From a virus, in IMG/VR virus record IMGVR_UViG_3300032289_000562, positions 1 through 32,850 of that record: 32,850 nt of DNA, one strand, 5' to 3'. Shown here in pieces: positions 1-32,850 of the stretch. Below the pieces are notes generated by a model. It was not told where the DNA came from, ran no database searches, and saw only the letters and a list, made by a program, of their open reading frames with translations. Position numbers and translations under genes: made by a program. Position 1 is the first letter of the stretch, and every line of letters begins with the position of its first letter.

Positions 1-100
1 CATCAACCTAGTTGATTGCATGGAATTGGCTTATGAGGAAATCAAAAATCGCAAGGGAACGTTGCTTTCCAATGGCGTGTTTGTGAAGGATGAGACATGA
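1..100 (+). CDS. MazG-like pyrophosphohydrolase, 3' fragment (duplicate of the gene at 32519)
   Basis: The open frame from base 2 reads INLVDCMELAYEEI and ends at a TGA at 98-100. It is the C-terminal third of the protein encoded at 32519-32827, present again because of the 123-bp overlap. It is not a separate gene. Confidence 0.9.
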   Translation, partial: INLVDCMELAYEEIKNRKGTLLSNGVFVKDET

Positions 101-123
101 AAAAAGAACAAATTCTTGGAGCG
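1..123. repeat. Terminal direct repeat, left copy (circular-map overlap)
   Basis: Bases 1-123 match 32728-32850 exactly. The repeat cuts through the 3' end of the MazG-like gene and the first 27 bases of the next gene, which is what an arbitrary cut in a circular assembly produces. A true direct terminal repeat of a linear virion genome is possible but less likely, because genuine ends rarely split a coding gene. Confidence 0.9.
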
Positions 124-327
124 ATATACAACCTGGGGCTGTTTGATTCCCGTATGGAGTGCATTGACTTGGTAATGAGAGGCACAAAAAACCCCGTGCA
201 GACAACCATCCTCAAGGCTCTACAACGTGACCGCCGCCGCATTGCCATGATGATTGCGGGGGATAACAAAGACCTTCGCGGGTTAGTTGACTCCTACACA
301 GTGGCAAGCGGGGAGAGCAAGACATGA
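97..327 (+). CDS. Small basic protein of unknown function
   Basis: A 76-aa protein whose ATG overlaps the MazG-like stop (ATGA), so translation is probably coupled. The middle is Arg-rich (LQRDRRRIAMM), which could suit nucleic-acid binding. No Cys/His cluster, signal or membrane segment is visible. The next gene again starts in an ATGA overlap. Not recognised as any named family. Confidence 0.7.
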   Translation: MKKEQILGAIYNLGLFDSRMECIDLVMRGTKNPVQTTILKALQRDRRRIAMMIAGDNKDLRGLVDSYTVASGESKT

Positions 328-461
328 AATACATCCTAGACTTTTTTGCCCTGGTTGGCTTATGCGCCAGCATCATTGCAGCAGGGTTTTATTTAGGGTA
401 CGCCACTTACAAGCCTGAATGTGAAATATGGGTTGCCTCGTTTACCAAGGAGTGCAAATGA
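324..461 (+). CDS. Small membrane protein (45 aa)
   Basis: Starts in the ATGA overlap with the preceding gene and ends in another ATGA overlap with the next. The N-terminal half (about residues 4-26) is a continuous hydrophobic stretch ending in GFYLGYATY, consistent with one transmembrane helix. The C-terminal tail holds two Cys. This is one of two single-span membrane peptides in this operon; host-envelope takeover or superinfection roles are possible but unsupported. Confidence 0.6.
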   Translation: MKYILDFFALVGLCASIIAAGFYLGYATYKPECEIWVASFTKECK

Positions 462-652
462 TTAAGTCAATCAAAAAGCTCCTGCAAACACCTACCATTA
501 TTGAATTGGTGGTCAAAGAATTGGTAGAAGCGCGCAGGTCTAAATTGGAAGCTGAAAGCGCGCAGGACTACGCAAAAAGCGTAGTGCAATACAACATCGA
601 CCGAATCGAACGATTGGCCAAAACATTGGATGAGCTGAAGGAGCAAGCATGA
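458..652 (+). CDS. Small helical protein, unknown function
   Basis: A 64-aa protein. An in-frame ATG exists 30 bases upstream, but the start at 458 is chosen because it forms the ATGA overlap used throughout this operon. The sequence is Lys/Glu/Ala-rich with heptad-like spacing of Leu and Ile (IDRIERLAKTLDELKEQA), predicting a helix or short coiled coil. No family recognised. Confidence 0.65.
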   Translation: MIKSIKKLLQTPTIIELVVKELVEARRSKLEAESAQDYAKSVVQYNIDRIERLAKTLDELKEQA

Positions 653-768
653 AAGACGACGACGAAACCGAGGACATGATTTTTAGTTTTATTTTTATCG
701 CAGTCACCATATTCACCGTGTTGTTTGCTGTGGCTGGCATTGCTTGCGTTATATGGAGTTTGATATGA
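649..768 (+). CDS. Small membrane protein (39 aa)
   Basis: An ATGA-coupled mini gene. Residues 1-9 are acidic (MKDDDETED) and residues 10-39 are almost wholly hydrophobic, giving a single transmembrane helix. Position between two coupled genes supports it being real despite its size. Function unknown. Confidence 0.55.
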   Translation: MKDDDETEDMIFSFIFIAVTIFTVLFAVAGIACVIWSLI

Positions 769-1028
769 CTGAAGAAGATGAAGCGTTTGATGAGATAGTC
801 CGTAAACAGGGGATGTGGGGTGGTGGCTTTATGGCTAAGAGGGCTATGGCTGCGGATAAGGTGCTTGACCTTGATGGTCATGTAGTGGGAAAAGTGCGAA
901 AGCCAAAGCGCGAATGGGTAGGGCTGACGGATGAGGAACGCGAAGGTATTGCAAAAGATTACAGCTTGATTGGGTACAAATCACCATTCAAAGAAATTGA
1001 AGCAAAACTTAAGGAAAAGAACACATGA
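765..1028 (+). CDS. Small hypothetical protein (87 aa)
   Basis: The ATG at 765 overlaps the upstream stop and is preferred over an in-frame ATG 21 bases earlier. Acidic N-terminus (MTEEDEAFDEI), a Gly-rich segment, then a mixed-charge C-terminus with WVGLTDEEREGIAKDYS. That last pattern recurs in small phage proteins of unknown role. No catalytic motif seen. Confidence 0.65.
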   Translation: MTEEDEAFDEIVRKQGMWGGGFMAKRAMAADKVLDLDGHVVGKVRKPKREWVGLTDEEREGIAKDYSLIGYKSPFKEIEAKLKEKNT

Positions 1029-1210
1029 GCAAACGTGACTTAGCACTGGATAGTCTGACGCGCATCTGCGAGATACAGCAGCGCCTAATTAACCAACTGA
1101 TTGCTATGGAACAGAACAGTTATGCCCGTGGGTATGAGGATGGGATGGCGGCGCAGGTTGAGGTGGATATAGCCTTAAACGAAATGGTGGTTAAAAATGA
1201 AACTATATGA
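1025..1210 (+). CDS. Small hypothetical protein (61 aa)
   Basis: ATGA-coupled to the gene before it. It is mainly helical by composition, with Ile/Leu/Gln-rich heptads in the first 30 residues (RICEIQQRLINQLIAMEQ), suggesting an oligomerising helix. It overlaps the next gene by 14 bases. Function unknown. Confidence 0.6.
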   Translation: MSKRDLALDSLTRICEIQQRLINQLIAMEQNSYARGYEDGMAAQVEVDIALNEMVVKNETI

Positions 1211-1367
1211 CGTACCTAGGAATAGCACAATCGTGCTTAAAGATGGGCTGGAGCTAAATTTTCACCACGTTGACGGCATGTACAGTGTGTGTACAGATGA
1301 TGAGGGCAACGTGTACCACATTGGCGCAACTGAAGAGGTGGAAGTTAAGCTAAAGGAGGAGCAATGA
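1197..1367 (+). CDS. Small hypothetical protein (56 aa)
   Basis: The frame runs from the ATG at 1197 (inside the 3' end of the preceding gene) to a TGA that overlaps the next start as ATGA. It begins MKLYDVPRNSTIVLKDG and continues with alternating hydrophobic residues, suggesting a small beta-sheet fold. The coupling on both sides is the main evidence that it is translated. Confidence 0.6.
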   Translation: MKLYDVPRNSTIVLKDGLELNFHHVDGMYSVCTDDEGNVYHIGATEEVEVKLKEEQ

Positions 1368-1633
1368 GTTTTGAGAATGTTCCCCATGCGCCAAAAACGC
1401 CAATTATTCGGGGCTTGCTGCATAACTTCCCTGATGGCTTGACAGTCTCAGAAATCTGCACAAAGACGTTTATTGATTCGCGGGTTGTCCGCACTTGCCT
1501 AAAAAAGATGGCAGATTGCTACATTGATAGGTGGCTGGTAGGCAAACATCAAAAGCCGCCAGAGGCTGTTTGGTGTGTAGCTGATGTGCCTGAGAATTGC
1601 CCTAAACCAAGTAACAGAAAGACTAAGGAATGA
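1364..1633 (+). CDS. Winged-helix-like DNA-binding protein
   Basis: An 89-aa protein. Residues 15-60 read like a winged helix: a first helix (IIRGLLHNF), then LTVSEICTKTF, a recognition-type helix (SRVVRTCLKKM) and a strand/wing region carrying Trp57. Two Cys lie in the wing and C-terminus. It may be a small transcriptional regulator. The fold is inferred from pattern only. It is ATGA-coupled upstream and downstream. Confidence 0.55.
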   Translation: MSFENVPHAPKTPIIRGLLHNFPDGLTVSEICTKTFIDSRVVRTCLKKMADCYIDRWLVGKHQKPPEAVWCVADVPENCPKPSNRKTKE

Positions 1634-1830
1634 ATATAAAAATCAATGCCACATTTCAAGACGAAGAAGAGGCCATCAAAGCTATCCACTCAGGGTATGC
1701 TTGGCAGACTCTGCATGAGATAAACGAAATACTGCGCCAACAAAGAAAACACGACTTACCTTTTGAGCAAGTCGTGTCACAAATCCAAGCGTCTGTAAAT
1801 GACGCATTGGCTATGATTTACCCAGATTAG
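1630..1830 (+). CDS. Small acidic hypothetical protein, last gene of the plus-strand operon
   Basis: A 66-aa protein starting in the ATGA overlap with the wHTH-like gene. Helical, with no recognised motif. Its TAG stop shares three bases with the TAA stop of the convergent minus-strand gene, so there is no room for a terminator between the two operons. Confidence 0.6.
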   Translation: MNIKINATFQDEEEAIKAIHSGYAWQTLHEINEILRQQRKHDLPFEQVVSQIQASVNDALAMIYPD

Positions 1831-2030
1831 ACTTCTTCGTCTTCTTCCCAGTCGTCTTCGGACTCATCGTCCTCTTCGACTTCTTCTTCGTCTTCTTCGA
1901 TGTCTTCCACGACTTCCCAACCGTTTGCTTCGTAGTAAGCGGCTGCGTCCTGGATGACCTTGATGACGTTCATATCGTCAGTGTCGATGGTGATGGAACC
2001 CGACTCGATTAGCATTTCAAACTGATACAT
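1827..2030 (-). CDS. Highly acidic small protein, last gene of the late operon
   Basis: A 67-aa protein. Residues 1-40 form a mixed segment (MYQFEMLIESGSITIDTDDM) and the last 27 residues are nearly all Asp/Glu. Upstream of the ATG the minus strand reads AGGAGTTACC, a good ribosome site. Such tails occur in DNA-mimic and histone-like-protein-binding phage proteins, but also in harmless tails, so function is open. Its stop codon overlaps that of the convergent gene. Confidence 0.65.
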   Translation of the reverse strand: MYQFEMLIESGSITIDTDDMNVIKVIQDAAAYYEANGWEVVEDIEEDEEEVEEDDESEDDWEEDEEV

Positions 2031-2038
2031 GGTAACTC

Positions 2039-3007
2039 CTATACGTTGATGATTTGACCTCGAAATTCAACCTGATTTTCATCCCACTTGTGAACTAGCT
2101 CAGGCCACAAAAGCTTACCACCCTTGAATGTCAGAACGGCAAACCCAGACCTGTGGTTTAATGGATTACCTTCGCCGTAATCAAATTGTGGCCCATAAGG
2201 TTCTGCTAAAGTTCCCGTATCTACGCCGTACCTATTCCCCGTGTAATCAGCAAATGGAGTCACTTTTAGGCTGTGCAAATGCCCAGTCACTATGTTGATT
2301 CCAGCGCCAACAGTGTTGTTGTGGGCAGCATGAACGCCATTCTTATAACGGTGCTTTATAACGCAGTCTTTTGTAGGCCAAACAGACCATGCAAACTCCC
2401 ATGCTGGCAGATGGTCTTCCAACTTGAATCCCTGAACCTCACGATACTGAGGCGCTTGCACTGCTAACTTATTAGCAAAACGGGTGTCATGATTTCCCCA
2501 TGTAAACAGTAGCTTTACATTATGTCTGGCAGCTTTTGCTGTTTCCTCTATTTCGCCAAGGTGGGCTTGGACTGCTTTTAGTTCTTCAATCACGCTTGGA
2601 GTTTTAGACCATCCCAACGGGTCATGCCTACTAATGGAGGCTCCGTCAAATGCGTCCCCGTTGGAGATAACTGCGTGAGGCTTTAGCTCTTTGATTGCCC
2701 ACAACAGACCTTTGTAAGCCGTTGTATATTCTCCAGGCCAAAAATGCGAGTCGCTAAAAACAATGATGGTTTGGTCAAGTATGCCAAGGTCTACGCGATT
2801 GAGTGATGTTTTTATCGGCTGTAATTGCGCGTACAAATTGGTATTCGGATGCACGGTAGCCAACGGCATATTTTCGGATGCCTCAATCCTGCGCCGCCTG
2901 CGGTGAACAGCGCGTCTATCAATCTTCAAGAACTCAGCTACTTTTTCAACAGAGCCTAGACGATTCCAAATTTCTAAAAATTCAGCACGTGAAACTTTTG
3001 CTACCAT
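2039..3007 (-). CDS. Calcineurin-type metallophosphoesterase with N-terminal HTH
   Basis: A 322-aa protein from the ATG at 3007; a GTG 33 bases upstream is an alternative. The first 40 residues look like a helix-turn-helix (SVEKVAEFLKIDRRAVHRRR). The rest has the metallophosphoesterase motif series: DSH (about 86-88), NGDAFD (116-121), GNHD (171-174) and GHLH (242-245), which bind two metal ions. Phage members are usually annotated as phosphoesterases of unknown substrate (DNA, nucleotide or phosphoprotein). It lies just after the lysis cassette, and a GC palindrome precedes the start. Confidence 0.88.
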   Translation of the reverse strand: MVAKVSRAEFLEIWNRLGSVEKVAEFLKIDRRAVHRRRRRIEASENMPLATVHPNTNLYAQLQPIKTSLNRVDLGILDQTIIVFSDSHFWPGEYTTAYKGLLWAIKELKPHAVISNGDAFDGASISRHDPLGWSKTPSVIEELKAVQAHLGEIEETAKAARHNVKLLFTWGNHDTRFANKLAVQAPQYREVQGFKLEDHLPAWEFAWSVWPTKDCVIKHRYKNGVHAAHNNTVGAGINIVTGHLHSLKVTPFADYTGNRYGVDTGTLAEPYGPQFDYGEGNPLNHRSGFAVLTFKGGKLLWPELVHKWDENQVEFRGQIINV

Positions 3008-3014
3008 GGTGACC

Positions 3015-3030
3015 CCGCGAAGTTTCGCGG
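3015..3030 (-). promoter_or_regulatory. GC-rich palindrome before the metallophosphoesterase start
   Basis: CCGCGAA and TTCGCGG flank a 2-base centre, 8-23 bases upstream of the chosen ATG. In the minus-strand mRNA the 3' arm runs into GCGGGG, the only purine-rich stretch before the ATG, so the hairpin could hide the ribosome site. A -10-like TATACAAT lies about 20 bases further upstream at 3046-3053. There is no T-tract, so it is not an intrinsic terminator. Confidence 0.4.
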
Positions 3031-3067
3031 AATCTAACACACATCTATTGTATAAATACTACGCCAT

Positions 3068-3406
3068 CTATACATTTCGCTCAAAGTGAGGGCAATCAAC
3101 CAAGGATTTAAAGTTGCCGCCCCAGCGGTTCTTAGGATGCAGGCTCTCCCAGTACGCACCTAGCGGAGCCAGGATGCCCTTGTCCCATATGATTTTGCCA
3201 TCACGGAAGAAGTTTAGGTCGATAGCGCAACGCTTCAAGTGAATGCTGTTCATGGTCTTGCTACGGCCCGTCTTAAAGTAGATGGCCTGCTGTTCAGGTG
3301 TACGCGCTAACTCGCCGCCCGTGACCATAAAACCCTGCTCAGTAGCGTACTGAATCAGCTTGCACATATCCAATAGGAAACCTGCCTGCTCTTTACTAAG
3401 ACTCAT
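3068..3406 (-). CDS. Endolysin, M15-family peptidase (VanY/L-Ala-D-Glu type)
   Basis: A 112-aa protein. The ATG at 3406 is chosen because AGAGG lies 5 bases upstream. The zinc-peptidase signature is visible: H56 and D63 in SIHLKRCAIDLNFF, then D104 and H107 in DCPHFER. These are the three metal ligands and the catalytic acid of M15 peptidases, which cut peptide crosslinks in peptidoglycan. No signal peptide is present, so release through the neighbouring holin is expected. Confidence 0.88.
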   Translation of the reverse strand: MSLSKEQAGFLLDMCKLIQYATEQGFMVTGGELARTPEQQAIYFKTGRSKTMNSIHLKRCAIDLNFFRDGKIIWDKGILAPLGAYWESLHPKNRWGGNFKSLVDCPHFERNV

Positions 3407-3596
3407 ACAAACCTCTTTTCTGAACAACTAAGTCGATGCAAGTGGCATCCACTATTGCACCCATTTTGACGTATTCTTCTTTCTTTTCCATCACAACTGC
3501 TATGCACTTTTGCCTGTCAGTGTAGTGGGCATTTTGCTGGAAAAACTCGCAATGCCCATTCATACAGATGTACAAGACGGGAATGAAGATGCTCAT
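3396..3596 (-). CDS. Small lysis-cassette protein with hydrophobic N-terminus
   Basis: A 66-aa protein between holin and endolysin, overlapping both. It starts with a hydrophobic segment (MSIFIPVLYICMNG) that could be a signal or short anchor, and has four Cys (residues 11, 16, 31, 53). No lipobox is seen, so it is not a clear outer-membrane spanin. Similar short Cys-containing proteins sit in podovirus lysis regions, with unknown role. Confidence 0.65.
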   Translation of the reverse strand: MSIFIPVLYICMNGHCEFFQQNAHYTDRQKCIAVVMEKKEEYVKMGAIVDATCIDLVVQKRGLYES

Positions 3597-4105
3597 TTGT
3601 TGCTCCTCATCTCAGCCAGTTTTTCTACAGTACGTCCACCAAAGTACGCGCCCATGATTAGCATTCCCCAGTTCCCCAACAAGGTCACATAGGACTCATT
3701 GGCGTTGTAACCATACGCACTCATCATCGCAAACAAGAAGTAGCCGCAGAAGATGGCAATCAGGCTCATGGGCCGGATGTTCTTGGACAGCCAAGAGTCC
3801 GAAGACATATCCGCTTTCCAGCGGTCGGTGATGTTCTCTGCGTCGGACTGTGCTGCTTTAGCATACAGTTCCATCTCAGCCATCTCCAGCTTGGCCTTCT
3901 CGATGCCCAACTCAATCAGGCGCTCTTCATGCTGGTATTGCAACTCGCGTAGCTTCTCAACGTCAGCGGGAGTAGGATTATCAGGAATCTTGATTCCCAA
4001 TGTGTTCTCAACTACCTCCTTGCCTTTTGCCTGGATAGCAGAAGACAGAAGACCAAGGCCGCTTTCAGCAAGCGTGCCCAACAATGCGCCAATAATTGGA
4101 ATCAT
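3593..4105 (-). CDS. Holin, 3TM (GTA-holin-like) family
   Basis: A 170-aa protein. A hydrophobic N-terminus (IPIIGALLGTLAESGLGLL), a long charged helix (about 45-95), the motif DRWKADMSSDSWLSKNIRP (94-112), then two hydrophobic spans (about 113-131 and 140-156). This layout and the WLSKNIRP box before the spans match the three-TM holin family known from gene transfer agents. It would permeabilise the inner membrane and let the M15 peptidase out. ATGA coupling on both sides. Confidence 0.82.
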   Translation of the reverse strand: MIPIIGALLGTLAESGLGLLSSAIQAKGKEVVENTLGIKIPDNPTPADVEKLRELQYQHEERLIELGIEKAKLEMAEMELYAKAAQSDAENITDRWKADMSSDSWLSKNIRPMSLIAIFCGYFLFAMMSAYGYNANESYVTLLGNWGMLIMGAYFGGRTVEKLAEMRSNK

Positions 4106-4595
4106 GAAAAACCCCTATTTGTGATAACGTGAAATGCGACACTTACTAGCGGAACAACGATAGCAGATGCACCAGAAATCCAGAGTGTATTCATGATAAT
4201 CGCCACCTTCACTTCTTTGTCCTTCTGCTTTCGTTCCGCTTCTTCCTGCTCTAAAAAAGCCCGTTCTTTCTTTAACCTCGTTCGCTCTGCCATCATCTCT
4301 TCCCACACTGGCGCATTGCCACTGTAGAAGAGAATGTCCTTCAACTCTTTTTCATGCTCTCGCAACGCCTTAGATGCCAGTGCAATTTGGAGTGCTTGTG
4401 CGCTAATCTGTGCATCTGTCTTTCCAATTGAAGCAATCCTGGCCTTGCTGCTTGCTACATGAACCGTATCTGCCGCTTGGTAGAAACTGCTGAATTCTTT
4501 ATAGAGGCTGTGGATGTCTTTACCAAGGGCAACTGCTTTTTTATTCCAGCTACAGCACCTTGTGCTAGAGCGAATGCTGTGAAGGGGTCTATCAT
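4102..4595 (-). CDS. Lysis-region membrane protein made by probable -1 ribosomal frameshift
   Basis: The ATG at 4595 opens a 46-codon frame (MIDPFTAFALAQGAVAGIKK...) closed by TAG at 4455. The -1 frame is open from before that point to 4102 but has no start near its 5' end. Shifting -1 at A_AAA_AAG (4542-4536) joins them into a 164-aa protein. That protein has an N-terminal helix continuing KKAVALGKDIHSLYKEF, a long charged coiled-coil region, and a C-terminal membrane span (about residues 133-157). The unbroken sequence resembles hypothetical membrane proteins of podovirus lysis regions. Coupling holds at both ends: ATGA with the upstream gene at 4592-4595 and with the holin at 4102-4105. 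The alternative is a lost A in a homopolymer. Confidence 0.65.
4476..4542 (-). promoter_or_regulatory. Candidate -1 frameshift signal: slippery heptamer plus stem
   Basis: On the minus strand AAAAAAG is phased as A_AAA_AAG relative to the zero frame, the heptamer used by E. coli dnaX. After an 8-nt spacer comes CTTGGTA (4527-4521), fully complementary to TACCAAG (4482-4476), giving a 7-bp stem with a 38-nt loop. Heptamer, phase, spacing and stem all match programmed -1 frameshifting. An AAGGTG that could act as an internal SD-like stimulator lies about 13 nt upstream. Confidence 0.6.
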
Positions 4596-4777
4596 TTCTT
4601 GTTCACCACCACCCATCTGCAAATGCGCCCATCTTTGTCAAGGAACTCATTTGCTCTAAGCATATTGTCCTCATCTTTCTTTGGAATGCGGCAAACCAGC
4701 ACTGTTTTAGTCTCTGTTCCAGGCCAAGGGCTTTCGGCAGAGGCTAATAGAGCACTGAATCCGTGAGTTAGTGGCAT
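4592..4777 (-). CDS. Small hypothetical protein upstream of the frameshift gene
   Basis: A 61-aa protein. Its start overlaps the stop of the 523-aa gene (TAATG), and its stop overlaps the ATG of the frameshifted gene (ATGA). Ends in RICRWVVVNKK. The sequence has a Pro/Glu/Thr segment and mixed charges, without membrane or metal motifs. Function unknown. Confidence 0.6.
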   Translation of the reverse strand: MPLTHGFSALLASAESPWPGTETKTVLVCRIPKKDEDNMLRANEFLDKDGRICRWVVVNKK

Positions 4778-6348
4778 TATTTCTTTTGGTTTTGCAGACC
4801 AATTCCAGCAGAAAACAATGACACAGGTGTTTGCGCTTCAATATTTTGACCAAATACGTTTACAGAAGGCGGCGGTTTGGGAGTGTTGCCAGATAAAAGA
4901 CCGCTTATTACTGTTCTAGCTTGACTTTGGCGTAACTTTTGTTGAAGCGCATCTGCTGCAATGCCAGCGACTGGCAATCCAGCAAGAAATGAATAACCAG
5001 CAGTTGGGCCGCCAATTGCAAGAGCAGTTCCAGTAATCGGAGCGCGCTCAGGGCTAAATCTTGAGACAAAAGAAAGCAATGGGTCTAACGAACCGCCTTT
5101 GGCAACTCTGCGAATTGCCGCCTGTTCATCTGATGTAAATAGTTTCATCTTATCTTTATTGGCATAGAGATTAATAAAGCCACTACGGATTAGTTCGCTT
5201 TCTGATTTGCTTCTGTCTAGAGCCTTGGCATCAGCAACATCCAAAATATTTTCAAGCGTGGTAGCCCTACTTTGATTGCGCCAATCTTTGCGGGCAGCCA
5301 TAATTTTCTTGACTGCATCATCAACCCCACTAGCCCCAGCAACAACATCTTTTGGAGAAAGTTGAGCAATGTAATCATCAATAGATGCAATCATCGTTTT
5401 GGCAAAAAACCTAACCTGCTGGTCTGAGTTTTTAAGCAAATTATTTGCCATTTGACGAGTTTGGTCTATATCACTAAATTTAACATTTCCACGACTATAA
5501 ACACCTTCAATTTGATTTAAAACATTCTTTACTGGAATGGCATTTTCAGGTAAAAATAAATTTTTATCTAAGTCGTTTTTTATTTTGTTAAAAAGTGCAT
5601 TAGACCCATTGCTTGACAACACAATCCCAGCATCATTAACAGAACGATAAGACTCTGTAGCCCTATCTCTGATGTCTTGGATGGTAACTTTTGGGCCGCC
5701 ACTTTCTAGGAAGTATTGAGAAGTTTTAGCTGCTGCGCCGCCAGCAAGTACGCCAACCCCAAGAGCCGCCAATGTTGCAGCCGCATCACTGCCAGTAAAC
5801 TCTTTGACTTGTTCTGCAACTGGTACTGCCGCCATTGAAGATGCAGCAGCAGCAGGAATTTGCGCTTCAAGACTCTGCCCAAAGATGCTTTTTGGGGCAA
5901 GTTTTGCCAATCCAGCAGTGCTTGTCATTGCCTGCATTCCTGCTTGAGACATACGCTCAGGCGTTGTCTCTGGCGATGGCAAACCAATAGCAGTTAAGCC
6001 CTCTTGCACCATTTGAGATGGATAACGCACCTGAGATGTTTGCGCTAGATTTGCACCTCCAGCAAGCAAATCTCCTACCATAGTGACAGGCGAAAGAACA
6101 CCAGAAACAATTGCTCTGCCAGCCAATCCTGCTTGGCGACCTAGCTGCTGCATTGTGCTTGGCTCTGCAACTAGGGGAGGCTCAGGCGGCAAAACACCAA
6201 ATTTTTGCCTAATGGCAATTCTTGTATCTTCGTTTGCGTTTACAAAATTAGGGTCTTCCGCTGAAAATTTATCAAAAATAGCTTGCTTTGTTACATCATT
6301 AGCATTGATGTAATTTGGGTCGGTAAGAAGTGATTTTAAGTCGGCCAT
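4777..6348 (-). CDS. Internal virion / ejection-type structural protein (523 aa)
   Basis: The N-terminus holds two copies of a 19-residue unit (10-28 and 32-50) of pattern DPN-aromatic-hydrophobic-NAN-x-x-T-basic-x-A-I-x-x-KF. Then come Ala/Gly-rich hydrophobic regions (about 75-110 and 165-210) able to interact with membrane, a helical middle, and a Pro-rich C-terminus. Large Ala-rich proteins downstream of the tail genes in podoviruses are typically core proteins ejected with the DNA. That role is inferred from position and composition. No lysozyme domain is seen. Confidence 0.6.
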   Translation of the reverse strand: MADLKSLLTDPNYINANDVTKQAIFDKFSAEDPNFVNANEDTRIAIRQKFGVLPPEPPLVAEPSTMQQLGRQAGLAGRAIVSGVLSPVTMVGDLLAGGANLAQTSQVRYPSQMVQEGLTAIGLPSPETTPERMSQAGMQAMTSTAGLAKLAPKSIFGQSLEAQIPAAAASSMAAVPVAEQVKEFTGSDAAATLAALGVGVLAGGAAAKTSQYFLESGGPKVTIQDIRDRATESYRSVNDAGIVLSSNGSNALFNKIKNDLDKNLFLPENAIPVKNVLNQIEGVYSRGNVKFSDIDQTRQMANNLLKNSDQQVRFFAKTMIASIDDYIAQLSPKDVVAGASGVDDAVKKIMAARKDWRNQSRATTLENILDVADAKALDRSKSESELIRSGFINLYANKDKMKLFTSDEQAAIRRVAKGGSLDPLLSFVSRFSPERAPITGTALAIGGPTAGYSFLAGLPVAGIAADALQQKLRQSQARTVISGLLSGNTPKPPPSVNVFGQNIEAQTPVSLFSAGIGLQNQKK

Positions 6349-6350
6349 TT

Positions 6351-7952
6351 TTAATTTTTCAACAAAGGATTATTGGAATCTACTCCACGCCCACCTGCTG
6401 CTGGTGGCGTTATTGAATACACCTCAGAAAAGTCAAAATCATTCAAATCGCCATATTTATTGGCATGAGCATTCATTTTTTTGTAGTATGCTATCTTCCC
6501 TTTTTGAATTTGCTCAATCTTATCGAGCAACTCTGTTCTTGCCTTTGCACTAGTTGTAAGCTGAGGAATTCTGTCCTCAACAAACTTACGGTCTGCATCA
6601 GATATTTGAGCGCCAAGTTTTCCACCAAGGTCTTGCATAACCAAATCTTTAGCAGATTTATCATAAATTTGCGAAGATGTAAGAATAGAAACTTGGTTGC
6701 CACTCAAAAGGCCAATGCTTGCCAAAAGATTAGAAGCGCCAACATAAGAATTTGCAAGTGGGCCAGTAACCAATTGTCCAGTTTTATCAAGTTGCTTCAT
6801 TGTAGAAATAGTTGTAAGAGCTTGTGAAGCAGCCCTCGCATTAGTGGTCGCATCTGAAAGTTGCTGGTCTTGAGTTTTTCCTCGACTTTCTGCAAACGCC
6901 GATTTTTGTTTTGCAGCAGGAGCATTTACAGTTGCGCTTACCTTTGCGGTAGTTCTGTCAACAGTACCAGCGTATGGTACGCGCACAGTTTTACCATCTT
7001 CAATTTTGAAGGTAAATTGTTCATCTTTGTTTACATCAAGGTAAACGGCATCGCCTTTGGCAGATACGCCAATCTCTTTTATGTTTGGCTTATCTGCTGC
7101 TGCTGCTTTTTCTGGCTTTAGCTCTAAATCTGCATAGTTACCACTATCAGAAAATTTTGCTAAAGAAGCGGGTGTAAAGTCAGTTGGATTGACATTAGCA
7201 ATATTTTTGTTGTCTTTAACTTTTTCTGGCTTCAGTACTAAATCATTGTAGTCGTTACTTAACGAAAACGCTGCAACAGAAGCTGGTGTGTAACTTTCAG
7301 GATTGATGTTGCCAATTAATTTTTCTGGTTTGTCGGCTTTAGATGGCTTTAATACCAAATCAGCATAATTACCACTCACATTAAACGCCGCAATAGATGC
7401 TGGCGTGTAGTCAGACGGATTAACGGGGCTAACTAACTTATCAGCTTTGCCAGCTTTAGGAACCAAGTCGCCATAATTGCTAGATGCTATAAATGCTCTT
7501 ACAGATTCTGGCGTGTAGTCGGATGGGTTAATTTTTGCAAAAACTGCATCTGTGCTAGCAGCGGCACTGCCTTCTTTCATGCGCTGTTGTGCCAGGGCAA
7601 TCTCGCTATTAGCCTTACGAGCGTACTGAGCCAATCCAAGTGCCTCTTGCATGAAGCCTGCATCAGCAAGCATCTTTGCACCATTCATCATGGACTCAGG
7701 ATTGCTCTGGTCAATCTGCTTAGAAATGGCGTTCAGGGCGCTGATACGCTGCAACTGAGGGTCTACTCCGCCCAATGCTCCACCAAGCGCACCAGCGAGG
7801 TTGTAGCCTGCTTGCTGTACGCCTACAGCAGCCTGCTGGAAGGGGTTAAGGTTTTGCAACGCAACTGCACGGTTAAAAACCTGCTGTTGCTGTTGCTGCT
7901 GATACATTTCGGGATTGACCCCGAATAGACCGCCAACAATATCGTCTGCCAT
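6351..7952 (-). CDS. Internal virion-type structural protein with four tandem repeats (533 aa)
   Basis: Has a Gln tract at residues 18-24, a helical region, then four repeats of 36-39 residues starting near 142, 178, 217 and 255. Each has the form NP-x-x-(Y/F)TP-x-S-x-x-x-F followed by Y-x-DL-x-x-K. The YTPES/YTPAS motif occurs in many phage minor structural proteins. The C-terminal half is helical and resembles other podovirus core proteins. It sits between two other large structural genes. Ribosome site AGGAAA. Specific role unknown. Confidence 0.6.
   Translation of the reverse strand: MADDIVGGLFGVNPEMYQQQQQQQVFNRAVALQNLNPFQQAAVGVQQAGYNLAGALGGALGGVDPQLQRISALNAISKQIDQSNPESMMNGAKMLADAGFMQEALGLAQYARKANSEIALAQQRMKEGSAAASTDAVFAKINPSDYTPESVRAFIASSNYGDLVPKAGKADKLVSPVNPSDYTPASIAAFNVSGNYADLVLKPSKADKPEKLIGNINPESYTPASVAAFSLSNDYNDLVLKPEKVKDNKNIANVNPTDFTPASLAKFSDSGNYADLELKPEKAAAADKPNIKEIGVSAKGDAVYLDVNKDEQFTFKIEDGKTVRVPYAGTVDRTTAKVSATVNAPAAKQKSAFAESRGKTQDQQLSDATTNARAASQALTTISTMKQLDKTGQLVTGPLANSYVGASNLLASIGLLSGNQVSILTSSQIYDKSAKDLVMQDLGGKLGAQISDADRKFVEDRIPQLTTSAKARTELLDKIEQIQKGKIAYYKKMNAHANKYGDLNDFDFSEVYSITPPAAGGRGVDSNNPLLKN
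7077..7529 (-). repeat. Four tandem coding repeats inside the 533-aa structural gene
   Basis: Encodes residues of about 142-292 of the 533-aa protein. The four units share NP(S/E/T)-(D/S)-(Y/F)TP(E/A)S at the start and NY(G/A)DL or DYNDL about 19 residues later, with unit lengths of 36, 39, 38 and about 38 residues. The linkers between units (Lys/Pro/Asp/Ala-rich) vary most, as expected for a repeat that can expand or contract. Confidence 0.75.
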
Positions 7953-7971
7953 GATTATTTCCTATGTTGGG

Positions 7972-9852
7972 TTAAGTCGAGAAAGCCTTGAGAATAGCTG
8001 CCTGCAACTGTGGGTTATTTGCAGCTTGACTAAACAGATTGCCACTGTAGCTAAAGGCATTGGCAGGCGCTTGTGTAGCTGCACTTTGTAGCATTCCTTG
8101 CGAAAGCAGTTGCCCAGCTTGGGCAGCAGATGCAGTAGTTCTAGCTCCGATTTGCGTACCCAGTGTCATTGGCTGTTGTGCAAGGTTTTCTAATCCAGTG
8201 GTTGTATCTATGGCAGCAGCAAACGGAGCGTAAGCAGCAGTCTGCCCACCATAGTATTTGCCCATCAAATCACTTCCTGCGCCAAGCAGTCCTGCGCCAA
8301 ATTGAGCCTGTTGTTGCCCAGCCTGTTGGCCTTGTGCAGCCAATTGCAGATTGCTTTGGGCAAGTGCGTTGTAGTAAGCAGCAAGCTCAGGGCTTGTAGC
8401 CATTAAGTTGCCGCCTTGGGCAACGGATAGCCCGCCTCGACCTTGCGCCTGTAGCGTGTTTTGCAGTTGAGCAAGTTGTTGCTGTTGCCCAGGAGCAAGC
8501 AATGCCTGCTGCTTTGCAATGTAGTCTGCGGCCTGCTGCTCAGGAGTTTGCTGTAGATAACCTTGTCCAAGATTGAACAGACTCTGTGCGCCAGCAGTTA
8601 GCGGAGCATACGCAGCTTGCGCCCCTTCAGCACCAGTTAGACCCTGTGCAGCAAGTGCGCTTAAGCGGTTTTGATAGGCTTGTATTTCAGGGCTTGCAGT
8701 GTAGCCAGCACCAATCACATTGCCTTGTGCGTCAGTAGTGAAATTAGATGCACCAAAGCGAGTGGTAACGCCAACAGGACGGAACTTAGCGGCATCTGCT
8801 GCAATGCGGGCAGCTTCGACTTGTGCAGCAGCTTGCGTCTGTGCGGCTTCCCTTGCTTTCTCTGCTGTGTTGGCAGCACCAAGACTTTGCAATCCGCCTG
8901 TTATTAGGGATGGAAGAATAGATGATGAGCTCGCACCACTTGGGAAAAGGTTAGATGCAACATTTCCAATAGAGGAAAGCAAGCCTCCGCTTGCGCCACC
9001 TACGCCCGATGCCGCAGCAGTCTGTGCTGCTGTCAATCCGCCTTGAGCAGCAGCTTGTGCGCCAAATGAACCTGGGGACATCCCAGACGCAACAGCTTGG
9101 TTTGCCGATAAAAGACCAGCGTTAGCCAACACTTGGGCTGAAGGAGCCGCCAAATATGCGGCTTCAGTTGCTGCTAATGCGCCAGGGGCAGAACCTGCCG
9201 TAAGAATAGACTCTATTCCCGTGCCGCCGCCGCCAAGTAAACCGCCTGCCGCCTCGCCCCCACCTCCAGCAAGACTAAGGTCAACCGCAGGATTAAAACC
9301 GCCAAGTGCTGCACCTCCAGCCGTAGCAAGAGCAGCCAACATTACTGCTTTCTGGAAATCTGGATTTGCTGTTGTTTGGTTAAGCCCTGTCATTAGGCCG
9401 CCCAAAGCCCCGCCTAAAACTGAACCTGCTCTTGGCCCTTGTTGCGTTACATTTCCTTCAGGGTCATAGAATTTGAATGTGTCTGTTGCAGGGTCATAGC
9501 TTTGGTACGCGGATTCTCTTTCTACGTACTCCCTTCTCTCTCTTCCGCCATCAAGTGCTGGGCCGTACAAGCCACTTGACTGAACTTCTCCACTAGCAAT
9601 TTTTCTCTCAAAGTCAAGCATCTGTTGACTTTTTTGATAAACGGGGTCATCTACAAAAGTAACAGATTGCCCGCCTCTTTCATTGCGTACTACATTTGGA
9701 GACATCCCAACCCTACCAATCAAAGTCCTTGGGACTCTATCAGTCGCTACGCTGTAAATTGGGTCGCCATACTTTGTAGCCAATGGGTTGCCAAGATAGT
9801 CTATTAACTCAGGCGTGTAGTTCCCTGGTATATATTGTTGCGTGTATGCCAT
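7972..9852 (-). CDS. Large Ala/Gly/Gln-rich virion protein (626 aa)
   Basis: Starts MAYTQQYIPGNYTPELIDYL, echoing the YTPE motif of the next structural protein. Residues of about 140-330 are Gly/Ala-rich with short hydrophobic runs. The C-terminal half is Gln/Ala-rich helix (for example QQQLAQLQNTLQAQ). Similar proteins in environmental podoviruses are annotated as tail or internal virion proteins. It probably belongs to the ejected core together with the next two genes. AAGGA precedes the ATG. Confidence 0.6.
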   Translation of the reverse strand: MAYTQQYIPGNYTPELIDYLGNPLATKYGDPIYSVATDRVPRTLIGRVGMSPNVVRNERGGQSVTFVDDPVYQKSQQMLDFERKIASGEVQSSGLYGPALDGGRERREYVERESAYQSYDPATDTFKFYDPEGNVTQQGPRAGSVLGGALGGLMTGLNQTTANPDFQKAVMLAALATAGGAALGGFNPAVDLSLAGGGGEAAGGLLGGGGTGIESILTAGSAPGALAATEAAYLAAPSAQVLANAGLLSANQAVASGMSPGSFGAQAAAQGGLTAAQTAAASGVGGASGGLLSSIGNVASNLFPSGASSSSILPSLITGGLQSLGAANTAEKAREAAQTQAAAQVEAARIAADAAKFRPVGVTTRFGASNFTTDAQGNVIGAGYTASPEIQAYQNRLSALAAQGLTGAEGAQAAYAPLTAGAQSLFNLGQGYLQQTPEQQAADYIAKQQALLAPGQQQQLAQLQNTLQAQGRGGLSVAQGGNLMATSPELAAYYNALAQSNLQLAAQGQQAGQQQAQFGAGLLGAGSDLMGKYYGGQTAAYAPFAAAIDTTTGLENLAQQPMTLGTQIGARTTASAAQAGQLLSQGMLQSAATQAPANAFSYSGNLFSQAANNPQLQAAILKAFST

Positions 9853-9861
9853 TTTTAATCC

Positions 9862-10137
9862 TTACATTGTTCCGGCAGCAATCACATTGCCAATGACAGT
9901 GAAATTTCCACTTGCATCTAGCTTTGCCACATTGGTTCCGCTAGACTGAAAATACAGAACTCCAGCAGTTTCAACAAGTGCAAAGTTTGTCAATACGCCA
10001 TTTGCTTTGCTTGCAATGGCAGTTGCAATGTTGTTGAATTCGGTGTCAATCTCTGTGCCTTTAACGACCTTACCTGAATTACCAGGAGCAAGCGCGTCTT
10101 TTGCCGCAAAGTTAGTTGATTTGGTGTAATCGCTCAT
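9862..10137 (-). CDS. Short fibre/structural protein (91 aa)
   Basis: Begins MSDYTKSTNFAAKDALAPGN and continues GKVVKGTEIDTEFNNIATAI. This is a head domain common at the N-terminus of tail-fibre-like phage proteins (pattern TxFxxKDxLxxGNxxKxVKGxEIDxEF). The end (VAKLDASGNFTVIGNVIAAG) looks like a single repeat of a fibre stalk. It may be a short fibre or a fibre-attachment subunit. ATGA-coupled to the nozzle-like gene. Confidence 0.65.
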   Translation of the reverse strand: MSDYTKSTNFAAKDALAPGNSGKVVKGTEIDTEFNNIATAIASKANGVLTNFALVETAGVLYFQSSGTNVAKLDASGNFTVIGNVIAAGTM

Positions 10138-11693
10138 ACAAGTTTTCCTCGTTTCGCCTGAATTTCAATTTTTTGGATACTTACAGCAAACCCATTGATG
10201 TCTGTCTCATATCCAGTTTGCACTGCTTTGCCAGAACCCGTAGCTTGGCTAACAAGCACTTGCAACTGAATTCCGCTTGAATAATAGGCAACGGGGGAGC
10301 CATTAGCGCCATATTCAGAAATTCCGTATTGTGCAACTGTTGATGTAGGGATGGATACGTTTTCTGAGAAATATTGACCAGCAAAGTCAAATCCCCACTT
10401 AATCGTAAATCCTTGATTTGAGCCGCCAATGACGGTAACAAGGATTTTCTTCAAGATAGAAGTAATGCCGATGTCGCCAAAGTCAGCATAGTTGGTAAAG
10501 TATTGCAGCCTGTAAGTTGATGTGTTATCAAGATAGGTGTCGTACTTGCCAATGTAGCCAGATTTACCAATAAGTAAGTCGCCATTACGCCGAGACAAGA
10601 AACAAGTAGGCTCAATAGAGTCCCACACGGTCACACGGGCAGAGCCATCTTGTAATTGCGTCTTGGTGTCAAAGACGTAAACTTGTTTTGATATAGGAAG
10701 AGTTAACAAGTAGAAAGCATTGATTTCAGAATAGACCGCCTTGCAGTTAACAAGAGTTTCAAGTGAAAGTGCCTGCATCAAGTCATTGCGGACATTCTTA
10801 GATAGGTCACGCAAAGGCGCAGACTTCTCTTGAATAGTGCGTAATAGAGAACGTACTCCACTGTTTGACAGGAAAACGATGTCGCTACCTGTAGTGTGAA
10901 TAGTGTCACGCCCAAGGCATCCAACGCTGGAGATAGAGTCACTTAGCTGCATGGTTGCAGGCGTAGTGGCATTAGCGTAAACAAGGATTTGACGCTGACC
11001 AAAGATGAACAGGAACCCATTATGTGAAGCTAGGCCAACAATTTTGTCTGCGCCGTTAGGCCAAACACGGCTTACATCCAATGTCCCAGAAGTGCCACCA
11101 CTCCAGACATGACCAGCCAACAGGTCAGAAAAAGTGATGGTTGTGTTGTCAGTTGTAGTGCTTGCCGCCCAAATTCGACCAAAGGCAGAAATGCCAATGT
11201 TTGCCTGTGGCGCAGTGCCTACATAGCCAGTCTTCTCGCTTACTCTGCGGAATGTTGTAGTGCTAACAGCAGGGTCATAAATTAATGGGTCATAACCTGC
11301 TTGGAAGAAGTAGGCAATTCCATTAAGAGAGCATATCTGCCAATCATTTGCCGTGATTGTTGGCGCAGTGCCTCCCCCCCCATAGGTCAACTCAGTTACT
11401 GCATTCGCAGCTCCTAGCTTAAACAGCTTGTTATTGCCTGCAAAAAGAACAGTTAGAGTGCCATCAGATTGCACCAATTCGTGCATAACGCCAACATTGT
11501 TTGCCCCTAAAGCCCCGCTAGATGGGTTGACCCTAGAGTAACCTTTGCGAGAGCCAATGCGCCCGTACTGGTCAATGACTGCATTTGTGGCAATAGATGC
11601 AAAACCTGAAGCCAAGTCCAACTGAGAGTCTTGGGTGTTTAACCCATAGAACCCAGGCGCTGATACGCTGTAGGACTGTAGTGCTTGGCTCAT
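10134..11693 (-). CDS. Tail nozzle / packaged-DNA stabilisation protein (P22 gp10- / T7 gp12-like)
   Basis: A 519-aa beta-rich protein beginning with the PGFYGLNTQDS and DQYGRIGSRKGY motifs seen at the start of phage stabilisation/nozzle proteins. Repeated segments such as FGRIWAAST, LFIFGQRQILVY and DGSARVTVWD fit a propeller fold. It lies directly after the adaptor gene (4-bp overlap), the usual adaptor-nozzle order in podoviruses. Assignment rests on pattern and synteny. Confidence 0.7.
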   Translation of the reverse strand: MSQALQSYSVSAPGFYGLNTQDSQLDLASGFASIATNAVIDQYGRIGSRKGYSRVNPSSGALGANNVGVMHELVQSDGTLTVLFAGNNKLFKLGAANAVTELTYGGGGTAPTITANDWQICSLNGIAYFFQAGYDPLIYDPAVSTTTFRRVSEKTGYVGTAPQANIGISAFGRIWAASTTTDNTTITFSDLLAGHVWSGGTSGTLDVSRVWPNGADKIVGLASHNGFLFIFGQRQILVYANATTPATMQLSDSISSVGCLGRDTIHTTGSDIVFLSNSGVRSLLRTIQEKSAPLRDLSKNVRNDLMQALSLETLVNCKAVYSEINAFYLLTLPISKQVYVFDTKTQLQDGSARVTVWDSIEPTCFLSRRNGDLLIGKSGYIGKYDTYLDNTSTYRLQYFTNYADFGDIGITSILKKILVTVIGGSNQGFTIKWGFDFAGQYFSENVSIPTSTVAQYGISEYGANGSPVAYYSSGIQLQVLVSQATGSGKAVQTGYETDINGFAVSIQKIEIQAKRGKLV

Positions 11694-12340
11694 GTCGCAA
11701 TAAATTCGTTAAAGTCAGGAAAGCGAGTGCCTTCCAATGCTATGTAGTCAGATAGCATGGACTTGTATAACAGGAATGCCTCGGAAGAATTCATTGAACC
11801 ATCTTCACCACGCTCAACCAATGCGCGGGAATATGCGTTCTGCGCCACCAATACATCAGGAACGAGGCATACGGTGCTATCAGAGGACAAGGTAGCCTGT
11901 GGCACTGCCAATGAGAAAAGAAGGCTATAAACGCCATCTGGACGAGGATACAACGTCACCTTTGCATCGTAGTTAGAATCCACTCCATCAAAAACATATT
12001 GGCTTGGGATGGTTGCTGCTGGAACTATTGCATAGTTCTGGTAGCGATTCATCTGCACAAAACCGATGTTTTCCAGCGGAATGTTGGATGTAGAGTTGAT
12101 GGCATCCAAGACCTGGAACTTCTGCCCAGCGCCAGTTAACGAATACTTGTAAGTTCCAGCGGTAGTGGTAACTGTAATGTCTTTGCCAAGAACGTTCCAA
12201 GGAAATGCGTCTTCTACTTGGCGCTTTGCATCGTTTACAAATTTGCCAATCAAGGTGGAATAGGGTGTTGCATTGACAGTCGCAACTGTCTGCTCACGCA
12301 GTCGAGCAAGGACATCATTAACGAGTTCTAGATAAGTCAT
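11690..12340 (-). CDS. Head-tail adaptor / tail accessory protein (P22 gp4-, T7 gp11-like)
   Basis: A 216-aa protein beginning MTYLELVNDVLARLRE, with a conserved KFVNDAKRQVEDAFPWNVL stretch near residues 33-51, then beta-rich sequence and a helical C-terminus (NAYSRALVERGEDG). The short N-terminal helix plus VNDAKRxVEdA-x-pW is the hallmark of podovirus adaptor proteins that bind under the portal. It overlaps the nozzle-like gene. Confidence 0.75.
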   Translation of the reverse strand: MTYLELVNDVLARLREQTVATVNATPYSTLIGKFVNDAKRQVEDAFPWNVLGKDITVTTTAGTYKYSLTGAGQKFQVLDAINSTSNIPLENIGFVQMNRYQNYAIVPAATIPSQYVFDGVDSNYDAKVTLYPRPDGVYSLLFSLAVPQATLSSDSTVCLVPDVLVAQNAYSRALVERGEDGSMNSSEAFLLYKSMLSDYIALEGTRFPDFNEFIAT

Positions 12341-12675
12341 ATTCTTGTCAGTCCTTCTAGCTCAAATGTTGCCAATACTGCAAAAGTTGATGCAGATTCA
12401 GTTGTTACCTTCAAAATATCGCCTTCTTCCATTACAAAATACGTTGCAGAAGTATCAAAATCTCGCATCGTTTTGGCGGAGACAACTTCCTCAAATACAA
12501 ACGAATATGTTACAGATGCACTTGTATCTGTCCAGGAAAATGTAATGTGCTTATTAGATGAGCCTTGATTTGTAGCGCGCAGCAAAGTCACCTTAGCGTA
12601 GTACCCTGTAGGCACTGTGTAAAGTGTAGTAAGAGTTGCTGCTGTTGGATTTGCGCCAACTGACAATGCTCTCAT
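12337..12675 (-). CDS. Beta-sandwich virion protein (112 aa)
   Basis: Starts MRALSVGANPTAATLTTLYTVPTGYYAKV; most of the sequence alternates hydrophobic and polar residues, predicting a beta-sandwich. The TVPTGYYAKVTLL..NQ motif is frequent in small phage head or fibre-associated proteins. Probably a capsid decoration or tail-tip component. ATGA overlaps with both neighbours. Confidence 0.6.
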   Translation of the reverse strand: MRALSVGANPTAATLTTLYTVPTGYYAKVTLLRATNQGSSNKHITFSWTDTSASVTYSFVFEEVVSAKTMRDFDTSATYFVMEEGDILKVTTESASTFAVLATFELEGLTRI

Positions 12676-12971
12676 TTTTTGGCCTTGTTCCTACTAGTAA
12701 TTGCCTTGGCCTTAGCCTTGGCATCTTCCTTGGAGGACGCGCCCCACGCTTTGAGCGAGAGCAGTAGACGGGTTGGTTTGCCATCTTTTTGCTCCGGCCC
12801 TGGCATATTGCCCATCCGTGCTAAAAAGGAGGCCCGTCGAGGGTTGTCACCTGACTTTACTGGTGCTTTCAAATTGCCGCCAGTCTCAGCATTATAAGAT
12901 GCTCTGCCCTTGGCATTCAAGCCGCCTTTTGGATTTTGACCAGCTTTTGTTTGCCAAGTTGGAGATTTCAT
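12672..12971 (-). CDS. Basic conserved phage protein (DUF6321-like)
   Basis: A 99-aa protein with the strongly patterned core NPKGGLNAKGRASYNAETGG followed by LKAPVKSGDNPRRASFLARM and a C-terminal LLSLKAWGASSKEDAKAKAKA. I recognise this as a conserved family in aquatic podoviruses (DUF6321-type) of unknown function. Its Lys/Arg/Gly content suggests nucleic-acid or scaffold contact. It sits in a run of tiny basic genes between head and adaptor genes. Confidence 0.7.
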   Translation of the reverse strand: MKSPTWQTKAGQNPKGGLNAKGRASYNAETGGNLKAPVKSGDNPRRASFLARMGNMPGPEQKDGKPTRLLLSLKAWGASSKEDAKAKAKAITSRNKAKK

Positions 12972-13130
12972 CTATTTCACCTTTTTTGCCTTCTTCGCTG
13001 TCTTTGCTGCCTGTTTGAAATCAGCAGCAGTAGGTGCGGCCTTAGACCCCACCTTATTCATTTTTTCACCAGAGCCAGCCTTAATTCGGGCTTGCTTGGC
13101 ATTGATATTAGCGTAAAGACCTTGTTTCAT
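12972..13130 (-). CDS. Tiny basic conserved protein (52 aa)
   Basis: The frame starts at the ATG at 13130 (sharing ATGA with the preceding gene) and stops one base before the next gene. It reads MKQGLYANINAKQARIKAGS and then GEKMNKVGSKAAPTAADF, ending in a Lys/Ala-rich tail. The LYANINAK-x-x-RI-x-AGSGEKM pattern is a conserved small protein of aquatic phages. Function unknown. Confidence 0.7.
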   Translation of the reverse strand: MKQGLYANINAKQARIKAGSGEKMNKVGSKAAPTAADFKQAAKTAKKAKKVK

Positions 13131-13300
13131 TTCATCTTCTTCATAGGCTTAGATTTGCCAGCCTCAGACAATGCAATGGCAATGGCTTGCTTTTGAGACT
13201 TTACTACTGGGCCTTTTTTAGAACCAGAGTGCAGTTCACCTTTGCCGTACTCTTTCATTACCTTACTGACCTTTTTTTGAGCCATTGTAGGTTTTTTCAT
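13127..13300 (-). CDS. Tiny basic conserved protein (DUF6496-like, 57 aa)
   Basis: Opens at the ATG at 13300 and shares ATGA with the next gene. Contains KVSKVMKEYGKGELHSGSKK and SQKQAIAIALSEAGKS, the two blocks of the DUF6496 type (VMhEfkxGxLxSGS..KQAIAIALSEA). Very Lys-rich. It overlaps the upstream 105-aa gene by 4 bases. Function unknown. Confidence 0.7.
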   Translation of the reverse strand: MKKPTMAQKKVSKVMKEYGKGELHSGSKKGPVVKSQKQAIAIALSEAGKSKPMKKMK

Positions 13301-13614
13301 ATCAATTGCGTCACTGAAAATGTTGAAGTAGTTACGTCTGCATCTTTGATAACAGCAATCTTATCGCCTGGATTAACTCGAATAATCTCAGAGTAATTAT
13401 TGGGCATCATGGCAGATGTTGTAATACTGGCTGTTGGATTAGTACCAATTTGATAGTGGCAATGCCCCAATGAACAAGCCAAACGAACCATTGTGGTAGA
13501 CGCGCCAAAAGCTGTAGATTGAACGCTAGATGTTGTAACAGTAAACACTTGCGTTGTGCCTAAAGCTGGAATGCCAACGGCTACTCCATTAGGGTCAAGT
13601 TGAAAGGTAGACAT
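13297..13614 (-). CDS. Beta-rich virion protein (105 aa)
   Basis: A Thr/Ser/Val-rich protein with alternating hydrophobic pattern and the phrase MVRLACSLGHCHYQIGTNPT followed by PGDKIAVIKD. The LxCSxxxCHYxIGxNPTA pattern appears in small phage proteins predicted to be beta-sandwich head or fibre subunits. Coupled on both sides (TAATG upstream, ATGA downstream). Role inferred as minor virion protein. Confidence 0.6.
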   Translation of the reverse strand: MSTFQLDPNGVAVGIPALGTTQVFTVTTSSVQSTAFGASTTMVRLACSLGHCHYQIGTNPTASITTSAMMPNNYSEIIRVNPGDKIAVIKDADVTTSTFSVTQLI

Positions 13615-13778
13615 TATTTGCTCCGCTTAGATTTACTCATCATGTTAGTGGCTGTGCGCTGACCACGGACAGGCAGAGGCATTTTTGGCTTGCCAACTGC
13701 GACCATGATAGTCAATGGCATAGCTTTTTTCTTGGATGCAGATTTTGCTGCTGGCTTAGAGGATTTTCCGTACATCAT
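13614..13778 (-). CDS. Tiny basic protein (54 aa)
   Basis: Reads MMYGKSSKPAAKSASKKKAM then PLTIMVAVGKPKMPLPVRGQ and ends SKSKRSK. The start at 13778 shares ATGA with the Cys-rich gene and the stop forms TAATG with the next gene. Almost a quarter of residues are Lys or Arg. Function unknown; possibly DNA-condensing, by composition only. Confidence 0.6.
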   Translation of the reverse strand: MMYGKSSKPAAKSASKKKAMPLTIMVAVGKPKMPLPVRGQRTATNMMSKSKRSK

Positions 13779-14182
13779 GCTTTATCCTTAGTAATAGGCC
13801 CACCAGATTTCCATGCGTCACAAGTACGGGCCGCTGCACAAGTGAATTGAAACAAGTCGCAATATCCAAGGTCTGCCGCCTTGATGAACTGCTGGTCATA
13901 GGACAAGCCTTCTTCATCTTTCTCAAGACCTTGCGTGATACAGGCCATCATCTTGGGAGTCTGGATGAATGCAGCACAGTTCCCGCAAAGCATCCCTTTA
14001 ATTGAGTCTGTAGGTGAGTTATACATCTTGGCCTTCTTTAGCCAAAACGCATCATTTGCCTCGCTAGGATTAGGAGGGCCGTAACCGTACTCTTTAAAGG
14101 CGTTGTTCCTGTTTTTCAAGTTAATAGTAATGTCCTGCGTAGCAACAGGGCAAACTACACCAGAAAGCAGACCTTCTTTCAT
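13775..14182 (-). CDS. Cys-rich conserved phage protein, possible metal/Fe-S cluster site
   Basis: A 135-aa protein with seven Cys: 11, 66, 69, 81, 108, 115 and 121. Conserved blocks are CPVATQDITINLKNRNNA, YGYGPPNP, CGNCAAF, DLGYCDLF and TCDAWKSGGPIT. The family is frequent in aquatic podoviruses. The CxxC plus following Cys resemble a HiPIP-like or zinc site, but no cofactor is proven. It lies in the head-gene region, so a virion or assembly role is likely. Confidence 0.7.
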   Translation of the reverse strand: MKEGLLSGVVCPVATQDITINLKNRNNAFKEYGYGPPNPSEANDAFWLKKAKMYNSPTDSIKGMLCGNCAAFIQTPKMMACITQGLEKDEEGLSYDQQFIKAADLGYCDLFQFTCAAARTCDAWKSGGPITKDKA

Positions 14183-14382
14183 CGTAGCACTTTAGTGGCA
14201 AAAAAAGTGATAGCGCCACCAATGGCAGATGCTATGGACATTCCGACCCAAAGGCCACCTTTGCTTTGGTTCGCCATCTCAAGAAGTGTTTTCACATCTC
14301 TTGATAATTGAGAAACCTGTTCATGTAGAGCTTCTACCTGGGCTTCTAGCTTACCAAATTCTCTTGCACTAATCTCGGTCAT
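14179..14382 (-). CDS. Coiled-coil plus C-terminal membrane span protein (XhlA-like)
   Basis: A 67-aa protein. Residues 8-40 form a regular coiled coil (LEAQVEALHEQVSQLSRDVK), followed by a hydrophobic span (about 45-63) and a short basic end. This is the architecture of the haemolysin XhlA/holin-accessory group. It is far from the lysis cassette, in the head region. ATGA overlap with the next gene, 14-base overlap with the previous one. Confidence 0.65.
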   Translation of the reverse strand: MTEISAREFGKLEAQVEALHEQVSQLSRDVKTLLEMANQSKGGLWVGMSIASAIGGAITFFATKVLR

Positions 14383-14548
14383 GCTCTTGCACCTTTTTAG
14401 GACGGCCTACAGATTTTTTAACGTCTTCTTGTTTTAAGGACTCTTCATTAACCAGTTCGTATTCAGGATGCTGCATCATCACATCAATGTCGTACTGAAC
14501 ATTGAAGTTGACAAAATTACCACTTACCAAACACTTGAACTTAGCCAT
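14369..14548 (-). CDS. Small protein with AT-hook-like end (59 aa)
   Basis: The start at 14548 is chosen because AAGGA precedes it (an ATG-like start 30 bases upstream has no ribosome site and lies in the terminator region). Starts MAKFKCLVSGNFVNF and ends near SVGRPKKVQEHDRD. The GRPKK block resembles an AT-hook core. Related short proteins near phage capsid genes have no known function. Confidence 0.65.
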   Translation of the reverse strand: MAKFKCLVSGNFVNFNVQYDIDVMMQHPEYELVNEESLKQEDVKKSVGRPKKVQEHDRD

Positions 14549-14562
14549 AAAAATCCTTGAAA

Positions 14563-14585
14563 CAAGAAAGGGGAGCAAGCCCCCC
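14563..14585 (-). terminator. Intrinsic terminator after the head-protein gene
   Basis: Minus-strand RNA forms GGGGGG-CUUG-CUCCCC (6 bp including one G-U) followed by UUUCUU. It lies a few bases after the stop of the 107-aa head gene. Probably partial, since essential genes lie downstream on the same strand. It would reduce expression after the most abundant products. Confidence 0.6.
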
Positions 14586-14590
14586 TATCT

Positions 14591-14914
14591 TTACACCATC
14601 CGTGCAATAACCAAATCAACGGTAGTCGATGCAAGGTCTACAGAACCACCAGTTGTATTGGTGGTGGCGATTGTCACGGTATTAGCAGCAGAAACATAAG
14701 CGCGGCGAACTAGCCCAGCCTCGCTTACAGCCACAGACATACCCAAAACCATATCGCCAAGAGCAACACCAGGAACGGTAACTGTATCAGTTGCAGCGCC
14801 TCCAGTTGAGATAGAGGCTGAATCTAGAGTTGCAACAACAGCCCAAGTGTCAGAAAAAATACCACGAAATTGGTCATTTCCACGGCGGGAAACAACAGCG
14901 GTAGCAGCAGCCAT
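14591..14914 (-). CDS. Capsid-associated protein, probable decoration (107 aa)
   Basis: The start at 14914 is preceded by AAGGAG; the upstream in-frame start lies in the terminator and lacks a site. Thr/Ala/Val-rich beta sequence with DSASISTGGAATDTVTVPGV and LVRRAYVSAANTVTI. This resembles small head or spike proteins encoded right after phage capsid genes. It is flanked by a terminator-like hairpin on each side, giving its own expression level. Confidence 0.6.
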   Translation of the reverse strand: MAAATAVVSRRGNDQFRGIFSDTWAVVATLDSASISTGGAATDTVTVPGVALGDMVLGMSVAVSEAGLVRRAYVSAANTVTIATTNTTGGSVDLASTTVDLVIARMV

Positions 14915-14927
14915 ATTTGTACTCCTT

Positions 14928-14958
14928 AAGAAAGAACCCCCCACCGTTAGGCAGGGGG
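14928..14958 (-). terminator. Intrinsic terminator after the major capsid gene
   Basis: Minus-strand RNA forms CCCCCUGCC-UAAC-GGUGGGGG (9 bp with two G-U pairs, 4-nt loop), followed by a U-rich UUCUUUCUU. It starts 7 bases after the capsid stop codon. Likely a partial terminator or 3'-end stabiliser that keeps capsid mRNA abundant. Confidence 0.65.
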
Positions 14959-14965
14959 ATTACCA

Positions 14966-15943
14966 TTAGCTTGGTACGACCAGGGCGTAGGCTGCGGACG
15001 AGTTAGGTTCGCCAGCGGTGGCGCTATCACGCAGAGCTTTCACGCCGTACAGAGTATCGGCGGTCAGCAACGTAGCAAGGTATTCTTGCTTGTACTGAGT
15101 CTGAGTGCGAACACCAACTTGCTCAACCAAGACCAAAGCGTCTTTGTGACCCATCAAGCAGACACGGGCAATTGCAGAGCCGCTTGCTGGGAACGCAGCA
15201 GTAGCAGATGCAGAGTCAGCGTTGCTGGTGGCAAAGACAGCCATGCCGTACAGTTGACCAATTTCGCCATTACGGATTGCATCACCATTGCCCACAAAAG
15301 CCTGCTCGGTATAACGGGCAAGGCCCATCAACGTATTGCGGCTAGAAGGAGGAATGATAAAGAAACGACCGTCCATAGGAACATCGTTATCGTCCAGGCG
15401 CTGGATGGTGCGGCGGATAGCCACATCAGTCAGAGCAGAGGCGTTACCAGTGTTGGTATTGGCAGAGTAGTCAAAAGTGGTAGTGCCATCGCCACCAATG
15501 TAAGCAGCAGTGTAGCGGGCGCTTCCAGCAGTACCGCCGTTGAAGTTACGACCAAGCTGAACCAAATCGGTGTCAATTTGTTTCGCCAGAGCATAACCAG
15601 CATCAGAGGTATAGAACGAGCGCAGGCTATTCAGAGCTTGTGCCTCAACGATGTCCTCAATCAAGCGGCTATATTCATAGTGCTTGTTGATGGAAACGTC
15701 AACGGTAGTCTCAGTAGCTGCAATCAGGGTAACAGCAGTGCTTGCTGCTTTAGCAGAAGCAGTGCCACGATAAGGCGCAGGCAGGTGAACGGTGTCGCCT
15801 TTCTTGCCTTTGAAATTCATCTTCGTAACCAGATTAGCCAGAACAAGATTCTTCTTGTAGGCCGCAACGATTTCATCAGACCAAATTTCAGGGATAAAGG
15901 TTGCCGCCGTAGTGGTAGTAACCGCAGGGGTAGGAAATGCCAT
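14966..15943 (-). CDS. Major capsid protein
   Basis: A 325-aa protein with strong site GGAG before ATG. Pattern typical of podovirus coat proteins: IPEIWSDEIVAAYKKNLVLA at residues 17-36, then GDTVHLPAPYRG, the helix ALAKQIDTDLVQLG, RFFIIPPSSRNTLMG, and near the end VLVEQVGVRTQTQYKQEYLA. These match HK97-fold coat proteins of P22/T7-like aquatic phages. It follows the scaffold gene and is bounded by a terminator, as expected for the most expressed gene. Confidence 0.88.
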   Translation of the reverse strand: MAFPTPAVTTTTAATFIPEIWSDEIVAAYKKNLVLANLVTKMNFKGKKGDTVHLPAPYRGTASAKAASTAVTLIAATETTVDVSINKHYEYSRLIEDIVEAQALNSLRSFYTSDAGYALAKQIDTDLVQLGRNFNGGTAGSARYTAAYIGGDGTTTFDYSANTNTGNASALTDVAIRRTIQRLDDNDVPMDGRFFIIPPSSRNTLMGLARYTEQAFVGNGDAIRNGEIGQLYGMAVFATSNADSASATAAFPASGSAIARVCLMGHKDALVLVEQVGVRTQTQYKQEYLATLLTADTLYGVKALRDSATAGEPNSSAAYALVVPS

Positions 15944-15969
15944 GTTAATTCTCCAAAATCAAAAGTTAG

Positions 15970-16713
15970 TTACTTGACCCGTCCCTCTGCGTATGCGGTC
16001 ATGATTTCATCACTCAGCGCATCGTAGCGAGATGGGTCGGTCATCTTCAGCCGAATCAGGTCAGCCCTTCGGTAAACCTTCTTTGAACTCTCTCCAGTTC
16101 CACCTGTATCGACTGCTGCGGCTCTCATACTAGTAGCCCTAGCTGTTTGACCAGCTTGTTCGGCTTGCTTAGTCTTCACGCCACGCAACTCTTTATAGGT
16201 AGAAATCAGTTCGTTAGCCGAATCAAAATCAAACTCACCATCTGCCTTCGCATACAGCCCCAAGCGAACAGGTGAAGATTTCACCCAATTCACAAAGTTC
16301 TGGTCTTGTGCAACTTGCACAAAATCAGGATGTGCCTGCGATAACTTCTGCTGAATCTGAGCCTTCTTGAACTCGATACCTGCTTGTCGAGCAGCTACCA
16401 CATCAGGATGGCTATCAATCGTCTTCTGAACTGCCTTCTGTGGATTCTCAAAGAAATCTACTTCTGGCTCATCCTCTTTGACATATTGCTGCTTAGAAGA
16501 AAGGTTCTGCTTAATTAGCTCATCTGCAAGTTTCCGCACTTCGCCAACTTCTTGTGCCTGCTTCCCAATAAGCCTTTCGGCTTCTTGGTGCATCTTCACA
16601 ATGTCTTCTAAACTTTTGTCCCTGTATTTATCAGGAAGTTCATTAACCTGTTGTTGTCTAGTCTCTTCAACTTCCAACTCGCCAAGCGTCTCATCTTCTT
16701 TGTCAATCAACAT
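15970..16713 (-). CDS. Scaffolding protein
   Basis: A 247-aa, very hydrophilic, acidic and helical protein immediately upstream of the major capsid gene. Contains LPDKYRDKSLEDIVKMHQEA near the N-terminus (a common scaffold/head-assembly motif) and a basic C-terminus (KKVYRRADLIRLKMTDPSRY), the part that binds coat protein in P22-like scaffolds. Ribosome site AAGGAAA. Confidence 0.82.
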   Translation of the reverse strand: MLIDKEDETLGELEVEETRQQQVNELPDKYRDKSLEDIVKMHQEAERLIGKQAQEVGEVRKLADELIKQNLSSKQQYVKEDEPEVDFFENPQKAVQKTIDSHPDVVAARQAGIEFKKAQIQQKLSQAHPDFVQVAQDQNFVNWVKSSPVRLGLYAKADGEFDFDSANELISTYKELRGVKTKQAEQAGQTARATSMRAAAVDTGGTGESSKKVYRRADLIRLKMTDPSRYDALSDEIMTAYAEGRVK

Positions 16714-16766
16714 ATCGTTTCCTTTTCCTGCCGTACTTTCGGTTGTAGGATATTAACGCGACACTT

Positions 16767-17000
16767 TCATGTTTGTGCGTTAGCTTTGCGCTCAGATTTT
16801 AGCTTGTCAGTGTGGCTTTTAGGAAATCTCCCATATGCAGAGGGGAAACTTCCAGACCATCCTTCCAACCTAAACGCTGGAGCAGAGAGTGCGCGAACAG
16901 CTAGTTCACCACACTCACATTGGACATTTACCGCCTCATAAGTGGTAAATTTCTCAAACTTTTGCCCGCATTTGCAGGCGTAATCATACATTCTTTTCAT
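16767..17000 (-). CDS. Zinc-ribbon protein (FmdB-like)
   Basis: A 77-aa protein. The N-terminus YDYACKCGQKFEKF and VQCECGELAVR place Cys at 9, 11, 28 and 30, an FmdB-like zinc-ribbon layout with CxC pairs in place of CxxC. The rest is basic. GAGGAA precedes the start, which lies 17 bases inside the upstream gene. Such small ribbons are common in the structural operons of aquatic phages; role unknown. Confidence 0.65.
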   Translation of the reverse strand: MKRMYDYACKCGQKFEKFTTYEAVNVQCECGELAVRALSAPAFRLEGWSGSFPSAYGRFPKSHTDKLKSERKANAQT

Positions 17001-17223
17001 TCAATTCCTCGTATGCAGTCTCACTGGCCTCTTTCAAGGTTTTCAGCCAAGTAAGAATTGAAAGTTCACCTTTTTTGAATTGTAGGTCTTTTTCGTCAGA
17101 AACTGTTGCAATGTTGTTTATTGAAGCAATAATTTTATCAACATCTTCAATTAAGTCTTTCCAGCCATCCATTGAGAATAGATTGAACCTATCCTCATAG
17201 TATTTCTGAAGCTCAGGTGTCAT
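16984..17223 (-). CDS. Conserved small phage protein of unknown function (79 aa)
   Basis: Begins MTPELQKYYEDRFNLFSMDG and has a helical, acidic body with LQFKKGELSILTWLKTLKE. This pattern (TPELQ-x-YYEDRF...GWKDLIEDVDK) is familiar from cyanophage and related phage genomes, always without function and often beside a zinc-ribbon gene, as here. It starts 4 bases after the preceding stop. Confidence 0.7.
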   Translation of the reverse strand: MTPELQKYYEDRFNLFSMDGWKDLIEDVDKIIASINNIATVSDEKDLQFKKGELSILTWLKTLKEASETAYEELNEKNV

Positions 17224-17226
17224 TAG

Positions 17227-17526
17227 TTACGCGCCCCAAGGTGTACCAGTGGCGCTTACAGGGTTTTTCAATGCTGCAATTTGTGCGGCAAGGCCAGCTT
17301 CAACAGCAGTCTTGTCCACGCCATTAGCCCAGCACCAGTCCAGCACTTCCTGCTGAGTCACGTTGGCGTAGGGAATGGATGGCGTAGCAGCCGCAAAGCC
17401 GCAAGTGCCGTAAGAGCCAGCGGTGTATTCACCATCAACAGCGGATGCTGTCCAGTGCGCGGTGGTGATAAAGCCGTCTGCTACCAAGTAGTCAGTTTGT
17501 ACGATGTTCCAAGTTGTAGTGGTCAT
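17227..17526 (-). CDS. DUF7936-like small protein (99 aa)
   Basis: The start at 17526 is preceded by AAGGAC. Begins MTTTTWNIVQTDYLVADGFI, then TTAHWTASAVDGEYTAGSYG, and ends with a helical region (VLDWCWANGVDKTAVEAGLA). This layout recurs beside phage fibre genes (a family I associate with DUF7936). Possibly fibre-associated. The function is unknown. Confidence 0.6.
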   Translation of the reverse strand: MTTTTWNIVQTDYLVADGFITTAHWTASAVDGEYTAGSYGTCGFAAATPSIPYANVTQQEVLDWCWANGVDKTAVEAGLAAQIAALKNPVSATGTPWGA

Positions 17527-17536
17527 GGTAAGTCCT

Positions 17537-19330
17537 TTAGTTAGATTCAAGTGCCACAATGCGGGCGGTTAGGGAAGTGATAAGAGCTTGTTGCTCTTGG
17601 ATAGCGGCGGTCAGGGTTGCTACCAAATGGCTGGTGTCGATGCTTTGAGACTTAATTGAACCATCTTCATTTAATGCATCTTTTTCACCATGAACTGCAA
17701 TAGGACAAACTGCTGCGAGTTCATGGGCAATAAACCCCTCCCCGTCTGTATCGTCAGCTTTCCATTTGTAAGTGACAGGCTTGAGCAGGGCCACTTTAGC
17801 CAATGCTCCTGTCATCGGGGCAATATTATTTTTTAGGCGGTAGTCAGATGATGTAAGAAATGAGGTTGTTGAACCAGAAGATTGAACACCGCCAATCAAG
17901 CCATTACCGTTGCGAACTAACAAGTGGTAAATGCTATTGGTTCCAGTCCACCTTGCTTCCATGATGTTAGAAAATGAGTCACCATTTACTGAAAATGCAG
18001 GGGCGTTTCCTCCAACATCAGATGTCGAATTAATCAGCACCTTGCCGCTGGAGTCAATACGCATCCGTTCTGCGTTGTTAGTCGCCAACGTTATTGGCCC
18101 ATTCATGGAGTTCAGCAAGTCCATTGCGGACGTTGCGGCTCGATTCACAACATAACAGTTTCCACCACTTGTCTGTAATCTCTGTGCTAAATCGCCACTG
18201 GCTTTATTTAAGTGCAAAAACTCTTGCGGCGAACCAGTACCAATCCCCACATTGCCGCTTTGGTCAATACGCATTCGCTCAAGGGGCTGGGTTGAATTAT
18301 CGTCTAGTGCTTTTGTCCAAAAGGACACAGAGCCTCTTTGACCTGAGCCACCCTCTGCATTAAAAGTAATCCGCGAACCATTGATTGGGTTGGTAGAGTA
18401 GGACCCGCCGTAAGAAACGCCGTTAGTTGAACCGCTTGGGCCATCGGTGCGACCTTGGATGGTTGCAAAGTTATTTCCTGTTCCCGTAACCAAAACAGGC
18501 CCATGTCCGTTTGCGTATGTGCTTGGCGAAGTAGTGCCAATCCCCACGTCGCCAATTGAGGTAATCCGCATCCGTTCTGCGTTCGTGCCCGTCCCCGCCG
18601 ATACTGTATCGAAAGAAAGATAACCACCCGAATCACCACCGCTTGTGGAGTTTAAGCCAGAAATCCTTGCGTTTTCTCTAGAAGTTCCTCCACCGTTTGG
18701 CCCATAAAAAGAAACATAAAACCCTCGACTAGCAGCGCCATTTCCTTGCATCTCAAGCCGCAAACCTTCAGCAGCAGACGATGACGCAGTTGTCGCCAAG
18801 CGCCGAATGTCGCCCGTCACGTCAAGCACATAAGAAGGCGAAGAATTACCAATACCCACGTTACCGGCGGAAGTAATACGCATAGACTCCGCGCCGCCTT
18901 CAGAGAAAGCAATGGTGTCAGCAGCGGGGAAGAAGATGCCTGTGTTGGTGTCGCCTGTAGTGGTGATGGCTGGGGCTGCTGCCGTTCCAGCTTGTACCGT
19001 TGTAACTCCAGTGGCAGATACAGTGGTAAATGCGCCAGTTGTAGGAGTCGTTGCGCCTACAGTGCCGTTGATGTTGATAGACGCTGTGCCAGTTAAATTA
19101 GTGACAACACCAGATGATGGAGTGCCTAATGCTGGAGTAGTTAAAACTGGGCTAGTCAGCGTCTTGTTTGTCAGCGTGTCGGTAGTCGCCCGACCAACCA
19201 GGGTATCTGTAGCCGCAGGCAGGGTAAGAGTCGTAGTGCCAGCTACCGCAGTCGCCTGCAACGTGGTAGTGCCTGACGTAGACCCAGAGATGTCAATTGC
19301 ATTCGGTTTAAGCGTGACTGTAGTTGCCAT
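17537..19330 (-). CDS. Tail fibre with C-terminal S74 intramolecular chaperone
   Basis: A 597-aa protein. An N-terminal stalk (TDTLVGRATTDTLTNKTLTS, then SPVLTTPALGTPSSG) leads to several copies of the AERMRI-(T/D)S-x-GxVGIGT-x-SP unit typical of trimeric fibres. The C-terminus from about residue 495 is an S74 peptidase: SDYRLKNNI carries the catalytic Ser495 and Lys500 of the self-cleaving chaperone, followed by a helical coiled coil. Trimerises, then cleaves itself off. Likely the receptor-binding fibre. Confidence 0.85.
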   Translation of the reverse strand: MATTVTLKPNAIDISGSTSGTTTLQATAVAGTTTLTLPAATDTLVGRATTDTLTNKTLTSPVLTTPALGTPSSGVVTNLTGTASININGTVGATTPTTGAFTTVSATGVTTVQAGTAAAPAITTTGDTNTGIFFPAADTIAFSEGGAESMRITSAGNVGIGNSSPSYVLDVTGDIRRLATTASSSAAEGLRLEMQGNGAASRGFYVSFYGPNGGGTSRENARISGLNSTSGGDSGGYLSFDTVSAGTGTNAERMRITSIGDVGIGTTSPSTYANGHGPVLVTGTGNNFATIQGRTDGPSGSTNGVSYGGSYSTNPINGSRITFNAEGGSGQRGSVSFWTKALDDNSTQPLERMRIDQSGNVGIGTGSPQEFLHLNKASGDLAQRLQTSGGNCYVVNRAATSAMDLLNSMNGPITLATNNAERMRIDSSGKVLINSTSDVGGNAPAFSVNGDSFSNIMEARWTGTNSIYHLLVRNGNGLIGGVQSSGSTTSFLTSSDYRLKNNIAPMTGALAKVALLKPVTYKWKADDTDGEGFIAHELAAVCPIAVHGEKDALNEDGSIKSQSIDTSHLVATLTAAIQEQQALITSLTARIVALESN

Positions 19331-19341
19331 GATTCGTCCTA

Positions 19342-20856
19342 TTAAGGTGTGTTATTCGCGGAGATGTCGGAAAGCGCAGTAATCACTCCAGCAGAAGTCA
19401 TGGATGCGATTGTAGTAGCACCATACTTAAACAGCAATTTCCCGCCTGACTCAACAATAGAAAAGTTTGTTGTTGCAACAGAGCCTGCGCTGCCAGTAGT
19501 GTTTTGATTTAGCGTGGGAATGCTCGCCCAAGTTGGCGTTACTCCAGTTCCAGAAGAGGTTAAAACTTGCCCAGATGTTCCTTGGCTGCCATCAAAGCTT
19601 GTTGTTCCCGTGACACTCAAATCAATAAAACTGCCATTTTTTGGAGTTGTGGCTCCAATTGTCATGTTGTCCATTGTGCCGACATTGATAGGAGCAATCT
19701 CTATTGCACCCGTTCCAGTTGGCTTCATGTGGACATGGCCCGTTCCAGTCGGACTGATGTCAATCTGCGCGTTTGACCCGTTCATATTGGTCGAAACATT
19801 GACTGAAACATTGTCTCCGCCGCCGCCGCCCATGCTGATTTGGGTTGTGCCAGCAGAGTTTTTTAACGACAAACCAGCAGAATTTGTGGCCTGAACTGCT
19901 GCTGTTGTAAGACTTGTAAGCGTTGCTGTGCCGCCAGTAATAGCTACAGAAGTAGCATTTTGAGTAGACATCGTGCCTAAGCCGCTGATGTCTGTAGTGC
20001 TTAGTGTTACAGCACCTGTACGGCCCGCTACAGATGTAACCAAATCTGTTGTGTCAATCTTCTGCCAAACAGAGCCATTGAACAGCAACCAATCGCCGAT
20101 AACCCAATCCGTGATTCCATTCAGATTGGTAGAGCCAGAAGTGCCGACAATGTAGTAATGCCCTTGCGTACCAGTGCTAGATGCAAGTGTTGGCGTGTTT
20201 GTAGATGCGTTCCAAGTGCCTTGGTAACTCAATACACCAGTAACAGATGCCCAAGACAAAGCAGTGCCATTGGTGGTTAAATATTTGCCGCTATTCCCTG
20301 TTTGGCTAGGAATGAGCGCATTGATTTGCGCCTCTAGGCTTGCAATAGAGTCAAGAACTGACTGAGAAGTGCCGCCACCATTGGTGATGACCTTAATCTT
20401 CTCCGCAACATCCATTGGTACGACTTCGCCAGCATTGATTTCTGTGCCATTGCTTAAAACAATGGTTAAACTGCCATCGAAGTCAACAAATGCGTTTGTG
20501 ACGCTTACGCCATCCGCGCCATCTGCGCCATCAGCGCCATTTGCACCCATTGGGCCAGTAGCGCCATCTTTTCCATTACGCCCAGGTGCGCCATCCTTGC
20601 CATTACGCCCATCTTTCCCATCTTTGCCGTTAGAAAGTGAGTTTGCTTTGGACTGAATCGTGCCGTTTAGCTCATCAAAACGTGCCTCAAGGTCTGTCTT
20701 GATTTTTTTCAAGCCTTTGATGACAGCTTCTACGCTTTTGCCAATGCTCTCACTGCGCGCCTGATTAACCTTCTGAGATGCAGCATTTTGCAACGCAACA
20801 GCCATTGCCATCTGCTCTTCAGCAGACATTTTGCTTACTTCTTCAAGAATGCTCAT
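19342..20856 (-). CDS. Collagen-like tail fibre / spike protein
   Basis: A 504-aa protein. A helical N-terminus (1-75), then about 13 Gly-x-y triplets (about residues 77-116) of GKDGKDGRNGKDGAPG type with a GATGPMGANGADG part, then a beta-rich repeat region with TGHVHMKPTGTGAIEIAP and TSFDGSQGTSGQVLTSSGTG. Phage collagen-like segments form trimeric stalks. Together with the S74 fibre it likely makes the host-recognition apparatus. It overlaps the portal gene end by one base. Confidence 0.8.
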   Translation of the reverse strand: MSILEEVSKMSAEEQMAMAVALQNAASQKVNQARSESIGKSVEAVIKGLKKIKTDLEARFDELNGTIQSKANSLSNGKDGKDGRNGKDGAPGRNGKDGATGPMGANGADGADGADGVSVTNAFVDFDGSLTIVLSNGTEINAGEVVPMDVAEKIKVITNGGGTSQSVLDSIASLEAQINALIPSQTGNSGKYLTTNGTALSWASVTGVLSYQGTWNASTNTPTLASSTGTQGHYYIVGTSGSTNLNGITDWVIGDWLLFNGSVWQKIDTTDLVTSVAGRTGAVTLSTTDISGLGTMSTQNATSVAITGGTATLTSLTTAAVQATNSAGLSLKNSAGTTQISMGGGGGDNVSVNVSTNMNGSNAQIDISPTGTGHVHMKPTGTGAIEIAPINVGTMDNMTIGATTPKNGSFIDLSVTGTTSFDGSQGTSGQVLTSSGTGVTPTWASIPTLNQNTTGSAGSVATTNFSIVESGGKLLFKYGATTIASMTSAGVITALSDISANNTP

Positions 20857-22886
20857 TACTGCAATTCCGTGGTGATGCGGTTAAGGAAGTCTTGTTCCAT
20901 TTTTGAGTTTTTATCCTGCATCTGCAACTCAACAATCTTGGACTTGTTCTTGATGTCAGCCTCTTTGAGCATCAATTCAGCGATTTTCACCCGCTTATCG
21001 AACTCAACTTGATTGGCATCAGACTGTTGAGGAAGGTTTTTCGTAGCAGCAGCCAGTGCTTTTGCTTGCAATTCCTGTGGCATAAGCTGCGCTTCGGTGT
21101 TGAGCTTGTTAGCCTCTGCACGATTCTGCTCTGCTTGAGTCGTATTGACCGCAATCTGCGCCTGAGCAGCCTGAAGAGCCAATTGCGTCTTCATTTGCTC
21201 CATTTGCTGCGCCTGCGGGTCAGCTTGGCTCATTTGGTCAAGGGCCGCAATCATCTCAAAGCGATTACTCAGGCTGGAATTCTGGATGATGCCCTTCAAA
21301 ATGATAGGCAAAACAGGTGTATTCGGGCCAAGAGTCTGTAGCAGACCGATAAACTGCTGTTGCTCATGCTCACGGGCAATGATTCCCAGCGTAGCAGTCG
21401 GCAAAAAGTTCATGTCCACAGAGGGATAGCGCTCTGGGTCAAACTGCATAAAGCGGAAAGCCGCCTTATTGATGAACGGGATGAGAAAATCCTCTTGGAA
21501 GTTCACCAAAGTGCGCTTATACCGCTTGATGATGGACGCAACAGCCATCGACATACCGCCTTGGCCCATGTCACGCGCACCATTGGACACCATTCCCTGT
21601 GAATCCAGCGTTCCAGTGCTTTGCAGCAGCATACGCTCAAAGTCTTTGGCAGTGGCGAGGTTGTTGCCATCCGTATTACCAAACTTAAACGGCATCAAAA
21701 TCTCTGATGGATTGCCATTTGTCAGGAAAGCCTTTCCAGGCTTGACCTCAAACTTGGCTCCACGAGGCAGACGAGTCGCATCTACCGCAATCATGGGTGA
21801 TGTAGTCAGTGCCAGCGAGTCCAAATGGCTGCGAACCTGTGCGTCAATAGCTTTCTGCATATTGAACGCTTTTTCCACAGTGCCACGACCCAGCAGACGA
21901 TTCGGAACCGTATCATCTTGATAGGCCAAGACAGGGCGGTCTTTCATCATGTATGGGTTTTCTTCTGCTTTGAGCAGCAACCCATTGTTCGCAATGACTA
22001 CGATTGCCTCTACCATGTCTTGGTATTCTTCAGCAACAGAGTCTTCAGGGAACAGGACTTCAACTTCCTCGTTCACCTTTTTCAGATACTCTCGTGGAAC
22101 CAGACCGTAGTAGGTTAGAAGCACTACTTTTTCATCTTGGAACTGCACAACTTCTTGAGTTGGCTCAAGGTCTGTGTCATCGTAAGTCGGAGTGATGTTG
22201 ACCTTGCGATAGATGCCACGCTCAATGCCACGCACAATTTTGTGGATAGAGACATACTTCTCAATGGCAACGCCCATGCAGTCATCGACTGATGTGCCAT
22301 TCGGGTCAAACAAGAAGTTCTTGGGATTGACAGGAACAATTTTTACGCCAACACGCTCTTTTTCGATAACGCCAATGGCAGCTTGCCCTGGCTGACCTGG
22401 AATCGGCTGCGTAGAAGGAATGAATTCCTTTTCCATGCTGACAACAATTTCACCGATGCCAGTTCCATAGATTTCAGCCATTAGCTCAATCTGGTCAATA
22501 GACTTGCGGATTTTGTCCTTCTTGAAGTCTTCCATCATCTGCGCCTTGAGCGCAGCAACATCAAGTGGAGTGCCGTTCACATCCTTGATGTCATCCTCAA
22601 TGTCGAAGAACTCGCCCTGACCAAAGATAGCTTCCATGATTTCCGCATGGCGCGTCTCGACTGCTTGCTGGGTGGCAGGAGTCACGATACGGCTACGCTC
22701 AGAGTCACGAGTTTTATCTTCAGCAGCCCATTCGCCACGGAAGATACGCTCGTACTCTAGGTAGTCATCAAGAAAGTTGGTATTACGATAATCACGCCAG
22801 CGGTCGCAGTGGTCTGTGATAAAAGCGACTAACTCCTTGTCTTCGGGAGTCGGCTCATAGAAATCGTTTTGGTCAAGTTTTGCCAT
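20856..22886 (-). CDS. Portal protein (P22/T7-like)
   Basis: A 676-aa protein directly after the large terminase (adjacent, no gap). The N-terminus has RWRDYRNTNFLDDYLEYERI and the SRIVTPATQQAVETRHAEIM box, both typical of podovirus portals. The middle has FLFDPNGTSVDDC and MKDRPVLAYQDDTVPNRLLG. The C-terminus is a long Gln/Ala/Glu coiled coil, as in portals with a barrel extension. Forms the dodecameric DNA gate and terminase docking site. Confidence 0.85.
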   Translation of the reverse strand: MAKLDQNDFYEPTPEDKELVAFITDHCDRWRDYRNTNFLDDYLEYERIFRGEWAAEDKTRDSERSRIVTPATQQAVETRHAEIMEAIFGQGEFFDIEDDIKDVNGTPLDVAALKAQMMEDFKKDKIRKSIDQIELMAEIYGTGIGEIVVSMEKEFIPSTQPIPGQPGQAAIGVIEKERVGVKIVPVNPKNFLFDPNGTSVDDCMGVAIEKYVSIHKIVRGIERGIYRKVNITPTYDDTDLEPTQEVVQFQDEKVVLLTYYGLVPREYLKKVNEEVEVLFPEDSVAEEYQDMVEAIVVIANNGLLLKAEENPYMMKDRPVLAYQDDTVPNRLLGRGTVEKAFNMQKAIDAQVRSHLDSLALTTSPMIAVDATRLPRGAKFEVKPGKAFLTNGNPSEILMPFKFGNTDGNNLATAKDFERMLLQSTGTLDSQGMVSNGARDMGQGGMSMAVASIIKRYKRTLVNFQEDFLIPFINKAAFRFMQFDPERYPSVDMNFLPTATLGIIAREHEQQQFIGLLQTLGPNTPVLPIILKGIIQNSSLSNRFEMIAALDQMSQADPQAQQMEQMKTQLALQAAQAQIAVNTTQAEQNRAEANKLNTEAQLMPQELQAKALAAATKNLPQQSDANQVEFDKRVKIAELMLKEADIKNKSKIVELQMQDKNSKMEQDFLNRITTELQ

Positions 22887-24149
22887 CTATATTCCCGAAA
22901 TAACGTCCATCGGTGCCCATTCTTCATCGTCTTCATCCTGCTCATAGTAGGATGTTACGGCTAGTTGGTCAATGTATGCAAGACTATCTGGCAAGTCATC
23001 ATGTACGCCTTGCGCTGGGAACATCAGGAGTTGGTCGATGAAAACATCCCAATCCTTTTCCTTGTTCAGAATGATGCGCCCATGTTCAAAGCGTCCTTGG
23101 AGACTCCAGATAATTCTGTCCGTCTTTTTCCGATTGCCGTGGGTCAGGTCAACTATGTGGGAATATACATTATTTTTCCGCATCAAATCCGACAAGTACG
23201 GTAAAACAGCGTTTTTTAACGCTCCTCGCTCAATTCCAACACTAATTGGGCGGTAATCCCGCATCTTCATCACGATTTTGGCAGCAGTCTCACGGATGTC
23301 CCACCGTCCGTGGTCAATCTCCTTGACAAACCATTTGCCGTCTTCAGTGACCTTAACAACGCAGATTGATGTCTCGTCTAGTCGCTTTTTTGCGTTAGCA
23401 GCTTGTTTAGCCACTTCTTCAAAGCCCGCCAAGTCGATTGCAATGAAGTAACTACCGTGTTCAGGTTCAACGCCATATTTTATCCATTCATCCTTGAAGG
23501 TATCGCTACCAGCATTGTCAAAAGAAGCCAAGTATTCTTGCTTAAAAGCGAAGCTACTCAGCGTTTTCTTAGCAGACTCAATCTCGTCAGGGTCAATCAG
23601 CGGATTGTCCTTGGTCGTGAAGTGCCAAGACTTCCAATCATTATCTTCTTCTTTCTGGCCTAGCTTAAACAAGTCATAGAACCAGTTGCGCCCCTTGGGA
23701 GTGCCAATGAAGATAGCGCGCCCCTTCTTGTCCGACAGAGAAGCTCGGATAACCTGCTCCCAGGCTTCGGGCTTGATGTCCGCAACCTCGTCAAGCACAG
23801 CGTAAGTCAAGCTCACACCGCGCAGCGTATCGGGTCTATCAGCGCCACGGACGTAAATCTTGGCTCCGTTAATCATGGTGATGTCCATGTTGTTCACATG
23901 GGAGTTAGCAATGACTTCCCTGCCAATCTCCATCAGTACGTCCCAGATAATTTGACGTGCCTGTCCCTGCGTTGGAGCCACATACAGGACTGCTGAACCC
24001 GCAGGACATTGTAACGCCTCAATAATGAGTGCGGTAGCTGCCAAGCGAGATTTTCCACACCGCCGACCAGCAGCAACGACCTTAAACCGCGACTTGTCAG
24101 TAAAGACCTCGCGCTGCCAGGGAAGCAGACTAAAGTTAAGGTCAGACAT
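22887..24149 (-). CDS. terL: Terminase large subunit (ATPase-nuclease)
   Basis: A 420-aa protein from the ATG at 24149, which follows GAGGTGATTG; a TTG one codon upstream is less likely. The ATPase has Walker A GRRCGKS (28-34), Walker B YAVLDEVAD (116-124) and coupling motif GTPKG (149-153). The RNase H-type nuclease has D239 in AIDLAG, E317 in VGIERG, and D385/D388 in HDDLPDS. It packages DNA with the small subunit, whose gene overlaps it by 8 bases. Packaging style (pac or cos) is not decidable from sequence alone. Confidence 0.93.
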   Translation of the reverse strand: MSDLNFSLLPWQREVFTDKSRFKVVAAGRRCGKSRLAATALIIEALQCPAGSAVLYVAPTQGQARQIIWDVLMEIGREVIANSHVNNMDITMINGAKIYVRGADRPDTLRGVSLTYAVLDEVADIKPEAWEQVIRASLSDKKGRAIFIGTPKGRNWFYDLFKLGQKEEDNDWKSWHFTTKDNPLIDPDEIESAKKTLSSFAFKQEYLASFDNAGSDTFKDEWIKYGVEPEHGSYFIAIDLAGFEEVAKQAANAKKRLDETSICVVKVTEDGKWFVKEIDHGRWDIRETAAKIVMKMRDYRPISVGIERGALKNAVLPYLSDLMRKNNVYSHIVDLTHGNRKKTDRIIWSLQGRFEHGRIILNKEKDWDVFIDQLLMFPAQGVHDDLPDSLAYIDQLAVTSYYEQDEDDEEWAPMDVISGI

Positions 24150-24462
24150 CAATCACCTCTTCGTTGACACGGTTGACAATAGGAGTGTCGCCAATACCAG
24201 TGATGTTGATAGTCACAGCAGACCTAGCGCCCTTGTCCTTCTCAAACATAGACACAGGCAGCGCCCTATCCATACACATCTTGAGCGCAGTTACCTGACC
24301 TGGGTGCTCATCGTTAAGAGCAATCTCAATCACCTTGCTAACAACATCCTTGCCAGACGCGCTAATCATCATGTCTTTCAACTCTTTGATACGCTGTGAT
24401 TCAGTCTTAGGAAGCACCGCAGGAGGATTCTTTGCAAACCTCTCTAAAGTCATCTTTTTCAT
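24142..24462 (-). CDS. Terminase small subunit-like protein
   Basis: A 106-aa protein. The ATG at 24462 has AAAGGA 5 bases upstream; the more distal in-frame ATGs (24495, 24489) have no site. Begins MKKMTLERFAKNPPAVLPKT and includes a helical middle (SKVIEIALNDEHPGQVTALK). It is the first gene of the late operon, immediately upstream of terL, which is the main reason for the call. Short and with no clear HTH, so medium confidence. Confidence 0.6.
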   Translation of the reverse strand: MKKMTLERFAKNPPAVLPKTESQRIKELKDMMISASGKDVVSKVIEIALNDEHPGQVTALKMCMDRALPVSMFEKDKGARSAVTINITGIGDTPIVNRVNEEVIDV

Positions 24463-24841
24463 CTTTATCCTTTCGGAGACCTGTGCCATAATCAATCGGG
24501 GCCATCATCCAGCCCTTGGGAAGGCAGGCAGCTTACCAACCCAGATAAACGTAGCGAGTCTATCAGCAACTCTATTAGCTAACAAGCAAACGGGTGCAAC
24601 AGGTAGAGCCTAACAAGGTTAGCTTAGATAAACAAGGTGCTGCATCTCTAATGAGATTCCCCCCAGTGGATGCCATAGTTCGCGTGAATCTTTAACAGGT
24701 CTATCAACTAGACTTCGTTGCACTCAGCATAGTTCGTCTGCTTAATTCATAGGATGGTCTCTTCTTCTCATGCGGAAGTTCTAGCTAGTTTAGTGGCTAA
24801 TTCTGCTTTTTCGGTAGAGAGGAGGCTCCATCAATTTCTCA

Positions 24842-24880
24842 CACTCACACCGCACCCCTCCCCCCCCCATCACTCACACC
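24842..24880. repeat. C9 tract between two CACTCACACC repeats
   Basis: CACTCACACC occurs at 24842-24851 and again at 24871-24880. Between them is CGCACCCCT and nine Cs (24860-24868). On the minus strand this is a G9 plus GGGG with GT-rich flanks, capable of forming G-rich structures. Homopolymers of this length are also prone to sequencing error. Confidence 0.6.
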
Positions 24881-24883
24881 ACA

Positions 24884-24921
24884 CACGCATGATTACATTA
24901 TGTGAACCATGCATATGCGTG
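24884..24921. repeat. Inverted repeat CACGCAT / ATGCGTG
   Basis: Perfect 7-bp arms at 24884-24890 and 24915-24921, separated by 24 bases that include ATGCAT. May be a binding site for a dimeric protein, or a weak cruciform. It lies just to the right of the C9 tract. Confidence 0.4.
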
Positions 24922-24938
24922 ACATAGGGCAAGCATTG

Positions 24939-24990
24939 TTGCGTTTCACATGGTGAAATTCTGCATGGGCAAATCTGTTTGCGTTTCATA
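24939..24990. repeat. TTGCGTTTCAYA repeat pair with overlapping palindrome
   Basis: TTGCGTTTCACA (24939-24950) and TTGCGTTTCATA (24979-24990) are 40 bp apart, close to four helical turns. The first is part of the perfect palindrome TTTCACATGGTGAAA (24944-24958). The exact spacing and one-base difference fit a pair of operators. Confidence 0.45.
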
Positions 24991-25037
24991 ATGCGGGAAG
25001 GGTATGCACCTTTATTGCCATACCTAATTGCTTCCCA

Positions 25038-25081
25038 TCTGGCTCTATCTGGCTCCATGAACTGGCTCCATCTGGCTCTAT
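25038..25081. repeat. Iteron-like array of four CTGGCTCYA repeats
   Basis: CTGGCTC followed by T or C and A begins at 25039, 25049, 25062 and 25072, so the spacing is 10, 13, 10 bp. All copies are in the same orientation and face of the helix for each pair. Such arrays bind replication initiators or transcription regulators. The array lies just downstream of a minus-strand promoter-like site. Confidence 0.65.
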
Positions 25082-25087
25082 CCAACT

Positions 25088-25116
25088 ATAGTACCATTAC
25101 TTATTAACTGGATAAA
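25088..25116 (-). promoter_or_regulatory. Candidate late promoter (extended -10)
   Basis: Minus strand reads TGGTACTAT, an extended -10 (TG-N-TACTAT at 25096-25088). A weak -35-like TTTATC lies 17 bases upstream. Transcription would enter the iteron array and then the terminase operon, with a leader of about 600 bases. Weak match, so low confidence. Confidence 0.3.
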
Positions 25117-25165
25117 AACACATTAGGGTTTTGGAGGGGTCTTATAAATCAACGACTTACAAACC

Positions 25166-25194
25166 TTGGCACGATTCTATTATGCTATTACTGT
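25166..25194 (+). promoter_or_regulatory. Candidate promoter for the 25260 operon
   Basis: TTGGCA (five of six matches to the sigma70 -35) and TACTGT 17 bases on, about 70 bases upstream of the first gene. The -10 matches poorly. It is placed correctly ahead of a leader hairpin. Confidence 0.4.
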
Positions 25195-25240
25195 GAGAGG
25201 GTCAGAATTTCGCCTCTCTTTATCGCCCGCAAGGGTTTTT
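25195..25240 (+). promoter_or_regulatory. Leader hairpins before the first plus-strand gene
   Basis: GAGAGG (25195-25200) pairs with CCTCTC (25213-25218), followed by TTTAT. Next comes CCC-GCAA-GGG (25226-25235) with TTTTT. The second has a GNRA loop and a T-run and recurs in style before the gene at 25794 (CCC-TTCG-GGG-TTTTT). They may be leaky terminators/attenuators or 5' stabilisers. AAAGGA follows, then the ATG at 25260. Confidence 0.45.
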
Positions 25241-25259
25241 AGCATCAAAGGACATCACC

Positions 25260-25493
25260 ATGCAAAGCAAAGTAAACCGCGACGAGTACATCCAATTTTT
25301 CACTAAATGGATTTTCTACCAATTCGATAGGCCATCTAATCGGATTCGCAACATCCTACTGATTAGCCAAGTAAAGAAAATCGTTACAGACGACGACGAG
25401 GCCGCATATTGGGGCGATAGAGACTGTTGGCCAATGCATGGCCTTGCCAGTGATGCAATGAAGGCCAAGGCTATTGAAGCAATTACCGCATAA
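25260..25493 (+). CDS. Small hypothetical protein (77 aa), first gene of the plus-strand orphan operon
   Basis: AAAGGA lies 8 bases upstream of the ATG. Starts MQSKVNRDEYIQFFTKWIFY, has an acidic middle (VTDDDEAAYWGDRDCW) and a helical C-terminus. No family recognised. It lies just outside the repeat-rich control region, a common place for early takeover or anti-defence genes, but nothing in it proves such a role. Confidence 0.65.
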   Translation: MQSKVNRDEYIQFFTKWIFYQFDRPSNRIRNILLISQVKKIVTDDDEAAYWGDRDCWPMHGLASDAMKAKAIEAITA

Positions 25494-25503
25494 GGACCAC
25501 ACC

Positions 25504-25707
25504 ATGACATTGCATAACATCGAAAAGAGTGCATTCCGCAAGGGCGAATACGTTGGTTATGGTGGCGGCAAGGTGTGGCACATCCGCAAAACCAATTGCA
25601 GCCATGCAAACTGGTTTGCCCACAATCGCGACAAGTACAACGAACAGTTGTGGGCCATGCGTCTCGCCGATATACAAACACAATTGGAGACACTCAAACC
25701 CCAATAG
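25504..25707 (+). CDS. Small hypothetical protein (67 aa)
   Basis: The ATG at 25504 has AAGGAC upstream and is preferred over an in-frame ATG 30 bases earlier. Contains the Gly-rich EYVGYGGGKVWHIRKTNC and a His/Asn-rich segment (SHANWFAHNRDKY). Function unknown. After its stop comes an 86-base gap filled by three hairpins. Confidence 0.6.
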   Translation: MTLHNIEKSAFRKGEYVGYGGGKVWHIRKTNCSHANWFAHNRDKYNEQLWAMRLADIQTQLETLKPQ

Positions 25708-25715
25708 CGCACTCT

Positions 25716-25782
25716 GTAAGCCTCACGGGTTGGGGCTTACGGGTTTGCACTGTTGCAAACTGTTTTGCCCTTCGGGGTTTTT
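25716..25782 (+). ncRNA. Three consecutive hairpins filling the intergenic gap
   Basis: Hairpin 1: GTAAGCC (25716-25722) pairs with GGCTTAC (25734-25740). Hairpin 2: GTTTGCA (25743-25749), loop CTGT, TGCAAAC (25754-25760), followed by TGTTTT. Hairpin 3: CCC-TTCG-GGG (25768-25777) with TTTTT. All arms pair perfectly and together fill most of the gap before the gene at 25794. Likely a structured leader or attenuator; type is inferred. Confidence 0.55.
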
Positions 25783-25793
25783 ATGGAGAAACC

Positions 25794-26015
25794 ATGTACA
25801 CGTTCAATATTGAAATTACCGACACATTCGGCGGAGAAGCAAATTATTCTTGGGTACGCCGATACACCTACAAAGCCAAATCGTTTCAAGGGGCTATCGT
25901 AAAGCTCGCACGGGAATATGGAAAGGGCTGGACTAAGCAAATCGAATGCGGCGACTACTGCCAATACAAATTAGCCAATGCTTGCATTACCGCATTTGTA
26001 ACAATTCAGGACTAA
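25794..26015 (+). CDS. Small hypothetical protein (73 aa)
   Basis: GGAG lies 6 bases before the ATG; longer frames upstream cross the hairpin region and are not used. Starts MYTFNIEITDTFGGEANYSW and continues VRRYTYKAKSFQGAIVKLA, a beta-beta-alpha type small fold. Has four Cys, three of them in the last third. The core pattern (SWVRRYTYKAKSFQGAI) is familiar from small proteins of phages of Burkholderiales-type hosts. Function unknown. Confidence 0.6.
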   Translation: MYTFNIEITDTFGGEANYSWVRRYTYKAKSFQGAIVKLAREYGKGWTKQIECGDYCQYKLANACITAFVTIQD

Positions 26016-26025
26016 GGGGAACAAT

Positions 26026-26277
26026 ATGAATATCTCAGAACATGCCCGCATTCTTTACGCTTACTTGGCCCGATTGACTACCAAAGACCTGGAGGCCATA
26101 TTAGAGGCAGACAAAAAATGTTGGCTTGCCTCACAAAACAATGGCATCACTGAACAGATTAAACGCCAGAATGAATATATGGGTGTAGTCCTGGACGCTA
26201 TGGGCAACATGATGGCCCACGATAAAGACATCATCACCAAAATTGTGACCGACATTGTGAATCGGGAGGCAGCATGA
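26026..26277 (+). CDS. Small helical hypothetical protein (83 aa)
   Basis: Starts MNISEHARILYAYLARLTTK; helical throughout, with a short Cys/Trp segment (KKCWLASQN). Stop overlaps the next start (ATGA). Function unknown. Confidence 0.6.
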   Translation: MNISEHARILYAYLARLTTKDLEAILEADKKCWLASQNNGITEQIKRQNEYMGVVLDAMGNMMAHDKDIITKIVTDIVNREAA

Positions 26278-26570
26278 AAACAGAAATGAAACCCTTAGAG
26301 TGGCAAGAATTGTGGGACGCTATGGGCGCAAACCCTAGCGAATGGATACCTACAACAGAGGCCATGTATTGGCACATGTTGGAGGTTTTGCCTCCGCGCA
26401 AAATGATAGGACGGAATTTTCTAGTAGGCGAGGCAAATGAACATAACGCAGAGGGCGAGGCCGTATACGCAGGCTTTACGCAATTCGGCGACACATATAA
26501 GGCCAAGAATCTGACCCTTGCAGAATTTATGGCAGAGCATGGATATATCCCTAAAAAAGAATTGAGGTAA
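26274..26570 (+). CDS. Small hypothetical protein (98 aa)
   Basis: Starts in the ATGA overlap. Rich in Trp, Met and aromatic residues in the first half (WQELWDAMG, EAMYWHMLEVLPPRKM), acidic overall. The LPPRKM-x-GRNFLVGEANEHN motif resembles small proteins found in Burkholderiales phages of unknown role. No catalytic pattern recognised. Confidence 0.6.
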   Translation: MKTEMKPLEWQELWDAMGANPSEWIPTTEAMYWHMLEVLPPRKMIGRNFLVGEANEHNAEGEAVYAGFTQFGDTYKAKNLTLAEFMAEHGYIPKKELR

Positions 26571-26574
26571 TAGC

Positions 26575-26739
26575 ATGATTTACATCCAGCGCAAAGGTGA
26601 CGGATACCTAGAAACCATTGACGAATTCAGCACATGGAAAGAGGCGCGGGCCATGCTCGCAGAATATTGTTTCTCTGACGTTCGTGCTAGGTATTACCTT
26701 AGCAGCCGCGCATGCAAAGCATGGAGGGCCACTGTATGA
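26575..26739 (+). CDS. Small hypothetical protein (54 aa)
   Basis: Opens at an ATG 4 bases after the preceding stop. Reads MIYIQRKGDGYLETIDEFST then WKEARAMLAEYCFSDVRARY and YYLSSRACKAWR. I recognise this as a recurring short protein of Burkholderiales-type phages (Y-x-QR-x-x-GYLETVDEF..REAR-x-MLxEY...YYLSxRxCxxW). Function unknown. The stop overlaps the next start (ATGA). Confidence 0.7.
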   Translation: MIYIQRKGDGYLETIDEFSTWKEARAMLAEYCFSDVRARYYLSSRACKAWRATV

Positions 26740-26828
26740 AAACCCTATTATCATTCTTTCAGTGCCTGATTATCGCAGCGACTATCGGCGCACCTTTTAT
26801 AATCTACTTTTGGACTATGAAACCATGA
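26736..26828 (+). CDS. Tiny membrane peptide (30 aa)
   Basis: Reads MKTLLSFFQCLIIAATIGAP then FIIYFWTMKP: one hydrophobic span with basic residues at both ends. ATGA-coupled on both sides. Its size makes this uncertain, but coupling and composition favour a real membrane peptide. Confidence 0.45.
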   Translation: MKTLLSFFQCLIIAATIGAPFIIYFWTMKP

Positions 26829-26872
26829 TTTACGCAATTCTTGCAACATTGCTGCGACTACTCAAAAAGTAG
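26825..26872 (+). CDS. Possible 15-aa hydrophobic peptide
   Basis: MIYAILATLLRLLKK starts in the ATGA of the previous peptide and ends just before a strong terminator. It resembles amphipathic, hydrophobic toxin-like or membrane peptides, but could be a chance frame. Confidence 0.3.
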   Translation: MIYAILATLLRLLKK

Positions 26873-26887
26873 ACCATTCGCACCATT

Positions 26888-26910
26888 AAGACCCTTCGGG
26901 GTCTTTTTTT
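26888..26910 (+). terminator. Strong intrinsic terminator of the plus-strand orphan operon
   Basis: AAGACCC (26888-26894), loop TTCG, GGGTCTT (26899-26905), then an uninterrupted T-run to 26910. A 7-bp stem with a UUCG tetraloop is the classic strong form. It ends the 25260-26872 operon. Confidence 0.9.
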
Positions 26911-26930
26911 ATGCCCATCAAACGCATCAG

Positions 26931-26953
26931 AACGGCCTACAAGCCGTTTTTTT
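26931..26953 (+). terminator. Second plus-strand terminator, overlapping the end of a minus-strand gene
   Basis: AACGGC (26931-26936), loop CTACAA, GCCGTT (26943-26948), T-run to 26953. It lies 20 bases after the first terminator and includes the stop codon of the convergent gene. Tandem terminators here would protect the replication operon from antisense read-through. In the minus direction it lacks a U-tract. Confidence 0.8.
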
Positions 26954-27167
26954 CGTCTGTCTGTACCATTCCTAGCCATTCGGTTAAATCTGCGTCAGGG
27001 CGGTAGCCTAAATTCCACAAAACTTGCATGGCATCTAGGCAAGCATTAAATCCCCTTGTCGTACATCCATTCCCAGCAGCCAATAGAATCATTTTCTCTT
27101 CGGTTTTCAGTTTGCGGAGAAAGTTAGTTGCGCTGGGTTCTGTAGGTCTAACCATTTGCCCACTCAT
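26937..27167 (-). CDS. Small hypothetical protein (76 aa), last gene of the replication operon
   Basis: Starts MSGQMVRPTEPSATNFLRKL, helical with two Cys in the middle (NGCTTRGFNACLDAMQVLW) and an acidic end. Overlaps the upstream nuclease gene by 20 bases. Its last codons are the plus-strand terminator stem. Function unknown. Confidence 0.6.
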   Translation of the reverse strand: MSGQMVRPTEPSATNFLRKLKTEEKMILLAAGNGCTTRGFNACLDAMQVLWNLGYRPDADLTEWLGMVQTDEKNGL

Positions 27168-27513
27168 ACCATTGGTTTATAAATACTTTCAGGTCATCCA
27201 ATGACGCACCTATCTTTCTATATTCGCCTGATTTACTGATACATAAGACTGAATTAATAACTGTCTCAGTATCAGTATTACCAATAATCACACACACTGT
27301 AAACTGCTGCTGCTTGGCAAGCGTTTTCAATAGTATCTCTTGCCCTTGGCTAAGGTTTTCTCCTTGGCGTTTCCATTCACCAACGAAAAACTTACCCTTG
27401 CGCTCGATAATCATGTCCAAATCACTTGGCAGGAGTTGGGGGTTTGATTCAATCATTCCCTCAAAATCCCCAAAATCGACATGGGCTGCGCTTGCGCTAC
27501 GCATTGCCCTCAT
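27148..27513 (-). CDS. PD-(D/E)XK nuclease-like protein (second of a pair)
   Basis: A 121-aa protein starting in an ATGA overlap. D31 and D33 in LLPSDLDMII and E46-W-K48 in FFVGEWKRQG form the D-x12-E-x-K core of PD-(D/E)XK nucleases, with E19 upstream. The block after it (LSQGQEILLKTLAKQQQFTV) matches phage proteins of this type. Likely an endonuclease or resolvase used in recombination or head-full processing. Substrate unknown. Confidence 0.65.
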   Translation of the reverse strand: MRAMRSASAAHVDFGDFEGMIESNPQLLPSDLDMIIERKGKFFVGEWKRQGENLSQGQEILLKTLAKQQQFTVCVIIGNTDTETVINSVLCISKSGEYRKIGASLDDLKVFINQWYEWANG

Positions 27514-27776
27514 TCGACTGCCCTAATCATATCTAGGGCTGCTTGGGGACTGTCAACCCTGCACAATGTGCCGCCCTTCCAGTTTTGGAAAAAGTCGGCT
27601 TGCAGGCCCGTAAAACGGGCTTTAGAGTCGGTTTTAATTTCCATGAGGAAAGTCCAGTTTTTATAGCCTACGAGCAAGTCTACGGGTAGGCCAATAATCC
27701 AGACATATGCGCCTGCATCCCGTAATGCCTGAACAATCTCTTTTTGATTTTCATCGACCCTTGCTGCGCGTCTCAT
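27510..27776 (-). CDS. PD-(D/E)XK (VRR-NUC-like) nuclease, first of a pair
   Basis: An 88-aa protein. Begins MRRAARVDENQKEIVQALRD, then AYVWIIGLPVDLLVGYKNW and TFLMEIKTD. D33, E46 and K48 form D-x12-E-I-K, with E9 and Q11 at the start, as in small VRR-NUC/Holliday-junction-resolvase-like phage nucleases. It ends with a helical segment. ATGA coupling to the next nuclease gene suggests joint expression. Confidence 0.75.
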   Translation of the reverse strand: MRRAARVDENQKEIVQALRDAGAYVWIIGLPVDLLVGYKNWTFLMEIKTDSKARFTGLQADFFQNWKGGTLCRVDSPQAALDMIRAVE

Positions 27777-28027
27777 TGATGGGCCTCCTTTTCTTGGCTC
27801 AATATTTCATCTCTGGTTTTTGTCCATAAGCCATTGTGGAAAACCACTTCAGAACATTGCTCTTTTAATGCTTTCTCTGCTCCTTTTATGAACTCGGGCA
27901 AATTCTCATGGGATTGAACCATTTGAGTAACTTCCAGCTTTCCTGTTGCGTCAACAGCCTTTACCATGTAATAAGGGCCATTTACACCAATCCATTCCAT
28001 GGGAAGTTTATTAAATGTAACTATCAT
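27773..28027 (-). CDS. Small hypothetical protein (84 aa)
   Basis: Starts MIVTFNKLPMEWIGVNGPYY and contains TGKLEVTQMVQSHENLPEF. Mixed alpha/beta composition, no motif recognised. ATGA overlap with both neighbours in the replication operon. Function unknown. Confidence 0.6.
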   Translation of the reverse strand: MIVTFNKLPMEWIGVNGPYYMVKAVDATGKLEVTQMVQSHENLPEFIKGAEKALKEQCSEVVFHNGLWTKTRDEILSQEKEAHQ

Positions 28028-28188
28028 TTTTTCATCTCCTGTAAAACATGGGCCTTGATGCCCCTAAATAAATCGTCCTCATCCATTCGCTGCACTTCAC
28101 GCCAAGCCCATTCCTTCCATTCCTGCAAACGGCATAGGCGCACCATCTCAGCAAATGTTGCTGCGCGGATTTCCTCTTGGTCAAACAT
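28024..28188 (-). CDS. Small acidic helical protein (54 aa)
   Basis: Reads MFDQEEIRAATFAEMVRLCR, then LQEWKEWAWREVQRMDEDD, ending LQEMKK. The start lies 8 bases inside the end of the P-like gene and the stop shares ATGA with the next. A Trp-rich helical protein. Function unknown. Confidence 0.55.
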   Translation of the reverse strand: MFDQEEIRAATFAEMVRLCRLQEWKEWAWREVQRMDEDDLFRGIKAHVLQEMKK

Positions 28189-28537
28189 TGTTTGTTATCT
28201 TCTTTCTGAGTGCCGCCAGTTGTGCCCGTATCTCAGGCGGCATCGGCTTGGTTGCGGGCTTGTTTTCAATGGCTGTCGGATGCGGAATTGACGGGCCATT
28301 GCTGCACAATTCCTTGAACTTCAGCGCACTAGGCGGAAAATTCGGGTCGCAACAATTGATGGCGTAGTCCATCCGTGGTCGGTAAGTTAGATAGATGCCA
28401 AGCTGATTTATCCATTCCTGGCGAATCATCTGTGGGTCTATTCCGTCCCAATGCCGGAGAAATGTCGCACCATAGACTGCATTCAGTCTGGCAAAAACGT
28501 AATCAAAGCCTGAATCAGAGCTGCAAAAGTCGGTCAT
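28181..28537 (-). CDS. Replication protein P-like (putative helicase loader)
   Basis: A 118-aa protein. The N-terminal part FARLNAVYGATFLRHW, the following EWINQLGIYLTYRPRMDYAI and the FPPSALKFKELC block resemble phage P/DnaT-like helicase-loading proteins. It follows the DUF1376 initiator with a 23-bp overlap, the O-P order of lambdoid phages. It is shorter than the ones I know, so it may be a reduced form. Would bring the host DnaB helicase to the origin. Confidence 0.6.
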   Translation of the reverse strand: MTDFCSSDSGFDYVFARLNAVYGATFLRHWDGIDPQMIRQEWINQLGIYLTYRPRMDYAINCCDPNFPPSALKFKELCSNGPSIPHPTAIENKPATKPMPPEIRAQLAALRKKITNNV

Positions 28538-29252
28538 TGTCCACCTCCACTGGTTTAGCCCAAAACGGCTTGGGCGCTGTCAAGCCGCGAGTTAACTGGT
28601 GCATATTGTTTTGCGCCTTCTGTGCTGGAGTCATTTTTTCCTCCATCCACTCAGCCTTAAAACCTGCCCAACCTCTTGCACAACAGGTTTCCAATGCTGT
28701 CTGTAAACTTACACCAGCTTTCTTTGCCTCACGCTCTATGCCATCCAATGCTGTCTGCGTGACTGCTGCTTTCTTTTCTTTCCTCAATTTCAACCAATCC
28801 TGCCAAACTGATTCCGTCACGCCGAATGGCGGGGCGACTGTCTTTGTATTCTTTGGTTTCTGGTTAGTGGTTAATGGTTCTTGGTTAGGTGGCGGTTCGT
28901 TTACGGGTTGTCCACGATTCGTGTTTTTTTCTTTACGCTTCGTTTCACGCTCAATGGCAATCCGCTTGTTGGTGTCTGCTTTTGCATGGTACTCAAGCAA
29001 TTCCTGAAGTATGCGGTCTTGCACATAACATCCATCCTTATCCAGCGTAAAAAATCGACTCAAAACAAATTTGACCGCTTCAACCTCACCTTCAGTAGAT
29101 GCCCAAGACCATTCAATGGCCTCTTGTAATGTAGGAAATCGTTCACGGTCATAGCACGAATCTAATAAAAGCGTGTACGCTCCGTGTTGGAGCATAGTCA
29201 ATCGACCAGTTTTCTTGGCATAGTCGCCAATATTTTTCTTATAGTAATGCAC
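28515..29252 (-). CDS. DUF1376 replication initiator-like protein
   Basis: A 245-aa protein. The GTG at 29252 is preferred because GGGAGG lies 6 bases upstream; an in-frame ATG 18 bases earlier has no site. The N-terminus HYYKKNIGDYAKKTGRLTML, then QHGAYTLLLDSCYDRE and WASTEGEVEAVKFVLSRFF, is the DUF1376 domain (about residues 1-90). A Pro/Asn/Thr/Gln-rich linker (PVNEPPPNQEPLTTNQKPKN) follows, then a helical C-terminal part. The domain is typical of phage O-like initiators. Confidence 0.8.
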   Translation of the reverse strand: MHYYKKNIGDYAKKTGRLTMLQHGAYTLLLDSCYDRERFPTLQEAIEWSWASTEGEVEAVKFVLSRFFTLDKDGCYVQDRILQELLEYHAKADTNKRIAIERETKRKEKNTNRGQPVNEPPPNQEPLTTNQKPKNTKTVAPPFGVTESVWQDWLKLRKEKKAAVTQTALDGIEREAKKAGVSLQTALETCCARGWAGFKAEWMEEKMTPAQKAQNNMHQLTRGLTAPKPFWAKPVEVDNDRLLQL

Positions 29253-29595
29253 GGATTGCCTCCCGCACATTGACGTTAGTCAAGTTTACAAAAGCCGCCA
29301 ATTCATCCAATTGTTGCGGAGATAGACAAAACCACTCGCCTCGCAAGTTGTCTTCTTCATATCGTTTGTGTAAAAACTTTTCTATTTCATCTGCTTTTGG
29401 AGTTCGAATTCCAGCCCATAAATACAAGTGAAAAGGGCATCCAGATTGCAAATTTGACAACCTTTGTTTTACCGATTTGGTTTTGCCAATCTTTATGTAA
29501 TCAAGTTCACGGGTTGCAAAAACATAAACTACTGGCAATTTATGTATTTTTACTCCTAGAACAAAGTCGCTCGGCTCATGATGGAACCATTTCAT
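29239..29595 (-). CDS. GIY-YIG-like nuclease (T5orf172 / MUG113 domain)
   Basis: A 118-aa protein. VVYVFA (22-27), YIKIGKT (33-39), R45, E70 and GEWF (86-89) match the T5orf172/GIY-YIG core, where YV-x-YIKIG is the catalytic sheet and E70 the metal ligand. It overlaps the DUF1376 start by 14 bases. Phage proteins of this domain are often solo and sometimes homing-type. A structured RNA element lies directly upstream. Confidence 0.75.
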   Translation of the reverse strand: MKWFHHEPSDFVLGVKIHKLPVVYVFATRELDYIKIGKTKSVKQRLSNLQSGCPFHLYLWAGIRTPKADEIEKFLHKRYEEDNLRGEWFCLSPQQLDELAAFVNLTNVNVREAIRALL

Positions 29596-29606
29596 TTTTA
29601 AGTCCT

Positions 29607-29693
29607 AAAAAAAAAGACTTAGGCGGAACTCTCACCGTTTCCGGTGTTGGCGGACTGGGCAATACCAGCAGAGTTCCATCTAAGTCTTATTGC
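29607..29693 (-). ncRNA. Structured RNA element: three-way junction with GAAA tetraloop, possible pseudoknot and U-tract
   Basis: Minus-strand RNA, from 29693 down: GCAAU, then P1 AAGACUUAG (29688-29680) pairs with CUAAGUCUU (29622-29614). P2 GGAACUCU (29677-29670) pairs with AGAGUUCC (29632-29625). Hairpin a: CUGG, loop UAUUGC, CCAG (29668-29655). Hairpin b: CACCG-GAAA-CGGUG (29646-29633). A run of U follows at once (29615-29607). Loop UAUUGC is complementary to GCAAUA at the 5' edge (29693-29688). GNRA loop and U-tract set the strand. It may be a riboswitch/attenuator, a terminated small RNA, or the RNA part of a mobile element with the nuclease gene. No family recognised. Confidence 0.6.
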
Positions 29694-29727
29694 TATTTCC
29701 CCGCCAAGGGATACCTAAATTCTACAC

Positions 29728-29868
29728 CTATTCCTTCGCAAGCTCAAGCGCCCTAGTCAGCAGGGCAATTGTGGCAGCGTCCAGGTCATCAGCAATGTTG
29801 TACTCGCCAGCAAGCTCAATGGCTTGGCATAGCAGGATTTCTGCGCTCTGAAGTTCAAGTTCATCCAT
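29728..29868 (-). CDS. Small acidic protein (46 aa), first gene of the replication operon
   Basis: Reads MDELELQSAEILLCQAIELA then GEYNIADDLDAATIALLTRA. The second ATG (29868) is chosen because GTAGGA lies 5 bases upstream; an ATG two codons earlier overlaps that site. All-helical and acidic. About 38 bases downstream, the structured RNA element begins. Function unknown. Confidence 0.5.
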   Translation of the reverse strand: MDELELQSAEILLCQAIELAGEYNIADDLDAATIALLTRALELAKE

Positions 29869-30006
29869 AGTCATCCTACAAGCCTAGCACAATTTTGAGA
29901 TAAAAAGTATAGGGAAAACCCCTAGAAGAAAAGCATAAAAGCTGCGATAAGATGCAGTCACCGCAAGCAAAGGGCAAGCGGATTTATTGACCCAGAAAGG
30001 TTTTTT
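29869..30006. promoter_or_regulatory. Divergent control region between replication and recombination operons
   Basis: Contains a minus-strand -10-like TATACT (29911-29906), an inverted repeat TAGGG-AAAAC-CCCTA (29910-29924) partly overlapping it, and CCGC...GCGG with inner GC/GC pairs at about 29962-29982. AAAGG precedes the ATG at 30007. No convincing -35 was found on either strand, so a phage-specific or weak promoter is possible. Confidence 0.35.
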
Positions 30007-30207
30007 ATGACACACACATCATTCCGAGAGTTAGTCAGGCAAGAGCTATCAAGCACCACATTTTGCTGCTATTGCTTAGAGCCGCAAGGCAGCAAGTACC
30101 ACTGCTGTCAAGAGAACCACTTTGTACCATTCACCGACCTGTATCCCGATGACCAGGAAGACATCCTGAGCTACGAACTAGAAGAGTACGAAGGAGTTGG
30201 CAAATGA
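30007..30207 (+). CDS. Cys-rich small protein, possible zinc site
   Basis: A 66-aa protein with C20, C21, C23, C33, C34 and H38 (CCYCLEP, then YHCCQENHF), likely ligating one zinc. C-terminal part is acidic (DLYPDDQEDILSYELEEYEG). First gene of the plus-strand recombination operon. Such short Cys-rich proteins are typical early phage genes of unknown role. Start supported by AAAGG. Confidence 0.6.
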   Translation: MTHTSFRELVRQELSSTTFCCYCLEPQGSKYHCCQENHFVPFTDLYPDDQEDILSYELEEYEGVGK

Positions 30208-30473
30208 CACTTCAGGAAAAGTATGACCGCAGTTTCTTCCCAAACATTGGAGATGCAACGCTTGAAGAGTACCTGCCGCAACTTGTTGCCATAGCAAAAG
30301 CAGCCAATGAGAAGTCGTTTGAAGCTCACGCTAACCTAAGAAAAGCCCAAGAGGATTGCATAAAAGCCGTACAAGAACGGGAAAAGGCCGATAGCGAGAG
30401 AACTTACCTTCAATTTATTCTTGAGCGCAACAGAATAAACGAAGAACTTTCAAAAAGATGGGGCAACAAATGA
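30204..30473 (+). CDS. Coiled-coil small protein (89 aa)
   Basis: Starts in an ATGA overlap. From residue 30 it is a regular helix with heptads (KAANEKSFEAHANLRKAQED then EREKADSERTYLQFILERN). No enzyme motif. Probably oligomeric. ATGA overlap with the next gene. Confidence 0.6.
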   Translation: MTLQEKYDRSFFPNIGDATLEEYLPQLVAIAKAANEKSFEAHANLRKAQEDCIKAVQEREKADSERTYLQFILERNRINEELSKRWGNK

Positions 30474-30694
30474 CTGTACACACAAACATCCGCGAAATCA
30501 AATGGGACAGCCTTGGCAACGGGCAACCTACATTTCTCAGCGTGGAATACGAATGGGACACAGATATGAACACCTTGGTAGTCTTTTCTGTTTGCCACGC
30601 AGGACTTGAGTGGATTGACTACCTAAGCGACTCAACACGCGAACACATCACTAACCGCATTTCCGAAAGGCTTGAAGATGACCACTGCGAATAA
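30470..30694 (+). CDS. Small hypothetical protein (74 aa)
   Basis: The ATG at 30470 forms the ATGA overlap with the coiled-coil gene; an ATG 12 bases earlier is less likely. Starts MTVHTNIREIKWDSLGNGQP with alternating beta pattern and an acidic end (RISERLEDDHCE). The next gene starts inside its last 17 bases. Function unknown. Confidence 0.6.
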   Translation: MTVHTNIREIKWDSLGNGQPTFLSVEYEWDTDMNTLVVFSVCHAGLEWIDYLSDSTREHITNRISERLEDDHCE

Positions 30695-30887
30695 AGAAGC
30701 TGACCGCATCATTGCTGATGCAGAAGAAGCTGCACAGCGTTACGGCGCAAAAGACCCAGCAGATAGGCTGGCCTATCAAGTCGGAGTGCTGCAAGCCCAT
30801 ATCCGTGGCTTGTGCCATGAGGCGCAGTACAACTCTGACGAGCTGAAGAAGCTCCAGCAGGAAATCTTGTGGGAGCGTAAACAATGA
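30678..30887 (+). CDS. Small helical protein (69 aa)
   Basis: The ATG at 30678 has AAAGG 7 bases upstream; a TTG two codons earlier is not needed. Starts MTTANKEADRIIADAEEAAQ and is a long helix with Ala/Gln/Glu heptads. Stop overlaps the next start. Function unknown. Confidence 0.6.
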   Translation: MTTANKEADRIIADAEEAAQRYGAKDPADRLAYQVGVLQAHIRGLCHEAQYNSDELKKLQQEILWERKQ

Positions 30888-31057
30888 TTACATCAAACAA
30901 CGCAGAGGAAATCATTGACGATTGCAAAAGCAGACATAACCCTGCCATTTATCTAGAAATTTATATAAAGCATCTTTGCCGCTGGATAGAAATCCAAGAT
31001 GAGCGTATCGAGTGGCACAAAGAACAACTGAATCAAATTTATAAGGACGCAAAATGA
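30884..31057 (+). CDS. Small protein upstream of ERF (57 aa)
   Basis: Reads MITSNNAEEIIDDCKSRHNP then IYLEIYIKHLCRWIEIQDER. ATGA-coupled on both sides, including with the annealing-protein gene. Aromatic and Trp-containing helix. Function unknown. Confidence 0.55.
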   Translation: MITSNNAEEIIDDCKSRHNPAIYLEIYIKHLCRWIEIQDERIEWHKEQLNQIYKDAK

Positions 31058-31656
31058 AAGAGATAGCAACAGCACTGGTCAAAGCACAAAAGGCTTTTGG
31101 CCCTGCACTCAAGACATCGACTAACCCACACTTTCGCAGCAAGTATGTGGACTTGTCAGGCTGCATCGAGGCAGTCATTGACAGCCTCAACAGCGCAGGG
31201 ATTGCGCTTGTGCAGCGCACCTTTCAGGACAGCACAGGCGTGACAGTAGAGACTGTTTTTATCCATGAGTCTGGCGAAGTTCTGGAGTGCGGCAAGTTGC
31301 ACGTTCCAGCGGGCAAGCAAGACCCGCAGGGGTATGGGTCAGCTTTGACCTATGCACGGCGCTATAGCCTCATGGCGGCCTGTGGGATAGCTCCAGAGGA
31401 CGATGATGGCAATGCAGCATCTCGCGGCCCTCGCATTGCAGCAGCAAAGACTGAATTGGTGTCACCAGGGCAAACGAACAAACTTGCTGTAGTGGCGCAG
31501 GCAATCAATGAGCGCATGGCAGCAGATGATGCTATCGGCGCTCTTGGTGAGTACCAAGGCATCGTTGATGCTGAGGAAAAAGTAGCACTGTGGGGAATGC
31601 TTGACAGCAAGACCCGTAGCGCAATCAAAAAGCAATCTGAACTTTCAAAGGGTTAA
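31054..31656 (+). CDS. erf: ERF-family single-strand annealing protein
   Basis: A 200-aa protein. Shows the family markers NPHFRSKYVDL (24-34), VPAGKQDPQGYG (84-95), SALTYARRYSL (96-106), and GIAPEDDDGN (111-120). ERF proteins anneal complementary single strands in phage recombination. The C-terminal 70 residues are helical and variable, as usual. Followed directly by the SSB-like gene, the usual functional partner. Confidence 0.9.
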   Translation: MKEIATALVKAQKAFGPALKTSTNPHFRSKYVDLSGCIEAVIDSLNSAGIALVQRTFQDSTGVTVETVFIHESGEVLECGKLHVPAGKQDPQGYGSALTYARRYSLMAACGIAPEDDDGNAASRGPRIAAAKTELVSPGQTNKLAVVAQAINERMAADDAIGALGEYQGIVDAEEKVALWGMLDSKTRSAIKKQSELSKG

Positions 31657-31658
31657 AA

Positions 31659-31910
31659 ATGGCAAAGTTATACGAAGTGACCGTTGTCAACGGTAAGTAC
31701 ACCAAAGATGGTGTTGAGAAAAACAACTACCAAAAGATTGGCAGCATCATCGAGACAAAGAATGGAAAGCAGTTGAAGCTGGACTCCATTCCTGTGATTG
31801 AAGGCGGCTGGAATGGCTGGGCTTACCTCAACACTCCGAAGGCCAAAGATGGCTTTCCGAAGGACGATGGTTTTCCAAAGGATGATGATTTGGATTCCAT
31901 ACCCTTTTAA
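31659..31910 (+). CDS. Mini SSB-like protein with acidic C-terminal tip
   Basis: An 83-aa protein. Residues 1-60 (MAKLYEVTVVNGKYTKDGVE, IGSIIETKNGKQLKLD, WNGWAYLNT) alternate hydrophobic strands consistent with a small OB fold. The end carries DGFPKDD twice (64-70, 70-76) and then DDLDSIPF, close to the DDDIPF tip that SSB proteins use to bind partners. Much shorter than typical SSB. Position directly after ERF supports a ssDNA-binding role. Confidence 0.7.
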   Translation: MAKLYEVTVVNGKYTKDGVEKNNYQKIGSIIETKNGKQLKLDSIPVIEGGWNGWAYLNTPKAKDGFPKDDGFPKDDDLDSIPF

Positions 31911-32016
31911 TTTTCGGGAGGGAAAGCAAGGGTATCGATTCGCAGTTGCCGCCTGAGTTAGTACCTCCCACCTTTTTGGCGTATAATAATTTATCATTTA
32001 ACACCAGGTAAATTTT
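31911..32016 (+). promoter_or_regulatory. Intergenic region before the HNH gene: inverted repeat and -10-like site
   Basis: GGGAGG (31916-31921) pairs with CCTCCC (31964-31969) across 42 bases, followed by TTTTT (31973-31977), so a terminator with a long loop is possible. TATAAT at 31982-31987 is a perfect -10, though no good -35 lies 17 bases upstream (TAGTAC). The site may drive the HNH gene on its own, as expected for a homing element. Confidence 0.4.
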
Positions 32017-32508
32017 ATGATTACTCAAGAGCGTCTAAAAGATTTGTTTGACTACCAAGACGGGCAATTAGTTAGAAAAATTAGTCGAGGAAGAGGAGAA
32101 AAAAGCGTTAGATGGAAAGCTGGGACTCCGTTGGGTCACTCATCAAAAAATGGATATAAATTAGCAGGCGTGGATTATGTTTTATATAAATTGCACAGAT
32201 TGATTTGGCTTTGGCATTACGGAGAATTTCCTGAAAACCATTTAGACCATATTGACGGGAATCCAGCAAATAATCGCATTGAAAATTTAAGAAATGCAAC
32301 AGATTCCCAAAATATGCAAAATCAAAGAAAAGCCAGAATCAACAATAAACTAGGAATCCAAGGAGTTTATAAAGTAAATAACCGCTTTAGGGCTGTTTTA
32401 ACAACAAAAGGCAAATCTAAGCATATTGGGTATTTCCCAACAGCGGAAGAGGCGCATCAAGCCTACATAATGGAAAAAAGAAATTCTCACAGTTTTTCAA
32501 CTATTTAG
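32017..32508 (+). CDS. HNH homing endonuclease with AP2-like DNA-binding domain
   Basis: A 163-aa protein. N-terminal LHRLIWLWHYGEFPENH then LDHIDGNPANNRIENLR give the H-N-H core (H78, D80, N86, N90). Residues of about 113-150 (GIQGVYKVNNRFRAVLTT, KGKSKHIGYFPTAEEAHQAY) resemble an AP2 domain, the usual DNA-binding partner. The gene is clearly more AT-rich than its neighbours and sits between SSB-like and MazG-like genes with gaps on both sides, in an operon where overlaps are the rule. Hence a likely insertion. Confidence 0.85.
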   Translation: MITQERLKDLFDYQDGQLVRKISRGRGEKSVRWKAGTPLGHSSKNGYKLAGVDYVLYKLHRLIWLWHYGEFPENHLDHIDGNPANNRIENLRNATDSQNMQNQRKARINNKLGIQGVYKVNNRFRAVLTTKGKSKHIGYFPTAEEAHQAYIMEKRNSHSFSTI

Positions 32509-32518
32509 TAAAAATATT

Positions 32519-32827
32519 ATGTCATACACATATTTAGAAAATGAAATTATTATTTGGGCTACGCAGCGCAAAATCATTCCTAACAGCAACCCTCAGACTC
32601 AGCTTTTGAAGGCCGTGAGCGAGCTTGGAGAGCTTGCAGATGCCACCATCAAGAAGCAGCCTGAAAAGATTGCTGATGGGGTTGGTGATGTGATGGTTTG
32701 CCTCATTGTTTACTGCGCCCTACAGGACATCAACCTAGTTGATTGCATGGAATTGGCTTATGAGGAAATCAAAAATCGCAAGGGAACGTTGCTTTCCAAT
32801 GGCGTGTTTGTGAAGGATGAGACATGA
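32519..32827 (+). CDS. MazG-like nucleotide pyrophosphohydrolase
   Basis: A 102-aa protein with SELGELAD (E35, E38) and IADGVGDVMVCL (D53, D57), the EXXE and EXXD helices of MazG-type NTP pyrophosphohydrolases. At the second motif the canonical E is Gly (D-G-V-G-D), a variant I also associate with phage members. May cut (d)NTPs or ppGpp-like alarmones. The ATG has no clear ribosome site because of the HNH insertion just upstream. The stop overlaps the next gene across the map join. Confidence 0.75.
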   Translation: MSYTYLENEIIIWATQRKIIPNSNPQTQLLKAVSELGELADATIKKQPEKIADGVGDVMVCLIVYCALQDINLVDCMELAYEEIKNRKGTLLSNGVFVKDET

Positions 32828-32850
32828 AAAAAGAACAAATTCTTGGAGCG
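32728..32850. repeat. Terminal direct repeat, right copy (circular-map overlap)
   Basis: Identical to bases 1-123. It contains the last third of the MazG-like gene and the first 9 codons of the following gene. Confidence 0.9.
32824..32850 (+). CDS. Truncated duplicate of the 76-aa gene at 97
   Basis: MKKEQILGA, cut by the window end. The complete gene is at 97-327. Present only because of the 123-bp overlap. Confidence 0.9.

Follow-up and report, generated by a model that had tools for sequence, protein, structure and literature searches.

Does a short gap in front of a phage nuclease gene encode a functional RNA, and what would such an RNA control? The question is raised by positions 29607-29693 of the window, the whole 32,850-nt stretch of the viral record IMGVR_UViG_3300032289_000562 analysed here. 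From the letters alone, the original prediction had placed a compact RNA upstream of a T5orf172 nuclease gene: an interrupted 17-bp stem, two hairpins in a three-way junction, a GAAA loop, a U-tract and a possible pseudoknot between GCAAUA and UAUUGC. The architecture was likened to riboswitches, ribozymes or terminated small RNAs, and no known family was recognised.

Strand and architecture of the element

All parts of the proposed fold are present on the minus strand, and the interval holds a real structure. Its limits were drawn too short: the RNA starts about 20 bases further upstream, and the hairpin P0 (29712-29698), its loop, a second pseudoknot (PK2) and the -10 box (29724-29719) had been missed. 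The leader RNA has a total length of about 105 bases and opens with the 5-bp hairpin P0. Read along the minus strand from 29724 to 29595, the -10 hexamer TAGAAT is followed by P0 (AUCCC-UUGGCG-GGGA), whose conserved loop UUGGCG (29707-29702) is the 5' strand of PK2, then by AAUA and by GCAAUA (29693-29688), the 5' strand of the pseudoknot PK1, which abuts the stem P1 with zero linker. The 5' strand of P1, AGACUUAGAUGGAACUC (29687-29671), and the bases UG lead into hairpin P2 (CUGG-UAUUGC-CCAG, 29668-29655) with the 3' strand of PK1 as its loop (29664-29659). After UC, the three-way junction contains CGCCAA (29652-29647), the 3' strand of PK2 and partner of the P0 loop. Hairpin P3 (CACCG-GAAA-CGGUG, 29646-29633) with its GAAA loop, a single A and the 3' strand of P1, GAGUUCCGCCUAAGUCU (29631-29615), complete the fold. 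P1 comprises 17 layers including one A·C mismatch, and its base is the stem of a predicted intrinsic terminator with a U9 tract (29615-29607). Directly 3' of this tract, the Shine-Dalgarno sequence AGGA (29606-29603) precedes the ATG of the T5orf172 gene.

The minimum free energy of a 121-nt minus-strand stretch was -41.6 kcal/mol (z = -3.75), and none of 200 shuffles was as stable. The plus strand also folded beyond dinucleotide shuffles (z = -4.1), so that folding energy alone gives no strand choice. The minus strand was chosen because promoter, U-tract, the use of G·U pairs (90 G·U versus 12 A·C cells) and the covariance-model scores of the window element (115 bits on the minus versus 28 bits on the plus strand) agree. 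A role at the DNA level, as an origin or primosome site, is disfavoured by the excess of G·U over A·C, the promoter and the U-tract. Upstream on the minus strand, a 46-codon reading frame (29868-29728) ends inside the spacer of the leader's promoter, and a transcript from upstream could therefore also enter the element.

Relatives in phages and bacterial genomes

Searches with patterns and covariance models recovered at least 121 distinct sequences of the element, almost all of them on phage contigs. A 19-base stem pattern hit 13 viral contigs, a pattern of P2 plus junction at least 119 stretches (mostly genuine on inspection), and variant patterns added more viral contigs; such patterns bias the sample toward conserved cores, and the real diversity is greater. 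Counted as combinations of element and flank, there were at least 109 members of type A and at least 28 of type B, the two types of PK2 described below. The members outside phage contigs belong to one Polynucleobacter prophage and four other genomes. In about 800 Burkholderiales-type genomes, the covariance model R1, built from alignment A1, detected the Polynucleobacter prophage (L136/L139), the variants L141 and L142 and a type-B genome (L147); the same model yielded no further members in a 398-genome sample of the phylum. A pattern scan contributed a betaproteobacterial MAG contig (L131). The hosts, where known, are Burkholderiales-type bacteria.

BLAST searches of a phage collection returned a single true member, the uncultivated Manatee Spring phage MW202462/MW202544. 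Matches in Vibrio phage ICP1 and in Acinetobacter were chance similarities of about 22 bases, a BLAST search of the element against plasmids gave no match, and pattern matches in Aeromonas, Nocardiopsis and others were dismissed as chance since they lacked P0, P1 and the U-tract. In the public annotation of MW202462, the hypothetical protein UOF77143.1 (33654-33896; L002:817-1059) is drawn antisense to the element, and no gene is marked at the replication reading frame that actually follows it.

The element was present in 38 of the 39 phage records searched, as a single true copy in 37 of the 38. Two phages, L195 and L063, contain type A together with type B (L195:7546-8063 and L063:121-2562). 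In L195, type A stands before a small HNH-like gene (by eye) and type B before a DUF1376-like gene; the small gene lies between the two elements, as if an endonuclease cassette carried its own leader.

At the gathering threshold of Rfam 15, neither the window element nor 12 other loci matched a family, IsrK and C4 included, and at E ≤ 10 the best score was 17 bits against thresholds of 62-80, with nothing relevant among the matches. No description of the RNA was found in the openly accessible journal literature. The assignment to no known family, made in the original prediction, was borne out.

Covariation of helices and pseudoknots

Compensatory changes in homologues had been proposed as a check, and many were found. 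Pairs were counted on alignments built without structure information, A1 with 49 members and A3 with 69 diverse members of types A and B. In A1, 99.5% of the pair cells were standard pairs, and 310 cells showed double-sided compensation versus 74 ± 11 in shuffled alignments; moving the partners by 1-3 columns left 18-33 such cells. A3 was 97.1% paired, with 539 compensatory cells versus 145 ± 14, and slid controls were near 40% paired. Covariation was seen for P0, P1, P3 and PK1 in A1 and for P2 and PK2 in A3. The few conserved unpaired positions of both alignments are located around the junction.

Two-sided changes affected 15 of the 16 pairs of P1, and its length of 17 layers was constant in all 121 distinct members; P3 and the linker between P0 and PK1 differ in length among members. 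P2 occurs as CUGG/CCAG, CCGG/CCGG and CAGG/CCUG. For PK1, 44 distinct combinations of strand and loop were recorded with 41 loop sequences; 28 combinations were fully complementary in fixed register, compared to 7% expected when loops were re-dealt, and most of the remaining ones pair after a one-base shift (by eye). PK2 exists as type A (UUGGCG/CGCCAA) and as type B (UUGGUC/GACCAA, 18 of the 69 representatives), in which two adjacent pairs differ together. The support for PK2 amounts to one deep event, A versus B, and is weaker than that for PK1, which has changed more often. On the evidence of covariation, the fold with PK1 and PK2 is demonstrated, and the architecture originally likened to riboswitches, ribozymes and terminated RNAs is upheld; for self-cleavage, the ribozyme option, there was no positive evidence. 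The element does have the stem and U-tract of an ordinary terminator, and an origin of its internal hairpins by chance had been named as a possible refutation. With the compensatory cells of A3 far above the shuffled value, two covarying pseudoknots and at least 121 distinct homologues, this explanation is refuted and retains a negligible probability.

A coarse A-form rigid-body scan, which is a crude and rough model, allowed PK1 and P1 to coexist up to a P1 of 16-17 bp, but not at 18 bp or more. The scan agrees with the fixed length of P1 and suggests a taut ring of P1, P2 and PK1 at the base of the terminator. A model in which PK1 and P1 strictly exclude each other had first been favoured because PK1 abuts P1 without a linker; this model is weakened, as the coarse geometry permits both at the observed length of P1.

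Promoter, terminator and spacing to the first gene

In 121 of 135 members a -10 box occurs 3-10 nt before P0 (116 at 5-7 nt), versus 14% in shuffled upstream sequence; the -35 region across members is a weak TTG. The sigma70-like promoter of the window (29747-29719) consists of a -35 box TTGAGC (29747-29742), a 17-nt spacer and the -10 box, and its predicted transcription start falls approximately on the first base of P0. A U run of at least five follows P1 in 130 of 137 members, and the start codon lies at a median of 11 nt past the U-tract, within 6-16 nt in 112 of 128 members. This distance of about 11 nt leaves no space for a second promoter, and the downstream genes are therefore placed on the readthrough transcript. 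The layout, a structured leader between promoter and gene that ends in a terminator stem with a U-tract, is of the attenuator type.

A device that shields the replication mRNA from degradation at its 5' end and leaves the ribosome site accessible, with only occasional termination, would likewise start at +1, be highly stable (-43 kcal/mol) and maintain a constant distance to the ribosome site. Yet protection would require neither two pseudoknots nor a P1 of strictly fixed length, and a U6-U9 tract that directly adjoins the base of the stem is the hallmark of intrinsic termination, which makes such a stabiliser or translation aid very unlikely.

In seven members, representing about three lineages, the U run is shorter than five. 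Four of these (L141, L142, L151 and L158) have no adjacent promoter either and keep the whole fold, and the fold must there act beyond adjacent termination. The variant lineage (L141:1501-1600, L142, L151:2032-2131, L158:5767-5866 and L165:7800-7899) precedes HNH/AP2-type endonuclease genes. A short hairpin GGUCU..AGACC, noticed by eye, overlaps the 3' end of P1 in this lineage and may be a different expression platform.

Genes associated with the element

The first gene of the window (29595-29239, minus strand) encodes a 118-aa T5orf172/MUG113 (GIY-YIG-like) nuclease (Pfam PF10544, 1.6e-11; PF13455, 3.4e-17). The second (29270-28515, minus strand) encodes a DUF1376 primosomal or O-like replication-initiation protein (Pfam PF07120, 5.7e-20; PHROG primosomal, 1.5e-42, and O-like, 2.3e-20). 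At 35 hand-picked, diverse loci, the first genes were mostly HNH, GIY-YIG or T5orf172 endonucleases or primosomal and replication-initiation proteins; some were ParB-like (by eye), Rha or SNF2. The position upstream of a T5orf172 gene is true of the window and incidental to the element, as relatives mostly precede a replication gene or another endonuclease, and a specific tie to this nuclease was rejected. The genes upstream of the element run in the same direction in some phages and divergently in others. On the plus strand of the window, the divergent early genes include an Erf-like annealing protein (31054-31656) and an HNH endonuclease (32017-32508).

Discussion

The best explanation of these comparative data, to which we assign about an even chance, is a cis-acting attenuator, a leader with regulated readthrough in front of a phage replication operon. 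RNA polymerase would use the sigma70-type promoter and begin transcription with the first base of P0. In the nascent RNA, P0, P2, PK1 and PK2 would form, then P3, and P1 would close last, at the RNA exit channel, where together with the U-tract it would act as an intrinsic terminator; this would lie about 105 nt into the transcript, and the first start codon follows about 11 nt later. The strand of PK1 would continue into the base of P1 and grip the loop of P2, tightening the P1/P2/PK1 ring, and the tension of the pseudoknot would fall on the same pairs on which termination depends. A trigger could then tip the balance between terminated and read-through RNA and set the expression level of the replication genes. 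Because the first genes differ, this trigger is probably on the host side, either RNA polymerase itself or another host factor or state. In support of attenuation, every helix including both pseudoknots co-varies, and phage records carry one copy almost throughout. Against it count the four members with the full fold and neither U run nor adjacent promoter, and the scarcity of conserved bases outside the helices, a trait that most metabolite aptamers do not share. Nor did the analysis find an alternative antiterminator pairing.

The fold might instead bind its own RNA polymerase and make it resistant to its own U-tract and to later terminators of the leftward operon, in the manner of the put RNAs of phage HK022. 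Those RNAs have about 70 nt, two stem-loops and no pseudoknot and occupy two sites per phage; putL follows PL closely and exerts its effect on the zinc-binding domain of polymerase beta-prime (PMC9378689). The present element also begins at a promoter, needs no conserved phage protein and retains its fold in variants devoid of the U-tract. It differs from put in size, structure and copy number, R1 gave zero matches to the HK022 genome (NC_002166) up to E = 10, and retention of the U-tract in nearly all members would be left unexplained. Such an action on RNA polymerase is unlikely on balance, but it is a serious rival despite the structural difference.

Tentatively, and at well below even probability, the element could represent a phage regulatory RNA of a new class: its double pseudoknot, wrapped around the terminator stem as a taut ring, would let folding coupled to polymerase or ligand gate the replication operon directly, possibly as a second, independently evolved case of RNA-only antitermination besides HK022 put. 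A widespread structured RNA that had not been catalogued before occupies the switch point for DNA replication in these phages, and covariation defines its secondary structure almost completely, both pseudoknots included, as the basis for a mutation scheme. Very few examples of RNA-only control of phage transcription are known; with a family of more than 100 members and a reachable prophage in Polynucleobacter sp. UK-Kesae-W10, the question becomes directly testable.

Among known systems, the ZTP, fluoride and preQ1 riboswitch classes are terminator-type leaders with pseudoknots. The element resembles them as a cis leader whose pseudoknots are tied to an intrinsic terminator, with ribosome site and gene next, but it is unmatched in Rfam, conserves few unpaired bases, shows no common metabolic pathway downstream and is so far known from phages only. 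With IsrK of Gifsy-1 and the C4/CI-type RNAs of phages P1 and P4 it shares the order of promoter, structured RNA, terminator and readthrough into phage genes, whereas sequence and structure do not match and no complementary target sites were identified; CI of P4 acts on the leader of a replication operon. The isrK locus has its own promoter, a 5' end sealed in a stem, a terminator and then the gene (PMC4825925). A corresponding dual function, with the terminated RNA of about 105 nt as a stable trans-acting small RNA and the readthrough product as mRNA, would fit this layout, and the orthogonal PK2 types, co-occurring in L063 and L195, would suit pairing in trans. PK2, however, is nearly invariant with two types only, PK1 varies solely together with its own pairing partner, the pattern expected of intramolecular pairing, and the Rfam models of IsrK and C4 were unmatched, so we regard this dual function as quite unlikely. 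Like HK022 put, the element is compact, belongs to an early phage leader and occupies the 5' end of its transcript, with no evident phage protein; its length of about 105 nt, four helices, two covarying pseudoknots, terminator and single copy set it apart from the published put structure, which has no U-tract, and with no R1 match in HK022 membership in the put family was rejected. Of these systems, HK022 put is the closest functional counterpart of the element and IsrK the closest in layout.
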